In this document: piece by piece, positions 1-64,000 of the stretch
How the letters are laid out: every line of letters begins with the position of its first letter
Numbering within the stretch: the stretch's first letter is position 1
IMG/VR virus record: IMGVR_UViG_3300010368_000009
Location: 1 to 64,000 of that record
DNA: 64,000 nt
Source of the DNA: a virus
Direction: 5' to 3' (one strand)
The notes under the pieces: generated by a model
Told to the model about the DNA's origin: nothing
The model's input: the letters and a program-made list of their open reading frames with translations, nothing else
Database searches by the model: none
Translations under genes and position numbers: made by a program

Positions 1-51
1 TCGCATAGATCGTGATAATTTGTTACTAGGAATGGTTTGCCATCTACTAGT

Positions 52-450
52 TTAACGTTCATCTACTTCTTGTCCATCAGGTGAATGTGATCTATTAATC
101 AACGAGTTTGTAATATTTTCAAGCGAGGGAACAGTTGGACTACTTGGAGCTGGTGGTAAATTCGCAAGTGTTGTGTCTCGTTGATATTCAATATGTCTAC
201 GATATGCGTAGTTCAACATAGTAGCAGCTGATGATGCAGATGCACCAATGACGGCTACCAGTTGGTCTGGATAATATCCTAACACAACTAGCATCACAAC
301 GATATTAATCCAGACCAATGCTTTTGATAGACTCAGAACGGCACGACCGGGTTCCAGAAGGTTGAAGAATCTCAACCACTTGAATGCAAAATTATTCTTC
401 CAATAAAGGTTTTTATCTTCTTCAAGGGGTGTTCCGTGGGATTTGGGCAT
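52..450 (-). CDS. holin-like membrane protein
   Basis: A 132-residue protein of the lysis cassette, read just after the endolysin: its ATG lies 4 bases past the endolysin stop and an AGAGATG ribosome site overlaps the end of that gene. A GTG start further upstream is possible but would overlap the endolysin. The middle holds a hydrophobic helix (residues about 44-60, ALVWINIVVMLVV) and a second, Ala/Ser-rich weakly hydrophobic stretch (about 63-82), followed by a basic segment and a polar, Pro/Ser-rich C-terminal tail. Two helices beside an amidase suggest a class II holin or another inner-membrane lysis protein. The role is inferred from position and topology; I recognise no specific family. 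Confidence 0.6.
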   Translation of the reverse strand: MPKSHGTPLEEDKNLYWKNNFAFKWLRFFNLLEPGRAVLSLSKALVWINIVVMLVVLGYYPDQLVAVIGASASSAATMLNYAYRRHIEYQRDTTLANLPPAPSSPTVPSLENITNSLINRSHSPDGQEVDER

Positions 451-454
451 GCTT

Positions 455-1363
455 TCATCTCTTTGGTTTGAACCACCGTTGGAAAAAACCGCCGAGTGTT
501 CTACCACTATTTAGTGGTGGTAGTTCTCGGGGATGTAATATCGTGGAATTAGTCGGTTGATCAGCTGCACCCTGTGTATCGATATGGAACACACGTCTGA
601 TTGGTGCATCTTGAATAATCGTTACTTCTTCCTCTACATCAGCTTTGTCATCATCGCGGCTTGCTATAATGCCTCTGATGCGGTCTATCTGTGACAATGG
701 ACCCGGATCACGTTTTCGTGATGTTATTTCATCGTGGCCTACTAACTTAGAACCATACGTCGCATTGATGGTCTTGGTTAATCCTATCATCACGTTGATT
801 TGTTCTTTGGAATAAGGAATCCAACCCTTTATTGGTTCATTGGGATAAAGATTATGGGTTGATTCTACGATATCAACTCGTTCACGATATCCACGATCAC
901 GTAATGCTTTGGTGTTGATGATCAATGAGTTGAAATATACATCCCCGTACCAAGTTTTATAAACACCGGGAGAAATAATATCTAATGGACCGGGGTTAAT
1001 GACTTCTATGCCACACGAATAACTATTCAATCCAGTATAACCTTCATAGGCAGATCGCCCGGCATGCCAACATTTTTCGTTGAGGGGTGCTAGTTGAACC
1101 ACACGACCACCAGTATCTAATATCAAGTGAACATCGGCTTGGGTGTCTTTATCACGCAAGAAGGCTGTAACCCCATCGATACCGTAACGACCAGCTGTAT
1201 AATGGTATACAAAGTATTTTGGTTCAATGGTGGCTCGACCGGCACGTTTCTCGTGTGGTAGATATGGGATTTGAACCCCGTTCCGATAAACCATGTGATC
1301 AACGATAGTGAACACATCACCACCGTCTATATCTTTCATCTCTGGTAATTCACTAATTCCCAT
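455..1363 (-). CDS. N-acetylmuramoyl-L-alanine amidase (endolysin)
   Basis: A 302-residue amidase_2/PGRP-type endolysin that would cut the amide bond between MurNAc and L-alanine in peptidoglycan. The fold signature is clear: VYHYTAG (His54), WHAGRSAY (about 99-106), SCGIEV (117-122) and the C-terminal zinc and catalytic signature GHDEITSRKRDPGP (His210, Asp219). About 80 residues after the catalytic core look like a linker and basic tail (RWFKPKR end) rather than a recognisable wall-binding repeat. No signal peptide is visible, so release would depend on a holin, and a candidate lies immediately downstream. The start has a GAAGGAA ribosome site. Confidence 0.93.
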   Translation of the reverse strand: MGISELPEMKDIDGGDVFTIVDHMVYRNGVQIPYLPHEKRAGRATIEPKYFVYHYTAGRYGIDGVTAFLRDKDTQADVHLILDTGGRVVQLAPLNEKCWHAGRSAYEGYTGLNSYSCGIEVINPGPLDIISPGVYKTWYGDVYFNSLIINTKALRDRGYRERVDIVESTHNLYPNEPIKGWIPYSKEQINVMIGLTKTINATYGSKLVGHDEITSRKRDPGPLSQIDRIRGIIASRDDDKADVEEEVTIIQDAPIRRVFHIDTQGAADQPTNSTILHPRELPPLNSGRTLGGFFQRWFKPKR

Positions 1364-1392
1364 AGTACTATTCCTTCAAAGAATAGTACTTA

Positions 1393-1704
1393 TCAACCAC
1401 CAGATAAAAATCTAACAAGTAGACCAACAATTAATGCTGTTGCAGCACCGGCGATTGCCCCAAAGATGGTATTCGTGATCTTACCCGTATTAGCGGTGAC
1501 CGCTAATGCTTTATTAATATCGATTATTTTTTTATCCATGGAATCGATCTTGCCCGAATTGGATGGTACTTGTTTTAGTCTTTCATCAATACGCGCAACC
1601 AGAACGGTCATGGAATTAACTTGTTCTTCCATTTTACTGATCTTGGTATCCATCTTTTCCATAACATATGCCTGTTGTTTGAAGAGTTCGATTTCTGTTG
1701 ACAT
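1393..1704 (-). CDS. coiled-coil protein with C-terminal membrane anchor
   Basis: A 103-residue protein directly upstream of the endolysin. Residues 1-70 are a polar heptad-like coiled coil (KMDTKISKMEEQVNSM). Residues about 80-101 form one Gly/Ala/Ile-rich membrane helix (IFGAIAGAATALIVGLLVRFL), so it is probably tail-anchored with the coiled coil in the cytoplasm. The ATG at 1704 is preferred over an upstream ATG because GGAGG sits 5 bases before it. Position and topology suggest a lysis accessory protein such as a holin modulator, but no family is recognised. It starts one base after the upstream gene ends. Confidence 0.6.
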   Translation of the reverse strand: MSTEIELFKQQAYVMEKMDTKISKMEEQVNSMTVLVARIDERLKQVPSNSGKIDSMDKKIIDINKALAVTANTGKITNTIFGAIAGAATALIVGLLVRFLSGG

Positions 1705-1705
1705 G

Positions 1706-2281
1706 TTACCCTCCATTACTATCAGTCTCTTTTTTTGTAATTTTATTCTTTAAATTAGCCCGTTCATCTAATTCCTTTGTGGATTTTCGTATAAATTCGG
1801 CAGCACCTTCTGGTAAAGCTGAAATACACGGTATCAACATACCACATACAAAATCACGTCCGCTTGAAACAGGCCATTTGTAACTGAATATCTGTTTTGG
1901 TGGCGGCGTGTCTGTTCGGTTTTGTAATATGGCATCGATATCAGGTATTTCTTCGATGACGAGTTCTGGTTGTTTGGTTTGCCAAATTCGTTCATCTTTT
2001 GACAAGAAATCGGCAGCTACTTCTGGTCCCCATACTTCTTCGTCGGTTTTATTCAAATAGGTTGTGGCATCATTATTAAGAAACTGTCTAGCGTATTCTC
2101 TGTTAACGAACCACATCCGCCAATTACCATCACTCAGGCGTTCCTTTGCCCAAAATGGTAAGGGTGCGTTTTGAACAATGGAGAATAACTCATAATTGGT
2201 ATTGGTTTCATCCTCAACTTTCGCACGAGCAATTTCTGCTTGATCGATCATATAATGTAGTACTTTAAATTCGTCTTTCAT
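1706..2281 (-). CDS. PAS-domain-like protein
   Basis: A 191-residue soluble protein. The region from about residue 30 to 140 reads like a PAS sensor fold: a start like LFSIVQNAPLPFWAKE, then WRMWFVNREYARQF, NKTDEEVWGPEVAADFLSKD, a VIEEIPD strand, and a terminal strand GRDFVCGMLIPC. The C-terminus is a short charged helix. No kinase, cyclase or output domain is attached. The start at 2281 is chosen for its AGGAA site 8 bases upstream; the longer reading frame lacks one. It is co-directional with the lysis genes, so it could be a ligand-sensing regulator of lysis or simply a PAS-like structural fold. The assignment rests on pattern only. Confidence 0.55.
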   Translation of the reverse strand: MKDEFKVLHYMIDQAEIARAKVEDETNTNYELFSIVQNAPLPFWAKERLSDGNWRMWFVNREYARQFLNNDATTYLNKTDEEVWGPEVAADFLSKDERIWQTKQPELVIEEIPDIDAILQNRTDTPPPKQIFSYKWPVSSGRDFVCGMLIPCISALPEGAAEFIRKSTKELDERANLKNKITKKETDSNGG

Positions 2282-2363
2282 AAACCGATTCCTAATAGCC
2301 AACAGGTATTTACTATAAATGCAAATACCCACTGCTAATATATACGAATCGTATTATATTTAT

Positions 2364-2594
2364 TTATTTATTTAAAGAATTTTGTAATTCCATATACCCA
2401 CCAATATAGGTATCGCCTTGGAATATTTGTGGTACTGTGCGTGGTTCTGGGTGTCCTGATCTAACAACTCGTTCGATTAAGATATCTCGGTTGGTTGAAG
2501 CTTCGACTTCTTCGAACAGAAGACCGTTGGTTTCCAATAATGATTTGGCTTTAGTGCAATAACCACAGTTGTCACGTGAATAGATGGTATACAT
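2364..2594 (-). CDS. glutaredoxin
   Basis: A 76-residue glutaredoxin that would reduce the phage ribonucleotide reductase. The thioredoxin fold begins MYTIYSRDNCGYCTKAK with the active site CGYC at residues 10-13, followed by RTVPQIF (cis-proline loop) and GGYMEL, the usual glutathione-binding glycines. The length is typical of a minimal glutaredoxin. It lies just downstream of nrdB in the same direction, separated by 10 bases that hold its AGGA ribosome site. The ATG at 2594 gives a normal N-terminus; longer versions would run into nrdB. Confidence 0.93.
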   Translation of the reverse strand: MYTIYSRDNCGYCTKAKSLLETNGLLFEEVEASTNRDILIERVVRSGHPEPRTVPQIFQGDTYIGGYMELQNSLNK

Positions 2595-2604
2595 GTTTTT
2601 TCCT

Positions 2605-3765
2605 TTATAGTTCCATATCTGTAAATGAGTCTGAATCAACATCTTGGTCAACCTTACCAATAACGTATGACTCGACTTCGGTTTCTTGTGGCGCGACCTG
2701 ACGGCTACGCGATGAAATCCACGATTCGGTCCAAGGCAATGGATTTGCTGCCGGAAAATCGTGACGTGGTTTTAGTCCAACTGCTCGAATGCGCTGTGCA
2801 CCAATATAATCCACATAGTTTTTCAAAATAGGTTCATTCAAACCAAGGATCGACCCATCTTTGAAAAGATATTCGGCCCAATCTTTTTCTTGGTTCATGG
2901 CTGTCTCGTACATACCAAGACACTCTTCGGTAGTATCATCCTTGATTTGCTGAAAGATTGGATCATCCGCGATCATCAGGTTTCGTAATAGTTTTTGGGA
3001 AATGGACAAATGCAAATTCTCATCACGTGCGATGAATTTGATGATCTTAGCATTGCCTTCCATCCGTTTGTTTTCAGCGAAAGCCCATGAACAAGCAAAC
3101 GATACATAGAACCGAATACCTTCAAGGATATTAATAGCTGTCAGACAGAGCCATAATTTCTTCTTCAGCTCATACTCGGTGATGTTATGAGTGGTCGTGG
3201 TGTAAACGTTTGCAACCGATGAAGATTTAATCTCATGTATACCATATCCAAACGAACTCCATAGTTTCGCATATTCAATGAAGCTATCGTAATATTTGGT
3301 GATATCATCAGCGCAATCTAAAATCTCTTTAATATCAGTGACTTCATCAAATACAACAGAGGGGTCAGGGTAAACTCCACGAATGATATGTGTATACGAA
3401 TCACTGTGTAGGGTTTCAAAAGCACCCCACCACGAAATCAGTGGTTCCATTTCAGGAAGCGTCACATAGGGTAGCAAGGCAATACTGACTGCACGACCCT
3501 GAATACTATCCAACAGAATCTGGCGCTTGAGATTTGACGTGAAGATGTGTTTCTCGTGATCACTCAGTTGTAAGAAGTCTTTCTTATCGGTTGAGGTATC
3601 AACTTCGTCCGGTGTCCAAATGAAACTGCGCATCTTACGATACAACATATCCAAGTCTTTGTACTTCACGGTTTCATAACGAGCCACGTCAACACCACCA
3701 TTAGGGTCAAAGAACATCTTTGTATCTAAATGACTAATACTACGTGGTTTGAACATTGAATTCAT
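2605..3765 (-). CDS. nrdB: ribonucleotide reductase class Ia, beta subunit
   Basis: A 386-residue small subunit that would hold the diiron-tyrosyl radical cofactor. All metal ligands fit the class Ia spacing: Asp86, Glu117, His120 (FETLHS), Glu215, Glu249 and His252 (ARDENLH). The radical tyrosine is Tyr124, four residues after His120 as in the E. coli enzyme. The acidic tail DSDSFTDMEL would dock into the alpha subunit. It lies between nrdA upstream (18 bases) and glutaredoxin downstream, as a deoxynucleotide supply operon. The length is normal and the sequence appears intact. Confidence 0.97.
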   Translation of the reverse strand: MNSMFKPRSISHLDTKMFFDPNGGVDVARYETVKYKDLDMLYRKMRSFIWTPDEVDTSTDKKDFLQLSDHEKHIFTSNLKRQILLDSIQGRAVSIALLPYVTLPEMEPLISWWGAFETLHSDSYTHIIRGVYPDPSVVFDEVTDIKEILDCADDITKYYDSFIEYAKLWSSFGYGIHEIKSSSVANVYTTTTHNITEYELKKKLWLCLTAINILEGIRFYVSFACSWAFAENKRMEGNAKIIKFIARDENLHLSISQKLLRNLMIADDPIFQQIKDDTTEECLGMYETAMNQEKDWAEYLFKDGSILGLNEPILKNYVDYIGAQRIRAVGLKPRHDFPAANPLPWTESWISSRSRQVAPQETEVESYVIGKVDQDVDSDSFTDMEL

Positions 3766-3783
3766 TGGTAAGTTCTTTCTATA

Positions 3784-6132
3784 TTAGAGGATACAAGATT
3801 CGCATTCTTCTTCATCTTCGATGACTTCTTGCGCATCCGCTTTGTTTTCTTCTTCGGCAGCATCATATGTATTTTGATAATACAAGGTTTTACCACCATA
3901 TTTGTAATGCTCAAGAATATCACCAATCATTTCAGTCATTGATAAAGAACCGTTTTCTCGCAGTTCTGGATTATAACTCACGTTGACCGAAATAGCTTGA
4001 TCGATGTATTTTTGTAGCACAGCTGTTATGTGCAAATATCCTTTTGGTGATACTTGATCCCATAACAGATCGTATTTGTTTTTGAGTTTGCCAATTTCAG
4101 GAACCACCTGCTTGAAAACACCATGCTTTGAAACCTTCTCAGACACAAGCGCCCTTGGTGGTTCAATGCCGTTGGTCGCATTAGCAATTTGAGCACTGGT
4201 TTCGCTAGGCATAAGTGCCATCACTGTAGCATTACGAATCCCATGCTCTTTCAACATGCCGCGAAGCCATTCCCAATCAACTCGCTCTTGGTGTGGAACT
4301 AATTGATCAACTGATTTTTTATAAGTGTCGATAGGTAGAATACCTTGAGCATATTTAGTGTGCTCAACCATAAGACAAGGACCGCGCTCAATAGCTAATT
4401 CCATTGACGCCTTGATCAGATGGAAGGACCATGCTTCTGCATATTCTTGTACGAGTTCCAAGGCATTGTCATCATAACGACAATCGTTCTTAGCCAAAAA
4501 GTATGCAAGATTGATCATACCAATACCAAGTGGGCGGTAATCCATAGTATGTTTCTTGGCCGCTAATACCGGGTAGTCTTGATAATCCAATAGGTTATCA
4601 AGTGCCCGAACCGTCAAACGCGCAATACGTTCAAATTGATCCGTTGATTTGATCTTTCCGAGATTGTGTGCAGATAGGGTACAAAGAGCGATCAACCCAT
4701 CAGGGTCTTCGATGCCTTGCATTGGTCTTGTTGGTTGCGTTATTTCAACACATAAATTGGTTTGTCTGATTGGTGCTACTTCTGGAATATATGAGCCATG
4801 TGAATTACAGTGATCGATGTTCTGAATATAGATACGACCAGTTTCTTTACGTTGGGTCATCAGGGTTGTAAAGAATTCAATCGCCGATATAGAATAACTA
4901 CGAATGGATGGATCGTTTTCGTATTTGGCATACAGGGACTCAAACAAATCATTATCACCAGCATGGAAAGCTTCGATCAATCCCGGTGCTTCGGATGGAG
5001 AGAAGAATGAAATATCACCACCCTTGATAAGACGGGTATACAGCAAGCGATTTGCTTGAACGCAATAATCCAACATACGGATACGATCTTTTTCAATACC
5101 CTTGGATGATTTGAGCATCACGAGAGATTCAAACTCAGCGTGCCAAAATGGATAAGTGATCGTTGCGGAGCCACCACGAATACCACCCTGTGAACAAGAC
5201 TTCACCGCACCCTGAAATGATCTAAGAAATGGCTGAAGTCCGGTAGATTCAGTTTCACCACCACGGATACCCGAGCCGACTGATCTAATAGGCCCAACAT
5301 CGATCCCTAAGCCTGCTCTACGTGAGATGTAACGGTAGATGGCTGACGTGGTAGCTTCGATGCTCATCATCGTGTCACCGGTCGCTATGAGGACACAGGA
5401 CGCAAATTGACGAGTAGGTGTTCTGACACCAGCCATCACCGGTGTTGGTAAAGAAATATCATGAAGGGAGATTGCATCATAATATTCCTTGATCCAAACC
5501 ATACGATCAATAGGTTCGTTAATAAACATGGTGGCGGCAATCATCAAATATGCGACCTGTGGTGTTTCGTGAAAAGTTTCATTCACCCGGTTCTTTACTA
5601 GATACTTTCCACGGAATTGTTCAACCGCTGCATACACCAACGAGAAATCACGATTATGTTTGATAATATTTTCAAACTCTTCAAACTCTTCGTCCGTGAA
5701 AGTCAAAAGACTCTTATCATAAACACCGAGCGTGACGTTACGTTCAACAATTTTACGAATAGGCCACGGTTCGTGTTCACCATAGAGTTCTTTCCGTAAT
5801 TGGTAGTTAACCAAGCGGGCCGCAACGTATTGATAATTAGGGGTATTTTCTGAAATCAAATCAGCCGCAGATCGGATCAGGGTGTTATGTATTTCAGATG
5901 TTTTGATACCGGTTGTAAATTGTAATTTGGCGCTTAGTTCAATTTTCGAAACAGATACACCGGTGATGTCTTCACACGCCCAGAATAATACTTTATGAAT
6001 TTTGTCTAGGTCTAGTGGTTCTTTAGAACCATTGCGCTTTGTTACGATTATATTAGAGGTAGTGGGCATACTCGTTTTCTCCGGTATATGAACTAAGGTG
6101 TCATTACCAGAATATGATATTCTCGCGTCCAT
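3784..6132 (-). CDS. nrdA: ribonucleotide reductase class Ia, alpha subunit
   Basis: A 782-residue catalytic subunit that would reduce ribonucleoside diphosphates. An N-terminal ATP cone is visible (IIVTKRNGSKEPLDLDKIH, about residues 27-45), so dATP/ATP activity control may be kept. Core motifs include ASCVLIATGD (first redox cysteine), NLCVEITQP (radical cysteine with Asn and Glu) and LCTLSAHNLGK (second redox cysteine). The C-terminus ends CESC-I-L, giving the swinging thiol pair. The start has a GGAG site. It is the first gene of nrdA-nrdB-grx, divergent from the small gene at 6201, so the 68-base gap should hold both promoters. Confidence 0.97.
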   Translation of the reverse strand: MDARISYSGNDTLVHIPEKTSMPTTSNIIVTKRNGSKEPLDLDKIHKVLFWACEDITGVSVSKIELSAKLQFTTGIKTSEIHNTLIRSAADLISENTPNYQYVAARLVNYQLRKELYGEHEPWPIRKIVERNVTLGVYDKSLLTFTDEEFEEFENIIKHNRDFSLVYAAVEQFRGKYLVKNRVNETFHETPQVAYLMIAATMFINEPIDRMVWIKEYYDAISLHDISLPTPVMAGVRTPTRQFASCVLIATGDTMMSIEATTSAIYRYISRRAGLGIDVGPIRSVGSGIRGGETESTGLQPFLRSFQGAVKSCSQGGIRGGSATITYPFWHAEFESLVMLKSSKGIEKDRIRMLDYCVQANRLLYTRLIKGGDISFFSPSEAPGLIEAFHAGDNDLFESLYAKYENDPSIRSYSISAIEFFTTLMTQRKETGRIYIQNIDHCNSHGSYIPEVAPIRQTNLCVEITQPTRPMQGIEDPDGLIALCTLSAHNLGKIKSTDQFERIARLTVRALDNLLDYQDYPVLAAKKHTMDYRPLGIGMINLAYFLAKNDCRYDDNALELVQEYAEAWSFHLIKASMELAIERGPCLMVEHTKYAQGILPIDTYKKSVDQLVPHQERVDWEWLRGMLKEHGIRNATVMALMPSETSAQIANATNGIEPPRALVSEKVSKHGVFKQVVPEIGKLKNKYDLLWDQVSPKGYLHITAVLQKYIDQAISVNVSYNPELRENGSLSMTEMIGDILEHYKYGGKTLYYQNTYDAAEEENKADAQEVIEDEEECESCIL

Positions 6133-6200
6133 TAAATGCTCCGAGTGCTATAAATTATCTTAGGATGTGAATTTACTTACAGCAGAGCGGTATCCTTATT

Positions 6201-6644
6201 ATGAATGAATCGGCACCAGATTTAGTATTGGCTGACAATGATACACACAGTATAGTGGGTAAGATTATTGAGCACATGCCAGCATCACTTATGACACAAC
6301 TTGTTAAGAATCATTTAATAGAAACATCCGATGGAATCATTATTGGACGAAACTCAACTAGACTTAATATAGAATGCGCGCTTTATAATAACGAATTATC
6401 GCGCGCTGACTTTTTTGCAACGGGTGGTGTGTCAAATGGGTTTCATTTTAAAGCTGATGGAATATTTTGGTTTAAAAGAGATAATGAGTATGGCGGAATA
6501 CTATTACACGGCCAACGGGTAAAACCCATTGACCGTGTAAGAAAGACGGTAGCAGTTTTTTGTAAATCACCGTGGTCGGTTTTCGATGATCGAATTTGGT
6601 TTTCTACCGAGGAAGATACCAAAATTTGTTACTTGATGATTTGA
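6201..6644 (+). CDS. unknown protein (147 residues)
   Basis: An isolated plus-strand gene between two minus-strand operons; its stop abuts the end of the VWA gene. The 147-residue product is soluble, has no membrane segment, and has several short aromatic strands (FHFKADGIFWFKRD, YGGILLHGQR) suggesting a small mixed or beta domain. No family is recognised. It could be regulatory given its divergent position to nrdA, but nothing in the sequence demonstrates that. Only a weak ribosome site (GAGCGG) precedes the ATG. Confidence 0.6.
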   Translation: MNESAPDLVLADNDTHSIVGKIIEHMPASLMTQLVKNHLIETSDGIIIGRNSTRLNIECALYNNELSRADFFATGGVSNGFHFKADGIFWFKRDNEYGGILLHGQRVKPIDRVRKTVAVFCKSPWSVFDDRIWFSTEEDTKICYLMI

Positions 6645-8042
6645 TTATTCGTACTCATCATAATTAATTGTGACGCCCCAAGACGGTACTGGGAGATTGC
6701 CACCCCAACTTTGAACAATCACCCAAATCATTTTAGTGATCCACGACTTGTGATCTTCACACCAACCTTCACCATATCCATCAGTGAAGAAAACAATGGC
6801 ATCATATGGATCACCAGCTTCTAGTGATTTGTCCTTCATCCATTGTACGGCTGGTTCGAAGATCGTGCCACCACCACCATGGAATGGGTATTGAAGAATT
6901 TCATCACCGTTATCCAAATCATAATGACGATGATTATAAACTTGAGTATCACACGAGATGACATCGATATCATAAGAGTCAAACTGACTGATGATACCAT
7001 ATAGTTCACCAAGCACTTTGCGCAGGTCTTCTTCACCGATTGATCCAGATGTATCAACGATAACACCGATACGAACCGATGTTTCATATTCCATGCCTTC
7101 TAGAGTAATGCCGCTAGAAAACATACGAGGATCAACCCGAAGTGGGGAATAATCAGAAACCCGAAGCGAATCCATTTCAGCGGTGATATAGCTAGCCCAC
7201 GGAACACGTGGTTTGATCCATTCGTCAATCAGTCGCAAAATACCGGCTGGAATGTCGCCACGACCTTGACCACGTTCCTTGGCCTCATTAGCTGCTTGAA
7301 GCGTGGTTGATCGAGCTTGACGCGCAATCTCTTTCTTATCTTCTTCGTCCAACTCATCCATGAGATGTGTATCAATGGTTTGTTTATCACGATGAAGACC
7401 AGAACCCGATCCACCCTTCTGTCCTTCGTCTTCTTCCAACAGAACTTCATATACTTGTTCAGCAGAAAGACCGGCGAAGCGAGTATCATACAATCCAATG
7501 TAATCAGTATCGCTTTTGCCGAACGCTTCGTTCATCTTCTCAACCATTTCCAGATGTTCTGGATCGATATACTTTTTGGTTTCTTCAATGGCAGCTTGCA
7601 TTACATCGAGACGAGGCATAGGCATACCGAATTCAACCAAGGTTTGATTGATTACATAATCGGTAGCAACATTCCATAACTGCGGATCACGAGAACCACG
7701 ACGACCCATGGAATCAAAAACGACATGCATGATTTCATGACAGAACACGAACTTCTGCTCATCGTTGGTAATTTTGCCAGACTTCGGATTCAACAGATGC
7801 ATAAACAGTGCATTGAAATAAAAGTTGAATCCATCAGTAGCAGCCGTCGAAATCAATGGATGACCCGGTGCACAAATAACCGTAGGATATGAGATAACGA
7901 AATTGGCAAAGAATGGCATATCGTTGCTGATCGAGATACGCAATCTGGTCAATTCGCTATACGGATCAAACCCTAACTTATCCACATCCAATTTTGGTTG
8001 GTTGGGGTTAAGAAAGTTTTTGATAATTGTTTTCGGGTCCAT
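6645..8042 (-). CDS. VWA/metallopeptidase-like partner of MoxR ATPase
   Basis: A 465-residue protein of the VWA-like family that pairs with MoxR ATPases. The N-terminal half carries a zinc-protease-like motif FCHEIMHVVFD (HEIMH). The C-terminal half has a VWA domain with the MIDAS start VIVDTSGSIGEED and a later FFTDGYG. A charged linker with SGSGLHRDKQ separates them. The start codon lies 2 bases after the MoxR stop, so translation is probably coupled. Such pairs remodel or insert metals into protein complexes in bacteria; here the substrate is unknown. Zinc binding and protease activity are not proven by the motif alone. Confidence 0.85.
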   Translation of the reverse strand: MDPKTIIKNFLNPNQPKLDVDKLGFDPYSELTRLRISISNDMPFFANFVISYPTVICAPGHPLISTAATDGFNFYFNALFMHLLNPKSGKITNDEQKFVFCHEIMHVVFDSMGRRGSRDPQLWNVATDYVINQTLVEFGMPMPRLDVMQAAIEETKKYIDPEHLEMVEKMNEAFGKSDTDYIGLYDTRFAGLSAEQVYEVLLEEDEGQKGGSGSGLHRDKQTIDTHLMDELDEEDKKEIARQARSTTLQAANEAKERGQGRGDIPAGILRLIDEWIKPRVPWASYITAEMDSLRVSDYSPLRVDPRMFSSGITLEGMEYETSVRIGVIVDTSGSIGEEDLRKVLGELYGIISQFDSYDIDVISCDTQVYNHRHYDLDNGDEILQYPFHGGGGTIFEPAVQWMKDKSLEAGDPYDAIVFFTDGYGEGWCEDHKSWITKMIWVIVQSWGGNLPVPSWGVTINYDEYE

Positions 8043-8044
8043 GA

Positions 8045-9433
8045 TTAACCTGCCTTTCGCAGATCAGAAGAGTTCATCACTTTTGAAAGCTCGTTCTGCA
8101 TCGTGATCCAGTGACCACCAGCATCACCAAGAACTTCAGTGTAAATTTGTGTGATCTTGGGATCATCGGTATCAATATAGAATGAAGTTGTCCGCTTGAT
8201 GAGCATCATAGCCCATTCAGCATCTTCAATTCCTTTTTTGTTGATGAAGGCGGCAACATTTTGTGCCGACTCAACCGTGAAGCTCTTAGTCATCGTGCTA
8301 ATCAACGAATTGATGAAGGCAAACTTCATAGAAAGCGCTTTAGATTTAATCTGGCGATCATTAGACACGTTGCCTGATTTCTTCACGACCGCTTCGAAGT
8401 CAATATCCTTGACCTTGCCGCTCAACACCGTTTCTGGCTTAGGAAGATGGACATAAATATCAACCCAAGCCATGAAGTCAGCAGCAACACCTTCACCAAG
8501 TGTGCCCGACAGAACTGCTTCTGTGATTGTACGAAGGTCTTTCTCGGAATCCGGTAACATCTTGATATCTTTATAAATATCAGAAGCCATTTCCCAAGTA
8601 CGAGGACAAGGGTACGAAGATGAACCGCCGCGACCAGCCATTGTGTTGGCATCGAATTCAAAAATCATTTCTGGTTTAAAGTTCAAGAAGCCAAGAACTT
8701 CTGGAACGACATCATTAGCAAAAGCCCAATGACGCCATTTGTTATATGTTGGTTCATCGATGTGGATGTGAGTCATACGAGAAACCAGAGCCGGTGACAT
8801 CGCTGTGGCACCAACCTTGTCTTCAACCCGATTACCAGCGGCAACCATGTCCACATTTTCCGGCAACATATATTCACCAACTGCACGATCCAGAACCAAT
8901 TGAAGTGCAGCACCTTGAACCAATTTCGGAGCAAGGGACAATTCGTCAAGGAAAACAACAGCATGTTGATCGTGTAGACCGGATAGAATACGCGGCATCA
9001 AACGGTTGATCATGTCGGCATCGGCCAACAGATTACCATGAGCGTCAACACGGGTGATACGTTCGATCAGTTCTTCCAAGCGCTTGGGTGACATCGGGAA
9101 GTTATTGGTAGCCAACCATTCGGCTTCTTCCTTTTGTGCATTGAATACAGGAAGACCCTTAATATCGGTAGGGTTCATCAATAGAAGACGATTATCAAAT
9201 ACCCGACGACCCTTGAATGTTTTACCACAAACGTCTTTGAACGTTTCATGAAAATGCTTAAGAAGCCGTTCGTCAATTTGTACGGTATAATATTGCTCTG
9301 AAGCAATTTCACGAATCATAACGGATTTACCAACACCCGGTGGACCCCAAATCATGGCCACTTTGTTGGACTTCCATAATACTGCCAGAATACCGGGTAC
9401 TTTATCAATTGATACGCGGGAAAGATTTTGCAT
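8045..9433 (-). CDS. MoxR-type AAA+ ATPase
   Basis: A 462-residue AAA+ ATPase. Walker A is IWGPPGVGKSVMI (about residues 28-40) and Walker B is AVVFLDELSLAP, followed by a sensor-1-like VAAGNR and an arginine-rich stretch. The C-terminal 150 residues are helical, as in MoxR/RavA-type chaperones. It is the first gene of a two-gene operon with the VWA protein; ATPase plus VWA adaptor is the standard MoxR arrangement. A promoter with TTGACT and TATGAT lies just upstream on the minus strand. Confidence 0.9.
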   Translation of the reverse strand: MQNLSRVSIDKVPGILAVLWKSNKVAMIWGPPGVGKSVMIREIASEQYYTVQIDERLLKHFHETFKDVCGKTFKGRRVFDNRLLLMNPTDIKGLPVFNAQKEEAEWLATNNFPMSPKRLEELIERITRVDAHGNLLADADMINRLMPRILSGLHDQHAVVFLDELSLAPKLVQGAALQLVLDRAVGEYMLPENVDMVAAGNRVEDKVGATAMSPALVSRMTHIHIDEPTYNKWRHWAFANDVVPEVLGFLNFKPEMIFEFDANTMAGRGGSSSYPCPRTWEMASDIYKDIKMLPDSEKDLRTITEAVLSGTLGEGVAADFMAWVDIYVHLPKPETVLSGKVKDIDFEAVVKKSGNVSNDRQIKSKALSMKFAFINSLISTMTKSFTVESAQNVAAFINKKGIEDAEWAMMLIKRTTSFYIDTDDPKITQIYTEVLGDAGGHWITMQNELSKVMNSSDLRKAG

Positions 9434-9466
9434 AATTTGATGAACCTTGATTAATTGCCGTAATTC

Positions 9467-9494
9467 ATCATAGCACGGCGGATATATAAGTCAA
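9467..9494 (-). promoter_or_regulatory. sigma70-like promoter of the MoxR-VWA operon
   Basis: On the minus strand TTGACT (9494-9489) and TATGAT (9472-9467) are spaced by 16 bases and point into the MoxR gene, 33 bases away. Confidence 0.7.
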
Positions 9495-9497
9495 CAA

Positions 9498-9824
9498 TCA
9501 ATCATCATCAGATAACAGTTTATCTAACATCACCGTGCGTGGAACTAAATCGACAGTCAGTATGCAATCAAGCCCTGATGCAATATCCTGAAGAGTCGTC
9601 AATGATAAACTTTTATTTTCATGATTTTCAATTCTACTAATAGCGGGCTGTTTCAAACCCACCGATTCTGCAAGATCAGATTGCTTCATCTTCATAGATT
9701 TGCGTTGACGCTTAATTTTATCTTTGAAGGAAAATAGAAAAGCTTGGTTTAAAATTTCCAATGCTTCTTCTTTTGATCGCTTTAACCGGTTCACATCTTC
9801 GGGAATATAATCTTTAACACTCAT
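9498..9824 (-). CDS. XRE-family helix-turn-helix protein
   Basis: A 108-residue protein with a Cro/CI-type helix-turn-helix in the second half: KMKQSDLAESVGLKQPAISRIEN is the two-helix core, with SLTTLQDIASGL following. The N-terminal 45 residues are helical (RSKEEALEILNQAF), as in the antitoxin or regulator members of HigA-like families. The ATG at 9824 is preferred over an upstream TTG. No toxin-like gene is adjacent. It probably binds DNA near its own promoter or the neighbouring topoisomerase or MoxR promoters; the target is unknown. Confidence 0.85.
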   Translation of the reverse strand: MSVKDYIPEDVNRLKRSKEEALEILNQAFLFSFKDKIKRQRKSMKMKQSDLAESVGLKQPAISRIENHENKSLSLTTLQDIASGLDCILTVDLVPRTVMLDKLLSDDD

Positions 9825-9866
9825 TATTGTATCCAATATACTTATTAGGTATATTTAGGGACCAAA

Positions 9867-10241
9867 TCAGATAAACGCAATTGGAAGCACCGCACCGGGT
9901 CTTCGAACCATAATATTATCTTCACCCGTTACGAAACCGAAACTTTGAAGTTTACGTTTCATGGATGATTTGATTCCATCAATAACAACAGCGAGTGGTA
10001 AATTCTGCTCGTCTTGTCTTTTACAAATATATTGTAGCACTTCTAACATAGCATCACTTTTATTAGATGCTTCATCATCGAGTTCAATCTGGATGATGGT
10101 CGCATCACTGATGACAATCTTACATACCATATCAGTCTTCTCACCGCGAGAAATAGCAAGGACCACGATATTCTCGCCCTGTGCTTTTTCTTCGATGTCG
10201 AACTTGTTGGTGCTATTTTCTAATAAGTCTACAATACGCAT
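9867..10241 (-). CDS. unknown protein, weakly GNAT-like
   Basis: A 124-residue protein starting MRIVDLLENS, an N-terminal pattern shared by several unrelated small genes of this phage (see 21305 and 33192). The C-terminal half (LPLAVVIDGIKSSMKRKLQSFGFVTGED) looks like the last strand-helix-strand of a GNAT acetyltransferase, but the acetyl-CoA loop R/QxxGxG/A is not visible. It may be a degenerate GNAT fold or something unrelated. It begins 8 bases after the topoisomerase subunit gene and is probably cotranscribed with it. Confidence 0.55.
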   Translation of the reverse strand: MRIVDLLENSTNKFDIEEKAQGENIVVLAISRGEKTDMVCKIVISDATIIQIELDDEASNKSDAMLEVLQYICKRQDEQNLPLAVVIDGIKSSMKRKLQSFGFVTGEDNIMVRRPGAVLPIAFI

Positions 10242-10249
10242 ATTCTTAT

Positions 10250-11659
10250 TTATCGAACTTTGAGGTTCTTTAGCTCTTTTAATTCTGAAGCGAACACATT
10301 GCGGCGTTTTGTATTAGACATCACCAATCCTTTATATTTGGAAATGTCATTTTTCAAACGAGTGATTTCAGAAATAATCTTTTGATATGCTTCCTGAGTC
10401 CATGAATATGATGCTCGTGCCGATATACGATCAGCAATATCATCACTAGCCATAAGACCATCACGACTCGCACAATTAATGATGTCAGATTTCATGTCAG
10501 CTCGATTTTTCTTTTTTGAAATTCGATCTGGCATCTTGTGATCAAAGCACGCCTTGATGCAAAGAAGATAAAGAAGTTCAGCTTCCGCCAGCTTGATCAG
10601 GTTTTCATATCGAACAAGATATTGACTGAACCGCCACTTGGTCCATTCGCGAAGATATCGTTCAACAGGATCAGCATATTTCTGTTTAGCATCATGAATA
10701 TATTGAACAATGCCCTTGCCATCAAACGTGGTAACGACAAACGTTTCACTCGCTTCTTTACGAAGTTTGAGAAAGGTGATCGCGTCTTCTTCTGTCCATG
10801 TGCGACAACGGCCACGACGAAGTTTGATTTCAATGTTGATGGTTCGGGATGAAAAATCTTTAACATCATTGATTTCACCAGCATCCATCATCTCGTTTAA
10901 TTGTTCTTTAAACGAATCAATGGTGAGATTCATCGCTGGCAATTCAGTAACCACCAGTGTGCTCGCGTCTTTCACTTCGACCTTACCAGTGAATACCCAA
11001 ACCATGCCACCGGATTTATTATATCCCTTGAATACACCGCGTTGATTGTTCATAAAATCAAACGATGGTGCCAACCGTGGAAACTCTTCGGATTTATCAT
11101 CACGAAGACAAACGGAGATAGCATCGATTAAGTCATTGAGATTGCGAGGGAAAACCCGATCACTGTAACCAACACCGATTCCTTCTGCACCGTTCAACAG
11201 GTGAGTTGGCACCATCGGGAAAAATGTTTCTGGCATCAATCGAGAACCATCATGATTCTCAACCATTGGAATAATATCGGCATCCATGTAAAGCAAACTG
11301 TTGGTATATTCGGGTTTCTTCACATAGGTATAACGTGCACTAGCGAACGCGGTTGGTTTCAGAAGTGATCCGAACGAACCCTTACCGAGAAGCAAGGGCA
11401 CATTGTTCTTGAACGGTCCAGCCAATTGTGAAATTGAATCCGCAGCAGCCGTATCACCATGAACATAAAGTTCTTCAGCGATCATTGTGCCTGCAAGAGC
11501 AATCGTTTTAATTTTGTCGCGCCGATTTCGCATAAGGTACAACGCAATACGTTGCCCTTGTTTCAAACCATCGCGAGCATCAGGGATTGCCCGATTCTTA
11601 TTAACGTAAACAGCGAACCCGTGATACGCTTCTTCCAAAAATATGGTATTGGCTGACAT
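10250..11659 (-). CDS. type II topoisomerase, GyrA/ParC-like subunit (T4 gp52 type)
   Basis: A 469-residue DNA cleavage subunit of a T4-type topoisomerase. The N-terminus carries AIPDARDGLKQGQR, the hallmark of GyrA/ParC/gp52, and ASARYTYVK contains the catalytic tyrosine after its arginine. FFPMVPTHLLNGAEGIGVGY is the conserved tower-base region. It is the size of gp52, about half of a bacterial GyrA, with no C-terminal beta-pinwheel, as expected for phage enzymes. I chose the start MSANTIFLEEAYHGF, with AGGA 11 bases upstream; an in-frame ATG at 11692 is an alternative. It is divergent from the ATPase subunit gene. Confidence 0.93.
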   Translation of the reverse strand: MSANTIFLEEAYHGFAVYVNKNRAIPDARDGLKQGQRIALYLMRNRRDKIKTIALAGTMIAEELYVHGDTAAADSISQLAGPFKNNVPLLLGKGSFGSLLKPTAFASARYTYVKKPEYTNSLLYMDADIIPMVENHDGSRLMPETFFPMVPTHLLNGAEGIGVGYSDRVFPRNLNDLIDAISVCLRDDKSEEFPRLAPSFDFMNNQRGVFKGYNKSGGMVWVFTGKVEVKDASTLVVTELPAMNLTIDSFKEQLNEMMDAGEINDVKDFSSRTINIEIKLRRGRCRTWTEEDAITFLKLRKEASETFVVTTFDGKGIVQYIHDAKQKYADPVERYLREWTKWRFSQYLVRYENLIKLAEAELLYLLCIKACFDHKMPDRISKKKNRADMKSDIINCASRDGLMASDDIADRISARASYSWTQEAYQKIISEITRLKNDISKYKGLVMSNTKRRNVFASELKELKNLKVR

Positions 11660-11677
11660 GTTCACTGAAATCCTTTG

Positions 11678-11704
11678 TTGACAATTCGACATAACTACTA
11701 TACC
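11678..11704 (+). promoter_or_regulatory. promoter of the topoisomerase ATPase subunit
   Basis: TTGACA (11678-11683) and TATACC (11699-11704) with a 15-base spacer lie upstream of the plus-strand gene, within the region shared with the divergent gp52-like gene. Confidence 0.5.
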
Positions 11705-11737
11705 GTTCCCTTTCATAAGTCAAGCGGGAATTCACAC

Positions 11738-13603
11738 ATGGCACGTACCCCATCATCCCCAAAGCAACGCCAAAACAAAGAGTTGAGTGATTGGCAACAC
11801 GTGCGTCTTAAGACTGAGATGTATCTTGGATCACGTGATATCTCGACCGATACCATCGTTAACTATACCGGTAAGAAACTTGAACTCCAAGAAGTTCAAT
11901 ATGTTCCGGCACTTATGACCGCGTTTCGGGAATTGCTAGATAATGCCATGGATGAAATCGTTGGTCATGGTAATGGTAATATTATCAAAGTAACGTTTGA
12001 CCCGAATACTTTAACTATGTCGGTGCAAGATAACGGTGCTGGTATTCCTGTTGATCAGGTTGAAATGGTTTTTACTCGCCTTCGTGCCGGTTCGAATTTT
12101 AATGACCGTGAACAAGTAGTGGGTACAAATGGTATTGGTGCTTCTGCTGTCAACTTCGTATCTTCAAACTTTAAAGTTGATGTTTGGGCTAATAGTGTTC
12201 ATTACGAACAATCATATGAAGAAGATAATATTAACAACGAAGAAATTGTAATCAAACCACCACGTAAGAGTCCTGTTGGGCGCAAACGTGGTACGCGTGT
12301 ACAATTCACTCCATCGTCAACCGTCTTCAAACATATGGTGTTGCCAGAAGGATTGATTCGTGCCCGAATTCACGAATTGTCTTTCATCTATCCGAAAATC
12401 AAATTTTATTTTAATAATCAAATTATCAAAACGACTGATCTGTTCAAAGGACATGAATTCATTCGGGTTGATGTGAATTTGCCTGATAAGAAATTCTATA
12501 ACACCTTTTATATTGTTCCAAACTTCCACGATGGGAATGAGGAACATATGCATGCGGTTGTTAATGGTATCTGTGCATTCACTGGTGGCGAACACGTCAA
12601 GGCATTTCGTGCGAAGTTCTTTTCATCGATGCTTACCAACATCGCCAAGGAAGCCAAACAGCGTAAGGTCGTTCCTAACCGTTCTGATGTCGCTGCTGGA
12701 CTATTGGTGTTCGCGGTCACTCATATGGATGCACCAAACTTTAATTCACAGTCGAAACATTTTCTTGTGAACGCTGCTGCTGGTAAATGGATCACACAGG
12801 GCTTGGATGAAAAAGTCTTTGCCACCATTAAGCGCAAGCATCCTAAGTGGATCGAATCAATTATTGATCGTGCTGCTGTTCGTTCAAGCGCAAAAGATAT
12901 CAAGGACGCACAATCGTTCACCAAAAAAGCTGGTAAGACTAATGTTGTCAAATTGATTGATGCCACTGGTCGTGATCGGTCCAAATGTATTTTGATTATT
13001 GGTGAAGGCGATTCAGCTGTCAACCTTATCACCAGTGAACGGATCAATGCGATTCATGGTATCCTTCCATTGCGAGGGAAGATCATGAATGTTCACGGCG
13101 TCAAAGTTTCTGATGCTGTGAAATCGCCAGCGCTGGCCGATATTATTTCAGCTCTTGGTTTGGTATACGGTAAGACGGCAAAACGACATGAGTTGCGATA
13201 TGGTCAAATTCATATTGCGACAGACGAAGATCATGACGGTTATCATATCTTGTGTCTCTTTATCAACTTCCTGTATACGTATTGGCCTGAACTATTCGCC
13301 GATAAGAATAAACCATTCGCTTCGAAGATCATGACGCCCTTCATCATTTTGAAGAAAGGTGATCAGCGGAAATATGTTTATCAAACCGATTATCATAAAT
13401 TCGATCCATCAAAATATAAGGGATGGGAAATCACTCGTGCTAAGGGGCTTGGTACGCTTGAAAGCCCGGAGTGGAAAGATATTCTAGGTAACCCGAAACT
13501 GATTTCCTTCTGGGAAAATGGGAAAATGAAAGAAACATTAGATTTGATGTTTAATGGTAAACGTGCAGATGATCGTAAAGATTGGTTAGAGGTCGCTATC
13601 TGA
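11738..13603 (+). CDS. type II topoisomerase, GyrB/ParE-like subunit (T4 gp39/60 type)
   Basis: A 621-residue ATPase and Toprim subunit. The GHKL ATP site is seen in FRELLDNAMDEI (N box), VQDNGAGIPV (G1) and GTNGIGASAVN (lid). The Toprim domain shows IIGEGDSAVN and TDEDHDGYHI, which supplies the metal-binding acidic triad. It covers in one chain what T4 splits between genes 39 and 60. The ATG at 11738 follows a GCGGGAA site; longer reading frames lack one. It probably forms a heterotetramer with the divergent gp52-like subunit and supports replication. Confidence 0.95.
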   Translation: MARTPSSPKQRQNKELSDWQHVRLKTEMYLGSRDISTDTIVNYTGKKLELQEVQYVPALMTAFRELLDNAMDEIVGHGNGNIIKVTFDPNTLTMSVQDNGAGIPVDQVEMVFTRLRAGSNFNDREQVVGTNGIGASAVNFVSSNFKVDVWANSVHYEQSYEEDNINNEEIVIKPPRKSPVGRKRGTRVQFTPSSTVFKHMVLPEGLIRARIHELSFIYPKIKFYFNNQIIKTTDLFKGHEFIRVDVNLPDKKFYNTFYIVPNFHDGNEEHMHAVVNGICAFTGGEHVKAFRAKFFSSMLTNIAKEAKQRKVVPNRSDVAAGLLVFAVTHMDAPNFNSQSKHFLVNAAAGKWITQGLDEKVFATIKRKHPKWIESIIDRAAVRSSAKDIKDAQSFTKKAGKTNVVKLIDATGRDRSKCILIIGEGDSAVNLITSERINAIHGILPLRGKIMNVHGVKVSDAVKSPALADIISALGLVYGKTAKRHELRYGQIHIATDEDHDGYHILCLFINFLYTYWPELFADKNKPFASKIMTPFIILKKGDQRKYVYQTDYHKFDPSKYKGWEITRAKGLGTLESPEWKDILGNPKLISFWENGKMKETLDLMFNGKRADDRKDWLEVAI

Positions 13604-13842
13604 TGAATAAGATTTCCCAACGATACAAACGAATTCCGTATTCACCAAGAAGCAATATGGGTGAAGACCTTTGGAAACTTATTGATCAACAATTTACAAT
13701 CGAACTCATTCGTATGTTGGTCAAGGGCGAAACTACCATGCTATGGAACATGTATTCTGATTCCAAACTCATTGTTGAACTTCACACGTCTCTTAATAAT
13801 ACAAAATCAATAAACATCATGTTAATAAAACAAACTGCATAA
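13603..13842 (+). CDS. small unknown protein
   Basis: A 79-residue protein whose ATG overlaps the topoisomerase stop (TGATG), so translation is coupled to that gene. It is polar with no membrane segment or motif I recognise. The C-terminal half (SKLIVELHTSLNNTKSINIML) may be a small helical or strand unit. Its position suggests coexpression with the topoisomerase, not necessarily a related function. Confidence 0.55.
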   Translation: MNKISQRYKRIPYSPRSNMGEDLWKLIDQQFTIELIRMLVKGETTMLWNMYSDSKLIVELHTSLNNTKSINIMLIKQTA

Positions 13843-13867
13843 AAATGCATTTTGTTGAAAAAACCGT

Positions 13868-13896
13868 TTGACATTCTGATTTCAACCGGCTATACA
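13868..13896 (+). promoter_or_regulatory. sigma70-like promoter
   Basis: TTGACA (13868-13873), 17-base spacer, TATACA (13891-13896). It lies 370 bases before the next CDS-free tRNA pair and points into a segment with no coding sequence. Confidence 0.7.
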
Positions 13897-14195
13897 TATA
13901 AGCATAGGAAGACGGGGTGACCTGTTAACTGAAAACAAGACGAAGAAAACGTTCATTTCTTCACGACTGAGATATGGTTAGGACTATTGGAAAGACATAT
14001 AAAGTTGTACTTTATATATTCAATGGTGCTGACACTCGATAACTTCTTTAATGAAGACCGACGAAAGACCGATGATAAGGGTGAATGCGGATTGAGTAGA
14101 ACACCATAGGTAAATGTCGAACAAACGGACGTGACTGGTAAGAGAGTTACTTGGGAGAGGTATAAGGGGCGTCACCCCTTGCCTCTCCCAAACTT
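13897..14195 (+). ncRNA. candidate leader/non-coding RNA before two tRNA-Ser
   Basis: About 300 bases without a credible gene, starting at a good promoter. They contain a hairpin ATATAAAG/CTTTATAT near 13999-14018 and a strong compound hairpin at 14152-14190, where GGGAGAGG pairs with CCTCTCCC around an inner AGGGG/CCCCT stem. No T-run follows the hairpin, so it is more likely a folded transcript or processing structure than a simple terminator. The transcript would run into the tRNA-Ser genes. I recognise no RNA family. Confidence 0.4.
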
Positions 14196-14214
14196 TATGT
14201 ATAAGTATATCATT

Positions 14215-14300
14215 GGAAGATAGGAAGGCTTGGTGCCTTAACGGGTTTCGAAAGCCCGCCCACCTTACGGTTGATGGTTCGAATCCATTATCTTCCGCCA
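14215..14300 (+). tRNA. tRNA-Ser(CGA)
   Basis: Acceptor GGAAGAT/ATCTTCC, discriminator G and encoded CCA. Anticodon stem CGGGT/GCCCG closes the loop TTCGAAA, giving anticodon CGA. It has a long variable arm and a standard T-arm (GGTTCGAATCC), so it is class II. Confidence 0.93.
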
Positions 14301-14310
14301 CATTGGCTAT

Positions 14311-14401
14311 GGATAGGCAATCCGATTGGCGACGGAGCCGGTTTTGAACACCGTGTGAGCGTGAAAGCGCCTTGGGGGTTCGACTCCCTCCCTATCCGCC
14401 A
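14311..14401 (+). tRNA. tRNA-Ser(TGA)
   Basis: Acceptor GGATAGG/CCTATCC, discriminator G, CCA encoded. Loop TTTGAAC gives anticodon TGA. The long variable arm GAGCGTGAAAGCGC supports serine identity. It lies ten bases after the previous tRNA. Confidence 0.92.
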
Positions 14402-14412
14402 AGTCTTTTTAC

Positions 14413-14441
14413 TTGACAAATACTATTGAACCGTTTAAGTT
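14413..14441 (+). promoter_or_regulatory. sigma70-like promoter
   Basis: TTGACA (14413-14418), 17-base spacer, TAAGTT (14436-14441), then the leader ACGGGAGAGAATATATT before the ATG at 14468. Very similar GGGAGAGATTATT leaders precede the genes at 28217 and 28687. Confidence 0.65.
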
Positions 14442-14467
14442 AAACTTAACACGGGAGAGAATATATT

Positions 14468-15022
14468 ATGTCTGACACACGCACTCTGGATATTGATGAC
14501 TTCGGTATGCGCTTCCAAGTGTTTACTCGCAAGTATGCTGACTCTAAGTGGTCTGTTGCCATGTTCAATCTGTTTCAGTTGATCGATAATCGGATTTGGT
14601 CAGACTATATCAAGCACGTGCGGGCAAAGCTGCAATCTTCCGATATTCCTGAAAATAAGAGCTATCGATATTATCCATTTGATGCTGAAGCCGGTTGTAC
14701 ACAACGAAAGCTCACGGTTGGTGATCAGCGGGAAATGTTGAAACATATTTTGTATGAAGCCATGCAAACATATGAATTTAATCTTATGACACATCCCGAA
14801 TGGGGAATGGTGGGTGGCTATCCTATACCAGATAAATCATCAGACCATGTTGCTCTCACCGACACGGCCAAACATATCGCGTTGACTTTCTTTGCGACTA
14901 TCGCAACAATGCCGATGACAGAATTCGAAGGCTTTTTCAATTGTATGTTTGTCGATCCCGGCTGGGAAGGCGTGCGGGCACAACCATGGGCCAAGTTTAT
15001 CGAAAAGGAACTAGCAGCATGA
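14468..15022 (+). CDS. unknown protein (184 residues)
   Basis: A soluble 184-residue protein with a good GGGAGAG ribosome site and its own promoter. It is helical in prediction by eye, rich in aromatic residues, and has no motif I recognise. It starts a run of four tightly overlapping genes: the next gene overlaps its stop by ATGA. Function unknown. Confidence 0.7.
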   Translation: MSDTRTLDIDDFGMRFQVFTRKYADSKWSVAMFNLFQLIDNRIWSDYIKHVRAKLQSSDIPENKSYRYYPFDAEAGCTQRKLTVGDQREMLKHILYEAMQTYEFNLMTHPEWGMVGGYPIPDKSSDHVALTDTAKHIALTFFATIATMPMTEFEGFFNCMFVDPGWEGVRAQPWAKFIEKELAA

Positions 15023-15474
15023 ACAGTTTCGCAATCGTCAATGGACAACGTGTTCAAATTCCCAATGGTAGTGAAGTCTCTATCGTTGGAAGTAAACTCT
15101 ACATTGATGGTAAAGAATATAAAGCGGATGGTTCAGAGCCACTGATTTCTATTACCATTGAAGGTGATGTCGGTTCTCTCAAGGTTGATAAGGGCGACGT
15201 TTCGGTTCTGGGTAGTGTGAACGGTAATGTTGAAGCCGGTGGTTCCGTTGGTTGTGGTCAGGTTGATGGTCATGTTGTAGCAGGTGGATCGATCACCTGT
15301 GGTAACATTGATGGTCCAGTTGATTCTGGTGGTTCTGTGAACTGTATGAATATTACCGGTAATGTTGATTCTGGTGGTTCTGTGAACTGTATGAATATTG
15401 AAGGATCAGTTGATGCTGGTGGTTCTGTGAGATATAGCAAGGAAACTGATGATGGCAACGGAACCCTGCGTTAA
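15019..15474 (+). CDS. bactofilin-like beta-solenoid protein
   Basis: A 151-residue protein whose residues from about 60 to 145 consist of short Gly/Val repeats: VNGNVEAGGSVGCG, VDGHVVAGGSITCG, IDGPVDSGGSVNCM, ITGNVDSGGSVNCM and so on. The 17-residue periodicity with alternating strands and GG turns is typical of a right-handed beta-helix such as bactofilins (polymer-forming cytoskeletal proteins). The N-terminal 55 residues are a separate small beta region. It starts by ATGA overlap with the previous gene, with an AAGGAA site. It might polymerise or form a rigid rod; whether it is a virion or an intracellular protein cannot be told. Confidence 0.65.
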   Translation: MNSFAIVNGQRVQIPNGSEVSIVGSKLYIDGKEYKADGSEPLISITIEGDVGSLKVDKGDVSVLGSVNGNVEAGGSVGCGQVDGHVVAGGSITCGNIDGPVDSGGSVNCMNITGNVDSGGSVNCMNIEGSVDAGGSVRYSKETDDGNGTLR

Positions 15475-15814
15475 GAAGTGGCTTGTAATATACAAAGGTC
15501 ACAATCCGGCAAAAGCAGAAAATATAATTCGGGTTGTGGAAGCTACACATAAACCCGGTGGTAATACATATGATGTTTGGTATGTAGAGAACCATAAAGC
15601 GTATATCGGCGACGTGTTGTGGTATTTGCATGAATCTAGTCATGGTGCTGATCTTAGCTATGTTATGGAGGATGACTTTGACACTCCTGCGGATTTTATA
15701 AATTTGGTAAATCAATTTATCCGAAATGATCGTGCCAGACTTGAATTTCTGTTCAAAGAACACTGTATGGTTTGTGATAAAATCGCACACAATATGAAAA
15801 GAGCAAACCCATGA
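15449..15814 (+). CDS. unknown protein (121 residues)
   Basis: A 121-residue soluble protein that overlaps the end of the bactofilin-like gene by 26 bases and has an AAGGAA site inside that gene. It is acidic overall, with a CMVCDK pair of cysteines near the C-terminus. No family is recognised. It is followed by another gene through an ATGA overlap. Confidence 0.65.
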   Translation: MMATEPCVKKWLVIYKGHNPAKAENIIRVVEATHKPGGNTYDVWYVENHKAYIGDVLWYLHESSHGADLSYVMEDDFDTPADFINLVNQFIRNDRARLEFLFKEHCMVCDKIAHNMKRANP

Positions 15815-16191
15815 CCAACCGTGCTCATATACAGATACATACCACTGGCACAAACATTTGCTTTGTGTCTGATTATCCATATGGAATCATGTCTGATTTC
15901 GGTGAGAAGATCAAAGCATATCTATCCGAAGTGGTCACAGCTGCTGAAGGATTGGAACCAGCACAATATCATAGTGTTGATGATGTCGTTAAATGGTTCA
16001 TGCAATTTGGTTTAACCTTTTCAGAAACATGCAATATGGGTAAAGTTTATTGGTACAAGATTGATATCAAACCAGAATGTCGTGGGATTGATCTTCGTTA
16101 TTGCTCTCGCTGGTTGGATAATTGGGATGAATCAGATTTTGCCCTAAGTAATAGACTATTGACATCCGATCCTATCCTTAGTACACCGTGA
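15811..16191 (+). CDS. unknown protein (126 residues)
   Basis: A 126-residue soluble protein beginning MTNRAHIQIHTTG; the last of four overlapping genes and followed directly by tRNA-Thr. A strand-rich N-terminus and a helix (IKAYLSEVVTAAEG) are apparent, but no motif. Function unknown. Confidence 0.65.
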   Translation: MTNRAHIQIHTTGTNICFVSDYPYGIMSDFGEKIKAYLSEVVTAAEGLEPAQYHSVDDVVKWFMQFGLTFSETCNMGKVYWYKIDIKPECRGIDLRYCSRWLDNWDESDFALSNRLLTSDPILSTP

Positions 16192-16197
16192 TTATAT

Positions 16198-16273
16198 GCC
16201 GTCATAGCTCAGTTGGCAGAGCGCCTGCCTTGTAAGCAGGATGTCCGGGGTTCGAATCCTCGTGGCGGCACCA
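16198..16273 (+). tRNA. tRNA-Thr(TGT)
   Basis: A canonical 76-base tRNA: acceptor GCCGTCA/TGGCGGC, D-arm GCTCAGTTGGCAGAGC, loop CTTGTAA with anticodon TGT, T-arm GGGTTCGAATCC, A73 and CCA. Confidence 0.96.
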
Positions 16274-16295
16274 TTCCCCTCATGAAAGGTTTTTC

Positions 16296-16556
16296 ATGTC
16301 AGACCCGTATGTAGAATATCAAAACCTAAAAGCCCGCCACCAGAAAGAGTTGGTTGAGTGGATTCATTCGACGCCCGCAAATCTAGCTGCTTTTCAAGAA
16401 GATACGGGTTATGATACACCAGAAGAATATCTTGATGAATACGGATATAAGTTCTGCATCATAGCTCATATAGCACAAGATTTACGTCATCCTGATTATG
16501 AAACGTGGCGAGATGAATACATCCCGTATCATTTCTTGGAAGACCGATTCCATTAA
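16296..16556 (+). CDS. unknown small protein
   Basis: An 86-residue acidic helical protein (MSDPYVEYQNLKARHQKEL start) with an AAGG site 9 bases upstream. It contains a TGYDTPEEYLDEYGY stretch and no known motif. It lies between tRNA genes. Function unknown. Confidence 0.65.
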   Translation: MSDPYVEYQNLKARHQKELVEWIHSTPANLAAFQEDTGYDTPEEYLDEYGYKFCIIAHIAQDLRHPDYETWRDEYIPYHFLEDRFH

Positions 16557-16568
16557 CCGATTGAGTAT

Positions 16569-16754
16569 ATGATGTTAAAACGACACAAAGACACAGCATT
16601 TACTATAACCTTCATGCCCTTAAGGTGGAAATGGGGTTGCACCGATGCCATGGGGTGTAAATCATTTACAATGGGTCCGTTTCGGTTTGGGTATTATAAT
16701 CCACATTCTGCGAACAAGTCATATAATTTCACAACCAAACTCTACGACAAATAG
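16569..16754 (+). CDS. unknown small protein
   Basis: A 61-residue basic protein ending in TAG. The segment FTMGPFRFGYYNP is glycine- and aromatic-rich and looks like a short beta hairpin unit, which argues for a real gene. The ribosome site is weak (GAG). The stop codon lies one base before the following tRNA-like element, so with the suppressor tRNA at 17557 its end could be read through. Confidence 0.5.
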   Translation: MMLKRHKDTAFTITFMPLRWKWGCTDAMGCKSFTMGPFRFGYYNPHSANKSYNFTTKLYDK

Positions 16755-16755
16755 C

Positions 16756-16838
16756 GGGCAGGACTCTGGTAGGGAAACCGCTGCGGCGTTAATGAACAAA
16801 TGCAAACCCCATGGGTTCAATTCCCATCCTGTCCACCA
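16756..16838 (+). tRNA. tRNA-like element with abnormal anticodon arm
   Basis: Acceptor GGGCAGG/CCTGTCC (one G-T pair), A73, CCA and a perfect T-arm ATGGG-TTCAATT-CCCAT show a tRNA body of 83 bases. The D-arm contains GGT/ACC around AGGGAA. The best anticodon stem is GCGTT/AATGC, but it closes an 8-base loop AATGAACA without a T at position 33, so no normal anticodon can be assigned. It could be an expanded-loop tRNA, a degenerate tRNA or a tRNA mimic. Confidence 0.6.
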
Positions 16839-16852
16839 TTAATGAGTATATT

Positions 16853-17164
16853 ATGCTTGATGATCATCCGTTAATTCCGCAATTAAAAGAATATATGAAG
16901 CAATCAGTATCTGCTGATGGTGAACAACGTATTGGTGAATATTTCTGGTCTTCTGAATTGCCATCATATGATTTCACAAAAGAAGTTCTTGAACCGGGTT
17001 GTAGTGAAACCTTACCCGAAGGTGCAACAGGATTGAGAGTCGATGATGACTTCTGGATCGTTGGCATTATTCCCTACGAGTATAAAGATGTTCCAACCCG
17101 TGAACTGGTCGATGTGTTGTATCCATGGATACCAGAAGGAAAAGTAATTATACTTTCCGAATGA
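16853..17164 (+). CDS. unknown protein (103 residues)
   Basis: A 103-residue protein (MLDDHPLIPQLKEYM) with a helix followed by strand-rich sequence and a WIVGIIPYEY core. The start after GAGTATATT is preferred to an upstream ATG inside the tRNA-like element. It overlaps the next gene by ATGA. No family is recognised. Confidence 0.6.
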   Translation: MLDDHPLIPQLKEYMKQSVSADGEQRIGEYFWSSELPSYDFTKEVLEPGCSETLPEGATGLRVDDDFWIVGIIPYEYKDVPTRELVDVLYPWIPEGKVIILSE

Positions 17165-17520
17165 TGGTTATAAGTAAGTTCATGAAAGAACTTACTCTTG
17201 CAGTTCGACACGATAATAATCTAGCCTTTGCGGAATTTGATGAAGATGGTAACATCTTACATTGGAAGGTGAAGACTCAAGCAAAGTTCATAGAAGAATC
17301 ACTTGGTCGAGAATTACCGTACACATGGGTATTGGTCGTTGGCAAAGAAGAAAAAGATCAAACCATCATCTGTGAAGTTTTAGAGACTTTTCCAATGGAC
17401 GAGTATGGTGATACAATTAATATCCTAAACGAGCCGATGTTCCAGTTACAAGCAAGCGAGTTACTAATATCATATATGAAAGATCATAGATGTGATGTAT
17501 CAGCTGAAACTATTAATTGA
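17161..17520 (+). CDS. unknown protein (119 residues)
   Basis: A 119-residue protein starting by ATGA overlap; an internal ATG at 17182 is an alternative start. It shows a strand-rich pattern (NLAFAEFDEDGNILHWKV, YTWVLVVGKEEKDQT) suggestive of a small antiparallel beta fold. Nothing identifies its role. tRNA-Sup follows 36 bases later. Confidence 0.6.
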   Translation: MMVISKFMKELTLAVRHDNNLAFAEFDEDGNILHWKVKTQAKFIEESLGRELPYTWVLVVGKEEKDQTIICEVLETFPMDEYGDTINILNEPMFQLQASELLISYMKDHRCDVSAETIN

Positions 17521-17556
17521 CATTGATGGTTCACCCTGTATATTGATGTCTTCAAC

Positions 17557-17633
17557 GGCTGGTTAGCTTAATTGGTCAAAGTCGGAGCCTCTAAAACTCC
17601 CAGATATGGGTTCAAGTCCCATACCAGCCACCA
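17557..17633 (+). tRNA. tRNA-Sup(CTA), amber suppressor
   Basis: A class I tRNA: acceptor GGCTGGT/ACCAGCC, A73 and CCA; D-stem GCTT/AAGT; T-arm ATGGG-TTCAAGT-CCCAT. The anticodon stem is GGAG/CTCC plus a C-A mismatch at 31-39, enclosing CTCTAAA, so T33 is followed by anticodon CTA at 17591-17593, which reads UAG. A TCT (Arg) reading would need an off-centre loop with C at position 33 and would lose the stem. The amino acid cannot be told from sequence alone. Confidence 0.82.
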
Positions 17634-17647
17634 AATTTTACAGAGCG

Positions 17648-17947
17648 ATGAATATGTCAAAAGATAAAACAACTGACCGGGTTTACACTCTTGATGAGTG
17701 GAGAAACAGTGTCGCCAGAATGTGGTGGGCAATTATTCCATCTTCGAAGTCTGATCTTGAAAAAATCAAGGATTGGGTTCTGAAGAACAGCAAAACCCTT
17801 GGTGATAACGTTTTCTTCCTCACAGATGATAAAACGGTTAAGATCAGCTGTCCTGATGGATTTCGTAAACTTTGCGGAATCGTTAAAGATGAACTGAACA
17901 TCCAATTCAAGGTCAAGCCTTATGGCGACAACGATCTTGAACTTTAA
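17648..17947 (+). CDS. unknown protein (99 residues)
   Basis: A 99-residue protein (MNMSKDKTTDRVYTLDEWR) following the suppressor tRNA. It contains helices and a strand pattern FLTDDKTVKISCPDG; no family is recognised. MSKDK at 17654 is an alternative start. It overlaps the next gene by 26 bases. Confidence 0.6.
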   Translation: MNMSKDKTTDRVYTLDEWRNSVARMWWAIIPSSKSDLEKIKDWVLKNSKTLGDNVFFLTDDKTVKISCPDGFRKLCGIVKDELNIQFKVKPYGDNDLEL

Positions 17948-18203
17948 AGTGTTTTTGGATTCATACGCAGCTTCATATAATTGGGCAGCAATTGTTTTCC
18001 CAATGAGTGATTTCGAATTAGCTATAGCATTCAAAGAGTTAGCAGAACCATACCTAACTGACCAAGTTGTTTTATTGGGATGTGAAGTTCGCTGCATTGA
18101 TAATCTATTAATGCTTAAAATTGTTGAGGCAGCGAAAGCCAAAGGAATTGATATCAAGTCGATTCAATTAAAATATGCAGGATGTGATATACTGATGGGT
18201 TGA
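17922..18203 (+). CDS. unknown protein (93 residues)
   Basis: A 93-residue protein overlapping its upstream neighbour. The pattern of alternating hydrophobic helix and strand (ILNFKVFLDSYAASYNWAAIVFP, LLMLKIVEAAKAKGID) suggests a compact alpha/beta domain. No motif is recognised. It ends shortly before the peptidyl-tRNA hydrolase gene. Confidence 0.55.
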   Translation: MATTILNFKVFLDSYAASYNWAAIVFPMSDFELAIAFKELAEPYLTDQVVLLGCEVRCIDNLLMLKIVEAAKAKGIDIKSIQLKYAGCDILMG

Positions 18204-18228
18204 CAACCCTAATACATCTTGATAACTA
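18200..18228 (+). promoter_or_regulatory. possible promoter of the PTH2 gene
   Basis: TTGACA (18200-18205) and TAACTA (18223-18228) at 17-base spacing; a TATAAT at 18229-18234 overlaps but is too far from this -35. It lies 30-50 bases before an AGGAG-ATG start. Confidence 0.45.
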
Positions 18229-18256
18229 TATAATATGACAACCACAGGAGATAGTC

Positions 18257-18682
18257 ATGACGTAGATTACTAAACAAGAACTACTTAAGAATAACACGAA
18301 CGAAGTGTCGGATAATAATCTTTATCTTTACGCTATCATTCGCAAAGACCTTGAAATGCCTTCGGGCAAGCTTGCGTCCCAAGCTGGTCATGCTTTCACT
18401 GACAGTCTTTGTCAGGCTTTAGATCAATCACCTGAACGGTTTCATAATTACCGTACCGGCCATGGTGGATCGAAAGTCGTTCTGAAAGCCAAGGGCGAAA
18501 CCCAACTCATCAATACCTATAATCGAATTCGCGAATCTGGCATTCCTTGTGCCTTGATCGTGGATCAGAAACATATCATGCCGCCGCACTTTGATGGTAA
18601 TCCCATCATCACGGCGCTTGGTATTGGTCCGTGTCGCCGCGAAGAGATTTACCCGATCATTAAAAAGTTTGGGTGCGTGTGA
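18257..18682 (+). CDS. peptidyl-tRNA hydrolase 2 with in-frame amber codon
   Basis: A PTH2-family peptidyl-tRNA hydrolase, which releases stalled peptidyl-tRNA by cutting the ester bond. Family motifs from the GTG at 18305 onward are GKLASQAGHAF (catalytic His region), SKVVLKAKG, ALIVDQKH (catalytic Asp) and ALGIGP. The only good ribosome site (AGGAG, 6 bases upstream) serves an ATG at 18257 that reads Met-Thr-TAG-Ile-Thr-Lys and stays in frame into the PTH2 body. So either the gene starts at ATG and needs readthrough of the third codon, or translation begins at the poorly placed GTG. A CUA-anticodon tRNA lies 620 bases upstream. Confidence 0.85.
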
Positions 18683-19275
18683 TGGCCAAGGATTATACGA
18701 AAATCAAAAATATTGATGAACTTGGATGCATGATGATGAAATGCAAACAGTTCAAGGATCAAGATGTGTTGGAACACGGATATTCAATCTATGATTACTT
18801 CCGTGATCTTCAGGATCATATACTTTATGATTCACCTACAACATATGAATGGAAATTACCTAATTGGATTTATAATGAAAAGTTATGGGATCAACTATTA
18901 GATCACAAGACGATTCGTACATATCAAATCTATCACGATTGTGGTAAACCATTCTGTAGAACCATCGATACGGAAGGTCGTCACCATTTCCCAGATCATG
19001 CTAATATATCAGCTGATCTATGGATGCATCTAATGGGTGATCAACAGATTTCCGATTTGATGCGAATGGATATGGATATTCATTTGATGCGTGCAGATGG
19101 GATTGAAGAATTCGCATCTCGTAAAGAGGCAGCAACGTTGCTTATAACGGGTTTATGTGAACTTCACAGCAATGCGCGTATGTTTGGTGGAATCTCATCC
19201 ACGGGCTTCAAAATCAAGTGGAAGGCCATGAACAAGTATGGTGGTCGCATTGCCGAAATACTTTGTCAAAAATGA
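18682..19275 (+). CDS. HD-domain-like protein
   Basis: A 197-residue protein whose ATG overlaps the PTH2 stop (TGATG). The sequence YQIYHDCGKPF, then HHFPDHANISADLWMHL, then MDMDIHLMRAD gives the H...HD...H...D order of a metal-dependent HD phosphohydrolase fold, similar to the HD part of tRNA-repair or nucleotide hydrolases. The coupling to PTH2 suggests a role in tRNA or nucleotide turnover, which is inference. The substrate is unknown. Confidence 0.65.
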   Translation: MAKDYTKIKNIDELGCMMMKCKQFKDQDVLEHGYSIYDYFRDLQDHILYDSPTTYEWKLPNWIYNEKLWDQLLDHKTIRTYQIYHDCGKPFCRTIDTEGRHHFPDHANISADLWMHLMGDQQISDLMRMDMDIHLMRADGIEEFASRKEAATLLITGLCELHSNARMFGGISSTGFKIKWKAMNKYGGRIAEILCQK

Positions 19276-19280
19276 TTGTT

Positions 19281-19304
19281 CGGGGAGTCTTAACCGGCTC
19301 CCCG
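19281..19304 (+). terminator. hairpin after the PTH2-HD operon
   Basis: CGGGGAG (19281-19287) pairs with CTCCCCG (19298-19304). No T-run follows, so it may act as an mRNA end stabiliser rather than an intrinsic terminator. Confidence 0.5.
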
Positions 19305-19320
19305 ATATCATATATAGACG

Positions 19321-19349
19321 TTGACATTGATACATAAGTACTGTAACAT
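19321..19349 (+). promoter_or_regulatory. sigma70-like promoter of tRNA-Thr
   Basis: TTGACA (19321-19326), 17-base spacer, TAACAT (19344-19349), ending 10 bases before the tRNA. Confidence 0.6.
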
Positions 19350-19358
19350 GTTAATAAT

Positions 19359-19433
19359 GCCGATTTCGTCCAATGGCTAAGATGTCTGTTTCGTACTCAG
19401 GAGATAACAGTTCGATTCTGTTAATCGGCTCCA
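19359..19433 (+). tRNA. tRNA-Thr(CGT)
   Basis: Acceptor GCCGATT/AATCGGC, T73, CCA; T-arm AACAG-TTCGATT-CTGTT. Anticodon loop TTCGTAC gives CGT; the stem has a T-T mismatch at 31-39. Confidence 0.85.
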
Positions 19434-19447
19434 TTAATAGGTGATGC

Positions 19448-19948
19448 ATGTTCAAGATTAAACAAAAGCCCAAGTTCAAAGAGCTTCCTGATGAAGTTAT
19501 TGAAGTACATCTTAGTCGTGCTTATGGCAGTGATGAGTTCACTCTTGAAGAGATTGTTAAACAACTGCTTGATAAGATGCATGAGTTTAATAAACGTCAC
19601 GAAAATATTGTGATACCGGACCCGATTGATGTTTATAAATTAAAATTTGAAGCAGATAATGATGATTATGAATATGATTGTCATGCTTCCCCACATCTAG
19701 AAGTTCGATGCATGGTTCGCCCGTCTGATCGTTTATGTGAAGCCCATCTACTCGCATACGAAAAGAAACTCAAAGTGTTTGAGAAATGGGAAGAAGACAA
19801 CAAGGACAAGATCGCTGCTGAATTGGTGCGTCGAGTTGAACAGGAAAAGCTTGATAAGATTCGCGCCAAGGATCAGACACAGGTGAAATTGAACGAAGAA
19901 CGTGAGCGTTTGCAAAAACGATTGGCAGAAATAGAAAAGAAATTATAA
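19448..19948 (+). CDS. unknown coiled-coil protein
   Basis: A 166-residue protein with an AGGTG ribosome site. The first 90 residues form a mixed domain; residues about 95-166 are a long charged helix (KWEEDNKDKIAAELVRRVEQEK ... LQKRLAEIEKKL) that should form a coiled coil. No family is recognised. The next gene begins one base after its stop. Confidence 0.65.
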   Translation: MFKIKQKPKFKELPDEVIEVHLSRAYGSDEFTLEEIVKQLLDKMHEFNKRHENIVIPDPIDVYKLKFEADNDDYEYDCHASPHLEVRCMVRPSDRLCEAHLLAYEKKLKVFEKWEEDNKDKIAAELVRRVEQEKLDKIRAKDQTQVKLNEERERLQKRLAEIEKKL

Positions 19949-19949
19949 A

Positions 19950-20345
19950 ATGTATTTTGCAAAAATATTATTGTCAGCCAACAGTACCGATTTAGCGTGC
20001 TTGTGTGATGCTTACTATCCAAATCAGGATGGTCAATGGTTTGACTGTGGTGATACCGATATGGCAACGCGCCTATATAATGCTTGTCTGGTGAACCGTT
20101 CGGCTGATCCTGATTCTAGTATGATCAAGCTAACGGAAAATGGTGAAGATTTCTTAGTGGAAGTCGCTCGACGTGCCTTGGCACAAGGTATGTTCTTATC
20201 CCCTGAATTGAGCCGCGACGAACTTGATTACATCAAAACTATGAAAGATGCACAGGCGGAAGGAATTGTATTAGCCGAAGCAGCAGCAAAGAAGAAAGAA
20301 GACCGTGCTGCTGGCCAACGTGCATTAGCCAAGGCAGGTCAATAG
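19950..20345 (+). CDS. unknown protein (131 residues)
   Basis: A 131-residue protein starting MYFAKILLSANSTDLACLCDAYYP. The N-terminal 70 residues look like a small helical or winged unit (NACLVNRSADPDSSMIKLTENGEDFL), reminiscent of a winged-helix reading on a template, but this is weak. The C-terminal 50 residues are a charged helix. It ends in TAG directly followed by the next ATG. Confidence 0.6.
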   Translation: MYFAKILLSANSTDLACLCDAYYPNQDGQWFDCGDTDMATRLYNACLVNRSADPDSSMIKLTENGEDFLVEVARRALAQGMFLSPELSRDELDYIKTMKDAQAEGIVLAEAAAKKKEDRAAGQRALAKAGQ

Positions 20346-20597
20346 ATGGTGGATTTCATACTCAGTATAGTAAGTGGCAGCATGGCCGTGTTGTTCTTTT
20401 ATATGAGTGTGGAATCCCTTTTCATGCCTAATCGTGCCAAACGAAGATATGAAAAGTATTTGAACCAACGAATTAATGTTTGTTATGTTGACAGAAATAA
20501 TAAAATAGTGTTTCTAAGAACAGTTGCCGAGAAGATGGAACACGACCGAATTCAAAACCGAGACTGGTGGCGAGCCATTATTAGACATTCGCTATAA
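20346..20597 (+). CDS. small membrane protein
   Basis: An 83-residue protein with an N-terminal membrane helix (residues about 3-25, FILSIVSGSMAVLFFYMSVESLF) and a basic cytoplasmic tail. Its ATG follows the previous TAG with no gap. Function unknown. Confidence 0.6.
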   Translation: MVDFILSIVSGSMAVLFFYMSVESLFMPNRAKRRYEKYLNQRINVCYVDRNNKIVFLRTVAEKMEHDRIQNRDWWRAIIRHSL

Positions 20598-20611
20598 GTA
20601 TTAACAAGATT

Positions 20612-20687
20612 GCCGTCTTAGCTCAGTTGGCAGAGCGTTACATTGGTATTGTAAAGGTCACTGGTTCGACTCCAGTAGACGGCACCA
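20612..20687 (+). tRNA. tRNA-Thr(GGT)
   Basis: Canonical: acceptor GCCGTCT/AGACGGC, D-arm GCTCAGTTGGCAGAGC, anticodon stem TTACA/TGTAA around TTGGTAT (anticodon GGT), A73 and CCA. A TATAAG element lies at 20593-20598. Confidence 0.96.
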
Positions 20688-20696
20688 AATTAATAC

Positions 20697-20723
20697 TTGA
20701 CAAGAACAAGGTAAACGTATAAT
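20697..20723 (+). promoter_or_regulatory. promoter with consensus TATAAT
   Basis: TTGACA (20697-20702), 15-base spacer, TATAAT (20718-20723), upstream of the 50-residue gene at 20764. Confidence 0.55.
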
Positions 20724-20763
20724 GTCATTTGTGTCGGTACTAAAGAAATTAAACGAGGATGCT

Positions 20764-20916
20764 ATGAGCGATATTGAACAACTCCTGATCGAAGCCAACG
20801 AACAACTCAATAATTCGAAGATCACCCGTATGTCCGGTGATGACCTCATCCGCGAGAACCTTCGCTTGATCGAGGAAATGGAAAACGAGTCCCAGAAGAA
20901 CGTTCTCACCGCCTAA
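20764..20916 (+). CDS. small acidic helical protein
   Basis: A 50-residue protein (MSDIEQLLIEANEQL) made almost entirely of charged amphipathic helix. It is chosen over a longer frame because GAGG lies 6 bases before this ATG and the promoter at 20697 leaves room only for this start. No family is recognised; its size and acidity would fit a small binding or inhibitory protein. Confidence 0.6.
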   Translation: MSDIEQLLIEANEQLNNSKITRMSGDDLIRENLRLIEEMENESQKNVLTA

Positions 20917-20948
20917 TCCGTTTTTAATCATCAACGATTGATCATACT

Positions 20949-21293
20949 ATGAGCAATAGGTATATTAAATCGAGGGAAGCCATCTCCAAGGCTGACCCTA
21001 TTTTCAGGAAAAACGTCAGCATATTCGAAAAGCTAATTATTAAGGGTCACAATAGGACGCCCGAAGAAGAAGACCTATTAAAACGATTCAATCCACATGT
21101 GATCAAACATGCCAATACCCGAAAGGGTAAAGCGTTATTCAAACAACATCAGCGTGGCAATTTTCGTATATGGCAAGCGCACATCCCATCATCGGGTAGC
21201 AATACTCAACACATCGTGGCTATGGCAATCGATGCTAAATCGAAGGTAGTCAGGTTTCTTCTAGTCGGGACACACGCCGATACATCTGGTTGA
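20949..21293 (+). CDS. unknown protein, paralogue of next gene
   Basis: A 114-residue basic protein. Its C-terminal part (RKGKALFKQHQRGNFRIWQAHIPSSG ... IVAMAIDAKSKVVRFLLVGTHADT) closely matches the neighbouring gene and has the strand order and ending of small RelE/ParE-fold proteins (R-W-A-H-I, then VGTHxDT). That would be a ribonuclease toxin-like or RNA-binding fold, but catalytic residues cannot be verified by eye, and no antitoxin gene is obvious. Confidence 0.6.
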   Translation: MSNRYIKSREAISKADPIFRKNVSIFEKLIIKGHNRTPEEEDLLKRFNPHVIKHANTRKGKALFKQHQRGNFRIWQAHIPSSGSNTQHIVAMAIDAKSKVVRFLLVGTHADTSG

Positions 21294-21304
21294 TAAATAA
21301 CCAT

Positions 21305-21739
21305 ATGAGATTGGTAGATTTATTTGAAAAGAATAAAAAGAAACCGGTGCAACCACAGCAACCGGTTTCTTCTGTATTTGCGGTTGAGTTGACCAACAAG
21401 TATGAGAAAACCAAAGAGACGCTATCAAAAAGTGATCCTATTCTCAAAAAGAATATTCTCGTATTTGAAATGCTGGCTACCAAGGGACCAACGCGTTCAC
21501 CCGAGGAAGAAGAATTATATAAAAATCGGTTCAATGCTCATATTGTTAAATTTTCTAACTCTCGTAAGGGACAAGCATTATTCAATCGACATAATCAAGC
21601 CGGGTTTCGTATGTGGCAAGCCCATATTCCTTCTACTCAAACCAAGGGTAGATATGTTATGGCGTACTCGATTAACAATAAGAGCAAAATTATAAGATTT
21701 ATTTTAGTTGGAACTCACGATGATACGACCGGTGGATGA
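21305..21739 (+). CDS. unknown protein, paralogue of previous gene
   Basis: A 144-residue protein starting MRLVDLFEKNKKK; a TTG at 21290 would extend it slightly. Residues about 35-144 align by eye with the 20949 product: SKSDPILKKNILVFEML, RKGQALFNRHNQAGFRMWQAHIP and FILVGTHDDT. It is a tandem duplication with a possible RelE/ParE-like fold. A GATAAATA late-type element lies directly upstream at 21293-21300. Confidence 0.65.
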   Translation: MRLVDLFEKNKKKPVQPQQPVSSVFAVELTNKYEKTKETLSKSDPILKKNILVFEMLATKGPTRSPEEEELYKNRFNAHIVKFSNSRKGQALFNRHNQAGFRMWQAHIPSTQTKGRYVMAYSINNKSKIIRFILVGTHDDTTGG

Positions 21740-21933
21740 TTTTTATTCTCGGTTGATTGTAATCGTTTGAAGGTCATCGCCTTGATGTCAGCTGTTCGCA
21801 CACGTTCATGCTTTCGGAAATATACATAATTTCCTTTCTTGCTTTCCCATTGATCGAGAAAGTTTGTTCCATCTTTCAACTTCACAAACACGTGTGCTGA
21901 TTTGGGAAAAGTGGTGTGTGGTGACTTAGCCAT
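21715..21933 (-). CDS. unknown small protein
   Basis: A 72-residue basic protein (HVFVKLKDGTNFLDQWESKKGNYVYF) with a strand-rich pattern like a small SH3-type barrel. It overlaps the end of the convergent upstream gene by 25 bases. No ribosome site is clear, so confidence is limited. Confidence 0.45.
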   Translation of the reverse strand: MAKSPHTTFPKSAHVFVKLKDGTNFLDQWESKKGNYVYFRKHERVRTADIKAMTFKRLQSTENKNHPPVVSS

Positions 21934-21942
21934 AACATTAAT

Positions 21943-21950
21943 TATAAATA
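21943..21950 (+). promoter_or_regulatory. T4-late-like promoter octamer TATAAATA
   Basis: A perfect match to the T4 late promoter octamer, 21 bases before the ATG at 21971 and without a TTGACA upstream. Confidence 0.55.
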
Positions 21951-21970
21951 CTACTACGATTGGATGCGCA

Positions 21971-22336
21971 ATGAAAAAACTATTGAATTACATTTTGACA
22001 GAAAGCGAAAATGCAGAGTTTGATTTCAAACCATTTATTGCATTCGCTACCAAACACTTAAAGCTGGATGAAGAACCGAAGATCGACATCGTTGATGTTA
22101 TCGAAGGACTCACCGCGTTCGGGTGTCATAATCTAATGGATAGAAGCATCACCGTTGCCAAAGGTGGGCGTCACCAGATTGATGTGATGAGAACCATAGC
22201 ACATGAGATGGTTCACTACAAACAATCAGCGACGTACACACCGGATGGTCAAACTGGATCAGATGATGAAAACGAAGCGAATGCAGTTGCCGGAATCATT
22301 TTGAGAGATTACGCACAAACTGCATTCAACGATTAA
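21971..22336 (+). CDS. HExxH metallopeptidase-like protein
   Basis: A 121-residue protein (MKKLLNYILTE start, resembling the leader of other late genes here). It contains TIAHEMVHYKQ, a gluzincin-type HExxH zinc motif, followed 20 residues on by DENEANAVAG, whose Glu could be the third ligand. It could be a small protease or a bound-zinc structural protein. An upstream ATG (21902) is rejected because the late-type promoter lies between the two starts. Confidence 0.7.
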   Translation: MKKLLNYILTESENAEFDFKPFIAFATKHLKLDEEPKIDIVDVIEGLTAFGCHNLMDRSITVAKGGRHQIDVMRTIAHEMVHYKQSATYTPDGQTGSDDENEANAVAGIILRDYAQTAFND

Positions 22337-22515
22337 ACCAATTTATTACTAATGATTAACGCAGATCGCGTTTCTCTGAATTCCGAATCGGTTTGTTCGG
22401 CTTGATATTCTTCCGCGACTTCGATGTCAGAATAAGACTGGCAAAGTTCTGGCATAAGACTGCTTCCGCGACCGGTCACAAACTTATATACCAAGACGGT
22501 GTGAATTCGCTGCAT
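22333..22515 (-). CDS. unknown small protein
   Basis: A 60-residue acidic protein with a strong GGAGA site 6 bases before its ATG, which decides that it is a real gene and not a shadow of the convergent one it touches. It lies downstream of the HD hydrolase gene on the same strand. No motif is recognised. Confidence 0.6.
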   Translation of the reverse strand: MQRIHTVLVYKFVTGRGSSLMPELCQSYSDIEVAEEYQAEQTDSEFRETRSALIISNKLV

Positions 22516-22558
22516 TGGATTCTCCGATTAATGTTTAACACATTAATACCATATGACA

Positions 22559-23080
22559 TTAATCGGAAAATACGAGGGACCAATCCCGTGACAAGATTTC
22601 AAGAACATCCATATAAAGGAAACGGTTACCTTCGGTGAGAACACCAAGCAGTAACACCTTCTCTTTAAAATAGACCCGTGCGAAATCACGATCATTCTTA
22701 ACAATATCTTTGAGATTTGATTTCAAATCTGCCAGTTTGATCGTCTTGACTTCGGGTGGTGCCGACGCGATGAACTCACGGTCACGCTTCTTGCGTTCGG
22801 CCCGGCTCAACTTCAACCCGTTACTGACATCGGTCAGATAGACCACATAATCAGAAACCGTTTTACCGAATTCTTGATACACCAGTGGATGTGACCAATG
22901 GGTGTCTTCCACAATATCGTGAAGATAAGCTGCTGCAACCTGTTCAGCAGTTCCACCATGGAACTCGACACTCTTAGCAACTTCTTCAACATGTGTGAAA
23001 TATGGAAGGCTCGTGTACTTTCGTACTTGTCCTTCGTGCGCTTCTAAGGCTGTAGCGCGTGCCTTTTCTACTATATTCAT
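22559..23080 (-). CDS. HD-domain hydrolase, SpoT/MESH1-like
   Basis: A 173-residue HD phosphohydrolase. ALEAHEGQVRKYTSLPYFTHVEEVA, AYLHDIVEDTHW and IKLADLKSNLKD match the (p)ppGpp hydrolase (SpoT N-terminal/MESH1) arrangement, including the HD pair with the following ED and the distal Asp. No synthetase domain is present, so it would only degrade alarmone or a related pyrophosphate nucleotide. Its effect could be to blunt the host stringent response, which is inference. A TTGACT/TAAATA promoter lies upstream. Confidence 0.82.
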   Translation of the reverse strand: MNIVEKARATALEAHEGQVRKYTSLPYFTHVEEVAKSVEFHGGTAEQVAAAYLHDIVEDTHWSHPLVYQEFGKTVSDYVVYLTDVSNGLKLSRAERKKRDREFIASAPPEVKTIKLADLKSNLKDIVKNDRDFARVYFKEKVLLLGVLTEGNRFLYMDVLEILSRDWSLVFSD

Positions 23081-23137
23081 TTTCTTTTCCTTTATAAGCC
23101 GAATTGCTTATCATTTCTAGATTTTCTCTATTGGTGT

Positions 23138-23166
23138 TATTTATCATGTCATTCCATATGAGTCAA
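23138..23166 (-). promoter_or_regulatory. promoter of the HD hydrolase gene
   Basis: On the minus strand TTGACT (23166-23161), 17-base spacer, TAAATA (23143-23138). The -10 is also part of GATAAATA, so both promoter classes overlap here. Confidence 0.65.
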
Positions 23167-23179
23167 TAATAAAAAGTTC

Positions 23180-23208
23180 TTGCTATAGGACAAACACTCT
23201 GCTATAAG
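23180..23208 (+). promoter_or_regulatory. promoter of tRNA-Leu(TAG)
   Basis: TTGCTA (23180-23185), 17-base spacer, TATAAG (23203-23208), 24 bases before the tRNA. Confidence 0.6.
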
Positions 23209-23232
23209 TAAGTTGTACGTAATTGATCGTAT

Positions 23233-23317
23233 GGGGATGTGGCGGAATTGGTAGACGCCCCAGATTTAGGTTCTGGTGTTGCAAGACGTGGGAGTTCGAG
23301 TCTCTCCATCCCTACCA
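23233..23317 (+). tRNA. tRNA-Leu(TAG)
   Basis: A class II tRNA: acceptor GGGGATG/CATCCCT with G1-T72, A73, CCA; anticodon stem CCAGA/TCTGG around TTTAGGT (anticodon TAG); long variable arm; T-arm GGAGTTCGAGTCTC. Confidence 0.94.
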
Positions 23318-23340
23318 TCATTTAAGAAAGAATATTTCTA

Positions 23341-23829
23341 ATGTTGTGTAATGTTGAAATCAAAACGGTTGATGATTTTCTTGATCCAATGGATAAAGAA
23401 GGGGTTCAATCCTTGCTGGATTATATTCAAAAACATACTGACTTTACTGGTATCCAGACCTTTGTTGAAAATCATTTATGGAACGAAAACCCAACCGAGG
23501 GTGTCTACATCTGTGATCTGAATTATTCATACAACATCAAGACGAAGCTCATTAATTATCCCGAGGATGTTGATTTTCCATCCTATGGCGTTGCTGATAA
23601 TTATGAACAGATCATTGATAAATATCATGAACTAACCAGTTTGAGCCAACGTAAATTTTGCATCCTGTGCACACCAATGCGCAAATCTGAACAATATTCA
23701 GAAGGTGGATGGCGTTGGCATAAATGGGGTGAGTACATCGGTACAGAAGAGCCGACATGTGAATACCTTTATGACGAACCCGTCATCGAAGAAGTCTATG
23801 TTTTTCACATTTACGAAATCAATGAGTAG
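23341..23829 (+). CDS. unknown protein (162 residues)
   Basis: A 162-residue acidic protein following tRNA-Leu. Clear mixed secondary structure is suggested (TVDDFLDPMDKEGVQSLLDYIQKH helix, then YICDLNYSYNIK strands, WRWHKWGEYIG), but no known motif. It is followed by two further unknown genes in the same direction. It ends in TAG. Confidence 0.65.
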   Translation: MLCNVEIKTVDDFLDPMDKEGVQSLLDYIQKHTDFTGIQTFVENHLWNENPTEGVYICDLNYSYNIKTKLINYPEDVDFPSYGVADNYEQIIDKYHELTSLSQRKFCILCTPMRKSEQYSEGGWRWHKWGEYIGTEEPTCEYLYDEPVIEEVYVFHIYEINE

Positions 23830-23837
23830 GAACACCG

Positions 23838-24236
23838 ATGCCCGAAGTCGATTTTGGACCCGAAGTAATAGTTAACCGACAGAAGAAACTTTTTTATAAG
23901 AAGTATCGCTATTCTGTAGTCGTTAGTTATGGATGGGGTCCAGATTACACCCATGGGTTTATCACTCAGGAAATGTCAGATTGGCGTGATGCTATTGCTG
24001 CACGTATCCGTGCAGCGTTGAAGGAAGGCCAACTACCAACCATTGTTGGTAATAATCATTCTCGCAATTTTGGAGAATACGGGCCGCATAAAAGAATATA
24101 CACAAACGATATCAACGAAGTTAACACTATCATCGGTTATATTCTTGACATGAATGTCAGACCAGAGATTGGTGTAGCAACAGAAGATACATCATGTCCA
24201 AAACAATCAAATTTACCCCACTGGAAGATAAAGTAG
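23838..24236 (+). CDS. unknown protein (132 residues)
   Basis: A 132-residue basic protein with a GGAA site. Strand YRYSVVVSYGW and helix WRDAIAARIRAALKEG are visible, without a recognised motif. It overlaps the next gene by 43 bases. It ends in TAG; readthrough would add only two residues before TAA. Confidence 0.6.
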   Translation: MPEVDFGPEVIVNRQKKLFYKKYRYSVVVSYGWGPDYTHGFITQEMSDWRDAIAARIRAALKEGQLPTIVGNNHSRNFGEYGPHKRIYTNDINEVNTIIGYILDMNVRPEIGVATEDTSCPKQSNLPHWKIK

Positions 24237-24535
24237 TTCGAATAAAACTGAGAACTGGTAAATCCGGTTGGCCATTAGCACCATCCGGGTTAGTTATAAG
24301 TTATATTCCAACCGGGTTCGACCAGCTTCCAACCCAATGGTTTTATTCTGATTATCAGGGTGGTGTTACGGGTCCATTCATATCTTCGGGTCAAGCAATT
24401 TATGAATTCTACAATTATGTCATGGATAAACATCGTGATTATCATGATGATCCGGGCGAAGGGGGATGGGTTCATTATAAGGGCAATCGGATACCACCTG
24501 TATATAAAGGCAGACCATTGAAACTTTATGTTTGA
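24194..24535 (+). CDS. unknown protein (113 residues)
   Basis: A 113-residue protein rich in glycine, proline and tyrosine, strand-like throughout. GAAG precedes its ATG inside the upstream gene. No family is recognised. Confidence 0.6.
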   Translation: MSKTIKFTPLEDKVVRIKLRTGKSGWPLAPSGLVISYIPTGFDQLPTQWFYSDYQGGVTGPFISSGQAIYEFYNYVMDKHRDYHDDPGEGGWVHYKGNRIPPVYKGRPLKLYV

Positions 24536-24567
24536 CGCATACGACTTTCATGATAAGTAAATCTACT

Positions 24568-24655
24568 GGAAGGTAGGAAGGCACGGTGCCTTAACGAGCT
24601 TGGAAAGCTTGCCCACCCTTACGGGTTGATGGTTCGAGTCCATTACCTTCCGCCA
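24568..24655 (+). tRNA. tRNA-Ser(GGA)
   Basis: Acceptor GGAAGGT/ACCTTCC, G73, CCA; anticodon stem CGAGC/GCTTG around TTGGAAA (anticodon GGA); long variable arm CCACCCTTACGGGTTG. Strongly similar to tRNA-Ser(CGA) at 14215, so probably a duplication. Confidence 0.93.
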
Positions 24656-24663
24656 CTACTTGT

Positions 24664-24738
24664 CGTCGTGTAGCTCAATGGCTAGAGCAGATACCTTATA
24701 AGTGTCAGATGCGAGTTCAATTCTCGTCGCGACAACCA
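24664..24738 (+). tRNA. tRNA-Ile(TAT)
   Basis: D-arm GCTCAATGGCTAGAGC, anticodon stem GATAC/GTGTC around CTTATAA (anticodon TAT), T-arm GCGAG-TTCAATT-CTCGT, A73, CCA. The acceptor pairs at six of seven positions; 1-72 appears as C-A. Confidence 0.85.
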
Positions 24739-24766
24739 TCCCATCAGCATATTCAGGAGTGTTCCA

Positions 24767-25339
24767 ATGACCGAAGTCGAAATTCTGGCAATGGAAACCG
24801 AATTAAATAGATTGAGTGATGCTTTTGATGAACGGGTTCGCATCGTGCGTGGTGAACATACTTGGCCTTGCCGCATTTGTGATGAGTCGTCAAAATTTAA
24901 AGACATCACCATCTATTCCACGCAATGGTACACTTCGCCTCATGGATGTACTGGTGGTGATTACTGGAACATCAATGATGAAGAAGTTGTGTGGCAATGT
25001 GGATTATGCGAATCAGTAAACCGGATGCTATTTCAATCATGGTATGATAATAAACCGGCTAGTCTCCCACGTAAAAAAATCAAAACATTAGAACCGTTCA
25101 TGCGTAGATTTGAAAGATCATTCAAAGACCGAAAGGTTTTGAACGGTCATTTCTGTAGTAACGGGTTTCGATCTTATAACAATTATTACATGTATGATCC
25201 GGCGATTTACAAAGAACTCATACCAGATTTCAAACATGATTTACCGAAAATTAATAAACACTCAATAAATCCTGTTGGTGGTGATCCATCAGTTATAAAG
25301 AAACCCAATCCTGTTCAACTATGTGACCATACAGAATAA
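24767..25339 (+). CDS. unknown protein with zinc-ribbon-like cysteines
   Basis: A 190-residue protein with an AGGAG site. The pair WPCRICDESS and WQCGLCESVN are two CxxC knuckles about 45 residues apart, as in a zinc ribbon. The C-terminal half is basic (RRFERSFKDRKVLNGHFC). A nucleic-acid- or protein-binding role is plausible, but no family is recognised. Confidence 0.65.
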   Translation: MTEVEILAMETELNRLSDAFDERVRIVRGEHTWPCRICDESSKFKDITIYSTQWYTSPHGCTGGDYWNINDEEVVWQCGLCESVNRMLFQSWYDNKPASLPRKKIKTLEPFMRRFERSFKDRKVLNGHFCSNGFRSYNNYYMYDPAIYKELIPDFKHDLPKINKHSINPVGGDPSVIKKPNPVQLCDHTE

Positions 25340-25765
25340 TTATTGATTGGATTCAATTTGGTGTTGAATACTATCATAATCAGATTGAGCACGTGCCAGT
25401 AAGGTTACGAGTATTTGGTGTTCTGGTGTATTATCCATATTTTGGTTAATATTTTTTTGAATTAAAGTGTTCAAATCTGCTATCTGTTCAATGGCGGCTC
25501 GACGACTTTCGTTCAAATCAACAAACTGAATGGTCCAATTACGAATATTGCCTTCTAACATTATACCGCGTTCGCGCAATGTGGTACTATCACGAAGGCG
25601 ATTGTTTTCTTCTAACCGGGCGTCAACCCAACCCTTTTGTGCCAATGCGAACGGCGAGGATTGAAATGCAATTACAGCTGAAACGATGACAACCACAGAA
25701 CCAACAATGCTGGCAATGATACCAAGCTTGGATTGTATCATTTGGATTATTGATTGTTCTTCCAT
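25340..25765 (-). CDS. membrane-anchored coiled-coil protein
   Basis: A 141-residue protein with one N-terminal membrane helix (residues about 14-34, LGIIASIVGSVVVIVSAVIAF) and a C-terminal coiled coil. This is the shape of an inner-membrane spanin or of phage anti-holin-type proteins; no outer-membrane partner with a lipobox is nearby, so the role is unsure. The start has AAGGGAA, and a late-type TATAAATA octamer precedes it. Confidence 0.6.
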   Translation of the reverse strand: MEEQSIIQMIQSKLGIIASIVGSVVVIVSAVIAFQSSPFALAQKGWVDARLEENNRLRDSTTLRERGIMLEGNIRNWTIQFVDLNESRRAAIEQIADLNTLIQKNINQNMDNTPEHQILVTLLARAQSDYDSIQHQIESNQ

Positions 25766-25787
25766 GATGAAATTCCCTTAGATGTAA

Positions 25788-25795
25788 TATTTATA
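25788..25795 (-). promoter_or_regulatory. T4-late-like promoter octamer TATAAATA
   Basis: A perfect octamer on the minus strand, 22 bases before the ATG of the coiled-coil membrane protein; consistent with late expression. Confidence 0.55.
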
Positions 25796-25819
25796 TCTAG
25801 AAGGTTATACAGGTGCGCC

Positions 25820-26203
25820 ATGAGAGTTTTAGTTTGCGGTGGTAGAAAGTTTGATGACACTGATATGTTAGATCAAGCTTTACGAACCATACATGATAAT
25901 GTTGGCATCAGTTGCATAATCCATGGTGCCGCTAAAGGTGCAGACCTTATGGGTGCAGGATGGGGTTCAAAGAATCACATTGAATCTATCTCAGCGTTTG
26001 TAGCATTATGGAATGAACATGGTAAAAAGGCAGGCGTGTTACGAAACACTCAAATGATTAAAGAAGGTCATCCTGATATCATTGTCGCATTCCCCGGTGG
26101 AGTGGGTACTGAAAATATGAAAAGACAGGGTAGACAAAACAATATTATGGTGGTAGAAGTATCGAAAGATGATAACGGCACCGTTTGTTTCGGAGAGTTC
26201 TAA
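25820..26203 (+). CDS. SLOG/YspA-like protein
   Basis: A 127-residue protein of the SLOG (Rossmann-like, YspA/DUF2493) type. MRVLVCGGRKFDD gives the first strand and Gly loop, IHGAAKGADLMGA the second motif, and IIVAFPGGVGTENMKRQ the third. These domains bind nucleotides or nucleotide-derived signals in bacterial defence and phage proteins. No effector domain is attached. It is coupled to the PTH2-like gene that follows immediately. Its ligand is unknown. Confidence 0.8.
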   Translation: MRVLVCGGRKFDDTDMLDQALRTIHDNVGISCIIHGAAKGADLMGAGWGSKNHIESISAFVALWNEHGKKAGVLRNTQMIKEGHPDIIVAFPGGVGTENMKRQGRQNNIMVVEVSKDDNGTVCFGEF

Positions 26204-26641
26204 ATGAAGACCGAAGATTACCCAGTTCAGATTATTCTGATGCGATCCGATTTGGCTTCTATGACTCCGGGTCGTGGCATGGCCCAAGCTGCACATGCAT
26301 CAAGCGTTCTTGCAGCGGCCCTACCAAGTTTCACAGACGAAATGAGTAAGGCATACGATAAATGGGAAAACACCACCACTCAAGGTTTCGGCACCTGTCT
26401 GGTGTTTGATGCCCACAATGAAGAAACAATCAAGAATATCGTGGATGATGTTCAAAAAGAATTAACTAAAACCGTGTTCGCGGCAATGGTGAATGATCCA
26501 ACATATCCAATCCATGATGGCTCATTCATTCATCTGGCCAGCGTCAATACATGCGGTGTGCTCTTCGGAATGAAATCCCAAATTGATATTATTCTTCAAC
26601 AATGGACTATCGATCTTCATCGTACTGGGTATGGGATTTAA
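26204..26641 (+). CDS. divergent peptidyl-tRNA hydrolase 2-like protein
   Basis: A 145-residue PTH2-like protein. It keeps the first motif in altered form (GRGMAQAAHASSV), a variable middle, and AMVNDPTYP where the catalytic Asp would lie. The final family motif GIGP is replaced by NTCGVLFG. It is probably the third PTH2 homologue of this window and the least conserved, so activity may have changed. It starts right after the SLOG gene with GGAG, and the two are likely translated together. Confidence 0.7.
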   Translation: MKTEDYPVQIILMRSDLASMTPGRGMAQAAHASSVLAAALPSFTDEMSKAYDKWENTTTQGFGTCLVFDAHNEETIKNIVDDVQKELTKTVFAAMVNDPTYPIHDGSFIHLASVNTCGVLFGMKSQIDIILQQWTIDLHRTGYGI

Positions 26642-26643
26642 TA

Positions 26644-26955
26644 ATGTTTGAGTTCTTTGCCGCACTACCAGTATATGCAAAACCAGCCGCATTGATGGGC
26701 TTTATATTATTCATATATTTTGGAAACATGTTTTTCTGGTGGTTGGTTTTTCAAGCTATGAAACAAATCATGATTGGTATGGAAATCAATCATCATGAAT
26801 TTTTCACCGGTAGTTCTCGTTCAGACAGTCCAAAGAAGGATGTGTTTCAGTGCTTCATGGTGATTCCGGGTTACTCGATATACTTCGCAATCAAATGGAT
26901 TGTCGCAAATTGGTTGATACTGATTGGTAAAACCATCAAACGAGTGGTTAAATAA
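26644..26955 (+). CDS. membrane protein
   Basis: A 103-residue protein with two hydrophobic segments (residues about 14-37 and 72-95) and a polar loop between them. It starts two bases after the PTH2-like stop. It heads a run of four small membrane protein genes. Function unknown. Confidence 0.65.
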   Translation: MFEFFAALPVYAKPAALMGFILFIYFGNMFFWWLVFQAMKQIMIGMEINHHEFFTGSSRSDSPKKDVFQCFMVIPGYSIYFAIKWIVANWLILIGKTIKRVVK

Positions 26956-26958
26956 ATC

Positions 26959-27276
26959 ATGGAACCGGAACCACTCAACCTAATCCCATTTATTGTACTA
27001 GGTAGTTATGCCGGTATGATATTTGTTCATATGCTGTTTTGGAATATGCTGAAAGGTATTTTACGAGAAGTGACAGGATCAAACAGTGCATATATTGATC
27101 GTTACTGTGTGACAAAATGGGGGGAATCAGGATATAACCCTAGTCACTTCGTCGTGATATCGTGTTTTTTCCCACCTTTGTTATGGGGATGGATCATCAC
27201 TAAGATATTTTACTTCATTGGTAAGATCATTGGTGCTTGGTGTAGAATATTAATGAGCTGTCTTCCGAAACACTAA
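26959..27276 (+). CDS. membrane protein
   Basis: A 105-residue protein with two membrane helices (about residues 8-30 and 62-85) around a polar loop, so it has the same topology as its upstream neighbour. Function unknown. tRNA-Met follows closely. Confidence 0.65.
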   Translation: MEPEPLNLIPFIVLGSYAGMIFVHMLFWNMLKGILREVTGSNSAYIDRYCVTKWGESGYNPSHFVVISCFFPPLLWGWIITKIFYFIGKIIGAWCRILMSCLPKH

Positions 27277-27281
27277 CATAT

Positions 27282-27358
27282 CGGCACGTAGCATAGCGAT
27301 CTAATGCCGTCAGCTCATAACTGATTGATCGCAGGTTTGAATCCTGCCGTGCCGACCA
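27282..27358 (+). tRNA. tRNA with CAT anticodon (Met or Ile2)
   Basis: Acceptor CGGCACG/CGTGCCG fully paired, A73, CCA; D-arm GCAT/ATGC; loop CTCATAA with anticodon CAT; T-arm GCAGG-TTTGAAT-CCTGC. The C1-G72 pair argues against an initiator. A lysidine-modified tRNA-Ile2 is also possible. Confidence 0.88.
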
Positions 27359-27375
27359 CTTTTTAGGAATGCCCG

Positions 27376-27759
27376 ATGTTTGAATGGCTTATCACTACCA
27401 ATAATGAAATAGTGACGCAATACATACGGGCGTTCATTGATAGTATAGGTGTATCTGAATTCTGGTTCGGTGTATGGGTTTTATGGACAGTGATAGTGGT
27501 CGTCTTTATAACGGTTATGTTCAAACTGTCACCACCAGAGAAACACGATTTCTCTCCCGATGTGGTTTGGGGCGGGTTCGTTTTATATCTTATTTTCGGT
27601 GGAATGTTTGGTGGGATTGTTGTTCTACTCACTAATATCCCGATGTTTATATTGGGATTGGCGATTATGGCCTTGTTTCTCTTCTATATTTCAAATGCCA
27701 CATCAATGATAGTAAACATCATGACTGATCCTGTAGACAGTTCAACCGATAACGAGTAG
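27376..27759 (+). CDS. membrane protein, MFEWL family
   Basis: A 127-residue protein with three hydrophobic helices (about 32-55, 68-92, 94-112). It begins MFEWL and is paralogous to the next gene, which has the same start and helix layout. It ends in TAG. The GGAA site is good. Function unknown. Confidence 0.65.
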   Translation: MFEWLITTNNEIVTQYIRAFIDSIGVSEFWFGVWVLWTVIVVVFITVMFKLSPPEKHDFSPDVVWGGFVLYLIFGGMFGGIVVLLTNIPMFILGLAIMALFLFYISNATSMIVNIMTDPVDSSTDNE

Positions 27760-27796
27760 TGTTCAAAACGGTTATCGTATATAAGGGAATACTGAA

Positions 27797-28165
27797 ATGT
27801 TTGAATGGTTGACTAGAATGAATGCCGAATGGGTTACCAAGGTAGCTAGACCGTTTATAACCACCGTTGGTGCTGCTGAATTGTTGGTGATATGGATAAT
27901 TGTGTGGACAATAATTATTGCATCTCTCATCAACTTACACAAAATACAAAATGGTAACCGACCAATTACAGATGATGGTGATGCCCTCATGGCTATTATA
28001 GTGGGTTATTTTGTTGGCGGTATAATAATGTTTATCATACTGACCGGCGTGTTGTACAGCTTTGTGTTTAGTGTGGCTGGTGTTGTTGGTATTCTATTAT
28101 TGATTTGTATTTTCATGGGTACTGATAGAATAGCTAAAACCTTTATTACTGATAATGATGCTTGA
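27797..28165 (+). CDS. membrane protein, MFEWL family
   Basis: A 122-residue protein, also MFEWL at the start, with three hydrophobic helices; a tandem duplicate of the previous gene with strong sequence divergence. The stop overlaps the -35 box of the next promoter. Function unknown. Confidence 0.65.
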   Translation: MFEWLTRMNAEWVTKVARPFITTVGAAELLVIWIIVWTIIIASLINLHKIQNGNRPITDDGDALMAIIVGYFVGGIIMFIILTGVLYSFVFSVAGVVGILLLICIFMGTDRIAKTFITDNDA

Positions 28166-28190
28166 CAAATAGTTCTCTCCCGTTTATAAG
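28162..28190 (+). promoter_or_regulatory. sigma70-like promoter
   Basis: TTGACA (28162-28167), 17-base spacer, TATAAG (28185-28190), followed by an AACGGGAGAGATTATT leader and the gene at 28217. Confidence 0.75.
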
Positions 28191-28216
28191 TTATATCAAC
28201 AACGGGAGAGATTATT

Positions 28217-28621
28217 ATGAAGTATTTTAATCGACTTGTTATTTTGATTGGTGCTATGCTGGTTTCTCTGATGATCGGAGGCGCGCTGGCCATCTTCTAT
28301 CCACTTGATATCACCGAATCCGAACCACTCCCAATGGCACGGATGATTGGTTATGGTTTTGTCGAGTATGGTGAATTCGGTGACCAACCGGAATACCAAA
28401 CACTTGGATCAGTGAATGATACTGATCGATACGGTCGTTTGGATGTTCGTATTGGTGGAACGACTCCAGTAGAATATGTCACCATGGCTCATTGTCGATA
28501 TACCCAAGAAGCGGTGATGATATTGGACCGCCGTCCTGAAGAATATCGTTCCTTTGTTATTTGTTTACGGGTAATACAAAACGAAGATGGTACTTTTCGC
28601 CAACCCCGTATCAATGAATAG
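28217..28621 (+). CDS. secreted or membrane-anchored unknown protein
   Basis: A 134-residue protein with an N-terminal hydrophobic helix (residues 8-28, LVILIGAMLVSLMIGGALAIF), probably an anchor since no clear signal-peptidase site follows. The rest is a small polar domain with two cysteines (AHCRY and VICLR) that could form a disulfide outside the membrane. Strong promoter and ribosome site. Function unknown. Confidence 0.65.
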   Translation: MKYFNRLVILIGAMLVSLMIGGALAIFYPLDITESEPLPMARMIGYGFVEYGEFGDQPEYQTLGSVNDTDRYGRLDVRIGGTTPVEYVTMAHCRYTQEAVMILDRRPEEYRSFVICLRVIQNEDGTFRQPRINE

Positions 28622-28633
28622 TGTAATTACTAC

Positions 28634-28661
28634 TTGACTAATATTACATCACGTATATAGT
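28634..28661 (+). promoter_or_regulatory. promoter of the CCA-adding enzyme gene
   Basis: TTGACT (28634-28639), 16-base spacer, TATAGT (28656-28661), then the same GGGAGAGATTATT leader as the upstream gene. Confidence 0.72.
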
Positions 28662-28686
28662 AATACAAGTTGAGGGAGAGATTATT

Positions 28687-29817
28687 ATGATGAAAACTTA
28701 TCTGGTTGGCGGCGCTGTCCGTGATAGCATGATGAACCGGAAATCAAAGGACAACGATTTCGTTGTTGTTGGTTCCACTCCTGAACAAATGCTTTCCAAT
28801 GGTTTCACCAAGGTTGGTGCAGACTTTCCAGTCTTCCTTCATCCTGAAACCAAGGACGAATACGCACTGGCACGTCGCGAGCGCAAGACTGGTACGGGCT
28901 ACAACGGGTTTGAAGTTGTCTTTGATCCTTCGGTAACCCTGATCGAAGATTTGGCTCGTCGTGACCTGACCATCAATGCAATCGCTATGGATGACGATGG
29001 CGTGGTTGTTGATCCGTTTAACGGGCAACGTGATATCTATGATCGTGTTCTTCGTCCGGTTAGCCGCGAAGCATTTGCTGAAGACCCGGTTCGTGCTCTT
29101 CGTGTTCTTCGGTTCCTTGCCCGGTTTGGTAACAACTGGAAGATGGCTGATGAACTGGTCGAGCTGCTGGTTGATATGCGTGATTCAGGTGAGTTTGAAC
29201 ATCTGGTCAAGGAACGTGTTCTTGCTGAAATGATGAAGGCGATGTCAGAACCACATTGGTATCTCTTCTTCACCACCAAGATCATGGGTCGGCCACTGTT
29301 TGAAGAAATCATCGAACAGATGGTTCCGGTGAATTTTAAAGTCAACATGGGCCATCTTGACCTGTCACGCGCTGAGTTGATTCAGGTTAAACGAATAAAA
29401 ACCAACAAACATCGTTTTTCGTGTGCCGTTGAAATGGTTCATGGTTTCGAAGACCTGTTGAAGTTCCTGAAGGCATCAACTGCTACACATAATCAAGTCA
29501 AAGCTGACATGGCCATCCAATGTGTACACAGGGTATACTGGGGTGATAAAGTATCCCCGGCGGAAATGGCCAAAATAGCGGTCGATAAACTCGAACTGTT
29601 TGATGATCAAAGTCCGATTTTTCGTTTTGTTCAAAATCATGCTGATAACCAATTGGTATCGATGATGTTGAAAGCACGTGAAAAAGCCATGATGGTCAAA
29701 TTTCATAATGCTATACTGCCGGGTGACACGAACCAAGAAGCGGCACAACGTCTTCATGATTTTAGACTGGCGGTAATGTGTCGGGAAATAGCGAACGCTA
29801 CTGATAATGAAGTGTAA
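28687..29817 (+). CDS. cca: CCA-adding tRNA nucleotidyltransferase
   Basis: A 376-residue class II tRNA nucleotidyltransferase that adds or repairs the 3' CCA. MKTYLVGGAVRDSMM is the nucleotide-binding GG/R start, KDNDFVVVGSTP carries the metal carboxylates, EYALARRERKTG and RRDLTINAIAMDDDG are the family motifs, and EDPVRALRVLRFLARF is the neck helix. The tail is helical without a clear HD domain. Two adjacent ATGs fit the GGGAGAG site. Most tRNA genes here already encode CCA, so repair is as likely as synthesis. Confidence 0.94.
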   Translation: MMKTYLVGGAVRDSMMNRKSKDNDFVVVGSTPEQMLSNGFTKVGADFPVFLHPETKDEYALARRERKTGTGYNGFEVVFDPSVTLIEDLARRDLTINAIAMDDDGVVVDPFNGQRDIYDRVLRPVSREAFAEDPVRALRVLRFLARFGNNWKMADELVELLVDMRDSGEFEHLVKERVLAEMMKAMSEPHWYLFFTTKIMGRPLFEEIIEQMVPVNFKVNMGHLDLSRAELIQVKRIKTNKHRFSCAVEMVHGFEDLLKFLKASTATHNQVKADMAIQCVHRVYWGDKVSPAEMAKIAVDKLELFDDQSPIFRFVQNHADNQLVSMMLKAREKAMMVKFHNAILPGDTNQEAAQRLHDFRLAVMCREIANATDNEV

Positions 29818-29821
29818 TACG

Positions 29822-29850
29822 AAAGAGCCGGTGTAAAAACCGGCTCTTTT
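29822..29850 (+). terminator. intrinsic terminator after cca
   Basis: AAAGAGCCGG/CCGGCTCTTT hairpin followed by T-rich sequence; works on both strands and also ends the convergent gene at 29856. Confidence 0.88.
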
Positions 29851-29855
29851 GCTTA

Positions 29856-30674
29856 TTATTTTATACCGCGTAATGCACGTGGCCGTCTATCAATGACATA
29901 GTAATCACTTTTTCTATTAAAAATCAACACGTTGTACTGCCAGTAATATTCTTTGGTATCGGTGTGTTTGTTACTAATACTAACATCTGGACGCTTGAGT
30001 CTAAGCTTGATCGCACTCAACATGGATTCTTTATCATAAAAATAATCAATCAAGTCTAATTTATTTTTATTGTTCTTTTTATAAAATCCCCATGACTTCA
30101 TGATATCATACATTTCGCTGATGGTTTCTTTATCAGTCTTGTTTTCAGAAACTTTTGCTTTCTTCTTTGAAACATTTCTCTTCGGTGGAAATTTACGAAG
30201 TTGAGCCTTTACGGTGCCAGTTTCGTTTTCATCATCCGAACCCCAATGTGCAACATCAATACGACCATGACGATCTAGTTTTGCGGATTCATTAACAACA
30301 TCTTCAAAAACATCATCAGTGTCTTCCGGCTTTGCTAACAATGAGGCAAAACCGCTGCGTCTCATATACATACCAATGATGCTATCTACTGCATCTTCAG
30401 CTCTATCATAACCCATGTTCTCATGATAAAATTCAGCGGTTTGTCTTGCTGCTTCTTCAATGTTCTCTGGATTAACTGCACCAAGATCACTCAACGCACC
30501 ATTCATGTAATCCATGGCAGCTGTCCAATCAGATGAACCCCAATCTTCAACCAATTCGTTTTCAACAATCCGATTCAGTTTCTTAGAAGTGACAGGGCCA
30601 GTATCACCACGTGATGTCGGTTTAATCGAACCATCTAGAATACCATTGAGATTTTTAGATGTAGGCTTACGCAT
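29856..30674 (-). CDS. unknown protein (272 residues)
   Basis: A hydrophilic protein starting MRKPTSKNLNG, selected for its GAGGAAG site; the ATG overlaps the TAA of the upstream gene. The first half is acidic with an EEAARQTAEFYHENMGYDRAEDAVD helix; the middle is Lys-rich (PPKRNVSKKKAKVSENKTDKE) and likely disordered; the end is strand-rich. No family is recognised; it may be a virion-associated or ejected protein, on composition only. Confidence 0.65.
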   Translation of the reverse strand: MRKPTSKNLNGILDGSIKPTSRGDTGPVTSKKLNRIVENELVEDWGSSDWTAAMDYMNGALSDLGAVNPENIEEAARQTAEFYHENMGYDRAEDAVDSIIGMYMRRSGFASLLAKPEDTDDVFEDVVNESAKLDRHGRIDVAHWGSDDENETGTVKAQLRKFPPKRNVSKKKAKVSENKTDKETISEMYDIMKSWGFYKKNNKNKLDLIDYFYDKESMLSAIKLRLKRPDVSISNKHTDTKEYYWQYNVLIFNRKSDYYVIDRRPRALRGIK

Positions 30675-31272
30675 TAAACTCTTCCTCGTCTTGTTCTTCT
30701 TTGCTAATAGGACCGGGTTTATTACCGGCTTCACGTTCACGGCGACGTTTCATTGTTCCGGGCACTGATTCACCAAGGGCGTCAGCAATATTAAAATCTT
30801 CATCATCGGTATCAACCGTGTGAGTATTACCGCCAGCCATCCCGTCATCATACGTTTTACCCTCAGTTTCTAGGAAACGTATAATTAATTCCATATACTG
30901 TTCGCGTGAAATTGTGCCGCGCATTTCTTCAACAAGCCGGTCGCCGCGCGCTTTGGCGTCATCTAGTGATGCATAACCGCGTGATGCACTCTTTGGTCCA
31001 ATCTGAACATACCATTCCTCATCGAACAACAATACGGCTAAATGTTCAATTTGTCTCACTGCCGATGGCATCGGTTTACCATCACTACCGATATCCAATG
31101 TCTGTTTCATTGCCTCACTCATGCTACTGAATGGCCCACGTATATCTTGTCCTTCGGGTTTGTCCGCGAAATAGATATAATAACCGGGTTGAGAATTAGC
31201 ACCACCATCGTGTTCTGGCCGTTCTTGTTCAAATAGGATTGAATTTAATTTACTGCGAAACATATCGGTCAT
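30667..31272 (-). CDS. unknown protein (201 residues)
   Basis: A 201-residue protein starting MTDMFRSKLNSILFEQE, similar in style to other late unknowns here. The first 120 residues look like a compact alpha/beta unit (GYYIYFADKPEG, WYVQIGPKSASRGYASLDDAKARGDRLVEEM); the last 70 are acidic and disordered. AAGGAA ribosome site. Cotranscribed with the next gene. Function unknown. Confidence 0.65.
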   Translation of the reverse strand: MTDMFRSKLNSILFEQERPEHDGGANSQPGYYIYFADKPEGQDIRGPFSSMSEAMKQTLDIGSDGKPMPSAVRQIEHLAVLLFDEEWYVQIGPKSASRGYASLDDAKARGDRLVEEMRGTISREQYMELIIRFLETEGKTYDDGMAGGNTHTVDTDDEDFNIADALGESVPGTMKRRREREAGNKPGPISKEEQDEEEFNA

Positions 31273-31331
31273 GAGTTATTCCTTGAGAAACGGGTTTGGT
31301 TTATTTATGCCTGTCATATGATAAGGGTGAT

Positions 31332-31796
31332 ATGAAACCATCCATTCAACAACATCTTCTTTCGCTCAACGATGATGAACCATCTCATATGGTTACATTA
31401 ACTCTTGAATCACCCGACAAGATAAATGATGTGGTCAAATGGAATCATACAATCTGTAACGAATACACCACCCATACTAATCATGTTGCCAATATCATAA
31501 AGAGAACTTCGGGACTGCGCAACCAAAATATAAAAATGTTGGTGACGCGCGAAACACATGATAAGTATGAAAACATCAAACCCGTCCACTACCATGGATT
31601 ACTGTTTCTTACTGAAGACCAAACCATCATATTCGATAGTAAAACACCCATCGTCAAACAACTGCTGTGTAACAAATTCAAAAATGATTTTCCAAATTGT
31701 CAGACCGATATCAGAAAACTCGTAAATTCAGATCGTGCAATATCGTATGTCCTTAAAGATGTGAACAATCACATCGAATGTGTCTTCCTCTCGTAA
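31332..31796 (+). CDS. HUH-endonuclease-like protein
   Basis: A 154-residue protein with the three landmarks of a single-tyrosine HUH Rep domain: a strand HMVTLTLES (residues 19-27, motif I), HYHGLLFL with His86 and His88 (motif II), and SYVLKD with Tyr139 and Lys142 (motif III, YxxK). The size equals a bare HUH domain with no helicase. HUH enzymes nick single-stranded DNA at hairpins; two perfect hairpins follow the gene. The start is chosen at MKPSIQQ after an AAGGGTGAT site. The call rests on motif spacing only. Confidence 0.6.
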   Translation: MKPSIQQHLLSLNDDEPSHMVTLTLESPDKINDVVKWNHTICNEYTTHTNHVANIIKRTSGLRNQNIKMLVTRETHDKYENIKPVHYHGLLFLTEDQTIIFDSKTPIVKQLLCNKFKNDFPNCQTDIRKLVNSDRAISYVLKDVNNHIECVFLS

Positions 31797-31809
31797 ATCC
31801 CCCATGTTC

Positions 31810-31843
31810 AAATTCCACCACTAGGCAATGTCGGGTGGAATTT
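31810..31843. repeat. perfect 10-bp inverted repeat after the HUH-like gene
   Basis: AAATTCCACC pairs with GGTGGAATTT around a 14-base loop. No T-run follows, so it could be an mRNA end structure or a nicking substrate. Confidence 0.6.
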
Positions 31844-31866
31844 ACCCCGCAATATCAAATACTTAG

Positions 31867-31889
31867 TGTTATGTGGATCGCCCATAACA
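31867..31889. repeat. second inverted repeat after the HUH-like gene
   Basis: TGTTATG pairs with CATAACA around a 9-base loop, between the first hairpin and the tail-collar promoter. Confidence 0.5.
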
Positions 31890-31940
31890 GATGATAGGGT
31901 AATGGTTAAACGCTATACATCCTTTAAGTGACCAGTTTTT

Positions 31941-31948
31941 GATAAATA
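31941..31948 (+). promoter_or_regulatory. late-type promoter octamer GATAAATA
   Basis: GATAAATA followed by CTATAAAAGG, 20 bases before the tail collar gene; the same octamer precedes other probable virion genes. Confidence 0.5.
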
Positions 31949-31968
31949 CTATAAAAGGTGATTATCAA

Positions 31969-33192
31969 ATGACTACAAAGGTTCCCGGTACATTAATAAT
32001 CGACGGTTCTATCACGAGTACTCAACTCGGAACGGCCAGTGTCACATCTACAAAGGTTGGCACAGGTGCTATCGTCGAAGCAGCGTATGCCGCTACCAGT
32101 ATTCCAACAGCGGCATATAAAGTCGGTTCGGTAAATGATGTTGCATTAGGAGCATCCGCTGTAACCAGTGCTAAGATAGCCGCAGCTGCAATTATTGAAA
32201 ACCATTATGGTGCAGTATCTATCCCATCGGGTGCATATAAGATTGGTTCTATTGGAACTACCGCTTTAGCAGATCGGGCTGTTACTCAAATCAAACATGC
32301 ATTATTATCTGTTGGCACCCCTGAATTGATAGACGGTAGTGTGACGCGTTTGAAACTGGCAGCAAGTGCGGTTGGCACGACTGAGATAGAAGATTTCTCA
32401 ATAACCCCTACCGATTATGTAAAGGGCACGAAGGGTGATATCTTTGTGGCTACAGAAACTGATGGAACATGGACACGTGTACCAGTTGGAACCGCTGATT
32501 CGGTATTAGCGGTAAAGAATGGTTTACCTACATGGTCTGGTAACATTTTACCGGCAGGTGTTATGATGGATTATTGTGGAATTGCTGCACCGAGTGGATG
32601 GGTATTAGCGAATGGTCGAACGATTGGTAATGCCGCCTCTGGTGCAACGGGACGAGCAAACGCTGATACGAGCGCATTGTTTACTGTGTTGTGGGATAAC
32701 TTTGCTGATGCTCAAGCTGCCGTTTCTGGTGGCCGTGGTGCTTCGGCTACAGCAGACTTTAGTGCGAATAAGACAATCGCCTTACCGGACCTTAGAGGGC
32801 GTATGAGTGCTGGTCGTGATAATATGGAAGCCACGTCTACTAATCGTCTAACAACGGCTACAGCGACCGCTGGTGGTAATGTGTTGGGTGCTTCTGGTGG
32901 TAGTGAAACTCATATTCTAACAGCTGCCCAATTACCGGCTCATAAGCATTACACGGTTACGGACAATGGTATTGACCAAGACCTAGCGAGTGGTGCAACA
33001 TCGGCTTTCCCTTCTACGACCTTATCAATCCATCGTCGTGGTTCGGGTAGTGATAGAAACTATGTATTGTTTGCTGATGGTGCACATCCAACCTTGACCC
33101 CAACCAAGTCACCAACATCCGTGATTGGTTCTGGTACAGCACATAGTAACATGTCGCCATTTCTGGTAGTTAGCAAGATTGTGAAATTATAA
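31969..33192 (+). CDS. tail fibre protein with phage tail collar domain
   Basis: A 407-residue structural protein. The first 190 residues are repetitive, of the form GTLIIDGSITSTQL, SVTSTKVGTGAI, AVTSAKIAAAAI, VTRLKLAASAVGTTEI, typical of trimeric fibre shafts. Residues from about 195 onward hold a tail collar domain: ILPAGVMMDYCGIAAPSGW, KTIALPDLRGRMSAGRDNM, GGSETHILTAAQLPAHKH and a C-terminal SNMSPFLVVSKIVKL. It would sit at the distal tail or collar. The start has an AAAGGTG site, and the gene continues into three coupled downstream genes. Confidence 0.93.
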   Translation: MTTKVPGTLIIDGSITSTQLGTASVTSTKVGTGAIVEAAYAATSIPTAAYKVGSVNDVALGASAVTSAKIAAAAIIENHYGAVSIPSGAYKIGSIGTTALADRAVTQIKHALLSVGTPELIDGSVTRLKLAASAVGTTEIEDFSITPTDYVKGTKGDIFVATETDGTWTRVPVGTADSVLAVKNGLPTWSGNILPAGVMMDYCGIAAPSGWVLANGRTIGNAASGATGRANADTSALFTVLWDNFADAQAAVSGGRGASATADFSANKTIALPDLRGRMSAGRDNMEATSTNRLTTATATAGGNVLGASGGSETHILTAAQLPAHKHYTVTDNGIDQDLASGATSAFPSTTLSIHRRGSGSDRNYVLFADGAHPTLTPTKSPTSVIGSGTAHSNMSPFLVVSKIVKL

Positions 33193-34115
33193 TGTATATT
33201 AAAGATTTATTTGAAGCGTATACTGCGACTGAAGGACAGGACATTATTCAGAATGTTTCTAATTTTCTAGAATGGCGTGAAGGTATCATTCCTGAAGTTC
33301 GGGAATTGCGTAATAGATATATGGCTGAGTTGAGTGCCCATCGTGAAACCGTCAAGGCAGACAATGATGCCAAGCGTGCACATAATGCGGATGCTAAGCA
33401 GACCAAGGCAGCAACCGGTGAGAAGCCTGACAAGTATGAAGGTTTAACTAAGGAAGAACGCCGAACGCCTAATTTTTATTCCCAACCATTGGAGAATCGG
33501 ATAGCCCGTTATGGTCGTGTTGGTATTGCATTTATTAGTAGTGCTGAAGGCGGTGAGTATTGTGGCCGTACTGAGTTACCGGGACTTGGATCATTCAATT
33601 GTTATAATGGAATGTATTCGGCTTTATCTTATTCTGGGTCACCGGGACAATTCACCTTATTGAATTCGAATGCGTTTAGTGTATTATTTCACGAATGGTG
33701 GCATTCGACACAATCGGTATTTGATGATCAGAAGATACCGCATGGTAAATTGATTCATGAAATTGAAGCGGTTGTTGCAACCTCGTTGGCCAAGTTTGTT
33801 GCCACGATGTTACAACAAGGGAATGGGAATGCGGCTGGATTTATGAAGAAGCGTGGGTTCAGAGATGATTATGGTCATTTCGTCAGAGAATTTTTACCGG
33901 ACAGGTTATCGTTTGTGAAGAACATATTATCCCATACGGGTGGTGGCAGTGATCCGGGTGCGTATATAACCCAAGACAAGGGTCGGGCGATGGCGATTCA
34001 TAAAATGTTCTTTGCATATTTCAGAGCATTTTATCGGGGTGAGTATCATGAGGGTATGAATTTCCCTGCGGATTATTGGAAAGATCGCGAGGGTCGAACC
34101 AGAGGGAAGCACTAA
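33192..34115 (+). CDS. zincin-like protein (HEWWH)
   Basis: A 307-residue protein starting MYIKDLFEAYT, overlapping the collar gene stop by one base. FSVLFHEWWHSTQSVFDD contains an HExxH zinc motif and LIHEIEAVVATSLAKF lies 20 residues later, where the third Glu ligand would fit. A charged helical region (about 40-80) precedes the domain. It may be a virion-associated or late protease. The motif is clear; the substrate is unknown. Confidence 0.75.
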   Translation: MYIKDLFEAYTATEGQDIIQNVSNFLEWREGIIPEVRELRNRYMAELSAHRETVKADNDAKRAHNADAKQTKAATGEKPDKYEGLTKEERRTPNFYSQPLENRIARYGRVGIAFISSAEGGEYCGRTELPGLGSFNCYNGMYSALSYSGSPGQFTLLNSNAFSVLFHEWWHSTQSVFDDQKIPHGKLIHEIEAVVATSLAKFVATMLQQGNGNAAGFMKKRGFRDDYGHFVREFLPDRLSFVKNILSHTGGGSDPGAYITQDKGRAMAIHKMFFAYFRAFYRGEYHEGMNFPADYWKDREGRTRGKH

Positions 34116-34837
34116 TGGGTAATATCAAGCGGCGTGTGAACATCATTCTTACTGAAGACGTGAGTGATGGTATGACGGTAAGGATGACACATGATGAATG
34201 TGTTGTTTACCGTACTGTGTCATTGATTGGTAGTGGAATAATGGAATTCATTTCTGGTGTTGCGACAACAGTAAAAGATAATACTACATCGGTTAATGAC
34301 AAGGTAATCTTTATAAAGGAACCATTGTTTGTTAGTGGGGTTCGGCGTGAAGGATATGATGAAGCATTACAAGCTGATATTTCATCCATTCCTGAAGTCA
34401 AGTTGAGCAAGGGTTATGTTTATTTGTCATATGATGGTAATGGTGAACCTTATATGTTTGAAGCCATCATTGGTGAGAGGACAATGGATTTCACTATTAT
34501 TGATAATATCGAAACTCCACAAATATTATTAACGCTTGATAAAGGTATCAACCCGAAAGAGATTATCAAGCGTGTTGCCCATAGTCTCGATACTACAGCG
34601 GTTATACCGGGCAATGGTAGTGAACCAGATAAGCCTATTGGTATGTTGAGTGATAAGACCAAGATGATGGGTGCAAAGAAGACTGTGATATATCATGGTG
34701 TGCCCGTGAATATTGTTAGTACTATTTTTAAAGCTGGCGGTGAATATAAGTTACGCATTACGGCGACCTTAGCGTATTCGGCTGGCACCGCTGATGTGGT
34801 TCGTTCTGCTATTACTGCGATACGGTCAGTCATATGA
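34115..34837 (+). CDS. unknown protein (240 residues)
   Basis: A protein starting MGNIKRRVNIILTEDV, coupled by a one-base overlap to the HEWWH gene and overlapping the next gene by ATGA. It is rich in beta-strand pattern throughout, which would fit a virion or tail domain. No family is recognised. Confidence 0.65.
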   Translation: MGNIKRRVNIILTEDVSDGMTVRMTHDECVVYRTVSLIGSGIMEFISGVATTVKDNTTSVNDKVIFIKEPLFVSGVRREGYDEALQADISSIPEVKLSKGYVYLSYDGNGEPYMFEAIIGERTMDFTIIDNIETPQILLTLDKGINPKEIIKRVAHSLDTTAVIPGNGSEPDKPIGMLSDKTKMMGAKKTVIYHGVPVNIVSTIFKAGGEYKLRITATLAYSAGTADVVRSAITAIRSVI

Positions 34838-35859
34838 TTACGCGTTCGGTTCTTCAGTCTATTTTATTAGAGGGTGATTTTGATTGGGATGCCATTGAGC
34901 GTGGTATCATTCAGGTTCATGATCTATCCGAGTTGTTACCATTGATACCAGAAAACAGATTCATGTCTGTCTGGTGGAATGTTAAAACGCGTGAGTGTTG
35001 GGCGCATACGATTGCTATACGTGTACACCATACGCAGATGGCACCATTCGTTGATAATACGATCAAGGACAAGTTGACGGTTGATTATGATATAGCGACC
35101 ATTAATAAGATGTTTGGTAATGGTTGGGTTCGGGTAAGTCTTGGATATAACAATGATCGCATAACAGATGATGCTGTATCGCTGTGCATCCATCATTCTG
35201 ACATGGGATACATCAAACGTACTGGTCGCGTCTTTGGTCCATTGTTCCGCGTTATCAATGATCTTGTTTTAGAGACATCCATGACTGGTTATACGGTGAT
35301 TGATGATCAGGATGATATTAGTGCATTTATTTCCAGTGGTAAGCTACCGCGTCGTATGCCTGCTCTTACAGAATCTGATGATGGTCAATATGATGGTCGT
35401 AGTGGTTGGGTTTCCATAGAGAAATTTCCAATTACTCGTGAGGGTAAGTTTTGGATGAATGCTACTACGGGCGTCATATATATGTGGCATGATTCTCGGA
35501 TTGAGCATTCGGGGATAGCGAGTGATTTAGATAATCGAGTTGATTCGACAACGAGTCCTTGGGATGATGCAGTTTTGGATGCGATGTTTGGTTTCAAGTG
35601 GGTTCGTGGACTTATGTGGCAGAATGATGATGGCACCACTATTGGTTTGCATGGTGATTCATTACCGATACGCAAATCAATGAAGGTGTTTGAAGATCAA
35701 TTCAGTAAGATGATTGATGTTTATACATTGGATTTACGTATTACTGGTAATGTGAAAGGTGTTCGTTTCTACAAGAACGAGAGCGTTGATGCTATTCCTC
35801 TCTTTATAAAACGAGGCATTATACCACGACCAGACATGATGCGTGAAGACATCAGCTAA
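34834..35859 (+). CDS. unknown protein with internal duplication (341 residues)
   Basis: A 341-residue protein. Two halves look related: FMSVWWNVKTRECWAHTIAIRVHH with INKMFGNGWVRV, and FWMNATTGVIYMWHDSRIEHS with LDAMFGFKWVRG. This suggests a repeated 150-residue module, each ending in a short acidic helix. Last gene of the collar-led unit; it overlaps the convergent gene by 8 bases. Function unknown. Confidence 0.65.
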   Translation: MITRSVLQSILLEGDFDWDAIERGIIQVHDLSELLPLIPENRFMSVWWNVKTRECWAHTIAIRVHHTQMAPFVDNTIKDKLTVDYDIATINKMFGNGWVRVSLGYNNDRITDDAVSLCIHHSDMGYIKRTGRVFGPLFRVINDLVLETSMTGYTVIDDQDDISAFISSGKLPRRMPALTESDDGQYDGRSGWVSIEKFPITREGKFWMNATTGVIYMWHDSRIEHSGIASDLDNRVDSTTSPWDDAVLDAMFGFKWVRGLMWQNDDGTTIGLHGDSLPIRKSMKVFEDQFSKMIDVYTLDLRITGNVKGVRFYKNESVDAIPLFIKRGIIPRPDMMREDIS

Positions 35860-36310
35860 TTTTATCACCACCGGATATATAACCTTTTTCCAGAAATGCA
35901 TTCAGTGCTTTGTCTTCTAGTAGATAGACATCGATATCATCATGGTTAACGCCAAGCCGTTTCACAATAATCAAATGGATGATTGGGGATTTTGATTGAA
36001 TCCATTGTGCGGTGGAATGAATTACTTTTTTATCGGTGCCTTCGATACGTATTTTTTCATCACTTGCTATTGTATTGGTGAATATTTTTGTCCAGCCTTG
36101 ATTTAGAGCATTATAACATAATTCATTATCATCATCCGTGAAGTGTAAATCAAAGTGTTCTTGGTTGTTTCTAATTAGTTCTGCAAATGAGTCTTTGTGT
36201 GCTGATGGTATTATTATTCCTTTATCAATATTACATAATAGTTGTCTGTATGATAATATAGAATAGGTTTCCATATTGGGTAGATTGTCTTCGAAGAGAT
36301 TCATAATCAT
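35852..36310 (-). CDS. unknown protein, paralogue of upstream gene
   Basis: A 152-residue protein starting MIMNLFEDNLPNM, chosen for a GGAGG site 6 bases upstream. TAQWIQSKSPIIHLIIVKR matches TAQWINSKVIILTLSIIIR of the neighbouring product, and both have a DKALNAF/SLKSFC helix near the end. It is therefore a tandem duplicate; function unknown. Confidence 0.65.
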   Translation of the reverse strand: MIMNLFEDNLPNMETYSILSYRQLLCNIDKGIIIPSAHKDSFAELIRNNQEHFDLHFTDDDNELCYNALNQGWTKIFTNTIASDEKIRIEGTDKKVIHSTAQWIQSKSPIIHLIIVKRLGVNHDDIDVYLLEDKALNAFLEKGYISGGDKIS

Positions 36311-36326
36311 AATAATCCTCCGGTTC

Positions 36327-36830
36327 TTAGACCGGTGATGGCGCGGGGGTTTGGCCGCTATCACAAAAGGATTTTAATGATCCATCATGATGATGTAGAG
36401 TGTGTACTACTCTACTGCTATCATCTTTGCTTTGTCTGATTATAATAGACAGGGTTAATATGATAACTTTAGAATTGATCCATTGTGCGGTTTGTATTAG
36501 GTCATCTATGTTGACGCCTTCGATTGATGAATGAATGTGTGGTTTGTTGATATCGATTAAGACTCTGACTGCACCACGTTTCATCGCCGCATATAGGATT
36601 GGTCCGTAATATTCTGGTATTTCCGTTCTTCGGAATTTTTTTGTTATTTTGAAATATTTTTGATCAAGTAGTACCACCCGTGAATGGCTTAAGGTGGGTG
36701 GATATGCTGGCACGGTGCAGCATTCATTGGCTTTTGGAAGATGCCATATTCTAGACGTTTCGCGGCTCTTTCCGAGTGCGATTTTATCGTCTTTTATAAT
36801 CAATGGCTTATGTGACTTATCAAAAATCAT
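36327..36830 (-). CDS. unknown protein, paralogue of downstream gene
   Basis: A 167-residue protein related to the 35852 product in its C-terminal half (YYGPILYAAMKRGAVRVLID, DLIQTAQWINSKVI). The N-terminal 60 residues differ. The ribosome site is weak. A minus-strand AATAAATA octamer lies at 36837-36844 in front. Function unknown. Confidence 0.6.
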   Translation of the reverse strand: MIFDKSHKPLIIKDDKIALGKSRETSRIWHLPKANECCTVPAYPPTLSHSRVVLLDQKYFKITKKFRRTEIPEYYGPILYAAMKRGAVRVLIDINKPHIHSSIEGVNIDDLIQTAQWINSKVIILTLSIIIRQSKDDSSRVVHTLHHHDGSLKSFCDSGQTPAPSPV

Positions 36831-36844
36831 AGTTATATATTTAT

Positions 36845-37165
36845 TATTCCGGTGTATGTCTCTTACGAATGCCTGTAATTATCATATGATAATCATGTTG
36901 GCGACCTTTATGTAAGCCCAACGAGGCCATGAAGAAATCGAATTAGGCAGCGATTGAAATACCCTTGGTCTTCCCTTTGTTAGATTTGTGGTTGGTAGAC
37001 CCACATCGTGTTGTGCCTGCAACAAGCTCATGCAATAGACGGACTTCATTGTTAAGATGTGAGTATGAGTTCGATTGTGATATTGTGTTAGTATGTTAGT
37101 GTTGAACATCAGCCGTCAAGACCTTAGATAAGAAAACGGGTTTCATTTTTCTGATGTTCAAACAC
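36845..37165. other. non-coding, structured segment
   Basis: About 320 bases without a credible gene. It contains the inverted repeat CACATC/GATGTG spanning about 37002-37060 and, at 37102-37161, a long hairpin: TTGAACATCAG pairs with CTGATGTTCAA and inside it CCGT pairs with ACGG. No T-run follows. The strand of any transcript is unclear. It could be a small RNA or the leader of the tRNA-Leu unit. Confidence 0.4.
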
Positions 37166-37168
37166 GCC

Positions 37169-37198
37169 TTGACTACTAGCATTTATTATGACTAAATA
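37169..37198 (+). promoter_or_regulatory. promoter of tRNA-Leu(CAA)
   Basis: TTGACT (37169-37174), 18-base spacer, TAAATA (37193-37198), 12 bases before the tRNA. Confidence 0.55.
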
Positions 37199-37210
37199 TC
37201 CACTGGTTAT

Positions 37211-37295
37211 GGGGATATGGTGGAACTGGTAGACACGACAGATTCAAAATCTGTTGCCGCAAGGCGTGGGGGTTCGATTCCCTCTATCCCTACCA
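37211..37295 (+). tRNA. tRNA-Leu(CAA)
   Basis: Class II: acceptor GGGGATA/TATCCCT, A73, CCA; anticodon stem ACAGA/TCTGT around TTCAAAA (anticodon CAA); long variable arm; T-arm GGGGTTCGATTCCC. Confidence 0.94.
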
Positions 37296-37311
37296 ACAAA
37301 GGAAGAATGAT

Positions 37312-37509
37312 ATGAAACTTATTGCAACTGGTAATGTGTTTATGGGCCATGCCGACCACGTAAAAGACTGTGTTGTTATCTTACCTGCATCATTGGTCTT
37401 TACTGATATTATTGCTTATGGCGGTGCGGGTGATTCGGTAACAGATGATATTTTGGTAATTGGCGATGCTGGTATCTTATATCCCATTAAAGATGATATA
37501 AATTCATAA
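37312..37509 (+). CDS. unknown small protein
   Basis: A 65-residue glycine- and valine-rich protein (MKLIATGNVFMGHADHV) with beta-like periodicity (VVILPASLVF, ILVIGDAGILYPI). GGAAG ribosome site right after tRNA-Leu. No family is recognised. Confidence 0.6.
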   Translation: MKLIATGNVFMGHADHVKDCVVILPASLVFTDIIAYGGAGDSVTDDILVIGDAGILYPIKDDINS

Positions 37510-37517
37510 ATAAACCC

Positions 37518-37904
37518 ATGAATGTTCAATCTTTACAATACCGATTTCTTAAAGTCGATGAATTCAAAAAGCGCGATTTACCATTGCCTCGATTTTATGA
37601 TGGTGTTCATGATCATCATAATAATGAAACCTTTGGTGAATTTATTTGTATTACCCCTGACTTTGATTGGGATCATAAGGTTTCAAAAGAGATATATGGT
37701 GTCATCACTTATGGAATATATAATAATGAAGAAACCATTATTAAGATGATAGAAACCAATGAGATATATCGTGGTCTTGGTATTGCTGCTGAGATGGTCA
37801 GTCAGCTTTCATTGAGACATAAGACTAAAATTGTAATGAGTCACACGACTGAAGATGGTGCCAAGTTGGTAGATTTTCTGAATGCAAATGGTTTTGAATT
37901 ATAA
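37518..37904 (+). CDS. GNAT-like acetyltransferase
   Basis: A 128-residue protein with the acetyl-CoA loop EIYRGLGIAAEMVSQL (R-x-x-G-x-A) and a C-terminal DGAKLVDFLNANGFEL, the usual GNAT ending. Strand 4 is KEIYGVITYGIYN. The domain is complete in length for a small GNAT. The substrate cannot be told. A CATAAATA late-type octamer overlaps the upstream stop. Confidence 0.72.
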   Translation: MNVQSLQYRFLKVDEFKKRDLPLPRFYDGVHDHHNNETFGEFICITPDFDWDHKVSKEIYGVITYGIYNNEETIIKMIETNEIYRGLGIAAEMVSQLSLRHKTKIVMSHTTEDGAKLVDFLNANGFEL

Positions 37905-37933
37905 TTGACAAGCTTCAATTATTAATCTATAAG
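37905..37933 (+). promoter_or_regulatory. promoter of tRNA-Ser(GCT)
   Basis: TTGACA (37905-37910), exactly 17 bases, TATAAG (37928-37933), 9 bases before the tRNA. The clearest example of the tRNA promoter class. Confidence 0.8.
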
Positions 37934-37942
37934 TACAGTATT

Positions 37943-38034
37943 GGATGGGTGACCGAGAGGCTTAAGGTGCTCGCCTGCTAAGTGAGTGAGCGATGAAAAT
38001 TGTTCCGAGGGTTCGAATCCCTCCCCATCCGCCA
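37943..38034 (+). tRNA. tRNA-Ser(GCT)
   Basis: Acceptor GGATGGG/CCCATCC, G73, CCA; anticodon stem CTCGC/GTGAG around CTGCTAA (anticodon GCT); long variable arm; T-arm GAGGGTTCGAATCCCTC. Confidence 0.94.
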
Positions 38035-38053
38035 AGCTTCACGAGTTCCCTTC

Positions 38054-38239
38054 ATGAAAAAACCACAAAAAGATGAGCCGGGTAGATATAAAGTCTATTC
38101 GTGTCCTTGTTGTGAAACATGTCGCTTTGATTTGAAATTCAATAGATGTGTTCAAGGTGGTCCATACAAAGGTTATGTCAATGTCGGAGAAACCAGTGAT
38201 CATTTGGTGGAAACCGGGGATGCGGTCATCAACGATTGA
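38054..38239 (+). CDS. small cysteine-rich protein
   Basis: A 61-residue protein with CPCCETC followed by FNRC, four to five cysteines that could form a zinc knuckle. The start MKKPQKDE is chosen since the longer frame begins inside the tRNA. No family is recognised. Confidence 0.55.
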   Translation: MKKPQKDEPGRYKVYSCPCCETCRFDLKFNRCVQGGPYKGYVNVGETSDHLVETGDAVIND

Positions 38240-38507
38240 TAATAAGGTAAAACACAGTCGTATATTTGATCGACCAATTCATCTTTATATTCATATTGAT
38301 GTCCATGCTGGTATAAGTCAGAGTCGTATATTTGATATTATCCCTAGTCGGTGTGGGTATACGTGTGACGTGATTTTAATATATCATGGTGGGTTCGACC
38401 TCGTATTAAAAAACCGCTATTCTCCCCCTGAAGGATTACAGATTTTCAAACGATCAATGGTTCGTGGTAATTTTATAAAGCTTCCTACCAGTTTCAAGAT
38501 AAAATAA
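38181..38507 (+). CDS. unknown protein
   Basis: A 108-residue basic protein (start probably MSEKPVIIWW) overlapping the previous gene by 59 bases in another frame. It contains two SRIFD repeats (HSRIFDRPIHLYIHIDVH and QSRIFDIIPSRCGY). It ends inside a terminator stem. The overlap lowers confidence in the exact start. Confidence 0.5.
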   Translation: MSEKPVIIWWKPGMRSSTIDNKVKHSRIFDRPIHLYIHIDVHAGISQSRIFDIIPSRCGYTCDVILIYHGGFDLVLKNRYSPPEGLQIFKRSMVRGNFIKLPTSFKIK

Positions 38508-38535
38508 AACCCGCTGGATTGCTCCAACGGGTTTT
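38506..38535. terminator. bidirectional intrinsic terminator
   Basis: AAAACCCG (38506-38513) pairs with CGGGTTTT (38528-38535), extended by GGA/TCC near the loop; A- and T-rich flanks let it stop both the plus-strand gene and the convergent Ro gene. Confidence 0.85.
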
Positions 38536-38556
38536 ATCTTTGTGGTGGTTCAGTAG

Positions 38557-40188
38557 TTACCGAACGAATTCAGCCATTACCGATGGTGCGTTAGCATCAA
38601 ATCCAACGATGTCGAGCATGCCCGGATCGTCTGGGTTAGCAATAGTGAACTCCGTTGCAGTCATACCAACAACAACCAGCTTTGCGTTGATGCCGGTCTT
38701 CTTGCGATAGTCACGAAGTGCTTCATGTGGATGAATGCCACCAGCCCATGTTTCATTATCCGTGTAGATAACAAAGACATCAACTTCAATACCATTATCC
38801 ATTGCATAAAGCATTGGTGCTGCGCAATCGGTTCCACCGAATGGAAGACCACTGACCTTGCTAATCACGCCACTAAGCGTTGACGCCCGGCCAAAGTTTA
38901 GTGGCGTGACACCACGATCACCTACCGAAGACGATCCACGACCCCAACCACCACGTGAAGGACTCGTGAAAGAAACAGTATGAGTAACCGGTTCTGTCTT
39001 CATTGTGATGAGAGCCATTGCAGCTGAAGCATCACGTGCAGTCAGATTGGTATTCATAATGTTTTCCCAACCCATTGAGCCGGAAACATCAAGTGCAAGC
39101 AGATGACGCTTTCCAGTAGGAACAACATTCTTGAAGGCCAACATAAATGCTTCTTCAAGAGCGGACGTAATGTTTCCATTAACATTCCATGTGTTATTAC
39201 CACGGAAACCCTTACCACTTTCGTAAGTCTTCAGAGCAAGAAGCACCGCCATTGGGTGGATACGTGACTTATGGATCAAATTTTGGTCCGTAAGACGACG
39301 CACTGCTTCTTGTTCAAACTCGGACATTGGCTTGAATAGATTGATCTTATCCGAAGACATATTTCCGAGATTACGGATCATAGCGGTCATTGGCATCTTA
39401 TCAAAAAGAGCTTCCCAAACCTTTGGTTCGTTCAACATTTCCGTTGGAAGTGCTTCACGAGGCAGGTTAGCGTTCTTGATCAGATCAATCGTTTCCTTCA
39501 CTGTTGCTGTCTTCACCATTTCGTATGCAGTGATGATAGCAGGCAGGTTAGCGGCATCTACTGGACGCCCGGACAGCCAACGGAAGAGCGAGTTACGCTC
39601 TGTGTCGTCTGTCTTAGGGTGTGCCAGACGAAGCAGGTCAAGGTGTGTCCAACCTTCGCGTTGACGATACTTCGTTGTCTGATAGGCAAGATCATCAACC
39701 GTTTGGTTGATATACCAATTACCGACAGCACGACGAAGCGCTGGACCCCAACCACGGAACTGTTCTATGAATTCCGCGAACTGGAACAGGTGTGTACCGA
39801 TACGAGCAACACGAGGCAGAGCCGCAAGAGCGTATGCAGCAACCTTTGGGTTAGCTGGATCACAAGCCATTGCGAGTGCAAACAGAGCTGCATCGTTACG
39901 ATATGCACGACCGTTAACAGAAACGTCAACAATAAGATCGACTGCACGGAAACCATTTTCAGCGATTGCCGTCTTCATGGAGTCTGCATTGCTAAGCGTG
40001 AGTTCACGAGCGGATGCATAATATGATGGTGCATCCGATCCAAGAATCAGGAATCGTTCAAGACGACCGAAGCTATCCAGCGTGAACGAATATCCGCCCG
40101 CGTTGTTTTCCGCCTGCTTAGGGGAAGCTGCTTCTGTTTGTGGGGTTTGTCGGTTACGAGTTCCGACATTCTTATATGCAGTTGCCAT
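38557..40188 (-). CDS. rsr: Ro60/TROVE RNA-binding protein
   Basis: A 543-residue Ro60 (Rsr) homologue, a ring protein that binds Y RNAs outside its ring and misfolded or processed RNA ends inside. TROVE landmarks are FGRLERFLILG (40-50), a HEAT-like repeat region, and TTKYRQREGWTHLDLLRLAHPK (171-192). The C-terminal VWA domain has the MIDAS LALDVSGSMGWEN (364-376) with later FGGTD and YTDNETWAGG. Both domains are full length. GAAGGAA precedes the ATG at 40188. It is the last gene of a minus-strand unit that begins with five Y-RNA-like elements (40253-40828), which supports the call. Confidence 0.95.
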   Translation of the reverse strand: MATAYKNVGTRNRQTPQTEAASPKQAENNAGGYSFTLDSFGRLERFLILGSDAPSYYASARELTLSNADSMKTAIAENGFRAVDLIVDVSVNGRAYRNDAALFALAMACDPANPKVAAYALAALPRVARIGTHLFQFAEFIEQFRGWGPALRRAVGNWYINQTVDDLAYQTTKYRQREGWTHLDLLRLAHPKTDDTERNSLFRWLSGRPVDAANLPAIITAYEMVKTATVKETIDLIKNANLPREALPTEMLNEPKVWEALFDKMPMTAMIRNLGNMSSDKINLFKPMSEFEQEAVRRLTDQNLIHKSRIHPMAVLLALKTYESGKGFRGNNTWNVNGNITSALEEAFMLAFKNVVPTGKRHLLALDVSGSMGWENIMNTNLTARDASAAMALITMKTEPVTHTVSFTSPSRGGWGRGSSSVGDRGVTPLNFGRASTLSGVISKVSGLPFGGTDCAAPMLYAMDNGIEVDVFVIYTDNETWAGGIHPHEALRDYRKKTGINAKLVVVGMTATEFTIANPDDPGMLDIVGFDANAPSVMAEFVR

Positions 40189-40252
40189 AATATTATTTCC
40201 TTCTCTCTTATACTTTCTCTTTAATAAGACAATATAAGACGAAGCGGATATC

Positions 40253-40335
40253 TTAACGAGCAAATGAGTTGCAGTGGATATGGTTTGTCAAAGTATGAGT
40301 CTGATTATGATAATCCATTACATCCGGCACGTTAA
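40253..40335 (-). ncRNA. Y-RNA-like element 1 (nearest Ro)
   Basis: Read on the minus strand, the ends TTAACG/CGTTAA close a stem, followed by TGC-CGG-ATG on the 5' side and CAT-TT-GC on the 3' side. This gives the internal loop CGG/TT between paired GC and ATG/CAT. The interior has TGGATTATC paired with ATATCCA. No tRNA-like body is present. It ends 64 bases upstream of the Ro start codon. Confidence 0.72.
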
Positions 40336-40353
40336 TATTACTATATTACTAAT

Positions 40354-40499
40354 ATGGCTTTGTGAGCAAATGTATAGAAAATAGGGTTTAAGCGCTCTAC
40401 CGCTGAGCTACCAAGCCGCGAACGACCTGAGTTGGATTCGAACCAACGACCTCTCCATTACAAGTGGATAACCTATTTTCATCCGGCTCACAAAGCCAT
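40354..40499 (-). ncRNA. Y-RNA-like element 2 with permuted tRNA body
   Basis: Minus strand: a 13-bp outer stem ATGGCTTTGTGAG/CTCACAAAGCCAT, the CGG/TT internal loop, then GAAAATAGG paired with CCTATTTTC. Inside lies a tRNA in permuted order. First comes the 3' half, with CCACTTGTAATGG (loop CTTGTAA, TGT) and T-arm GTTGG-TTCGAAT-CCAAC. Next is the acceptor strand TCAGGTC, a 6-base linker, and the 5' half GGCTTGG-TA with D-arm AGCTCAGCGGTAGAGC. Acceptor strands pair at all seven positions with three wobbles. No CCA is encoded. Confidence 0.78.
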
Positions 40500-40504
40500 T
40501 TTAG

Positions 40505-40651
40505 TAAGACGAGTAAATGAAATGACAAAGGGATAATATACAGTTGCGTCTACCAATTCCGCCACTCCCCGTTAGATTGGTCGGGGAGACAGGACTTGAA
40601 CCTGTAATACTCACTGTTCCTTAGATAACCCTAAATCTCCGACACGTCTTA
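40505..40651 (-). ncRNA. Y-RNA-like element 3 with permuted tRNA-Leu body
   Basis: Minus strand: outer stem TAAGACG/CGTCTTA; the GC pairs next to the CGG/TT loop are changed to GT/AC, a compensatory change that supports the helix. Inside is a permuted class II tRNA. The 3' half carries CTAAGGA-ACAGT, T-arm ACAGG-TTCAAGT-CCTGT and acceptor CTCCCCG plus ACCA. A linker ATCTAA leads to the 5' half CGGGGAG, a Leu-type D-arm and ACTGT. ACTGT pairs with ACAGT, and the loop would read AAG (Leu). The acceptor is perfectly paired. Confidence 0.8.
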
Positions 40652-40682
40652 AATCATTTCCTTCTTTGTTCAGTCGTTAGTA

Positions 40683-40751
40683 GTTACGAGCAAATTGTTG
40701 AAAATGGGGGTTCATCAACAAAAGATAACCCACTCTCATCCGGCACGTAAC
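40683..40751 (-). ncRNA. Y-RNA-like element 4 (short)
   Basis: Minus strand: stem GTTACG/CGTAAC, TGC-CGG-ATGA opposite CATTTTC...ATTTGC, inner stem GTGGGTT/AACCC with extra Cs, and the conserved GGTTATC. 69 bases, without a tRNA body. Confidence 0.74.
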
Positions 40752-40760
40752 CGCTTTAGT

Positions 40761-40828
40761 ACTGCGAGCAAATTGTTTGAAATGGGGGTTCATCGTTGCA
40801 AGATAACCCACTTCATCCGGCCCGCAGT
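40761..40828 (-). ncRNA. Y-RNA-like element 5 (promoter-proximal, short)
   Basis: Minus strand: stem ACTGCG/CGCAGT, GCCGGATGA opposite ATTTGC, inner GTGGGTTATC with GATGAACCCCCA. It is nearly identical to element 4 in the core but has a different, compensated outer stem. It begins about 18 bases after the -10 box of the array promoter. Confidence 0.75.
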
Positions 40829-40846
40829 CTTATTGCGATGTGGATA

Positions 40847-40875
40847 TACTTAAGGGTAATAATTCGGGGTGTCAA
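40847..40875 (-). promoter_or_regulatory. promoter of the Y-RNA array and Ro gene
   Basis: Minus strand TTGACA (40875-40870), 17-base spacer, TAAGTA (40852-40847); transcription would start just before element 5 and run through all five elements into the Ro gene. Confidence 0.78.
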
Positions 40876-40912
40876 ACGGTTTTATGATTTTTCTGCATTT
40901 TTCTCTTTTTTG

Positions 40913-40940
40913 TTGCACATGGAGTGAAACGTGCTATAAG
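40913..40940 (+). promoter_or_regulatory. promoter of tRNA-Met
   Basis: TTGCAC (40913-40918), 16-base spacer, TATAAG (40935-40940), 8 bases before the tRNA; divergent from the Y-RNA promoter. Confidence 0.65.
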
Positions 40941-40948
40941 TATTATCT

Positions 40949-41025
40949 TGCGGGTTAGAGAAGTTGGTCATCTCGTTAGACTCATAATCTGAAAACCGGT
41001 GGTTCGAGTCCACCACCCGCTCCCA
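40949..41025 (+). tRNA. tRNA-Met(CAT), initiator-like
   Basis: Acceptor TGCGGGT/ACCCGCT with an unpaired 1-72 (T-T), C73, CCA; D-stem GAGA/TCTC containing an A11-T24 pair; anticodon stem TTAGA/TCTGA around CTCATAA; T-arm GGTGG-TTCGAGT-CCACC. The unpaired 1-72 and A11-T24 are initiator features, but the three G-C pairs of the initiator anticodon stem are missing. Confidence 0.88.
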
Positions 41026-41044
41026 GTTTTACGTAGGAATAATT

Positions 41045-41209
41045 ATGAACAGAAAAGTAGAATTATTCCCAACGATTCATATCACCGAAGAAACTGTAGC
41101 TGACTTGAAAGAAATATATGATTTCGATGTCACGGCACCCATTGTTATTCCATGGGGTGATGGAGACACGATTACTATAACACTGAAAGTTGTCACTGAG
41201 AATACTTGA
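41045..41209 (+). CDS. small unknown protein
   Basis: A 54-residue protein (MNRKVELFPTIHITEETVADL) following tRNA-Met with an AGGAAT site 5-6 bases before the ATG. It looks like a small alpha/beta unit ending in strands (ITITLKVVTENT). Its stop overlaps the -35 box of the next promoter. Confidence 0.6.
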   Translation: MNRKVELFPTIHITEETVADLKEIYDFDVTAPIVIPWGDGDTITITLKVVTENT

Positions 41210-41234
41210 CATATAGTTGTAGACCTATTAGAGT
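41206..41234 (+). promoter_or_regulatory. sigma70-like promoter
   Basis: TTGACA (41206-41211), 17-base spacer, TAGAGT (41229-41234), before the gene at 41262. Confidence 0.65.
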
Positions 41235-41261
41235 GATAGCATAATCACTTAGGGAACTACT

Positions 41262-41525
41262 ATGTCTAGCAATCCTTTTGAATTTGTGAAGTTTTCAACC
41301 AATTATATGGTGCCCCTGACAAATGAACAACGGCGGGTGCTGTTCCAACGGGGTGATCGGTTTCATAATAACAACTCGCCAGATGCAGACATTATGGCCA
41401 TCGAGGGCGTCGAAGAGTTCCGTCTTCAGTGTTTGGTCTATGTTGTGGAAATCAATGTCAATCATGATACACCCGAAACACATTTGGCCGTTTCTAACAT
41501 GATACGCAAACATCTGGCCGCTTGA
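41262..41525 (+). CDS. unknown small protein
   Basis: An 87-residue soluble protein (MSSNPFEFVKFSTNYMVPLTNEQ) with an AGGGAA ribosome site. It has a helix-strand-helix look and no motif I recognise. A GATAAATA octamer directly follows its stop. Confidence 0.62.
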   Translation: MSSNPFEFVKFSTNYMVPLTNEQRRVLFQRGDRFHNNNSPDADIMAIEGVEEFRLQCLVYVVEINVNHDTPETHLAVSNMIRKHLAA

Positions 41526-41536
41526 TAAATACCTTC

Positions 41537-41638
41537 ATGATATATGTAATAATTATTGGTTGTATTGTTGCCGTGATTGTGTTACCACTAGCACATTATG
41601 TGGTGTTCGGTAAAAATCCACTGGACAAATTTATATAA
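41537..41638 (+). CDS. single-helix membrane micro-protein
   Basis: A 33-residue protein consisting of one membrane helix (residues 2-24, IYVIIIGCIVAVIVLPLAHYVVF) and a short basic tail. A late-type GATAAATA octamer at 41524-41531 is close upstream. It could be a small regulator of a membrane protein; no family is recognised. Confidence 0.5.
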   Translation: MIYVIIIGCIVAVIVLPLAHYVVFGKNPLDKFI

Positions 41639-41650
41639 AGAACCAGTACG

Positions 41651-42397
41651 ATGAAAATTGTTTCGAAATTCCAAGACTACTATGATTGTGGTCTGGCATA
41701 CGGTGTTGACGAAAATATCGTTTATACTCGTACCGAACATGTTGAACGTATCAAGATGGTGAATGGTTCGAACACACGCGAGGTCCGGCTTCGTGATAAT
41801 CGCCCAACTCGCTATGGTATTAATAGTCCCAGCTGGTATCGATTACAACCGAATTATCTTCACTTCTGTGGTATGGTGTATCCATTCTATCGTCTTTTCA
41901 AATCTGAAAAGATCGGTCGTGACCGTAAGACTGGCGAGGATGTGATACGAGAGTGGACTGAATATTATTGGGATAATGAATCAGTATCGAAGGAATATTC
42001 AGTTAGCCGTGAAAAAAGTCGGCATGCATACAATCCCGGTGAGCCATTCGATATGGCCAATGAATGGAATGTAATTATCGATGATGAATTGAATCAACGA
42101 TATCAGTCACCCATTGTTGTTGAAGTTTTTGGTACAATCGAACAACGCCAAGCTTTTAGACCAATATATCATGATGTTAGTGAAGTTAATCATATCATCA
42201 ACCCGTGTCTGAAAGATTATGGGTTCGGTAATCTAATCGATCCATATACCGCCTTCCAAGAAATCAGTATGTATCTTGGTATGTTGCAGAACCCGGAAGA
42301 TAAAGACTTGGACCCGACTGCAACCGATGTCGAAAAAATCAACCAACATGGAATGGACCCAGTTTATGGCTTCAGAAAACCACCAGTTTCAAAATGA
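41651..42397 (+). CDS. unknown protein (248 residues)
   Basis: A 248-residue charged protein with many aromatic residues (YDCGLAYGVDENIVYTR, WYRLQPNYLHFCGMVYPFYRLF). The C-terminal third is acidic (QNPEDKDLDPTATDVEKINQHG). Secondary structure appears mixed; no motif is recognised. It overlaps the next gene by 32 bases. Confidence 0.68.
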   Translation: MKIVSKFQDYYDCGLAYGVDENIVYTRTEHVERIKMVNGSNTREVRLRDNRPTRYGINSPSWYRLQPNYLHFCGMVYPFYRLFKSEKIGRDRKTGEDVIREWTEYYWDNESVSKEYSVSREKSRHAYNPGEPFDMANEWNVIIDDELNQRYQSPIVVEVFGTIEQRQAFRPIYHDVSEVNHIINPCLKDYGFGNLIDPYTAFQEISMYLGMLQNPEDKDLDPTATDVEKINQHGMDPVYGFRKPPVSK

Positions 42398-42608
42398 TAT
42401 TGGCACAGCCACTGAAGAATTTCGATCTATGGTCGAAAAGTGGTATCGAGATATTATCATTCCTGCTGTAGCAGCAGATCAACCGAGAAATAATTGTCGG
42501 ATCGTGGTCATGTTGATTCGCGATGATGAGAAAGATGCCGAACGAGGCGTTATTATGGATCGTATTAAAATCATGGAAAATATGGAAATAGGAGCTGGAC
42601 ATGAATAA
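42366..42608 (+). CDS. unknown small protein
   Basis: An 80-residue protein (MASENHQFQNDIGTATEEF) mostly helical, with one strand IVVMLIRDD. The start is chosen at MASE to limit overlap; MEWTQF at 42348 is an alternative. It overlaps the next gene by 8 bases. Confidence 0.55.
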   Translation: MASENHQFQNDIGTATEEFRSMVEKWYRDIIIPAVAADQPRNNCRIVVMLIRDDEKDAERGVIMDRIKIMENMEIGAGHE

Positions 42609-42801
42609 ATCGGATTATAATAAAACTGTCGTGTATAGTGTGGCGATTATCGGTGTCATTATTGTTCTATCGGGTTTTACTGTGTCCGATATAATGCGAA
42701 ATAAAGCTATGAGTGAAGTGGGAATTGCCGGTATGGAATTACAACAGGCGTGTGTGGAACATGATATTCCGCTGGCCGAATGTCGAGTGCGTATCAGATA
42801 A
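42601..42801 (+). CDS. small membrane protein
   Basis: A 66-residue protein with an N-terminal membrane helix (residues about 11-30, VYSVAIIGVIIVLSGFTV) and a C-terminal part with two cysteines (QQACVEHDIPLAECRV) that could be oxidised outside the cell membrane. AGGAG ribosome site. Function unknown. Confidence 0.62.
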   Translation: MNKSDYNKTVVYSVAIIGVIIVLSGFTVSDIMRNKAMSEVGIAGMELQQACVEHDIPLAECRVRIR

Positions 42802-42849
42802 CGTTGATTCGTTCCCGGTGTGCCATCCATAGTGTTCCCAAAACGTTGT

Positions 42850-42882
42850 ATCCAACCCAACCAGTAGCCGGTTGGGATGGAT
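42850..42882. terminator. hairpin between convergent genes
   Basis: ATCC..CCCAACC pairs with GGTTGGG..GGAT around a short loop, between convergent stops at 42801 and 42885; no long T-run. Confidence 0.6.
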
Positions 42883-42884
42883 AA

Positions 42885-43301
42885 TCAGTCAACATCGATT
42901 TGTTCCATTGCGTCAAAGATTTTATCTGTCCAGTATATATCATATTTCTTTAACGTTTTCAATAGATGAAAACATTTTGCTGCTAATAACTCTCGGTCTT
43001 TTAAATTATATGCTCTATAACAAGCACATGAAGCTGCAATGATTCTGGAAGTATAAAGATACGCATTACCATCGAAATTCCAATTGGTAAGACATTTCTT
43101 TAAGACGGTGAACTTATCATCATTGGTTTCGGCAAAATCAGTTTCACACGCGATTCGTAATCCACAATCCAATATAACGCTGCATAGAAATTCAATTCGA
43201 TACATTGGTGCACCGAGAATCACCCGTTTGATTTCTGTCTGCGGATCAAACATCTCCTTCAGATCATTATCTAATTCATCGGTATCCAAAAAATCTTCCA
43301 T
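42885..43301 (-). CDS. unknown protein (138 residues)
   Basis: A 138-residue cysteine-containing helical protein (SRIIAASCACYRAYNLKDRELLAAKCFHLL). It is convergent with the preceding plus-strand genes. A TATAAATT element lies just upstream on the minus strand. No family is recognised. Confidence 0.65.
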   Translation of the reverse strand: MEDFLDTDELDNDLKEMFDPQTEIKRVILGAPMYRIEFLCSVILDCGLRIACETDFAETNDDKFTVLKKCLTNWNFDGNAYLYTSRIIAASCACYRAYNLKDRELLAAKCFHLLKTLKKYDIYWTDKIFDAMEQIDVD

Positions 43302-43328
43302 GATTAATTTATAGCTGCAAAATTATAA

Positions 43329-43357
43329 TTGACAAGGAAAATCATTCTGCCTATAAG
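43329..43357 (+). promoter_or_regulatory. promoter of the NAD salvage operon
   Basis: TTGACA (43329-43334), 17-base spacer, TATAAG (43352-43357), the strongest match of this promoter class. Confidence 0.8.
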
Positions 43358-43413
43358 TAATATTAACGAGACACTGCTGAAGGCGTCTTGGCTATAATAA
43401 CATGGAGTGTGTT

Positions 43414-44565
43414 ATGTCCAAACTAACAGGGGTTGATCCCCGTGCCGTATATAATGACGGAAAAATCCTAACCGATTCTCTCGGGCCGGATCAAAAGCAT
43501 GACCTGTTGGTATTCATTGGCCGTTTTCAGCCATTGCATTATGGACACATGCGAGTAATCGATATTGCTCTTACTCGCGCCAAGCAAACATTGATCTTGG
43601 TAGGTTCGGCAAATGTCGGACGAACTCTTTACAACACCTTTACATATCAAGAACGCTACGCGATGATTGCTTCCCAATATCAGGAAGCGATTGATGATGG
43701 CCGTCTTGTGCTTCGTCCACTGGATGATCACACCTACGCTGATGCCGATTGGCTCGAACAGGTTCAAGATATCGTTGAACACGATGTTCTCAAGAATAAA
43801 ACTGCAAAGACTATCAGTCTGATTGGTTGTGAGAAAGATCACACCAGTTATTACCTTGGTCTGTTTCCGCAGTGGGGCAACATTGGTGTTGAATTCAAGG
43901 TGCCGTTGAACAGTACTGATGTTCGCAAAGCTGTATTCCTTCAAAAGAATAGTTATAATCCCGGTCCCGGTTCTGGTCGCATCATTAATGAAGAATACGA
44001 GTTTATTCATAAAGCGTGTCCTCCTGAAATCGCACGGTTGCTGTATGCCTTTACGATGCGATCTGAGTATGAAGACATCAAAGAAGAATGGGGTTTTATC
44101 AACACGTATCGTAACAACCGCCAAAAAGGTAATGAATATCCCGTCATCGATCATACGGTTGATGCATGTGTTGTTCAGTCGGGTCACGTGTTGGTTGTTC
44201 AACGTCGCTGGCGTCCGGGTAAAGGACTGTTTGCTCTTCCGGGTGGCTTCCTTAATGAATTTGAACCGGTTGATCATGCCATCCTTCGGGAACTTCGTGA
44301 AGAAACTCAAATTGATGTGAGTGATACGGTTCTTCGTGCCGGTTTTGTGAAACGTGAACAGTTCAGTGATCCACGCCGGTCTGATCGTGGCCGCATCATT
44401 ACTGAGTGTGGTTTGTTCAAACTTCAAGATCGCGCCAAGCTTCCAACGGTTAAGGGTGCCGATGATGCCGCCTGTGCATTCTGGTTGCCATTGAATAAAG
44501 TTGATCCAAGTGCATTTTTTGAAGACCATGCATTCATCATTCGCAAACTGACAAAAGATTTGTGA
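43414..44565 (+). CDS. nadM: bifunctional NMN adenylyltransferase / Nudix hydrolase
   Basis: A 383-residue two-domain enzyme. The N-terminal nucleotidyltransferase (LLVFIGRFQPLHYGHMRVID, with GRFQP and HxGH-type HYGH) would join NMN and ATP to NAD; the later SIxxxR-type region is DHTSYYLGLFPQW/NSTDVRKAV. The C-terminal Nudix domain shows ALPGGFLNEFEPVDHAILRELREETQI. This NadM-NudF arrangement occurs in cyanobacteria and large phages. It is the first gene of a unit with NAMPT two genes on. The start at 43414 is chosen for GGAG. Confidence 0.95.
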   Translation: MSKLTGVDPRAVYNDGKILTDSLGPDQKHDLLVFIGRFQPLHYGHMRVIDIALTRAKQTLILVGSANVGRTLYNTFTYQERYAMIASQYQEAIDDGRLVLRPLDDHTYADADWLEQVQDIVEHDVLKNKTAKTISLIGCEKDHTSYYLGLFPQWGNIGVEFKVPLNSTDVRKAVFLQKNSYNPGPGSGRIINEEYEFIHKACPPEIARLLYAFTMRSEYEDIKEEWGFINTYRNNRQKGNEYPVIDHTVDACVVQSGHVLVVQRRWRPGKGLFALPGGFLNEFEPVDHAILRELREETQIDVSDTVLRAGFVKREQFSDPRRSDRGRIITECGLFKLQDRAKLPTVKGADDAACAFWLPLNKVDPSAFFEDHAFIIRKLTKDL

Positions 44566-44575
44566 GGAGAACACT

Positions 44576-44737
44576 ATGGAAGATGACACCTATCAAATCA
44601 TTCAAAAACTGAAAGATATGGTTGATGAAATCGATCTATATGAAATTGAAATCGCCGCTGCTCGCGAGCGTATCACACAGAACCGGCTGGTAATCAAAGC
44701 ATTGAAGGCCGAAACCGAAAAAGAAAAAGGAAATTAA
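44576..44737 (+). CDS. small coiled-coil protein between NAD genes
   Basis: A 53-residue charged helix (MEDDTYQIIQKLKDMVDEIDLYE ... AETEKEKGN) with an excellent GAGGAG site, placed between nadM and the NAMPT gene with gaps of 10 and 4 bases. It should form a coiled coil. It may bind one of the neighbouring enzymes, an inference from position alone. Confidence 0.7.
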   Translation: MEDDTYQIIQKLKDMVDEIDLYEIEIAAARERITQNRLVIKALKAETEKEKGN

Positions 44738-44741
44738 TATC

Positions 44742-46205
44742 ATGACCATCATTGTAAACGTAAATGAAATCGAACGCATTCTTTCCAATCCGATTCTTAT
44801 GTCAGATTCGTATAAGTTTTCACATTGGAAGCAATACCCACAAAAATCTTTGTATGTGAATAGCTACATTGAATCTCGCGGCATGTGTACCGAATTGGTC
44901 AACAGTGGCCTCGACAACGAGTTGGTATTCTTTGGTATCCAAGGATTTATCAAGCGTTACCTGTCTCGCCAAATCACACCCCAACATATTGATGAAGCTG
45001 AAAAATTCTGCAAGAATCATGGTGAACCATTCAATCGTCGTGGCTTTGAAATAATCGTGAATGATTACAACGGCTATTACCCTGTCAGTATTCAGGCTAT
45101 TCCAGAAGGAACAGTCATCAGTGCACACAATGTTATGGTTCAAGTAATCAATACTGACTCTCGGTTGTACTGGTTGACCTCGTTTCTGGAAACTGCATTG
45201 CTTCGCGCCGTGTGGTATCCAGTTTCCGTGGCTACCAAGAGCCGGGAAATCAAAAAGGTTATTGCCAAATATATGGATGATACGGTTGGCAATCGTGATG
45301 GTTTGGAATTCAAACTTCATGATTTCGGTGCCCGTGGTGTTTCTTCTCAAGAATCGGCCATGATTGGTGGCGCTGCCCATCTGGTGAACTTCATGGGAAC
45401 TGATACCGTTGAAGCCGCTGTATGGCTCTCTGCACTGTATAGTGAGCCTATGGCCGGGTTCTCGGTGCCAGCCGCTGAGCATAGCACCACGACGACTTGG
45501 GGTGGACCGGAAGGCGAAGAAGCTAGTTTCTTGAATATGCTGGAACAATTCCAAGGCAACTACCCGATTATCTCGGTGGTATCTGATAGCTATGACATTT
45601 ACAATGCGATCACCAATCTTTGGGGTGGCACATTGAAGGAAGCTGTTATCGCTGCTTCAAAAATGGGTAGCAAGTTGGTCGTTCGTCCAGACAGTGGTGA
45701 TCCAACAACGGTTCCTATCGATTGTGTTAAACTACTGATGGAAGTCTTTGGATACACGACTAATGATCTTGGGTATAAGGTATTGCCACCATATATCGGT
45801 GTGCTTCAGGGTGATGGTATCAACATCAATTCCATTCGTGCCATTCTTGAAAACATGAAGCGTGCTGGACTGTCGGTGGAAAACATTGTGTTCGGTATGG
45901 GCGGTGAGTTGCTTCAGGGTCATATGCGTGATGATCACAAATTCGCCATGAAGGCTTCTGAGATTCGGGTTGGTGATGAAGTTCGGGATGTGTTCAAGCA
46001 GCCGGTTACGGATGCTATGAAAATTTCAAAGAAGGGTCGATTGGCACTTATTGAAACCAGCGGCGTTGGTTCTCGTGGCTACAACACATTGCGTGAATGT
46101 AATTTGGGCTACTTGGATAAAAACCTACTGCGGGAAATTTACCGTAATGGTGAAATTTTAATCGATGACACCTTTACAACCATTCGGAAGCGTGCCAGTA
46201 TCTGA
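44742..46205 (+). CDS. nadV: nicotinamide phosphoribosyltransferase
   Basis: A 487-residue NAMPT (NadV) that makes NMN from nicotinamide and PRPP. Matching segments are NPILMSDSYKFSHWKQYP (N-terminal), GLEFKLHDFGARGVSSQESA (active site His and Arg), SVPAAEHSTTTTWGG, VVSDSYDIYNAIT, VVRPDSGDP and IVFGMGGELLQ. It is full length. Together with nadM it gives a complete two-step nicotinamide-to-NAD route, as in the phage NARP2 pathway that restores NAD during defence-induced depletion. AAGGAAA ribosome site. Confidence 0.96.
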   Translation: MTIIVNVNEIERILSNPILMSDSYKFSHWKQYPQKSLYVNSYIESRGMCTELVNSGLDNELVFFGIQGFIKRYLSRQITPQHIDEAEKFCKNHGEPFNRRGFEIIVNDYNGYYPVSIQAIPEGTVISAHNVMVQVINTDSRLYWLTSFLETALLRAVWYPVSVATKSREIKKVIAKYMDDTVGNRDGLEFKLHDFGARGVSSQESAMIGGAAHLVNFMGTDTVEAAVWLSALYSEPMAGFSVPAAEHSTTTTWGGPEGEEASFLNMLEQFQGNYPIISVVSDSYDIYNAITNLWGGTLKEAVIAASKMGSKLVVRPDSGDPTTVPIDCVKLLMEVFGYTTNDLGYKVLPPYIGVLQGDGININSIRAILENMKRAGLSVENIVFGMGGELLQGHMRDDHKFAMKASEIRVGDEVRDVFKQPVTDAMKISKKGRLALIETSGVGSRGYNTLRECNLGYLDKNLLREIYRNGEILIDDTFTTIRKRASI

Positions 46206-46269
46206 TTGTCATACTGGCGTGGTTAGCTGTATGACGGTACTTCATGTTCTGATTATCCTTTGCGTAGAA

Positions 46270-46306
46270 GGGTCAGCGAAAGAATTTAAACACCTTTCGC
46301 TGACCC
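46270..46306. terminator. bidirectional terminator after nadV
   Basis: GGGTCAGCGAAAG (46270-46282) pairs with CTTTCGCTGACCC (46294-46306); the stop codon of the convergent gene lies inside the loop. Confidence 0.8.
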
Positions 46307-46762
46307 TGATATGTCTACACCATTAGATAATATTTGTTTGCATAAACGCTGTTGGGTTTCAGTTTTAAAACGATCCCAACCACTGTCCGATCCGGTATAA
46401 AACGCAAAATCCAAACCTTCGAATCGGTATCTACCTTGTAAGTTGGTGGATGAATACTTCCATTCGCTCGGGGTTGGTTCTTGGTTTTGCGGTGTTACGA
46501 AACCCATCGCATATGGGATACCCATATTAAAACTGTACCCTTCTTGTTTCTCAAGTACGTTTAATATGGTTAGATGAGTACCAAGACCAGCCGCAAACAG
46601 AAACATGGTATTATCATAAACTAGAAACCGGCCTTCGTTTAATCGGAAGCTAGGTAAAACGCTTTTGACCTTAAACCAAGACGGGTCAATATAAATTGTG
46701 ATATCAACCTGACCGTCCTTGGTTTTAATAAAACTGCGTTCTAAAAGTTTATTGAGCTTCAT
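46286..46762 (-). CDS. unknown protein (158 residues)
   Basis: A 158-residue protein (MKLNKLLERSFIKTKDG), last of three minus-strand genes. It is beta-rich in pattern (IDPSWFKVKSVLPSFRLNEGRFLVYD) with a final helix. It overlaps the upstream gene by 14 bases. It begins with the MKL..L pattern seen in several late genes here. Function unknown. Confidence 0.65.
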   Translation of the reverse strand: MKLNKLLERSFIKTKDGQVDITIYIDPSWFKVKSVLPSFRLNEGRFLVYDNTMFLFAAGLGTHLTILNVLEKQEGYSFNMGIPYAMGFVTPQNQEPTPSEWKYSSTNLQGRYRFEGLDFAFYTGSDSGWDRFKTETQQRLCKQILSNGVDISGSAKGV

Positions 46763-47522
46763 TACTCATATTGCTTTCTGGGCCGGGTTTGAGTTTTTTA
46801 TATTTTATTTTACTGATGAACATATCAACGGTTAGTTGTTGTTTTTGCTTCTCGTTACCATTGCCTTTCACTATAAGTGATGGTTCCATTTTAAATTTAT
46901 TAATATATTGTTTGAACAGTTCGGAGATAGCTTTTCTTGCGAGCGTCATTATTTTGTCTTTTTCTATAACGGTTGGTTCAGAATAAGCTTGAACGATGAT
47001 CATGCAATCGTTGTTTAACATAGTTGCGGCTAGGGCAGCAATCTCTGACGCAGCGGCATTCTTGTTGAGTGCTTTAGCAACACTCTGCATATTCCGCTGA
47101 TTCATTTTTTCTATTTCGGCATCGGTCCATTTTATTAAGGCTTGAACTCCCCTCTCTTTCGCGGCAGCTTCTCTTTCGTCATTCTTGGCAGAACGCTCTT
47201 TTTGTTCTAGATCGGCCACGTTCATATTATTACCATGGGCTAGTTTTTTCTTTTTCAAACTTTTAATGGCGGCTGAATTACCGGGGTATAGGTTTTCGGT
47301 TTTCTCGATAACTTCGCCGGTCGCATCAATTGTAAGAACGCGTTTTTCTTTAGTGATGCCCTTAATTACCCATCCGGCATCGGATGTCTGTACTTCGTAG
47401 ATCGCAATGATGTTGTAACCAACGTCTAATAGGCGGGTGAATAGTGGAGTGTCATACATCATTGTTATGTTATCAATGCCGAAGAATTCTAACATTTCTC
47501 TTTGAGTGCTAAAGGTTTTCAT
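46749..47522 (-). CDS. unknown protein (257 residues)
   Basis: A 257-residue protein. The first 75 residues suggest a small alpha/beta unit (YNIIAIYEVQTSDAGWVIKGI); residues about 85-170 form a charged helix rich in Lys/Glu/Ala (DLEQKERSAKNDEREAAAKERG), and the C-terminal part is again mixed. GGAAG ribosome site. Middle gene of a three-gene unit; no family is recognised. Confidence 0.65.
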   Translation of the reverse strand: MKTFSTQREMLEFFGIDNITMMYDTPLFTRLLDVGYNIIAIYEVQTSDAGWVIKGITKEKRVLTIDATGEVIEKTENLYPGNSAAIKSLKKKKLAHGNNMNVADLEQKERSAKNDEREAAAKERGVQALIKWTDAEIEKMNQRNMQSVAKALNKNAAASEIAALAATMLNNDCMIIVQAYSEPTVIEKDKIMTLARKAISELFKQYINKFKMEPSLIVKGNGNEKQKQQLTVDMFISKIKYKKLKPGPESNMSNEAQ

Positions 47523-47890
47523 TATCTTCCACCTGCTTTGACTACAACGGAGCGTTTCTTATTGAAGTTCTTATCAATATTATAAACATTACGACTGACC
47601 GCAAAATAGCACCCAAGGTAAACACCTTTAGGATCACTATCTATAAAGATTTGATCTGGAAAGGTTTCACCTTCCCCCCATATTTCTTTATATTTTTCAC
47701 TTAATGGGATTGCCATCACGTTTTTAGCACCGAATGCTGCAACGAGTGATGCTTCGTCGGCAAATGGCTTTAGTTCCGCCCGTGATAAGAATTTTTTAAT
47801 TTTACGACCAGCGGTCTTTACCATTTCTGGCATCTCATCAAGTTGTTCAGACTCGATGATCAATTTGATTTTTTGTTTTATTTCATCCAT
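47522..47890 (-). CDS. unknown protein (122 residues)
   Basis: A 122-residue protein with a basic middle (GRKIKKFLSRAELKPFADEASLVAAFG) and strand-like end. Its TAA overlaps the next start (TAATG). It begins directly after the HNH-gene terminator, with only GGGTG near the start. Function unknown. Confidence 0.6.
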   Translation of the reverse strand: MDEIKQKIKLIIESEQLDEMPEMVKTAGRKIKKFLSRAELKPFADEASLVAAFGAKNVMAIPLSEKYKEIWGEGETFPDQIFIDSDPKGVYLGCYFAVSRNVYNIDKNFNKKRSVVVKAGGR

Positions 47891-47895
47891 AAGAA

Positions 47896-47937
47896 AAACA
47901 CCCGTTGCTTTTACTATTTAGTAAGCAACGGGTGTTT
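47896..47937 (-). terminator. intrinsic terminator after the HNH gene
   Basis: AAACACCCGTTGCTT pairs perfectly with AAGCAACGGGTGTTT (15 bp); on the minus strand it is followed by TTTTTCTT. Confidence 0.9.
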
Positions 47938-47944
47938 CGTGGTT

Positions 47945-48652
47945 CTAATATCCGAGTGCTTCTACACCAACTGGTTCACACTCTGGACCGGATATTTGAA
48001 ATGTCGATCCATTACTATTACGAATGAACAATGGACCTTCCCAATTTAGATATTCTTCCCATCCAGATTTCTCAGGAATGATAAGCTTTCTCTTCTTCAT
48101 CTTGTTTGCAAGATCGAAGTAATCGGGCTTGTATGGCTTATGAATCGGACCCTTCTTCCCAGATGGACCAACCCATGTTTCGCTGTTGCCTTTTTTGCGA
48201 TTACAAACATCACAAGCCGACACAATGTTATACCAATCGGTTCCACCGCCCTTTGAGCGAGGGATAACGTGGTCAAACGTCAATTCGGAACCAGAGAAAT
48301 GCTTACTGCAATACTGGCAGGTATAATTGTCTCGCAGGAAGATATTCTTCTTGCTAAACGGAAGTGTTTGTTCCGGCTTCTGATATTTCTTGACGGCCAC
48401 GATGGATGGCAGCGGAACAGAAATTGATGGTGACCTGATAGCCACGTTCTGATATTCCGCAACTACATCATACTTTTCCGTGATGACGCCAACCACAGCT
48501 TCGCGCCAACCGATAGCAGATATCGGAATTACGCTAAATGGGTTGTAATCGGCATTCAGAACAAGAATTCTGAAATGGTCAAGGTGACCAAGTTGTCCAG
48601 CAGTAGCAGCAAGGACTTCTTGATACGTCATCTTGTCAAACGGCAAGCTCAT
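47945..48652 (-). CDS. HNH endonuclease
   Basis: A 235-residue protein with an HNH nuclease core: LRDNYTCQYCSKHFSGSELTFDHVIPRSKGG, then NIVSACDVCNRKKGN. The two CxxC pairs are the zinc knuckles of the HNH_5 type and the His of FDHVIP is catalytic. The N-terminal 85 residues are extra. Because it has its own promoter and terminator and stands alone, it may be a free-standing homing endonuclease, or a phage nuclease used in replication or host DNA attack. Confidence 0.93.
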   Translation of the reverse strand: MSLPFDKMTYQEVLAATAGQLGHLDHFRILVLNADYNPFSVIPISAIGWREAVVGVITEKYDVVAEYQNVAIRSPSISVPLPSIVAVKKYQKPEQTLPFSKKNIFLRDNYTCQYCSKHFSGSELTFDHVIPRSKGGGTDWYNIVSACDVCNRKKGNSETWVGPSGKKGPIHKPYKPDYFDLANKMKKRKLIIPEKSGWEEYLNWEGPLFIRNSNGSTFQISGPECEPVGVEALGY

Positions 48653-48675
48653 GATAATCTCCTATGCTTAAATTA

Positions 48676-48704
48676 TATTTACACGGTGAAACTCTTCTTG
48701 TCAA
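48676..48704 (-). promoter_or_regulatory. promoter of the HNH gene
   Basis: Minus strand TTGACA (48704-48699), 17-base spacer, TAAATA (48681-48676), 24 bases before the ATG. Confidence 0.75.
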
Positions 48705-48749
48705 CCCGGTTGGTTATATGTATGATAAATCTAAGATGAGGATAATATT

Positions 48750-49109
48750 ATGAAAATGTATGCCATCGTTCTTAACGAAGCACTTGCTGTCATGGGTGAT
48801 AATCGTGGAAAGATTGCCGCCCAATGCGGACACGCGTTTGTTACGGTTGCCATGAAATGCAAATCCAGTGATCCGAAACGCTGGAAAGAATATGATGAAT
48901 CAAGCTATCATGGCAAAGTTGTATTGAAGGCTGATATGGAAGAAGTTCAATCTTTGATGGATGAACTTAAAGGCAAAGTACCGATGCAACTTATTCGTGA
49001 TGCTGGTCTAACTGTGTTTGATGGTCCTACAAATACTGTATTAGGCATCGGTCCTATTCGAGATAGTGAACAGCCTAAGAGCTTGAAAGAATTGAAGTTA
49101 CTCAGATAA
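48750..49109 (+). CDS. peptidyl-tRNA hydrolase 2
   Basis: A 119-residue canonical PTH2. MKMYAIVLNEALAVMG is the first strand, RGKIAAQCGHAFVTVA carries the catalytic His motif, GKVVLKADMEEVQSL the second, QLIRDAGLTVFDGPT the catalytic Asp, and VLGIGPI the final motif. The length is that of archaeal PTH2. AGGAT ribosome site. It is the best conserved of three PTH2-like proteins in the window. Confidence 0.93.
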   Translation: MKMYAIVLNEALAVMGDNRGKIAAQCGHAFVTVAMKCKSSDPKRWKEYDESSYHGKVVLKADMEEVQSLMDELKGKVPMQLIRDAGLTVFDGPTNTVLGIGPIRDSEQPKSLKELKLLR

Positions 49110-49111
49110 CA

Positions 49112-51568
49112 TTAATCCCAGACGGAACTCATTTCATCGTGGAGTCTATTTTCGAAACTTTCTTTAGCAGCGTCTTCATCATGACCTGACCAACCGTGAT
49201 ATGGTTCATCAATATTAATAACTTTTTCATCGCTTCCATTGAATTCTGACAAATCTTCAAATCCGTGTTCAATCCAATGATCAGAAAAATATGCATCATT
49301 GAATACTTTTAATATATCTTTCTTCGGGAAGATAACCCATACTGTTGAATCAATGGAGTATTCCTTGGATAATGTTTTCATTGATATATCTTTCTTTTTA
49401 CCGGCATCTTTGTCTTGATACGGTTGTTCGTGGAACATAACGGTAGCCGACAACCCGCCCGATACAGGATGTTCAACACCGCCATTTAGTGCTGATCGAA
49501 GTGTTTCATAAACTTCATTCTCGGCACCGACGCTAGCATCATCCATCGCCGCCATATGTGCTGCTGCCTTAAACTCTTCAATGAATTCCAATGCAAAATC
49601 AATAACTAATCGCTTGTTATCCAGATCAACGCCTTCTTCTTCAACTTCATCTTCCATATTGGTTTTAATGTAGTCTAGTAGCTTCGCGTAATCTGCGTCA
49701 GTTATCCAATTTTCCACTTCCCATGAATCTGGTTCTTCCGCATAGTCACCACTATTGTGGAAGTCTTCGTCGCCGGTCACGACATCAATACAAAAGTTAG
49801 CAGTTCGGTTGCCATATTTTCCAACATAATCTTTAACCGTGTCACCAGATTCATATTTAAGATAGTAATAATCTGCATCAAAGCTTTCGAGATTTTCCCA
49901 ACCGATACCTGTTTCGTCGGCCACTTTTTCAAAACGGGCCATTGCAACCTTTGAATCGGTTCCAAGCATGTCCACATATGTTTCAACTCTTATAGCTTCG
50001 GGTTTACGTTTCAATATAAGTGCCTTGGCTTCATCCGGTAATGCGTTTGCTTTGGAAATAGAAATTCGGCTTTCTTCTTCTTCCCATTCTTCCAGTGCGT
50101 CCAGTGATTTCTGAAAACCCTCAGACATTGGACCAAACAATCTAGCACTATCAGAAATATCGAGCAAATCTGGTCGCATCGTTTTGATGTAATCAATGTC
50201 ATTCTCGGTGTATATACGTGATGGTTTCTCGAAACCGCCCTTGCGTTGAAGGAACTGGATGAATCTTAGAAATTCGTCTTGTCTATTAAGACCAAGAACC
50301 CATTTCTTCATTTCTTCGGATTTCAATCCAAAGACTCGCTCGATGGTATACATGTCCAAGAATTCAGGCTTTAGTGCGTAAGCCTTCTTCACCGTATCTG
50401 GTTCAAGTTTGGGTACTAGTTTAAGGAATGATCCCTTATCGGTTAGCTTCTTGATATATTCCCAGAAGTCTTCCGTTCCTTCTTTGAAATAATCTAATAC
50501 ACGATCTGGTTCAATTAGATTAGGTTTCATCTTGGCTAAGGTTCGTGCCTGTGCTTCTGGTAGATCACTAAGGGTGAAGTTTGTCGCAGCACTATAACCA
50601 CCGCCTACGATGCCCTCGACATAATCAGATTCCAGAAGCTTTGCAATATATTTGTGATATTTGGAATCTGGTTTTGCGTTTCCGAAACCCTTCATTTCGT
50701 AGAGAACTTTATCTTTGGTCATGAAGGTGGCAACTGGTTTCAACCATTCTTTGCCTTTACGTTTGACCATTTCCCGCAATGAGTAAACAGTTCCGCCCGT
50801 TCCAGATGTTCTTGGATCAGTGCAACAATGTCGCATTGTTCGACCTTCATCACGACTGCTGCCAGTTTGAAGATCATACCAAGCAAAACCATCATTGAAA
50901 TCAATGAGTACTTTAATGTTGTCGGTCATTTGACTGATCAGGATGTACCGGTCATCGGCACCCATTTCCTGTGTCCACTTGGTTTCCAATGAGCGTAAAT
51001 CAATCAATGCGGTTTCCCATGATCGACCTGTGACGTTGTACTGGTCGATTGGTGGATATTCTAAACTAGCATAATGAATAAGCTGATCACGCAACGAGGT
51101 CCAATTTCCAATTCGATCACCCGGTGACCAATCGAAGTTACCAGATTTACCGCGTTTCAAACCAAGTACTCTTTGTATTTGTGCTTCGGTGTTCCCCAAT
51201 GCCATTACTTTAGCAACATACGTGTTGATAATTTTGAACACCGCTGAACCATGTGGCCATTCAATATGAAGATTGCTGATTATAGATTGAAATACTTCAG
51301 CCGCGATGAGTGGTCTATATATCAGTAACAACCATGATGCCCGATCACTGCGGTTGATACCTTGAATTATGGTGGTGATGCTTATTCGAACTAACTTTCC
51401 TACTTTTTTCTTTGTGGTCGCCCGGTCTTCTATTCTGAATACTTCATCCGGGTAACTGTCAAGTTCAGCATTGAACGTTTCAATGAATGCAGAGAACATG
51501 TTGACGTAGTTCTGCCTATTCTTTTCGAGAAGCAGTTCGTCTTCAAATAATTTCATCAATATGGACAT
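49112..51568 (-). CDS. large unknown protein (818 residues), possible PcfJ-like core
   Basis: An 818-residue mainly helical, acidic protein. Around residues 245-300, GRTMRHCCTDPR followed by GGTVYSLREMVKRKG resembles the M-R-H-C core of PcfJ-type proteins. Later come repeats of a short helical unit (DVALKPEF-type segments such as MRPDLLDISDSARLFG and LKPEFLDMYTIERVFG), and the C-terminus is EDAAKESFENRLHDEMSSV. The start MSILMKLFED is slightly uncertain against MKLFED. No enzymatic motif is certain; it may be a virion or host-takeover protein. Confidence 0.7.
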   Translation of the reverse strand: MSILMKLFEDELLLEKNRQNYVNMFSAFIETFNAELDSYPDEVFRIEDRATTKKKVGKLVRISITTIIQGINRSDRASWLLLIYRPLIAAEVFQSIISNLHIEWPHGSAVFKIINTYVAKVMALGNTEAQIQRVLGLKRGKSGNFDWSPGDRIGNWTSLRDQLIHYASLEYPPIDQYNVTGRSWETALIDLRSLETKWTQEMGADDRYILISQMTDNIKVLIDFNDGFAWYDLQTGSSRDEGRTMRHCCTDPRTSGTGGTVYSLREMVKRKGKEWLKPVATFMTKDKVLYEMKGFGNAKPDSKYHKYIAKLLESDYVEGIVGGGYSAATNFTLSDLPEAQARTLAKMKPNLIEPDRVLDYFKEGTEDFWEYIKKLTDKGSFLKLVPKLEPDTVKKAYALKPEFLDMYTIERVFGLKSEEMKKWVLGLNRQDEFLRFIQFLQRKGGFEKPSRIYTENDIDYIKTMRPDLLDISDSARLFGPMSEGFQKSLDALEEWEEEESRISISKANALPDEAKALILKRKPEAIRVETYVDMLGTDSKVAMARFEKVADETGIGWENLESFDADYYYLKYESGDTVKDYVGKYGNRTANFCIDVVTGDEDFHNSGDYAEEPDSWEVENWITDADYAKLLDYIKTNMEDEVEEEGVDLDNKRLVIDFALEFIEEFKAAAHMAAMDDASVGAENEVYETLRSALNGGVEHPVSGGLSATVMFHEQPYQDKDAGKKKDISMKTLSKEYSIDSTVWVIFPKKDILKVFNDAYFSDHWIEHGFEDLSEFNGSDEKVINIDEPYHGWSGHDEDAAKESFENRLHDEMSSVWD

Positions 51569-51576
51569 GTTTCTAT

Positions 51577-51690
51577 TTACCGGTATTTATTATTATATTG
51601 CTTTCTTGAAAGCTTCATGTGTTCAAACACGTTTTTGTTGAAATATTCTCTGGCGGCGTCCTCATCAAATCCATTTTTATCTAACGACAT
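51577..51690 (-). CDS. micro-gene resembling the C-terminus of the 818-residue protein
   Basis: A 37-residue ORF (MSLDKNGFDEDAAREYFNKNV). GFDEDAAREYFNKN resembles GHDEDAAKESFENR at the end of the large protein that lies downstream of it. It starts directly after the stop of the upstream gene. It may be a remnant of a duplicated gene or a separate small protein. An AATAAATA late octamer follows at 51584-51591, overlapping its end and preceding the large gene. Confidence 0.45.
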   Translation of the reverse strand: MSLDKNGFDEDAAREYFNKNVFEHMKLSRKQYNNKYR

Positions 51691-51691
51691 A

Positions 51692-52027
51692 TTATGCTGC
51701 CCAAGTCACCACTGAATCATTTGATGAACCAGCCGTTCGTTGAATTACCCAAATTGGAATCGGTGAAACTTCAACAATTGCGGTTGCAGTATAAGATGCC
51801 ATTTCAATCCATGCGTCAGCCGCAAGATATTTTCCGTATAGTTTTAATGTGTCACCACTACCAACGACGACCTGAAGTCTAATCTTTGATCCACTGTCCC
51901 GGCCACGCCAAACCCGGTATCCGTCACCAAATCCATCTGCGTGAGTGTCATCGCCAGTAACAACGGAACCATATCCGCTGCCGTCTTCGGTTGCTGTAGT
52001 GTATACATCATAAGCGGTAATAGCCAT
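51692..52027 (-). CDS. probable virion protein (111 residues)
   Basis: A 111-residue Gly/Ser/Thr-rich, beta-strand-rich protein (MAITAYDVYTTATEDGSGYG, YRVWRGRDSGSKIRLQVVVGSGDTLKLYG). This composition is typical of small capsid-decoration or neck/tail proteins. A GATAAATA late-type octamer stands upstream, which fits late expression. No family is recognised. Confidence 0.62.
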   Translation of the reverse strand: MAITAYDVYTTATEDGSGYGSVVTGDDTHADGFGDGYRVWRGRDSGSKIRLQVVVGSGDTLKLYGKYLAADAWIEMASYTATAIVEVSPIPIWVIQRTAGSSNDSVVTWAA

Positions 52028-52058
52028 TAATTTAATCCTCGGTAATCTATAGTTATAT

Positions 52059-52066
52059 TATTTATC
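52059..52066 (-). promoter_or_regulatory. late-type promoter octamer GATAAATA
   Basis: Minus strand GATAAATA, 31 bases before the ATG of the beta-rich protein. Confidence 0.5.
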
Positions 52067-52083
52067 CCCCTTCACCATAATGA

Positions 52084-52112
52084 TTGACATAGGATGATGC
52101 GTGTGGTAGCTT
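52084..52112 (+). promoter_or_regulatory. promoter of the rII region
   Basis: TTGACA (52084-52089), 17-base spacer, TAGCTT (52107-52112), upstream of the 67-residue gene and rIIA/rIIB. Confidence 0.6.
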
Positions 52113-52143
52113 AATGTTTGAATTTATCTTTTGGAGAATACCA

Positions 52144-52347
52144 ATGGCCAAACTTCCCTTCCGCACAAAGCGATATATTGTTCTAGCTCCTCATGGTGGT
52201 GGAATGATTAATGCTATCGGTGATACAATCTCTCGCGCACATGAAAATGCTATTCATGAACTTGGTAATCAATTTACAGTTGACAAACTGAATTCTTACG
52301 GTTATCGTACAATTGAAGTTGAGCTAGTCGAAGTGACTCGCAAATAA
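52144..52347 (+). CDS. small unknown protein upstream of rIIA
   Basis: A 67-residue protein (MAKLPFRTKRYIVLAPHGGG) with a GGAGAA site; a longer frame from 52114 lacks one. Strand-helix-strand pattern; HGGGMINAIGDTISRAHENAI is a possible helix. First gene of the rII unit. Function unknown. Confidence 0.65.
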   Translation: MAKLPFRTKRYIVLAPHGGGMINAIGDTISRAHENAIHELGNQFTVDKLNSYGYRTIEVELVEVTRK

Positions 52348-52370
52348 CAATATAACCGGGGTGATATATT

Positions 52371-54539
52371 ATGAGAGTTTCACAGGTTGAACGCAAAGTT
52401 GAAATTACTGGTGCGGTTTCGCAAGAGCAATTCACTATTGCGATGAATGCCAAGATGTTCGAAATGCTTTCTAAGAAAGTGTACGAGCGTCCAGCCGAAG
52501 CAGTTCTTCGCGAAATTTGTGCAAACGCATATGACTCCAATCGTGAAGCCGGTAATGGTGATGAGCCAATTACTGTTGTGATGCCAACCCTACTGGTTCC
52601 TGTTCTTCGGGTTCGTGATAATGGTCTTGGTATGTCGCATGATTTTGTTATGCGTAACTATACCAAGTATGGTGAATCCACTAAGGATGGTTCGGACGAA
52701 TCAATTGGTGGCTTCGGTCTTGGTTGTAAATCCCCCTTTGCTGTCACCGATACATTCACCGTAATCTCACGCCACGAAGGTGTTCAACGCACCTATACCG
52801 CAGTGATCGGCACCACTGGTTTCCCAACAATCAATTGTCTGGATGAACATCCTACAGATGAACGCAATGGTGTTGAAGTCATCGTTCCTTGTTCGGATGA
52901 TATGCTTCGTAAATTCACGGAAGCCGCCCCAAAGGTTTTCGAATATTATGATGTGATGCCGACCTTCAAGAATTATGATGCTCGTCAAATTAATCAACTT
53001 CGTGAACAACTGCTTCTCGATACCGATACACTCACGATGTATAAGAACAATAATTATTATCGCGAGAGTTCGCTTCGTATTCAGATGGGTATTGTGGGTT
53101 ATCCGGTTGAACTGGGTGAAATGGATATTTCACGTGATGTTAGAGACTTCATTTCGAACCTGCGTCTTACCCTGAAGCTGCCAATCGGTTCCGTTCCGTT
53201 GGCACCATCACGCGAACGTTTGAATTATGATAATGAAACTATCAAGTTGCTGGCCGACGCGCTTAACGATGCTCGCCAAGAAATTCTTGATTATTATTTG
53301 GAGCCGGTTCACTCGATCAGTGAATATTACGAAGCTTGTTGTGCATTTATCAAGGTTCGCGAAAACCTTCCGTTTTTGCCTTCTGAGTATACTCATGGTG
53401 ATCGCACTCTGAGAACAGCGACGACATTCACCTTTAATAAGAAACGTGGATTTTCGGTTATCAAAGCTGGCCGCAGTGAATTGTATAATGGTCGTATGCC
53501 TCGTGCTACCAATGATAATCGCGTGAATATCGCGTATGATCCTAAAACCATTTTCGTTATCGATGATGTTTATCGGTGTCATGCTCGTGCAGAACGAATC
53601 GAGCGTGCCTGTCGTGATCATACGACTGTTGTTATTCTATCCAGTTCGCGTCTGAACCACGATAATCACGATACTGTTTCTCATGCATTGGATGTTGAAC
53701 TTCAAGATATCTTCCGTCAAATCGGATATCCAAATGAAGATCAATTCTGTATTCTTTCAGAAACTGAAGAGGTTGAAAAACACCGAAACAATACTGGTGG
53801 ATGGCGTACATCTGTTGGTGGCATTCGTCTCGCCACTGAACGGTTCCGTGCTAAACCAAGAGCTGTTAGTAATAATGATGGTGTATTGAGCGCCACGACT
53901 GAACCAAAGGAAGATGATGAAGGCAATCTTCTTCTTCCAGCGGATGCTCTGTACGTTAATATGTCACGTGGTAAGCCAACCATTCAAGAATCGGTTATCT
54001 ACCAGTTCGTGATGAATGATCCGCGTCCACTTTATTTTATTCCGAAAACTCTGATTAAGAAGATTCCAGAATCTTGGAAGCCTTTGGAAAGCGTTGTTGA
54101 TGGGATTGTGGACAAGGTTCGTGTTTCATCATATATTAAGTTGAAGAAGTTGTATGATAATCAGAAATTATCACATGGTGCACTTTACAAATTGATGAAT
54201 AATAAAAACACACCAACGCGTAATCGAATTCTTGCGTTCGTTGAAAAATATCCAGAGAATCAACTTTCACAACTGATTAAAATGTATCAACGCGCTCATA
54301 CTCATAAGGCCAACGCGCATATTGATGCCGTCATCACTTATAAGCATGTGCCACTGGTTAACAGTATTGAATTTCGTACCACCAAAAAGGTTAACACCTT
54401 GTTCGCCGGGTTTGAGCATGCTCATTACCTGTTGTTCCGGGCGATCACATCTTTGGGTGAAAACACTTATAGTTCGTCGCACAAGCAACAAGCATATAAA
54501 ATGATTGACAACGTATTAGACACCGTATACGGTGTCTAA
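52371..54539 (+). CDS. rIIA: rIIA-like protein
   Basis: A 722-residue rIIA homologue. It has a GHKL ATPase-like N-terminus: LREICANAYDSNREAG (N box), RVRDNGLGMSHDF (G1), SIGGFGLGCKSPFA (G2). The remaining 450 residues match no motif I can name. rIIA/rIIB are membrane-associated T4 proteins that influence lysis inhibition and exclusion by lambda-type systems. It is followed by the rIIB-like gene 20 bases on. The protein is full length. Confidence 0.92.
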   Translation: MRVSQVERKVEITGAVSQEQFTIAMNAKMFEMLSKKVYERPAEAVLREICANAYDSNREAGNGDEPITVVMPTLLVPVLRVRDNGLGMSHDFVMRNYTKYGESTKDGSDESIGGFGLGCKSPFAVTDTFTVISRHEGVQRTYTAVIGTTGFPTINCLDEHPTDERNGVEVIVPCSDDMLRKFTEAAPKVFEYYDVMPTFKNYDARQINQLREQLLLDTDTLTMYKNNNYYRESSLRIQMGIVGYPVELGEMDISRDVRDFISNLRLTLKLPIGSVPLAPSRERLNYDNETIKLLADALNDARQEILDYYLEPVHSISEYYEACCAFIKVRENLPFLPSEYTHGDRTLRTATTFTFNKKRGFSVIKAGRSELYNGRMPRATNDNRVNIAYDPKTIFVIDDVYRCHARAERIERACRDHTTVVILSSSRLNHDNHDTVSHALDVELQDIFRQIGYPNEDQFCILSETEEVEKHRNNTGGWRTSVGGIRLATERFRAKPRAVSNNDGVLSATTEPKEDDEGNLLLPADALYVNMSRGKPTIQESVIYQFVMNDPRPLYFIPKTLIKKIPESWKPLESVVDGIVDKVRVSSYIKLKKLYDNQKLSHGALYKLMNNKNTPTRNRILAFVEKYPENQLSQLIKMYQRAHTHKANAHIDAVITYKHVPLVNSIEFRTTKKVNTLFAGFEHAHYLLFRAITSLGENTYSSSHKQQAYKMIDNVLDTVYGV

Positions 54540-54559
54540 TATACCTTGGGAGAATAAAA

Positions 54560-55888
54560 ATGATTATGCGTCCACCTATTGTTCAATCTGGCGAAACCAT
54601 TACCGTTTATGTTGATGGCTTGCCTGAAACGATCAACCGCGACCATTCCAATTGGGAACGCGTGAAGCAAGCCATTCGTGATGAACAATGGGATCAACTG
54701 GTTCCATTGATGAACATCCCGAAAGGACTGGTTCAATATAGTGAAGGCAACATCACGATTGTTGATGATGTGTTCCTTTTCCGTGGCATTGAAGTTGCGG
54801 ATTATCTCGTCACGAAGATCATGGAAATGTTTCATGATAAGATGCCTATCCAGCCAATGGTTCGGTATTTTGAAAACCTGATGACCAATCCGAACCCGGA
54901 AGCACGCAAAGACCAATTCAAATGGTTGGAAGCTGGCAACATGCCGATCACCGATGATGGTTATGTCATCGGGTACAAGTATGTTGATGAAAACTACAAG
55001 TCTTGTCACAACGGCGTTTGGGAACTGAAGGGTGGCAAGGATTGGATTCTCAATACTGGTCGGTATTATGATCACGTTATTGGTTCCATTGTTACCATGC
55101 CACGTGAAAAGTGTGATGAAAACAGCCGCGCTACCTGTTCGACTGGTCTTCACTTCTGTTCGTTCTCGTATCTGAACTCTGGATATACGAAGTCCAAACG
55201 AATTGTTCTGGTCAAGATCAATCCGCGTGACATTGTTGCGGTTCCAGCCGATTATTCATTCGCCAAGGCTCGGTGCTGTGAATATGAAGTTATTACTGAA
55301 ATCGATGTTCAAGAACACGGTGATATTCTGGCCGGGAAGCGTGTTGTTCGTGCTTCGCAAAAGATTACCACTCTTGATGATCTGATCTTCTCGCCAACAC
55401 CGGCAGCTGTCGAAACTGATGCAGAGCGTCATGATCGTATTCTTGAAGAAGAGGAAGATGAACTTTATGAGGATCAATACAGTCTTCATGAAGATCATGT
55501 TGATTTTGATCGTGACGATGACGATGAAGACGTTGATGATGGTGAAACTGAAACCTTCTACCATGAAGCAACGGATCAACGGTTCACTGCGGCTGAAGTA
55601 TTGAACCTGTTGAGCAAATATGGTTCACAAGGTGCGGTTGCCCGTGAAACTTGTATTCCTCGATCAACGTTTGGTGGATGGTTGAACAAGATTACGGAAG
55701 ATCGCGAATCATCTTCTGAAGTTCAACTTTCGTTTTTCCACGAAGGCACCAACCAAACCTTTACGGCACAAGGGGTTCTTGACCTGCTGTCCGCTCATGG
55801 TTCACAGGGTGCAGTTGAACGCAACATCGGTATTCCTCGATCCACTCTTCGTGGATGGTTGAACCGGATAGAAGCAGCCAACGGCTAA
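54560..55888 (+). CDS. rIIB: rIIB-like protein with two C-terminal helix-turn-helix repeats
   Basis: A 442-residue protein. Residues 1-290 match the rIIB style (MNIPKGLVQYSEGNITIVDD, FRGIEVADYLVTKIMEMF, DGYVIGYKYVDENYKSCHNG). After an acidic linker (about 300-330) come two copies of a 55-residue module: RFTAAEVLNLLSKYGSQGAVARE, then the second with FTAQGVLDLLSAHGSQGAVERN; each ends IPRSTFGGWLN or IPRSTLRGWLN. These look like helix-turn-helix units. GGGAGAA precedes the ATG. DNA binding is inferred. Confidence 0.85.
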   Translation: MIMRPPIVQSGETITVYVDGLPETINRDHSNWERVKQAIRDEQWDQLVPLMNIPKGLVQYSEGNITIVDDVFLFRGIEVADYLVTKIMEMFHDKMPIQPMVRYFENLMTNPNPEARKDQFKWLEAGNMPITDDGYVIGYKYVDENYKSCHNGVWELKGGKDWILNTGRYYDHVIGSIVTMPREKCDENSRATCSTGLHFCSFSYLNSGYTKSKRIVLVKINPRDIVAVPADYSFAKARCCEYEVITEIDVQEHGDILAGKRVVRASQKITTLDDLIFSPTPAAVETDAERHDRILEEEEDELYEDQYSLHEDHVDFDRDDDDEDVDDGETETFYHEATDQRFTAAEVLNLLSKYGSQGAVARETCIPRSTFGGWLNKITEDRESSSEVQLSFFHEGTNQTFTAQGVLDLLSAHGSQGAVERNIGIPRSTLRGWLNRIEAANG

Positions 55889-55923
55889 CGTTCCCCCAGA
55901 CGTTATGTTGACGGTTGCATCGG

Positions 55924-55957
55924 AGAATGGCTCTTGGAAACAAGGGCCATTCTTTTT
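55924..55957 (+). terminator. intrinsic terminator after rIIB
   Basis: AGAATGGC/GCCATTCT with inner CTTG/CAAG closed by a GAAA tetraloop-like turn, followed by TTTTT. Confidence 0.9.
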
Positions 55958-55980
55958 ATGTAAACTTTGAAATATTTTTA

Positions 55981-56008
55981 TTGACTCTATTGGTGATTTG
56001 CCTATAAG
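55981..56008 (+). promoter_or_regulatory. promoter of the tRNA-Gly/tRNA-Met pair
   Basis: TTGACT (55981-55986), 16-base spacer, TATAAG (56003-56008), 9 bases before tRNA-Gly. Confidence 0.75.
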
Positions 56009-56017
56009 TAACATGAT

Positions 56018-56093
56018 GCGGATGTAGCTCAGTTGGCAGAGCGACAGATTTCCAATCTGTATGTCGTCGGTTCGAACCCGTCCATCCGCTCCA
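56018..56093 (+). tRNA. tRNA-Gly(TCC)
   Basis: Acceptor GCGGATG/CATCCGC, T73, CCA; D-arm GCTCAGTTGGCAGAGC; anticodon stem ACAGA/TCTGT around TTTCCAA (anticodon TCC); T-arm GTCGG-TTCGAAC-CCGTC. Confidence 0.94.
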
Positions 56094-56099
56094 AGATTT

Positions 56100-56177
56100 G
56101 GTGCTGTAGCTCAGTTGGGAGAGCGCCACGCTCATAACGTGGGTCAGTCATCGGTTCGAGTCCGATCAGCACTACCA
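56100..56177 (+). tRNA. tRNA with CAT anticodon (Met or Ile2)
   Basis: Acceptor GGTGCTG/CAGCACT with G1-T72, A73, CCA; anticodon stem CCACG/CGTGG around CTCATAA; T-arm ATCGG-TTCGAGT-CCGAT. The third CAT tRNA of the window; decoding AUA as lysidine-modified tRNA-Ile2 cannot be excluded. A small hairpin CCATC-GAAA-GATGG follows at 56181-56194. Confidence 0.9.
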
Positions 56178-56285
56178 ATTCCATCGAAAGATGGAAACAT
56201 TAACTTGCGGTTGCTACAGTTCCTCACCTGAAGAGATAGGCCGGTAGCATTAAATTAAATGGATGCGTTCAGCCGTATTTTATAC

Positions 56286-56314
56286 TTGACTTATAGAAAT
56301 TCAACCTGTATACA
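56286..56314 (+). promoter_or_regulatory. promoter of the basic micro-gene
   Basis: TTGACT (56286-56291), 17-base spacer, TATACA (56309-56314), 36 bases before the ATG at 56351. Confidence 0.75.
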
Positions 56315-56350
56315 GATAATACAGAAACAACATACAAGGTAATAAACATC

Positions 56351-56497
56351 ATGGCAAAGCACGCATCTGGTAATACTCATGTCGTTGGTGTACGTAAGCG
56401 CACCAGCATTGGTAACTCCTTCCGTTCGGGCGACAAGTCCAAGAATGCGAAAAGCCGTAATGGTTCTCGCTTCACACGTGGTCAAGGTCGTCCGTGA
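56351..56497 (+). CDS. small very basic protein
   Basis: A 48-residue protein (MAKHASGNTHVVGVRKRT ... RFTRGQGRP) with about a quarter Lys/Arg and almost no acidic residues, Ser/Gly-rich and probably disordered when free. It has its own promoter and an AAGG site somewhat far from the ATG. It resembles a ribosomal-protein-like or nucleic-acid-coating tail. It stands directly before the large structured RNA block, so RNA binding is a fair guess but only that. Confidence 0.6.
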   Translation: MAKHASGNTHVVGVRKRTSIGNSFRSGDKSKNAKSRNGSRFTRGQGRP

Positions 56498-56516
56498 ATA
56501 AAATGCAGTAACGGGG

Positions 56517-56545
56517 TTGACTTTATATAGATCGCCCTGTATAGT
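56517..56545 (+). promoter_or_regulatory. promoter of the structured RNA block
   Basis: TTGACT (56517-56522), exactly 17 bases, TATAGT (56540-56545). Transcription would begin at the foot of a strong hairpin. Confidence 0.78.
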
Positions 56546-56551
56546 ATAAAT

Positions 56552-57200
56552 CATCGGCGGGGAGTTACTTCCTAGTAACTCCCCGCCGAAAGAATTGAAT
56601 GCTCTTTGACATTGTTGTGTGAAGCTTAGAACAGCTTCCGTTGGAGCATCGGGATAGATACTCCTTGTTTAACGAAAATAAACACTGTTGTGCTATTGGC
56701 ATGGTATGATGGGTTCCGGTGTTTCATCGCAAGTTGTTCTAAAAGTTTGTTGACACAGATGCATGTGTTGTATTGGTGACCATAACCGGAGTACGGGGCG
56801 GAACTTTTACTGATCATTGCGGAATGCCTAGTTTAAATGGCGTGTGTCAAAGCCGGTGTCCCGTTTAAATCTGGGGATGTGACCGGCCTCGTCATCTTAC
56901 AAAAGAGAGTCCAAACGTTTTCTAGAAACGACAAAAACTCAGCTCTGGTGGCCACAGAGAACCGGATATTCTCTTAATAGAGATAGCTTCGGGTGACGAG
57001 ATATAGTTTTCGTGTACTGACTAGAGTGCACACAAGTTCCCTTCGGGGAAGGCATCTTATGGTGTCTTAGTGAATGGACTGACAAAAGAGAATATGGGCG
57101 GTAACCTGTAGGATCACAAATCAGTCGCCTTTACCGAGGAAAATCGGTTATTGTCATTCTGTTGGCATCACCACCAGAGTGGCTTACAGTCGGGAATTAG
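56552..57200 (+). ncRNA. large structured non-coding RNA
   Basis: About 650 bases with no credible gene, starting just after a strong promoter. The 5' end is a perfect 14-bp hairpin (GGCGGGGAGTTACT/AGTAACTCCCCGCC, 56556-56587). Further hairpins are CTCTGG-TGGCCA-CAGAG (56944-56960), TCTCT-TAAT-AGAGA (56970-56983), TTCCC-TTCG-GGGAA (57037-57050, a UUCG tetraloop), GGCATC-TTAT-GGTGTC (57051-57066) and ACCGA/TCGGT (57133-57148). Size, phage origin and position next to tRNAs resemble ornate RNAs such as GOLLD or ROOL, but I cannot confirm a family. It leads without a gap into the tRNA-like array. Confidence 0.65.
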
Positions 57201-57323
57201 TTTAGAGATGGGACGTAGCTCAATATGGTAGAGCTTCTTAATCCCGGCCACTTTGGAAAACGAACTGGTCCGGTAATGTCAAACGTTGTATGCGGGTTCG
57301 ATTCCCGTCGCCTGTCATCTAAA
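57201..57323 (+). ncRNA. tRNA-like element A with enlarged anticodon arm
   Basis: Normal D-arm TAGCTCAATATGGTAGAGC and T-arm GCGGG-TTCGATT-CCCGT, with GATG-GGACG paired to CGCCTGT-CATC as a lengthened acceptor, itself flanked by TTT/AAA. In place of a 7-base anticodon loop is a long arm: TTA-CCGG-CCA pairs with TGG-CCGG-TAA. A CAA-ACG-TTG variable arm follows. No decoding anticodon is apparent. Confidence 0.6.
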
Positions 57324-57358
57324 CTAGCTGTTTCGTCCAAATGGACAACAATAACTAT

Positions 57359-57442
57359 GCGTGCCGACTTAGACACATAGTCCGTAATACAAATGAGTGT
57401 CTGGATACGGTTGTAATGGGTTCGACTCCCGGTAGGCATGCA
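57359..57442 (+). ncRNA. tRNA-like element B with possible pseudoknot
   Basis: Acceptor GCGTGCC/GGCATGC (7 bp) and T-arm TGGG-TTCGACT-CCCG. The centre holds two interlocked pairings: AGACAC (57371) with GTGTCT (57397), and CCGTA (57382) with TACGG (57406). These cross, so a pseudoknot or alternative folds are possible. No standard D-arm or anticodon loop. Confidence 0.55.
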
Positions 57443-57453
57443 AATGATCTTAT

Positions 57454-57575
57454 AGTCGTTGGCTGTATTATCAGAAACAACACAAGGCCGTTGAGAATCC
57501 AGCGTGTTGTTTCTGGTAGGTGTCTAGATGGATATAGCTACCATCTAAGGAGTTCAAGTCTCTTAACGACTGCCA
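57454..57575 (+). ncRNA. tRNA-like element C with hairpin in the D region
   Basis: Acceptor AGTCGTT/AACGACT fully paired, G73, CCA and T-arm AGGAG-TTCAAGT-CTCTT. The D region holds an inserted perfect 11-bp hairpin AGAAACAACAC/GTGTTGTTTCT with a 20-base loop. The anticodon-position arm is TAGATGG/CCATCTA with a 9-base loop ATATAGCTA lacking a normal anticodon. 122 bases. Confidence 0.65.
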
Positions 57576-57736
57576 ATAATATCGAGTGAAGCACTGTCAT
57601 AACATAGTTCGCGCAGAGGCTTATTATTTCGGGCTGGTATACTGATGTGGAGTAGCGTAAGCTGACACCGATTAGTAATCAGTCAGGAATATACTCGGTA
57701 TTTTGTCAAGACAAATATACCTTATGATTATGGGGT
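57576..57736 (+). other. spacer between tRNA-like elements
   Basis: 160 bases without a gene. Contains a strong hairpin where GGTAT-TTTGTC pairs with GACAAA-TATACC (about 57698-57721). Probably part of the same transcript. Confidence 0.4.
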
Positions 57737-57813
57737 TGATCGATAATGCTCAGTCTGGTAGAGCTTTCTTACAAAAACTAGGAAGGTCGTTGGTTCAAAT
57801 CCAACTCGGTCGC
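57737..57813 (+). ncRNA. tRNA-like element D with 9-base anticodon loop
   Basis: Acceptor TGATCGA/TCGGTCG (7 bp with wobbles), D-arm GCTCAGTCTGGTAGAGC, T-arm GTTGG-TTCAAAT-CCAAC. The anticodon stem TTCTT/AGGAA closes a 9-base loop ACAAAAACT with no T33. No CCA is encoded. The closest of the set to a normal tRNA, yet unlikely to decode. Confidence 0.65.
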
Positions 57814-57821
57814 ATAAATAC

Positions 57822-57992
57822 TATCTATCAGTGCACGGGGTATGTGCACGCCTATATGTGAATCGCCCGTCCATCATCTGGTTACTGAGTAACAAGTAGG
57901 TAACAAATGGAGCAACGGGGGCAGTGAAGCAAGCGTTGAAAGTCGTCGAGGTTATGTAGACGATGGTTGGTTCGAATCCAATCTGATAGATA
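57822..57992 (+). ncRNA. tRNA-like element E, strongly expanded
   Basis: TATCTATCAG pairs with CTGATAGATA (10 bp) as an extended acceptor. A GTGCAC/GTGCAC hairpin takes the D-arm place, an insertion with GCCCGTCCAT/ATGG..ACGGG and GTTAC-TGA-GTAAC follows, then TCGTC/GACGA with an 11-base loop, and the T-arm TTGG-TTCGAAT-CCAA. 171 bases in total. Confidence 0.55.
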
Positions 57993-57994
57993 TA

Positions 57995-58130
57995 ATGGTG
58001 GCGTCATCTAGGAGCGGTGAAGTGTGCGTTCCGGGTGTTGCAGGCATGCAAACCTATGCGGCAGTCCTTTTCCGAGGGCGAGTCGATTCTAGTCGTTTAA
58101 CGAGCGACATGGCACCCCATCATTAAACGA
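57995..58130 (+). ncRNA. structured element F
   Basis: Opens with ATGG pairing to CCAT at 58117-58120 and ends with the hairpin CGTTTAA/TTAAACG (58094-58129) just before the ATP-grasp gene. A clear T-arm is not visible, so this may be a further degenerate tRNA-like unit or the 3' end of the long transcript. Confidence 0.4.
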
Positions 58131-58138
58131 GAAACATA

Positions 58139-58939
58139 ATGTTTTGGATAGTACAAGAAGATTTATATAACGAATACAATTATGATTCGTTTCTTGATTC
58201 GTTGAAAAGAATGAATATTGATCATGTATTGGTCAAGCCAATTCCATTTACCAATACACTGGTTGATGAAGATCAAATTCATATCGATGATACCAAACCG
58301 ATAATCGTATCAGGATCAATGGGATTAGTTCGTGTGGCTCGCCGTAGAGGTTGGAAGCCCGGATCATTCCTTGATGAAGATTTCGAATTCACTCAATGGC
58401 GTGATGGCTTCGGTAAAAAACATTGTATGAATGGATGGGGCAAGGTCAGTAAATTACGGGATGCATCTTTTTCCGGTAGCGATATATTCGTTCGTCCGAC
58501 AGCTGATAATAAATCTTTCAACGGAACTATTATGAACCGGGAAGAGTTTATTTGCTGGCGTGACCATTATGCGGACATCGAACCAACCGATGAATTTCAA
58601 TTACTCCATGCTGATACAGAAATTATGTTATGTCAGCCTAAAAACATTTCGGCTGAATACAGATTCTTTATCGCTGGTGGCCAAATTCTAACCGGAAGCC
58701 TGTATTCTAGAAATAGACGCGTCCTTTATCAAGAATGTGTTGATGCAGGGCCGATAGCATTCATCAATGCAATGATCGCCATATATCAACCAGCGGAAGC
58801 ATTCGTTCTAGATATAGCTTATATTCATGGTGAGTATAAAATAATTGAAGTTAATAATTTCAATTCATCTGGTTATTATGCTTGTGATGTTCAGAAAATC
58901 ATTGACGGGGTTGAACAATTAACTTACAAGTATGAATAA
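58139..58939 (+). CDS. ATP-grasp domain protein
   Basis: A 266-residue protein with an ATP-grasp ligase fold of the DUF4343 type found in phages and bacteria. The C-terminal core SAEYRFFIAGGQILTGSLY and FVLDIAYIHGEYKIIEVNNFNSSGYY supplies the Asp/Glu/Asn metal site; SDIFVRPTADNKSFNG is the earlier ATP-binding strand. Such enzymes ligate amino acids or similar groups using ATP. The substrate is unknown. It directly follows the tRNA-like array, and a GAG site precedes the ATG. Confidence 0.8.
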   Translation: MFWIVQEDLYNEYNYDSFLDSLKRMNIDHVLVKPIPFTNTLVDEDQIHIDDTKPIIVSGSMGLVRVARRRGWKPGSFLDEDFEFTQWRDGFGKKHCMNGWGKVSKLRDASFSGSDIFVRPTADNKSFNGTIMNREEFICWRDHYADIEPTDEFQLLHADTEIMLCQPKNISAEYRFFIAGGQILTGSLYSRNRRVLYQECVDAGPIAFINAMIAIYQPAEAFVLDIAYIHGEYKIIEVNNFNSSGYYACDVQKIIDGVEQLTYKYE

Positions 58940-58953
58940 AGAGGATAACATTG

Positions 58954-59355
58954 ATGACAACAATGGTTTGGCTCGACGAAGAGAATAAAATAGCCTATAC
59001 GGATTATGACCGTAATGATAGTCGTGTCGAATCGCGTGCGCAAGATGTTCCAAGCGGAACCACACCGGGTGATAAACTTTATATTGTTTCGGTGGTTTAT
59101 GAGTGGTATGATTCTGAAAGTCGTGAAGGTCCGTATTCCAAAGTTATAGCGATGACGGTTGATGTTGTTGCTGTTGCAAAGTTGAAAATTGCTTTGAACG
59201 AATTATTGTTCGGTAGAAAACGGTATGACAATGATAAGGATCATACGGTTGAGTCTAAGATCGAATTCGAAGGCTATATGATCAATTATGGTGAATTCTT
59301 GGGATGGGGAACATCCGCAAAAGAATTAAAACTTGAAGTTTACAACGTGGTGTGA
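58954..59355 (+). CDS. unknown protein (133 residues)
   Basis: A 133-residue protein with strand-rich first half (MVWLDEENKIAYTDYD, KLYIVSVVYEWYDSE) and a helical middle (VDVVAVAKLKIALNELLFG). GAGGAT ribosome site. Second gene after the ATP-grasp gene; no family is recognised. Confidence 0.65.
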   Translation: MTTMVWLDEENKIAYTDYDRNDSRVESRAQDVPSGTTPGDKLYIVSVVYEWYDSESREGPYSKVIAMTVDVVAVAKLKIALNELLFGRKRYDNDKDHTVESKIEFEGYMINYGEFLGWGTSAKELKLEVYNVV

Positions 59356-59357
59356 TT

Positions 59358-59657
59358 ATGAAGCAAGAAATTTTAGATAAGTGGATTGCCAGACTTCGTG
59401 ATCCATCAGCGAAGAAGGCCCGTGGGCAACTGTGGAATAAAAGCGGCATGTGCTGCTTGGGTCATCTTGGTGATGTCTGCGGTTTGTCTAAGTCTGATAT
59501 GTCGAATGGAAACGGCGAGTCAATGCTACACCTTGATATGGCGTTTCTCCAAAAGGTTGAACTTCCGACTTCCCTATCAACGGAATTAGCTGATTTGAAT
59601 GATACAAAAGCTGGTTTCCCCATCGATGAGATAATTAAACTAGTACCGACCGATTGA
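59358..59657 (+). CDS. conserved phage small protein (GMCCLGHLGDVCG type)
   Basis: A 99-residue protein. ILDKWIARLRDPSAKKARGQLWNKSGMCCLGHLGDVCG is a pattern I know from small uncharacterised phage proteins: a helix, then a cysteine-containing loop. It begins 2 bases after the previous stop. The function of the family is unknown to me. Confidence 0.68.
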   Translation: MKQEILDKWIARLRDPSAKKARGQLWNKSGMCCLGHLGDVCGLSKSDMSNGNGESMLHLDMAFLQKVELPTSLSTELADLNDTKAGFPIDEIIKLVPTD

Positions 59658-59659
59658 AA

Positions 59660-60043
59660 AATAGAATTTGTACTAAACTGGACGCAGGTCCGATGAAACT
59701 GCGGCGGGAAGTAGCTACCTTAGCCGTATGGAGGATATGTACAAATACGGGTGCATTAGAGGAAGTTACTAATGCAGTAAAAAAGGAACGAAGCGTGATC
59801 CCTTGTTCCACCCACCATTATTAGTAGGCCGTCAGTCTAACCGTTTCTGAAGGTAAAAGCGAAGGTTATAAAGCATCCGCTGCCTACACGGTGGTTCTTG
59901 ATAACAGTTATCAAGAATATGATGTGCCTTATCAATGGCTCTGGGGTACATCATTAAAAACCCATTAGCTGGCCCTTTCGAGGCATGCCATAGACAAATA
60001 TCGAACGTTGTATAGTACACAGCGAAACCGCGATTGTCGGTCG
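59660..60043 (+). ncRNA. structured non-coding RNA ending in a strong terminator
   Basis: 384 bases without a gene. Stems include ATTTGTAC/GTACAAAT (59666/59737 region), GGAC-GCAG-GTCC, TGCATTAG/CTAATGCA (59752-59776), GTAGGC/GCCTAC (about 59826-59893) enclosing CAG/CTG and AGCG/CGCT, and the hairpin CTTGATAA/TTATCAAG (about 59906-59925). It continues into the terminator at 60044. The nested long-range stems suggest one folded RNA of about 430 bases. No T-arm or other known motif is certain. Confidence 0.5.
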
Positions 60044-60091
60044 GGGGAGAGATTGATTGGCGAATAGGTCAATAATCTCTCCCCTTTTTTT
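60044..60091. terminator. strong bidirectional intrinsic terminator
   Basis: GGGGAGAGAT-T-GATTG pairs with CAAT-A-ATCTCTCCCC (ends 60084), followed by TTTTTTT; also ends the convergent gene at 60090. Confidence 0.93.
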
Positions 60092-60722
60092 ATCTAGTTT
60101 TGAATGATACTGTGATATTGTTCGGATCAACCGGCCAATGACCGTCACTCTTGCATGAATAAGAGATATCTTCTGGCCAAGCACCGGGAATATTATCTAG
60201 TGCTTTGTTGATAAGTTCATCAGTTTGTCGTGCTGTATCACTTACAACTTTACGCTCGCCCAGTTTCTTCATGATTTCACTGAACTCGCTGCCTTTATTA
60301 AAGAGGTTTTCATTTAATGTGCGGAACCCCATTTGATTGAAATCACCACTCAATAACTCTTTTAATGTTTTGCGGTGCTTGCGCGCCATCTTCTTATCCA
60401 ACGATGATGTCACATCCATGAATCGCTGCATCTTATCATCTGGCAAATCATTGATATAATCGTAGGTGTGTTTCAGCATTTTATCAACTTTGAGATAAGG
60501 CGGAAGATCATTGAACTCTGGTCCTACATCGGCATCGGTTCTATATGTTTCTTCCATATGCTCTTCTTCGCATTCTGGATACTCGTCGGAATCGGGACAT
60601 TCGGGTGTAGCATCCACGAAGGAGTCATTATTAAATAGCGCGTTCACAATAGGACGCACTAATACTTCTGCCATGGTTTTGGCGATAGCTTCTCTTTCGT
60701 CTTCATTAAGATAAATTTGCAT
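60090..60722 (-). CDS. unknown protein (210 residues)
   Basis: A 210-residue acidic, helical protein (MQIYLNEDEREAIAKTMAEVL). A central CPDSDEYPECEEE stretch is likely a disordered linker; the rest is helical with a KKMARKHRKTLKELL basic patch. AAGG ribosome site. Function unknown. Confidence 0.65.
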   Translation of the reverse strand: MQIYLNEDEREAIAKTMAEVLVRPIVNALFNNDSFVDATPECPDSDEYPECEEEHMEETYRTDADVGPEFNDLPPYLKVDKMLKHTYDYINDLPDDKMQRFMDVTSSLDKKMARKHRKTLKELLSGDFNQMGFRTLNENLFNKGSEFSEIMKKLGERKVVSDTARQTDELINKALDNIPGAWPEDISYSCKSDGHWPVDPNNITVSFKTR

Positions 60723-60768
60723 GGGTGATTAACCTTTCGTTTGCTATAAGTATAATATGATAATTTAC

Positions 60769-60843
60769 GCAGTATTAGTTATAAGGGTAGAACAAGACCG
60801 TGCCATGGTCTAGGTGACGGTTCGAATCCGTCATACCGCTCCA
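60769..60843 (+). tRNA. tRNA-Gly(GCC)
   Basis: Acceptor GCAGTAT/ATACCGC with an A3-C70 mismatch, T73, CCA; D-stem GTTA/GAAC; anticodon stem AGACC/GGTCT around GTGCCAT (anticodon GCC); T-arm GACGG-TTCGAAT-CCGTC. A TATAAGTATAAT element lies at 60745-60756. Confidence 0.85.
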
Positions 60844-60844
60844 A

Positions 60845-61396
60845 TTATCTTAATATTTTCAATGTATTGATATAAGTCCTGACCTTGCTGCAAAGCAAAG
60901 TCACACCACCTTCGTTTCCGGGGATTGTTTCATATGTGTATTCGTGTCGATCAAGTAATGATTTGACGGTTGTGTCAATCTCTATTGATTGTTCTAATGT
61001 ATGTACTCGACCCTTTGGGTTAAATTGTTTTACTCTATTCAAGAAAAAGTTTTTATTGTCGTGCTGATCATATTGCCATTTGACCAAATCATCAAACGCT
61101 TGTGGATAATGTTCGCCTCTATAGATAGAACATAATAGTAATGGGCTATCGGTGATGATTGCATCAACCTTGCCTCTTAGCATTTCAATCCGGTTGGTTT
61201 GTTTGCCCAATAGATATATTTGATTAGCTAGCGTTTTGTTTCGTTCTTCCCATACTAGTTCTTTTGCATATTCAGTAACGAGTTCAACATTGTATCCATG
61301 TTGTTTGAGATGACCAAATAATAGGGCGGCAGATGTTGATTTACCACTTCCGGGTCCACCAAATAAATTAATCACCAAAGGCTTTAAAGGAATCAT
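60845..61396 (-). CDS. AAA P-loop ATPase, NadR/Ttd14-like
   Basis: A 183-residue P-loop protein starting MIPLKPLVINLFGGPGSGKSTSA (Walker A at residues 13-20), with TEYAKELVWEERN, a Walker-B-like AIITDSPLLL and a FNPKGR loop. This is the AAA_28 (NadR kinase/Ttd14-like) pattern, seen in small kinases. The start is moved to 61396 because GGAGAT lies 7 bases upstream. Given the phage NAD genes it might be a nicotinamide riboside or similar small-molecule kinase, but that is speculative. Confidence 0.82.
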   Translation of the reverse strand: MIPLKPLVINLFGGPGSGKSTSAALLFGHLKQHGYNVELVTEYAKELVWEERNKTLANQIYLLGKQTNRIEMLRGKVDAIITDSPLLLCSIYRGEHYPQAFDDLVKWQYDQHDNKNFFLNRVKQFNPKGRVHTLEQSIEIDTTVKSLLDRHEYTYETIPGNEGGVTLLCSKVRTYINTLKILR

Positions 61397-61469
61397 TTTT
61401 ATCTCCGTGTTCTTTTTATTATATGACATGTAAAACCCCATCCTATGCCTCTAAGTATATCACTGACAG

Positions 61470-61477
61470 AATAAATA
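61470..61477 (+). promoter_or_regulatory. late-type promoter octamer AATAAATA
   Basis: AATAAATA followed by TGCC, 28 bases before the first gene of the last cluster (61506); a weaker match than the TATAAATA sites. Confidence 0.4.
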
Positions 61478-61505
61478 TGCCTGTCGATAATTTGGAGAGA
61501 CATAA

Positions 61506-61763
61506 ATGAGTGCTAATAAAAAAGACGATACAGCCGAACACAACCCCGGTGCAGAAGTCGCCGCGACGAACCCAAGTCAAGAAAAGGCTAATTTGCCACT
61601 TGAAGATTTGGTGGTTCAAGATGGAGTCATCATGCTTCAGCTGGTTGATCGACTCTTTAAAAATGGTGGCGTCCAAGGCCGTGAAGCCCTTCCGGTTGGT
61701 ATCTTACGTCAAAAGATCAGTGAGTCTTTGGCTAAGCAGGGTGTTACGGAACAACAAGGATAA
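61506..61763 (+). CDS. unknown small acidic protein
   Basis: An 85-residue protein: a disordered acidic N-terminus (SANKKDDTAEHNPGAE) and a helical C-terminus (LPLEDLVVQDGVIMLQLVDRLF). GGAGAG ribosome site. First of six closely packed plus-strand genes that look like late virion genes. No family is recognised. Confidence 0.62.
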   Translation: MSANKKDDTAEHNPGAEVAATNPSQEKANLPLEDLVVQDGVIMLQLVDRLFKNGGVQGREALPVGILRQKISESLAKQGVTEQQG

Positions 61764-61770
61764 TAATTAC

Positions 61771-62622
61771 ATGAGAAATTTTGGTGAACACGAAGGCGAA
61801 CCTTGTTTGCTTCTTGGATATAGAGCAAACAATGGTAATATGCTGTTGGTACATTTGAATGATATTAGTGGTACTGCTGAAGTAGATACCATGATTAATT
61901 TCTTACAACGGCACAGAATGGACAATCGTAATATTGCAGCAATTCTTGCAGCAGAACCATCCCCGTTTATGGGATATCCAAGCATGATTGCATATTACTC
62001 TGGTAAGGCGGGTCATGATGGAAGTTCATCTTCGCTTCGCCAAATTCCTGAATTTTATATTTCGATGTATGATCAGCAGCAATCCGAAAGCTGGATTGGA
62101 TCATCTGCTAGATATAAAGCTAAGCAGAAATCTCATCCGTTCTTGGATAGATTTAAAGCATCATTGGGTCAACCTATTACAAAGTCGGATGAGCCATTGA
62201 TTGAAAACAGACCAACCATCGCACCGGCACAATCTGAAAAGATTGAGGGTGATGCTGCACTTGCCTATCTCAAGCAACACAACCTACCGATCCCAGATCA
62301 ACTTAAGCCGATGGTGGAACCTGTTGCCGAACCAATGGAACTTGAAGAATTTGTTTCTGGTGGCGGTAGTGGTCGCGGAACCAAGGTGGAAACATTGGAT
62401 ACGGTAGCAGAACAGCAATTGGCAGCATTGATGCAAATTGTTACATTACAGAAGAACCTACTTGAGCAACAGGCCGAAGCATCTGGTCAAATCAAACGCG
62501 TTCTAGGACGTGTTGATGCTGTGGACAAATCTCTTCGCAGTGCCGCTAGAAATATGGAAAAGGCTGGTTTTGAAAAACCGGTTGTCCCTCCTACTAAGGC
62601 ATCTCGTGGAAAGTCCAGTTAA
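61771..62622 (+). CDS. probable virion protein with C-terminal coiled coil
   Basis: A 283-residue protein starting MRNFGEHEGEPCLLLGYRAN. The first 120 residues are alpha/beta with VDTMINFLQRHRMDNRNIAAIL. A Pro/Glu linker follows, and residues about 215-275 are helical (TVAEQQLAALMQIVTLQKNLLEQQAEASGQIKRVLGRVDA) with coiled-coil periodicity. The AGGAT site and the ATG at 61771 decide the start; an overlapping longer frame is spurious upstream. The next gene begins inside its end. Function unknown. Confidence 0.65.
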   Translation: MRNFGEHEGEPCLLLGYRANNGNMLLVHLNDISGTAEVDTMINFLQRHRMDNRNIAAILAAEPSPFMGYPSMIAYYSGKAGHDGSSSSLRQIPEFYISMYDQQQSESWIGSSARYKAKQKSHPFLDRFKASLGQPITKSDEPLIENRPTIAPAQSEKIEGDAALAYLKQHNLPIPDQLKPMVEPVAEPMELEEFVSGGGSGRGTKVETLDTVAEQQLAALMQIVTLQKNLLEQQAEASGQIKRVLGRVDAVDKSLRSAARNMEKAGFEKPVVPPTKASRGKSS

Positions 62623-63016
62623 GAAACCCCTGTCGGTGGGTGTACCGAAGCTTCCTGTTAGATTCGAATACGATGATAACGGGAAGCTTCACATTCATTT
62701 TGATGGGGATACCGAATTACATTTCCATGGAACCAAATCTGAAGTCATTGAAGACTCTTCGGTGGAATTCATACATGGTGACAAAATCATTATTACTTCG
62801 GGAGTGCATCACGTGAATCCATGGGGTGCAGAATTTTATGATCAAATTCTAAATAATATTATAGAAAATGATACATTGAGAGAAGTAATGGAAGCTAAAC
62901 TGAAGCTTCATAAAGAACAAGAAGTAAATAGTATTAAAGCGAACCGTTCTTTAAGTCTTCGTGAAAAATTATTTAAACGTATTATGAAAAAAGGTAAAAA
63001 GTGTTCTTGTGGCTGA
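62606..63016 (+). CDS. unknown protein (136 residues), GTG start
   Basis: A 136-residue protein beginning with GTG (VESPVKKPLSVGVPKLPVRFEYD) inside the previous gene, with an AAGG site. The first half is strand-rich with many histidines (HIHFDGDTELHFHG, FIHGD), as in a small beta sandwich; the second is a basic helix ending KKGKKCSCG. Overlaps the next gene by 8 bases. Function unknown. Confidence 0.6.
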   Translation: MESPVKKPLSVGVPKLPVRFEYDDNGKLHIHFDGDTELHFHGTKSEVIEDSSVEFIHGDKIIITSGVHHVNPWGAEFYDQILNNIIENDTLREVMEAKLKLHKEQEVNSIKANRSLSLREKLFKRIMKKGKKCSCG

Positions 63017-63377
63017 ATTAGATAACCAGAAGCTAGATCAAATCATTGATCTATTACAACAACTCGTTACCGTGACGAAGAATCCATCGGGTATCACGGT
63101 TGAGGAACGTCCTTGGTCTTTCCGATTGCTACAAGAATTGGCTAGCGGTGAAGATGCTGATGGCAACAACATGGTGTACGGTCATGATTTCATTTTCAAT
63201 CAGGTGATCGATTGGCATCCACCAGCATTGCAATCATCTGCCGATAGTCTGACTCGGACATTCAAGGGCAATAAACGCATAACCTTTATTGAATACGCAC
63301 AAAGTTTACCAGTTGATGACGTAAAGATTGAAAAAATTCTTGATTTCGTTGATAGTAAGAAACAATTAAATGGCTAA
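63009..63377 (+). CDS. unknown protein (122 residues), GTG start
   Basis: A 122-residue protein (MAELDNQKLDQIIDLLQQLV start, GTG codon) with an N-terminal amphipathic helix and a compact C-terminal helical part. It overlaps neighbours at both ends by 8 bases. Likely cotranscribed with the virion genes around it. Confidence 0.6.
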   Translation: MAELDNQKLDQIIDLLQQLVTVTKNPSGITVEERPWSFRLLQELASGEDADGNNMVYGHDFIFNQVIDWHPPALQSSADSLTRTFKGNKRITFIEYAQSLPVDDVKIEKILDFVDSKKQLNG

Positions 63378-63777
63378 TGTTGCCTTCGTCACATCACTGA
63401 GTACTGTATTTTTTGAATGCACACCGGATCAAGCTGTAACTGGATCACCTGATACGTTTGTTAATGGACTAGCTGTTCATCGGAAAAATGATAAGTGGTC
63501 AGTTCATGCGTGTGCTCATGGGAACAGTTATGATGCATATCTTCAAGAAGGCGCTCCAACTCATTTAACCAACGGTCTGAACACGGGTCGTGTCGGTGAT
63601 CCAATCACGCGCTGGCAGAAGGTCGCTGGATCGCAACCCTATCGCACTGGTACGGCTTTCGTTGCTACGGGTTCGCGCGATACCTTTATTGGTGGAACGG
63701 GTGCTGGTGGCACTACCACGGGATATTTTCGTGCTGGTAAAGCTCGTGCTGGTAGCAAGCTTTATACAATTGGTTAA
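63370..63777 (+). CDS. PAAR-like spike-tip protein
   Basis: A 135-residue protein with PAAR repeats: GSPDTFVNGLAVHRKNDKWSVHACAHG (first), GLNTGRVGDPI (second) and VATGSRDTFIGGTGAGGT (third), with His/Cys pairs able to bind the metal at the apex. PAAR proteins sharpen the tip of contractile-tail spikes, as gp5.4 does in T4. The length is usual. It overlaps the previous gene by 8 bases and is convergent with a gene leaving the window. Confidence 0.85.
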   Translation: MANVAFVTSLSTVFFECTPDQAVTGSPDTFVNGLAVHRKNDKWSVHACAHGNSYDAYLQEGAPTHLTNGLNTGRVGDPITRWQKVAGSQPYRTGTAFVATGSRDTFIGGTGAGGTTTGYFRAGKARAGSKLYTIG

Positions 63778-64000
63778 TTGAGAGAAGTCACAAACGGTCG
63801 CTGATCCATTGCGATGTTTCGGGCCAAATAGATTGGTCCACCGATCATAGACGATAGAAACAACACAACACGAGAAAAGATGGGAGAATTACCCAACTCG
63901 AATCTAAACCCTTCGGGAACATATTCAGTTGGGTAAAACCGGTACAGACCGAGATACCAGATGTATTCAATAAGACCAGCGATCAACCATAGTGATAGAC
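63774..64000 (-). CDS. membrane protein, 5' end outside the window
   Basis: At least 75 codons open to the right edge of the window without a stop, so the start is probably beyond it. Hydrophobic segments (LIEYIWYLGLYRF and VVLFLSSMIGGPIYLA) indicate a membrane protein. It convergently overlaps the PAAR gene end by 4 bases. No family is recognised. Confidence 0.5.
   Translation of the reverse strand, partial: LSLWLIAGLIEYIWYLGLYRFYPTEYVPEGFRFELGNSPIFSRVVLFLSSMIGGPIYLARNIAMDQRPFVTSLN

What the first reader, a model, noticed from the sequence alone, without database searches (positions are those of the whole stretch)
17557..18682. Amber suppressor tRNA next to a PTH2 gene with TAG as third codon
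A canonical tRNA body with anticodon CTA lies 620 bases before a peptidyl-tRNA hydrolase gene whose only well-placed start (AGGAG, then ATG at 18257) reads Met-Thr-TAG and stays in frame into the conserved PTH2 sequence. The GTG otherwise needed as start (18305) lacks a ribosome site. Inference: PTH2 synthesis is gated by suppressor activity, which would be a simple timing or feedback switch, since peptidyl-tRNA hydrolase itself recycles tRNA. Other genes here do end in TAG, so the code is not globally reassigned.
Basis: partly seen in the sequence, partly recalled or inferred. Interest (0 to 1): 0.85.

Follow-up and report, generated by a model that had tools for sequence, protein, structure and literature searches.

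The report
Suppressor-tRNA-gated tRNA-rescue genes in giant phages
Many unrelated giant phages put a stop codon a few codons into their peptidyl-tRNA hydrolase gene (and often into its partner HD-enzyme gene) and carry their own tRNA that reads that same stop codon, so the enzymes can probably be made only when that tRNA is working: an apparently unrecognised natural on-switch for translation.

Summary
The tRNA-CTA (17557-17633) and the PTH2 frame AGGAG-ATG-ACG-TAG-PTH2 are as described. A 335-kb relative (L007) keeps ATG-ACC-TAG and a tRNA-CTA with a different body, while the GTG that could have served as start is GTT. The arrangement recurs in PTH2 genes of many jumbo phages and in a partner HD-hydrolase gene (window 18682-19275): in 65 of 69 distinct environmental HD loci and in all examined isolates that have the HD gene. 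The stop matches the phage's own suppressor: TAG usually with CTA; TGA with TCA in Atu_ph07 and two contigs. PTH2 genes without the stop sit in genomes where I found no suppressor. TAG remains an ordinary terminator, so the code is not reassigned. XacN1's authors reported CUA suppressors without a target; the target appears to be an HD-PTH2 fusion gene starting ATG-AAG-TAG. Best explanation: a suppressor-tRNA-gated translational on-switch for tRNA-rescue/repair enzymes. Readthrough, the inserted residue and the regulatory logic are inferred, not shown. I found no earlier report in the open-access literature searched.

The parts
17517..17544 (+). sigma-70-like promoter of the suppressor tRNA (TTGACA, 16 nt, TATATT)
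   Evidence: 11 of 12 consensus matches, 12 nt before the tRNA; a comparable TTGACG-17-TATAGT lies before the tRNA-CTA and before PTH2 in relative L007. Consensus match only.
17557..17633 (+). suppressor tRNA, anticodon CTA, encoded CCA end
   Evidence: ARAGORN, Rfam RF00005 59.8 bits
18246..18250 (+). Shine-Dalgarno AGGAG of the gated PTH2 gene
   Evidence: sequence; comparable SD before the pre-stop ATG in most relatives
18257..18682 (+). suppressor-gated PTH2 gene: ATG ACG TAG ... TGA
   Evidence: Pfam PF01981 76.7 bits; solved PTH2 2zv3 E 1.8e-17 with profile A1; early stop conserved in relatives
18263..18265 (+). in-frame TAG (third codon), the gate
   Evidence: invariant while 25-40% of four-fold sites differ in close groups of relatives
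18682..19275 (+). HD-hydrolase partner gene, start codon overlapping the PTH2 stop (TGATG), so probably co-gated through translational coupling
   Evidence: profile hit to HD part of the A. aeolicus tRNA A-adding enzyme E 5e-4; AlphaFold model pLDDT 95.8; VIA Z 14.6 to 3wfr residues 249-446; its homologues carry their own early TAG in most other phages

Best explanation
A two-part translational on-switch. Ribosomes start PTH2 at ATG 18257 and stop at the third codon (UAG) unless the phage's own charged suppressor tRNA(CUA) is available; only then are PTH2 and, through the overlapping TGATG, the HD protein made. Shown here by sequence: the anatomy, its conservation, the match of stop codon and suppressor anticodon, the absence of general recoding. 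Inferred: that the tRNA is charged (presumably by a host synthetase) and reads the stop; and the purpose. I think the purpose is an AND-gate / coherent feed-forward: enzymes that act on tRNAs (peptidyl-tRNA hydrolase; an HD domain of the tRNA-nucleotidyltransferase type) are kept strictly silent until the phage's own mature, charged tRNA supply is present, and their level then follows the state of that supply. The very early position of the stop means that unsuppressed initiations make only a very short peptide, and that the inserted amino acid need not matter.
For: (a) SD-ATG-few codons-TAG in frame with PTH2 in about 25 IMG/VR relatives of the window's PTH2. (b) 65 of 69 distinct HD loci have a TAG-gated HD and/or PTH2 gene; the stop before the HD frame is TAG in 61 of 69 and before PTH2 in 43 of 51, against 17-34% TAG upstream of coding-like ORFs in four genomes. 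(c) All isolates and complete records with the HD gene that were examined carry it: XacN1, CM1, ME3, Kaldavass, XbC2, CBB, SNUABM_49, BF, GAP32, Arash, pT24, LR745206. (d) Covariation: TGA in the gated gene with TCA tRNA in Atu_ph07 (opal suppressor also in PMC6102473), G013 and G014; TAG with CTA in the window, G002, Phosso, XacN1, CM1, ME3, Kaldavass, XbC2, CBB, SNUABM_49, GAP32, BF, Arash, pT24, LR756511 and many contigs. (e) Controls whose PTH2 has an ordinary start (Munch, fENko-Kae01, SCTP-2, LR756508, RaK2) have no CTA tRNA by pattern-plus-Rfam cross-check. (f) The tRNA lies 17-111 nt upstream of the gated gene in L203, L205, L209, L216 and within 5 kb in most other loci where it was found. 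(g) The TAG is invariant while four-fold sites differ by 25-40%. (h) No start codon before the PTH2 core in many relatives.
Against: No protein-level evidence exists. G003 (543 kb), LR745206 (635 kb) and G015 have TAG-gated genes but I found no CTA tRNA; G015 has only a TCA one. About half of the TAG-gated HD loci show no CTA tRNA inside the 8.5-kb stretch, and the rest of those contigs were not searched. In Atu_ph07, XacN1 and CM1 the tRNA is 100-230 kb from the gene. Charging of these varied tRNA bodies is assumed. Summit and RsoM2USA have CUA suppressors without an identified gated gene (Summit).
Confidence: 0.86

Rival explanations
1. Homeostatic or sensing leader: the ATG-(1 to 6 codons)-stop leader acts as a drop-off/termination sensor. 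At so early a stop the ribosome chooses between release factor, suppressor tRNA and peptidyl-tRNA drop-off, and drop-off products are the substrate of the encoded PTH. Readthrough would thus report tRNA damage or peptidyl-tRNA load and feed back on PTH2/HD synthesis, by analogy with the UGA in prfB. (This shares the readthrough step with the best explanation and differs in the logic.)
For: The gated gene is PTH2 and/or the HD gene each time, not a random gene. Early peptidyl-tRNA drop-off cleared by Pth is documented in E. coli (PMC10192219, abstract). The stop sits 1-12 codons after the start, most often 2-4.
Against: The sign of a feedback is not evident: sequestering the suppressor would lower, not raise, PTH2. 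The HD gene is gated separately in 35 loci, and in the GAP32 group at about codon 47, where drop-off is not expected.
Confidence: 0.25
2. Reinitiation or alternative start after the mini-ORF: the short ORF terminates and PTH2 starts downstream (GTG 18305 in the window), the suppressor being irrelevant.
For: A GTG exists in the window; database annotators chose internal ATGs in Phosso and Atu_ph07.
Against: GTG is GTT in L007. Many relatives have no ATG, GTG or TTG between the stop and the first strand of PTH2 (L194, L195, L198, L210-L215). The annotated starts in Phosso and Atu_ph07 delete the first strand. Stop/anticodon covariation would be unexplained.
Confidence: 0.04
3. Global reassignment of TAG (code 15 style), with these genes being ordinary recoded genes.
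For: Suppressor tRNA(CUA) present; such phages exist among jumbo phages (PMC13037316).
Against: TAG ends 11/100, 49/401, 28/549 and 35/771 called genes in four genomes. Treating TAG as sense gives little gain in coding density across 30 record sets, and most genes have no internal TAG. Only PTH2/HD genes emerge convincingly from the genome scans.
Confidence: 0.02
4. The stop is there so that a special residue can be inserted (pyrrolysine- or selenocysteine-like).
For: ARAGORN labels the tRNAs Pyl/SeC, but by anticodon only.
Against: The position varies from codon 2 to about 12 in an unconserved tail, outside the catalytic domain; TGA replaces TAG in some; no PylRS above the cut-off in six genomes.
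Confidence: 0.02

Closest known systems
Phages with alternative genetic code 15 and suppressor tRNAs (crAss-like, Lak; PMC9523058, PMC8346664)
   Same: Phage-encoded tRNA(CUA) lets in-frame UAG be read; proposed to regulate translation
   Different: There UAG is sense in many genes; here TAG is an ordinary stop and the only targets found are PTH2/HD genes, with the stop near the start codon
Engineered suppressor-tRNA coherent feed-forward loop (leak dampener, PMC7969014)
   Same: Stop codon in the regulated gene plus a co-regulated suppressor tRNA gives a leak-free on-switch; works with amber and opal
   Different: Synthetic; the phage system is natural and targets tRNA-acting enzymes
Pyrrolysine (PylT) decoding
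   Same: Dedicated tRNA(CUA) for in-frame UAG in few genes
   Different: No PylRS found; stop lies in a variable N-terminal tail; TGA/TCA variants occur
prfB (RF2) autoregulatory early UGA (from general knowledge)
   Same: An early in-frame stop controls synthesis of a translation factor
   Different: prfB uses frameshifting and RF2 itself; here the frame is unchanged and a suppressor tRNA is encoded
Jumbo-phage PTH2 and tRNA-repair sets (PMC7824862)
   Same: Same PTH2 family, proposed for rescue of ribosomes with cloven tRNAs
   Different: The early stops, the suppressor link and this HD partner did not turn up in searches of that paper

Membership tests
PTH2 peptidyl-tRNA hydrolases | PF01981 profile above gathering cut-off | tested here: met
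   76.7 bits vs 23; 2zv3 E 1.8e-17
PTH2 peptidyl-tRNA hydrolases | Diverged versions in GAP32-type phages also match | tested here: inconclusive
   PF01981 matched by 8 of 9 members at E up to 0.1; XacN1 ORF364 25.3 bits is over the cut-off, GAP32 17.7 bits is below it
PTH2 peptidyl-tRNA hydrolases | Hydrolyses peptidyl-tRNA | not testable with these tools
   needs enzymology
HD phosphohydrolase superfamily | Conserved HD...H...D motif residues and HD fold | tested here: met
   H85 D86, H106, D130 invariant in 30 sequences; model pLDDT 95.8, Z 14.6 to HD part of 3wfr
HD phosphohydrolase superfamily | Pfam HD PF01966 above curated cut-off | tested here: inconclusive
   window protein 13.1 bits vs 22, i.e. 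below; HD is the model matched by 5 of 9 members at E up to 1, best 5e-4
tRNA nucleotidyltransferase (CCA/A-adding) | Nucleotidyltransferase head plus HD part | tested here: not met
   197-aa protein aligns only to the HD part, residues 249-446 of 3wfr; works like it at most in the HD activity
Genetic code 15 phages | TAG used as sense in many genes | tested here: not met
Pyrrolysine system | PylRS encoded | tested here: not met
   no match over cut-off in six genomes; the host could still supply one
Suppressor-tRNA-gated gene | Suppressor anticodon complementary to the stop in the same genome | tested here: met
   TAG/CTA and TGA/TCA pairs, with exceptions G003, LR745206, G015
Suppressor-tRNA-gated gene | Protein produced by readthrough | not testable with these tools
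   needs proteomics or reporters

The most novel reading that the evidence does not exclude
A widespread, previously unrecognised class of natural gene regulation in jumbo phages: a dedicated suppressor tRNA acts as a trans-acting regulator of one translational unit (PTH2 plus an HD tRNA-end enzyme) whose mRNAs carry the cognate stop codon as an operator, so that synthesis of tRNA rescue/repair enzymes is set by the functional state of the phage's own tRNA pool, for example under attack by host anticodon nucleases.
Probability: 0.4. Interest if true: 0.96.

Novelty: new variant of a known kind. Interest (0 to 1): 0.92.

Why it matters
Several phage genome papers report suppressor tRNAs of unknown use (XacN1, Atu_ph07, Summit, RsoM2USA). 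This gives a specific, testable target for at least the XacN1- and Atu_ph07-type cases and explains genes annotated as split or truncated in well-known isolates such as GAP32 and CBB. It would be a natural counterpart of an engineered suppressor-tRNA feed-forward switch. It also links stop-codon readthrough to tRNA rescue/repair, so the question why jumbo phages keep suppressor tRNAs under the standard code becomes directly testable in laboratory phage-host pairs.

Tried and rejected
Chance: rejected by genome scans and conservation. Sequencing error: rejected, the stop recurs in dozens of assemblies and isolates. Global recoding: rejected; a weak signal of coding after TAG in Phosso came with overlapping shadow ORFs, and after these were removed only one coding pair across a TAG remained there. 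Alternative GTG start: not conserved. Pyrrolysine: no PylRS. XacN1's annotated PTH2 ORF295 has an ordinary start; only the scan of its genome showed the gated HD-PTH2 fusion ORF364. Origin of the suppressor tRNAs: 35 distinct bodies, the nearest canonical tRNA varies (Lys, Trp, Asn, Met and others), so no single amino-acid identity could be assigned. Summit: scan found no convincing gated gene. L199 has ATG...TAG out of frame with PTH2, probably an indel, and was not counted as support. First codon comparison of window and L007 was out of register; corrected. A3 could not be used for a collection search; alignments with isolate sequences were not accepted for folding, so the HD model was built from window and IMG/VR sequences (A4). 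Paralogous PTH2 genes at about 26225 and 48762 have ordinary starts.

Full report
The observation. The window is part of a 101-kb IMG/VR virus record. A tRNA with anticodon CTA lies at 17557-17633, just behind a near-consensus promoter TTGACA-16-TATATT. About 620 nt downstream AGGAG precedes ATG 18257, which reads ATG-ACG-TAG and stays open through a clear PTH2 domain (Pfam 76.7 bits) to TGA 18680-18682. The next gene starts at 18682 in the overlap TGATG. The only other start before the domain, GTG 18305, has no Shine-Dalgarno.

First relatives. A near-identical contig (L006) has the same sequence. The 335-kb contig L007 (78% protein identity) has AAAGGAG-ATG-ACC-TAG, GTT in place of the GTG, and a tRNA-CTA of different sequence about 0.35 kb upstream. 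Between TAG and the GTG position the two differ in 11 of 13 codons, 4 of them synonymously, with most changes in the third position. Sinorhizobium phage Phosso has ATG-AAG-TAT-TAG in frame with PTH2, and Agrobacterium phage Atu_ph07 has ATG-ATT-GGC-GAA-CAC-TTT-TGA in frame. Both are annotated from an internal ATG that would cut off the first strand of the domain.

The stop matches the suppressor. Phosso carries two CTA tRNAs, one 4.5 kb upstream of PTH2. Atu_ph07 carries one TCA tRNA and no CTA, as its authors reported: an opal suppressor with no assigned target (PMC6102473). So the phage whose PTH2 has TGA has the TGA-reading tRNA. The same pairing appears again in two environmental contigs: the HD gene (see below) of L417/G013 and of L418/G014 is interrupted by TGA, and their tRNA clusters contain TCA tRNAs and no CTA. 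In L417 a GTG follows the TGA directly, so that case alone would be ambiguous; in L418 none does.

Breadth of the PTH2 case. A profile search of viral contigs gave 30 PTH2 loci. In about 25 of them a pre-stop ATG, mostly with a Shine-Dalgarno, is followed within 2 to 7 codons by TAG (TGA in Atu_ph07) in frame with PTH2, usually with no start codon before the domain. A CTA tRNA lies within 5 kb in 18 of these loci, and in L203, L209, L216 and L205 it lies only 17-111 nt upstream. The other PTH2 clade (L217-L222) has ordinary starts and no CTA tRNA nearby.

A second family and a partner gene. XacN1 has two CUA suppressor genes per terminal repeat, and its authors found no target (PMC5852040). 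A scan of most of its genome for SD-ATG-stop-coding frames gives one TAG case, ORF364: ATG-AAG-TAG then 283 codons, annotated from a later ATG without SD. Its protein is a fusion: the N-terminal part is homologous to the gene just after PTH2 in the window, the C-terminal part is PTH2 (25.3 bits, cut-off 23). Its relatives in CM1, ME3, Kaldavass, XbC2, CBB, SNUABM_49, BF, GAP32, Arash, pT24, LR756511 and LR745206 have the same early TAG in PTH2, in the partner gene, or in the fusion. In the GAP32/CBB/BF/XbC2 group the partner gene has a further, conserved TAG about 47 codons in and is annotated as two or more genes. CTA tRNAs were confirmed near the gene in Kaldavass, XbC2, CBB, SNUABM_49, GAP32, BF, Arash, ME3, pT24 and LR756511, and elsewhere in CM1. 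In LR745206 none was found in the tRNA clusters examined.

Census with the partner gene. A profile search with the partner protein gave 80 loci, 69 distinct. The stop directly before its frame is TAG in 61 of 69, with an ATG or GTG within 12 codons upstream in 58. PTH2 genes in the same loci have TAG in 43 of 51. In 65 of 69 loci at least one of the two is TAG-gated; 35 have both gated separately and 12 have a gated fusion. Half of the gated loci (34 of 65) have a CTA tRNA inside the 8.5-kb stretch; the rest of those contigs were not searched. In coding-like ORFs of four genomes the upstream stop is TAG in 17-34%, and TAG ends 5-12% of called genes. In close groups the stop is invariant while 25-40% of four-fold sites differ.

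What the partner is. The 197-residue protein has invariant H85, D86, H106 and D130 in 30 sequences. A profile matches the HD part of the Aquifex aeolicus tRNA A-adding enzyme, deposited as poly A polymerase / tRNA processing enzyme (E 5e-4), and a confident model (pLDDT 95.8) matches residues 249-446 of that enzyme with Z 14.6, the next family at 10.6. It lacks the nucleotidyltransferase head, so I call it an HD protein of that type, not a CCA enzyme. A role on tRNA ends is inference.

Controls. PTH2 genes with ordinary starts in Munch, fENko-Kae01, SCTP-2, LR756508 and RaK2 occur in genomes where no CTA pattern hit overlaps an Rfam tRNA; the pattern misses some tRNAs (it would have missed ME3's), so this control is good but not exhaustive. 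Paralogous PTH2 genes in the window's own phage have ordinary starts. TAG is a normal terminator: 11/100, 49/401, 28/549 and 35/771 called genes in the window's record, G002, Phosso and Atu_ph07. Reading TAG as sense brings little gain in coding density in 30 record sets. No PylRS above cut-off was found in six genomes.

Mechanism. Initiation at the pre-stop ATG would end after a few residues unless the phage's charged suppressor tRNA reads the stop. I infer that the host charges the tRNA; the 35 different suppressor bodies suggest that the residue does not matter, in line with the stop lying in a variable tail. The likely advantage is a leak-free AND-gate for enzymes that act on tRNAs, as in an engineered suppressor-tRNA feed-forward loop (PMC7969014). 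A sensing or feedback role is possible, since early peptidyl-tRNA drop-off makes the substrate of PTH (PMC10192219), but the sign of such a loop is unclear.

Limits. All evidence is comparative. G003, LR745206 and G015 have TAG-gated genes without a detected matching suppressor. In Atu_ph07, XacN1 and CM1 the tRNA is far from the gene. Summit and RsoM2USA have CUA suppressors whose targets remain unknown. Only open-access literature was searched; no report of this link was found.

Noticed in passing
window 26225-26464 and 48762-49103: Two further PTH2 paralogues in the same record, with ordinary starts; relatives G001, G002, Phosso and Atu_ph07 also have three PTH2 genes each.
   Followed up: partly
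window 17655-17947: Small unknown ORF between the suppressor tRNA and PTH2; relative L007 has a similar short ORF (WW...PSS motif) in the same place.
   Followed up: no
window 14215-60843: 16 tRNA genes scattered mostly singly between protein genes rather than clustered.
   Followed up: no
G002:145422-145493 (in L131): A second, weakly paired tRNA-like gene with anticodon TCA besides the CTA one; possibly a pseudogene.
   Followed up: no
L351 (CM1 176611-176685): tRNA with anticodon TTA, a possible ochre suppressor, near the amber suppressor in Stenotrophomonas phage CM1.
   Followed up: no
L314 (GAP32 290476-291027), also CBB, BF, XbC2, Kaldavass: HD gene interrupted by a conserved TAG about 47 codons in and annotated as two or more separate hypothetical genes; L413 has two TAGs in series in the same gene.
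   Followed up: partly
L522/L523 (Summit) and phage RsoM2USA: Amber suppressor tRNA reported but no PTH2/HD gated gene found; target still unknown.
   Followed up: partly
L199, L200, L205, XacN1 L063: Phage-encoded tmRNA genes in several of the phages that carry the gated PTH2, another ribosome-rescue part.
   Followed up: no

What the first reader, a model, noticed from the sequence alone, without database searches (positions are those of the whole stretch)
40253..40875. Five-member Y-RNA array in one transcription unit with a phage Ro60 gene
Seen: five tandem elements upstream of the TROVE/VWA gene, each closed by its own compensated stem (GTTACG/CGTAAC, ACTGCG/CGCAGT, TAAGACG/CGTCTTA and so on). 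On the minus strand each carries CGG opposite TT, flanked by GC and (in four of five) ATG/CAT. Element 3 has GT/AC where the others have GC/GC, which supports the helix. All five also contain the inner strand TTATC. A promoter lies just before the first element. Known: Ro proteins bind Y RNAs through a stem with a comparable asymmetric internal loop (CGA/UU in human Y RNAs). Inference: this is a self-contained Ro-ribonucleoprotein operon. Bacteria usually show one or two Y RNAs; five short, divergent copies in a phage suggest several adaptors for different partners.
Basis: partly seen in the sequence, partly recalled or inferred. Interest (0 to 1): 0.95.

Follow-up and report, generated by a model that had tools for sequence, protein, structure and literature searches.

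The report
Phage Ro60 operon with Y-RNA array
A bacterial virus carries its own copy of the Ro60 RNA-binding protein, preceded by five small "Y RNA" genes, and two of these contain a tRNA cut and rejoined in a rearranged order, so the virus probably makes its own RNA-handling particles with tRNA look-alike handles.

Summary
Five minus-strand elements precede a genuine Ro60 gene (TROVE + vWA_Ro60). A covariance model built only from other phage loci finds all five (E 5e-13 to 3e-4). Its stems show strong covariation.

Two elements (Y3, Y4) are not short hairpins. They are YrlA-type Y RNAs carrying circularly permuted tRNAs (T arm, acceptor 3', loop, acceptor 5', D arm). Y4 also keeps an anticodon arm (loop CUUGUAA). 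Y3 is leucine-tRNA-like with a discriminator base and CCA. A related phage contig (Ro 75% identical) keeps the order short, Leu-type, second tRNA-type, short, with a matching promoter.

Five is not exceptional: phage Ro loci held up to 9 elements, and bacterial loci also carry several. The tRNA modules lie upstream of Ro/TROVE genes. About half keep a covarying anticodon arm, which is absent from Rfam's YrlA model and from the one description I could read.

Best explanation: a phage-encoded Ro RNP system. Short Y RNAs occupy or gate the Ro ring; tRNA-mimic Y RNAs dock tRNA-recognising partners. Function, transcription and binding are inferred. It is a new variant of a known kind.

The parts
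38557..40188 (-). Ro60/Rsr gene, 543 aa, TROVE + vWA_Ro60 with DVSGSM (MIDAS-type) motif
   Evidence: Pfam vWA_Ro60 E 2.8e-62, TROVE 1.8e-41; D. radiodurans Rsr 2nvo E 1.6e-112, RO60 9nen 4e-103
40846..40875 (-). promoter-like site TTGACACCCC-N-TAAGTAT upstream of Y1
   Evidence: one match in 64 kb, 0 in 100 shuffles; same motif before the array in L031; TATAAGTA(T) precedes phage tRNA genes
40761..40828 (-). Y1: short Y RNA (68 nt), no tRNA module
   Evidence: R2 67 bits E 4.6e-13; fold z -3.8
40683..40751 (-). Y2: short Y RNA (69 nt), near-duplicate of Y1 in its arms
   Evidence: R2 58 bits E 5.8e-11; fold z -4.1
40506..40650 (-). Y3: Y RNA (145 nt) with Leu-type permuted tRNA module
   Evidence: R2 30 bits E 3e-4; weak fold z -1.0, and the module is 2.7 kcal/mol above the minimum-energy fold
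40546..40605 (-). permuted tRNA module in Y3: T arm 40589-40605, acceptor 3' CTCCCCG + ACCA, linker ATCTAA, acceptor 5' CGGGGAG (7/7 pairs), D arm TGGCGGAATTGGTAGACGC; no anticodon arm
   Evidence: permuted-tRNA scan: 2 hits in the 64-kb window, both here; reversed-sequence control 1 in 399 kb
40359..40494 (-). Y4: Y RNA (136 nt) with permuted tRNA carrying an anticodon arm (YrlA-type)
   Evidence: R2 36 bits E 1.1e-5; minimum-energy fold shows Y stem plus anticodon, T, acceptor and D arms; Rfam YrlA 28.4 bits
40394..40469 (-). permuted tRNA module in Y4: anticodon arm ATCCA-CUUGUAA-TGGAG (40453-40469), V loop, T arm 40431-40447, acceptor 3', GTTCGC cap, acceptor 5', D arm 40394-40410
40253..40335 (-). 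Y5: short Y RNA (83 nt), no tRNA module
   Evidence: R2 46.8 bits E 3.1e-8
38498..38535 (-). terminator-like hairpin AAAACCCGTTGGA-GCAA-TCCAGCGGGTTTT + T-rich tail after the Ro gene
   Evidence: read directly from sequence; not listed by the automatic scan

Best explanation
This is a phage-encoded Ro ribonucleoprotein unit. One promoter probably drives Y1-Y5 and the Ro60 gene. Each RNA's terminal stem, with its CCGG/UU-type internal loop and GGUUAUC motif, is the Ro-binding part. Y1, Y2 and Y5 are short Y RNAs that would occupy or gate the Ro ring. Y3 and Y4 are YrlA-type RNAs whose loop is a circularly permuted tRNA, which would dock proteins that recognise tRNAs. In Deinococcus the known partner is the exonuclease PNPase. 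The phage would thus steer a host nuclease or tRNA enzyme toward or away from structured RNAs during infection. Shown: genes, structures, conservation. Inferred: transcription, Ro binding, partner, benefit to the phage.
For: True Ro60. All five found by a model trained on other loci. Stem covariation. Motif matches nematode Y-like RNAs, whose loop also begins with UUAUC (PMC4450293). Permuted tRNA modules lie upstream of Ro/TROVE genes: 24 in 163 kb upstream against 3 in 316 kb downstream in one protein class, 57 in 187 kb against 2 in 287 kb in the other; reversed control 2 and 0. Array order is conserved in L031 with Ro 75% identical. Bacterial YrlA binds Rsr by its stem and PNPase by its tRNA-like domain (PMC8394870).
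Against: No transcript or binding data. Rfam YrlA scores are below gathering (28.4 and 15.1 bits against 69). Y3 folds weakly. R1's seed included the window elements, and R2 was built from loci R1 recruited, so the models are not fully independent. The host and its PNPase are unknown.
Confidence: 0.72

Rival explanations
1. tRNA decoy against host defence: the permuted modules, with a tRNA-like anticodon loop, absorb anticodon nucleases or other tRNA-attacking effectors, and Ro stabilises the decoys.
For: An intact anticodon arm (3 inner pairs, U33, purine 37) is kept in 45 of 88 modules; a looser version of the test gives about 5% at random sites. Its stem covaries: 18 of 25 against 3.0 +/- 1.5 shuffled, 27 of 44 against 6.2 +/- 2.1. 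Many tRNA types occur. YrlA as a competitive inhibitor of an anticodon nuclease was proposed for Salmonella (PMC7790460).
Against: Half the modules, including window Y3, lack the arm. In related bacterial loci the arm is kept but the triplet differs (CUU, GAU, GUU, CAU), which suits shape mimicry better than a specific bait. The same RNAs occur on bacterial chromosomes.
Confidence: 0.15
2. The modules are permuted tRNA genes that mature into working tRNAs, with the Y stem as scaffold, like permuted tRNA genes of algae or the two-piece tmRNA of alphaproteobacteria.
For: ARAGORN accepts the modules as tRNAs once unpermuted. N-CCA follows the acceptor in 12 of 89 modules, including window Y3. The phage has a CCA-adding/poly(A) polymerase-type enzyme.
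Against: 38 of 89 acceptor stems are capped by UNCG/GNRA tetraloops, including window Y4. Y3 has no anticodon arm. No splicing step is evident. The phage already has 16 ordinary tRNA genes.
Confidence: 0.06
3. Remnant or passenger: an acquired Ro locus whose RNAs no longer have a role in this phage.
For: Y1 and Y2 are near-duplicates; Y3 folds poorly.
Against: Array order and stems are maintained in L031 despite sequence change; the Ro reading frame is intact with conserved motifs.
Confidence: 0.07

Closest known systems
YrlA/YrlB Y RNAs with Rsr (Salmonella, Deinococcus; Rfam RF02553)
   Same: Array beside the Ro gene; terminal Ro-binding stem; permuted T arm, acceptor, D arm module in Y3/Y4; short companions like YrlB
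   Different: Five members and two tRNA types; Y4 keeps an anticodon arm absent from the Rfam model and from the PMC8394870 description; no rtcBA operon seen beside it; scores below Rfam gathering
Ro loci of Mycobacterium, Gordonia, Microbacterium, Rhodococcus and Streptomyces phages (e.g. Sparky, InterFolia, prophiGD43A-5, Trina)
   Same: Ro 36-47% identical; many have Y RNA elements and permuted tRNAs around Ro. Window Y4 is 79.5% identical to Sparky over 109 nt
   Different: Different element numbers and tRNA types; the records annotate Ro but not the Y RNAs, and some modules are labelled tRNA
Nematode stem-bulge RNAs / vertebrate Y RNAs (RF01656, RF00019)
   Same: Bulged Ro-binding stem and UUAUC at the start of the loop
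   Different: No tRNA module in those RNAs; the phage RNAs lie in an operon-like array
TROVE-like loci of Caulobacter, Brevundimonas, Xanthomonas and Rhizobium phages
   Same: Arrays of permuted tRNA-bearing RNAs directly upstream of a TROVE gene
   Different: A distinct protein class and a different stem motif (GUUACUUCG and UUCCCC-type)

Membership tests
Ro60/Rsr protein | TROVE domain plus Ro60-type vWA domain over full length | tested here: met
Ro60/Rsr protein | conserved helix that contacts Y RNA (TKYxQRxGWxHxDLLRLxH; H187 of vertebrate Ro60 needed for Y RNA binding) | tested here: met
   TKYRQREGWTHLDLLRLAH in P0001 aligns with RO60; H187S role from PMC11277228
Ro60/Rsr protein | binds Y RNA as a ring-shaped protein | not testable with these tools
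   no biochemistry
Y RNA | encoded beside a Ro gene | tested here: met
   Y5 ends about 65 nt upstream of the Ro start codon
Y RNA | terminal stem with conserved asymmetric loop and covariation | tested here: met
Y RNA | expressed small RNA bound by Ro | not testable with these tools
   no RNA or pull-down data
YrlA (RF02553) | Rfam gathering score | tested here: not met
   28.4 (Y4) and 15.1 (Y3) bits against 69
YrlA (RF02553) | tRNA-like domain of T, acceptor and D arms in permuted order | tested here: met
   Y3 and Y4; Y4 aligns with the YrlA consensus
YrlA (RF02553) | tRNA-type modifications and PNPase binding | not testable with these tools
   reported for bacterial YrlA (PMC8394870)
functional permuted tRNA gene | complete cloverleaf with anticodon arm, CCA or CCA-addable end, and release from flanks | tested here: not met
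   Y3 has no anticodon arm; Y4 acceptor is capped by UUCG; release not testable

The most novel reading that the evidence does not exclude
Ro operons of phages, and some bacteria, carry panels of Y RNAs, each displaying an almost complete, anticodon-bearing permuted tRNA of a different type. The panel works as interchangeable tRNA mimics, either baits for tRNA-attacking defences or handles for several tRNA enzymes, presented on one Ro ring.
Probability: 0.3. Interest if true: 0.85.

Novelty: new variant of a known kind. Interest (0 to 1): 0.52.

Why it matters
Ro60 is a human autoantigen whose RNA partners are poorly understood outside animals. Compact phage operons with several natural Y RNA variants, with and without tRNA modules, offer a genetic system to ask what the modules dock and why a virus needs them. 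The retained, covarying anticodon arm makes a specific hypothesis (tRNA decoy against shape mimic) testable. Phage genome records appear to mis-annotate some of these modules as tRNA genes.

Tried and rejected
Ordinary tRNA genes: ARAGORN calls none in the array, and the arms are in permuted order. Chance inverted repeats: rejected by the covariance model and the controls. 'Five is exceptional': rejected. An anticodon arm specific to phages: rejected, as Streptomyces-like bacterial loci keep it too. Modules copied from this phage's own tRNAs: no close match (best 54 identities for the 74-nt Y4 module, 60 for the 77-nt Y3 module). A motif-and-stem script for counting elements found only 3 of 5 in the window and was dropped for counting. 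The generic promoter scan was uninformative. The key papers (Chen 2014, Wang 2018, Sim and Wolin 2018, Sim 2020) are not held, so novelty against them could not be checked.

Full report
Setting. The window is part of a 101,446-nt virus record. It is a tailed-phage genome: rIIA/rIIB, topoisomerase II and ribonucleotide reductase are recognised, and it has 16 tRNA genes. On the minus strand at 38557-40188 lies a 543-aa Ro60 protein with TROVE and vWA_Ro60 domains, aligned along its length with Deinococcus Rsr and with RO60. Relatives occur in 351 phage records.

Observation. Five elements precede the gene. R1, a model from eight sequences (five of them from the window), recovered 75 elements in 79 other loci. 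R2, built only from those 75, finds all five window elements. The stems covary strongly on that set. Some dependence remains, because R1 recruited the training loci. The Rfam nematode sbRNA model matches Y1, Y2 and Y5 just below its cut-off; sbRNAs are Y RNA homologues with UUAUC at the start of their loop (PMC4450293).

Y3 and Y4 enclose tRNA arms in the order T arm, acceptor 3' strand, loop, acceptor 5' strand, D arm: a circularly permuted tRNA. A scan for that order hits the 64-kb window twice, both times here, and reversed sequence once in 399 kb. In Y4 the acceptor is capped by G-UUCG-C, and an anticodon arm ATCCA-CUUGUAA-TGGAG precedes the T arm; the minimum-energy fold shows all four arms on the Y stem. 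Y3 is leucine-type, with a seven-pair acceptor, discriminator A, CCA and a six-base linker, and no anticodon arm. It folds poorly in isolation (z -1.0), and the module fold is 2.7 kcal/mol above the minimum.

Conservation. L031, a 335-kb contig with Ro 75% identical, has four elements in the order short, Leu-type, another permuted tRNA (reads as Val-type, with ACCA), short. It also has the same divergent tRNA-Met and a matching promoter-like site. So the array's composition is kept while the second tRNA module differs in type.

Generality. Permuted modules concentrate upstream of Ro genes in two protein classes. R2 counts up to nine elements per phage locus, so five is ordinary. Two plasmid loci (Rhizobium, Bosea) also show several elements by reading. 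In 88 filtered modules, 45 have an intact anticodon arm, whereas a looser version of the same test gives about 5% at random sites. When loops were picked without using pairing, 18 of 25 and 27 of 44 had all three inner pairs, against 3.0 and 6.2 after shuffling. Triplets are diverse. In Streptomyces-like loci the stem is fixed while the triplet is CUU, GAU, GUU or CAU, which suggests that shape rather than decoding is maintained (inference). Some loci are redundant contigs of related phages, so these counts are not independent events.

Mechanism. By analogy with bacterial YrlA, which binds Rsr by its stem and PNPase by its tRNA-like domain (PMC8394870), Y3 and Y4 would be adaptors and Y1, Y2, Y5 short gate-type RNAs. 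A decoy role against anticodon nucleases was raised for Salmonella YrlA (PMC7790460) and is the main rival. No step of function is shown here.

Known and new. From my own knowledge of its abstract, Chen et al. 2014 reported Y RNAs near Ro60 in more than 250 bacterial and phage species, at least one per species with a tRNA-like domain; the paper is not held. The kind is therefore known. Possibly new are the array size range, the mixture of tRNA types in one array, and the anticodon arm, which is absent from the Rfam model and from the description I could read (D, T and acceptor arms only).

Noticed in passing
window 14200, 20593, 40935, 60745 (+) and 37905-37935 (+): A shared TATAAGTA(T) -10 element, sometimes with TTGACA 17 nt upstream, precedes several phage tRNA genes; the Y-array promoter resembles it.
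   Followed up: partly
window 17557-17633 (+): tRNA with anticodon CUA (called Pyl by ARAGORN), possibly an amber suppressor; it encodes CCA.
   Followed up: no
window 28687-29817 (+): PF01743 poly(A) polymerase / CCA-adding enzyme head domain in a tRNA-rich phage.
   Followed up: no
window 43402-46205 (+): Adjacent cytidylyltransferase-like + NUDIX protein and nicotinamide/nicotinate phosphoribosyltransferase genes, a likely phage NAD+ salvage pair.
   Followed up: no
L025 1200-2440 (Rhizobium phage RHph_TM30); L026 1780-2480 (Xanthomonas phage 10KY502B); L011 2600-3480; L024 1500-2500: Arrays of about 4-8 RNAs, many with permuted tRNAs, with a different stem motif (GUUACUUCG) before a second TROVE protein class; one RHph_TM30 element (about 1920-2060) seems to hold a tRNA in normal order without its acceptor.
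   Followed up: partly
L011 2650-2717, L016 1232-1310, L026 2301-2368: GenBank annotates pieces of these Y RNA modules as tRNA-Gln or tRNA-Thr genes.
   Followed up: partly
L008 4991-5047 (Gordonia phage GMA2): Rfam Pistol ribozyme match inside the tRNA cluster downstream of Ro.
   Followed up: no
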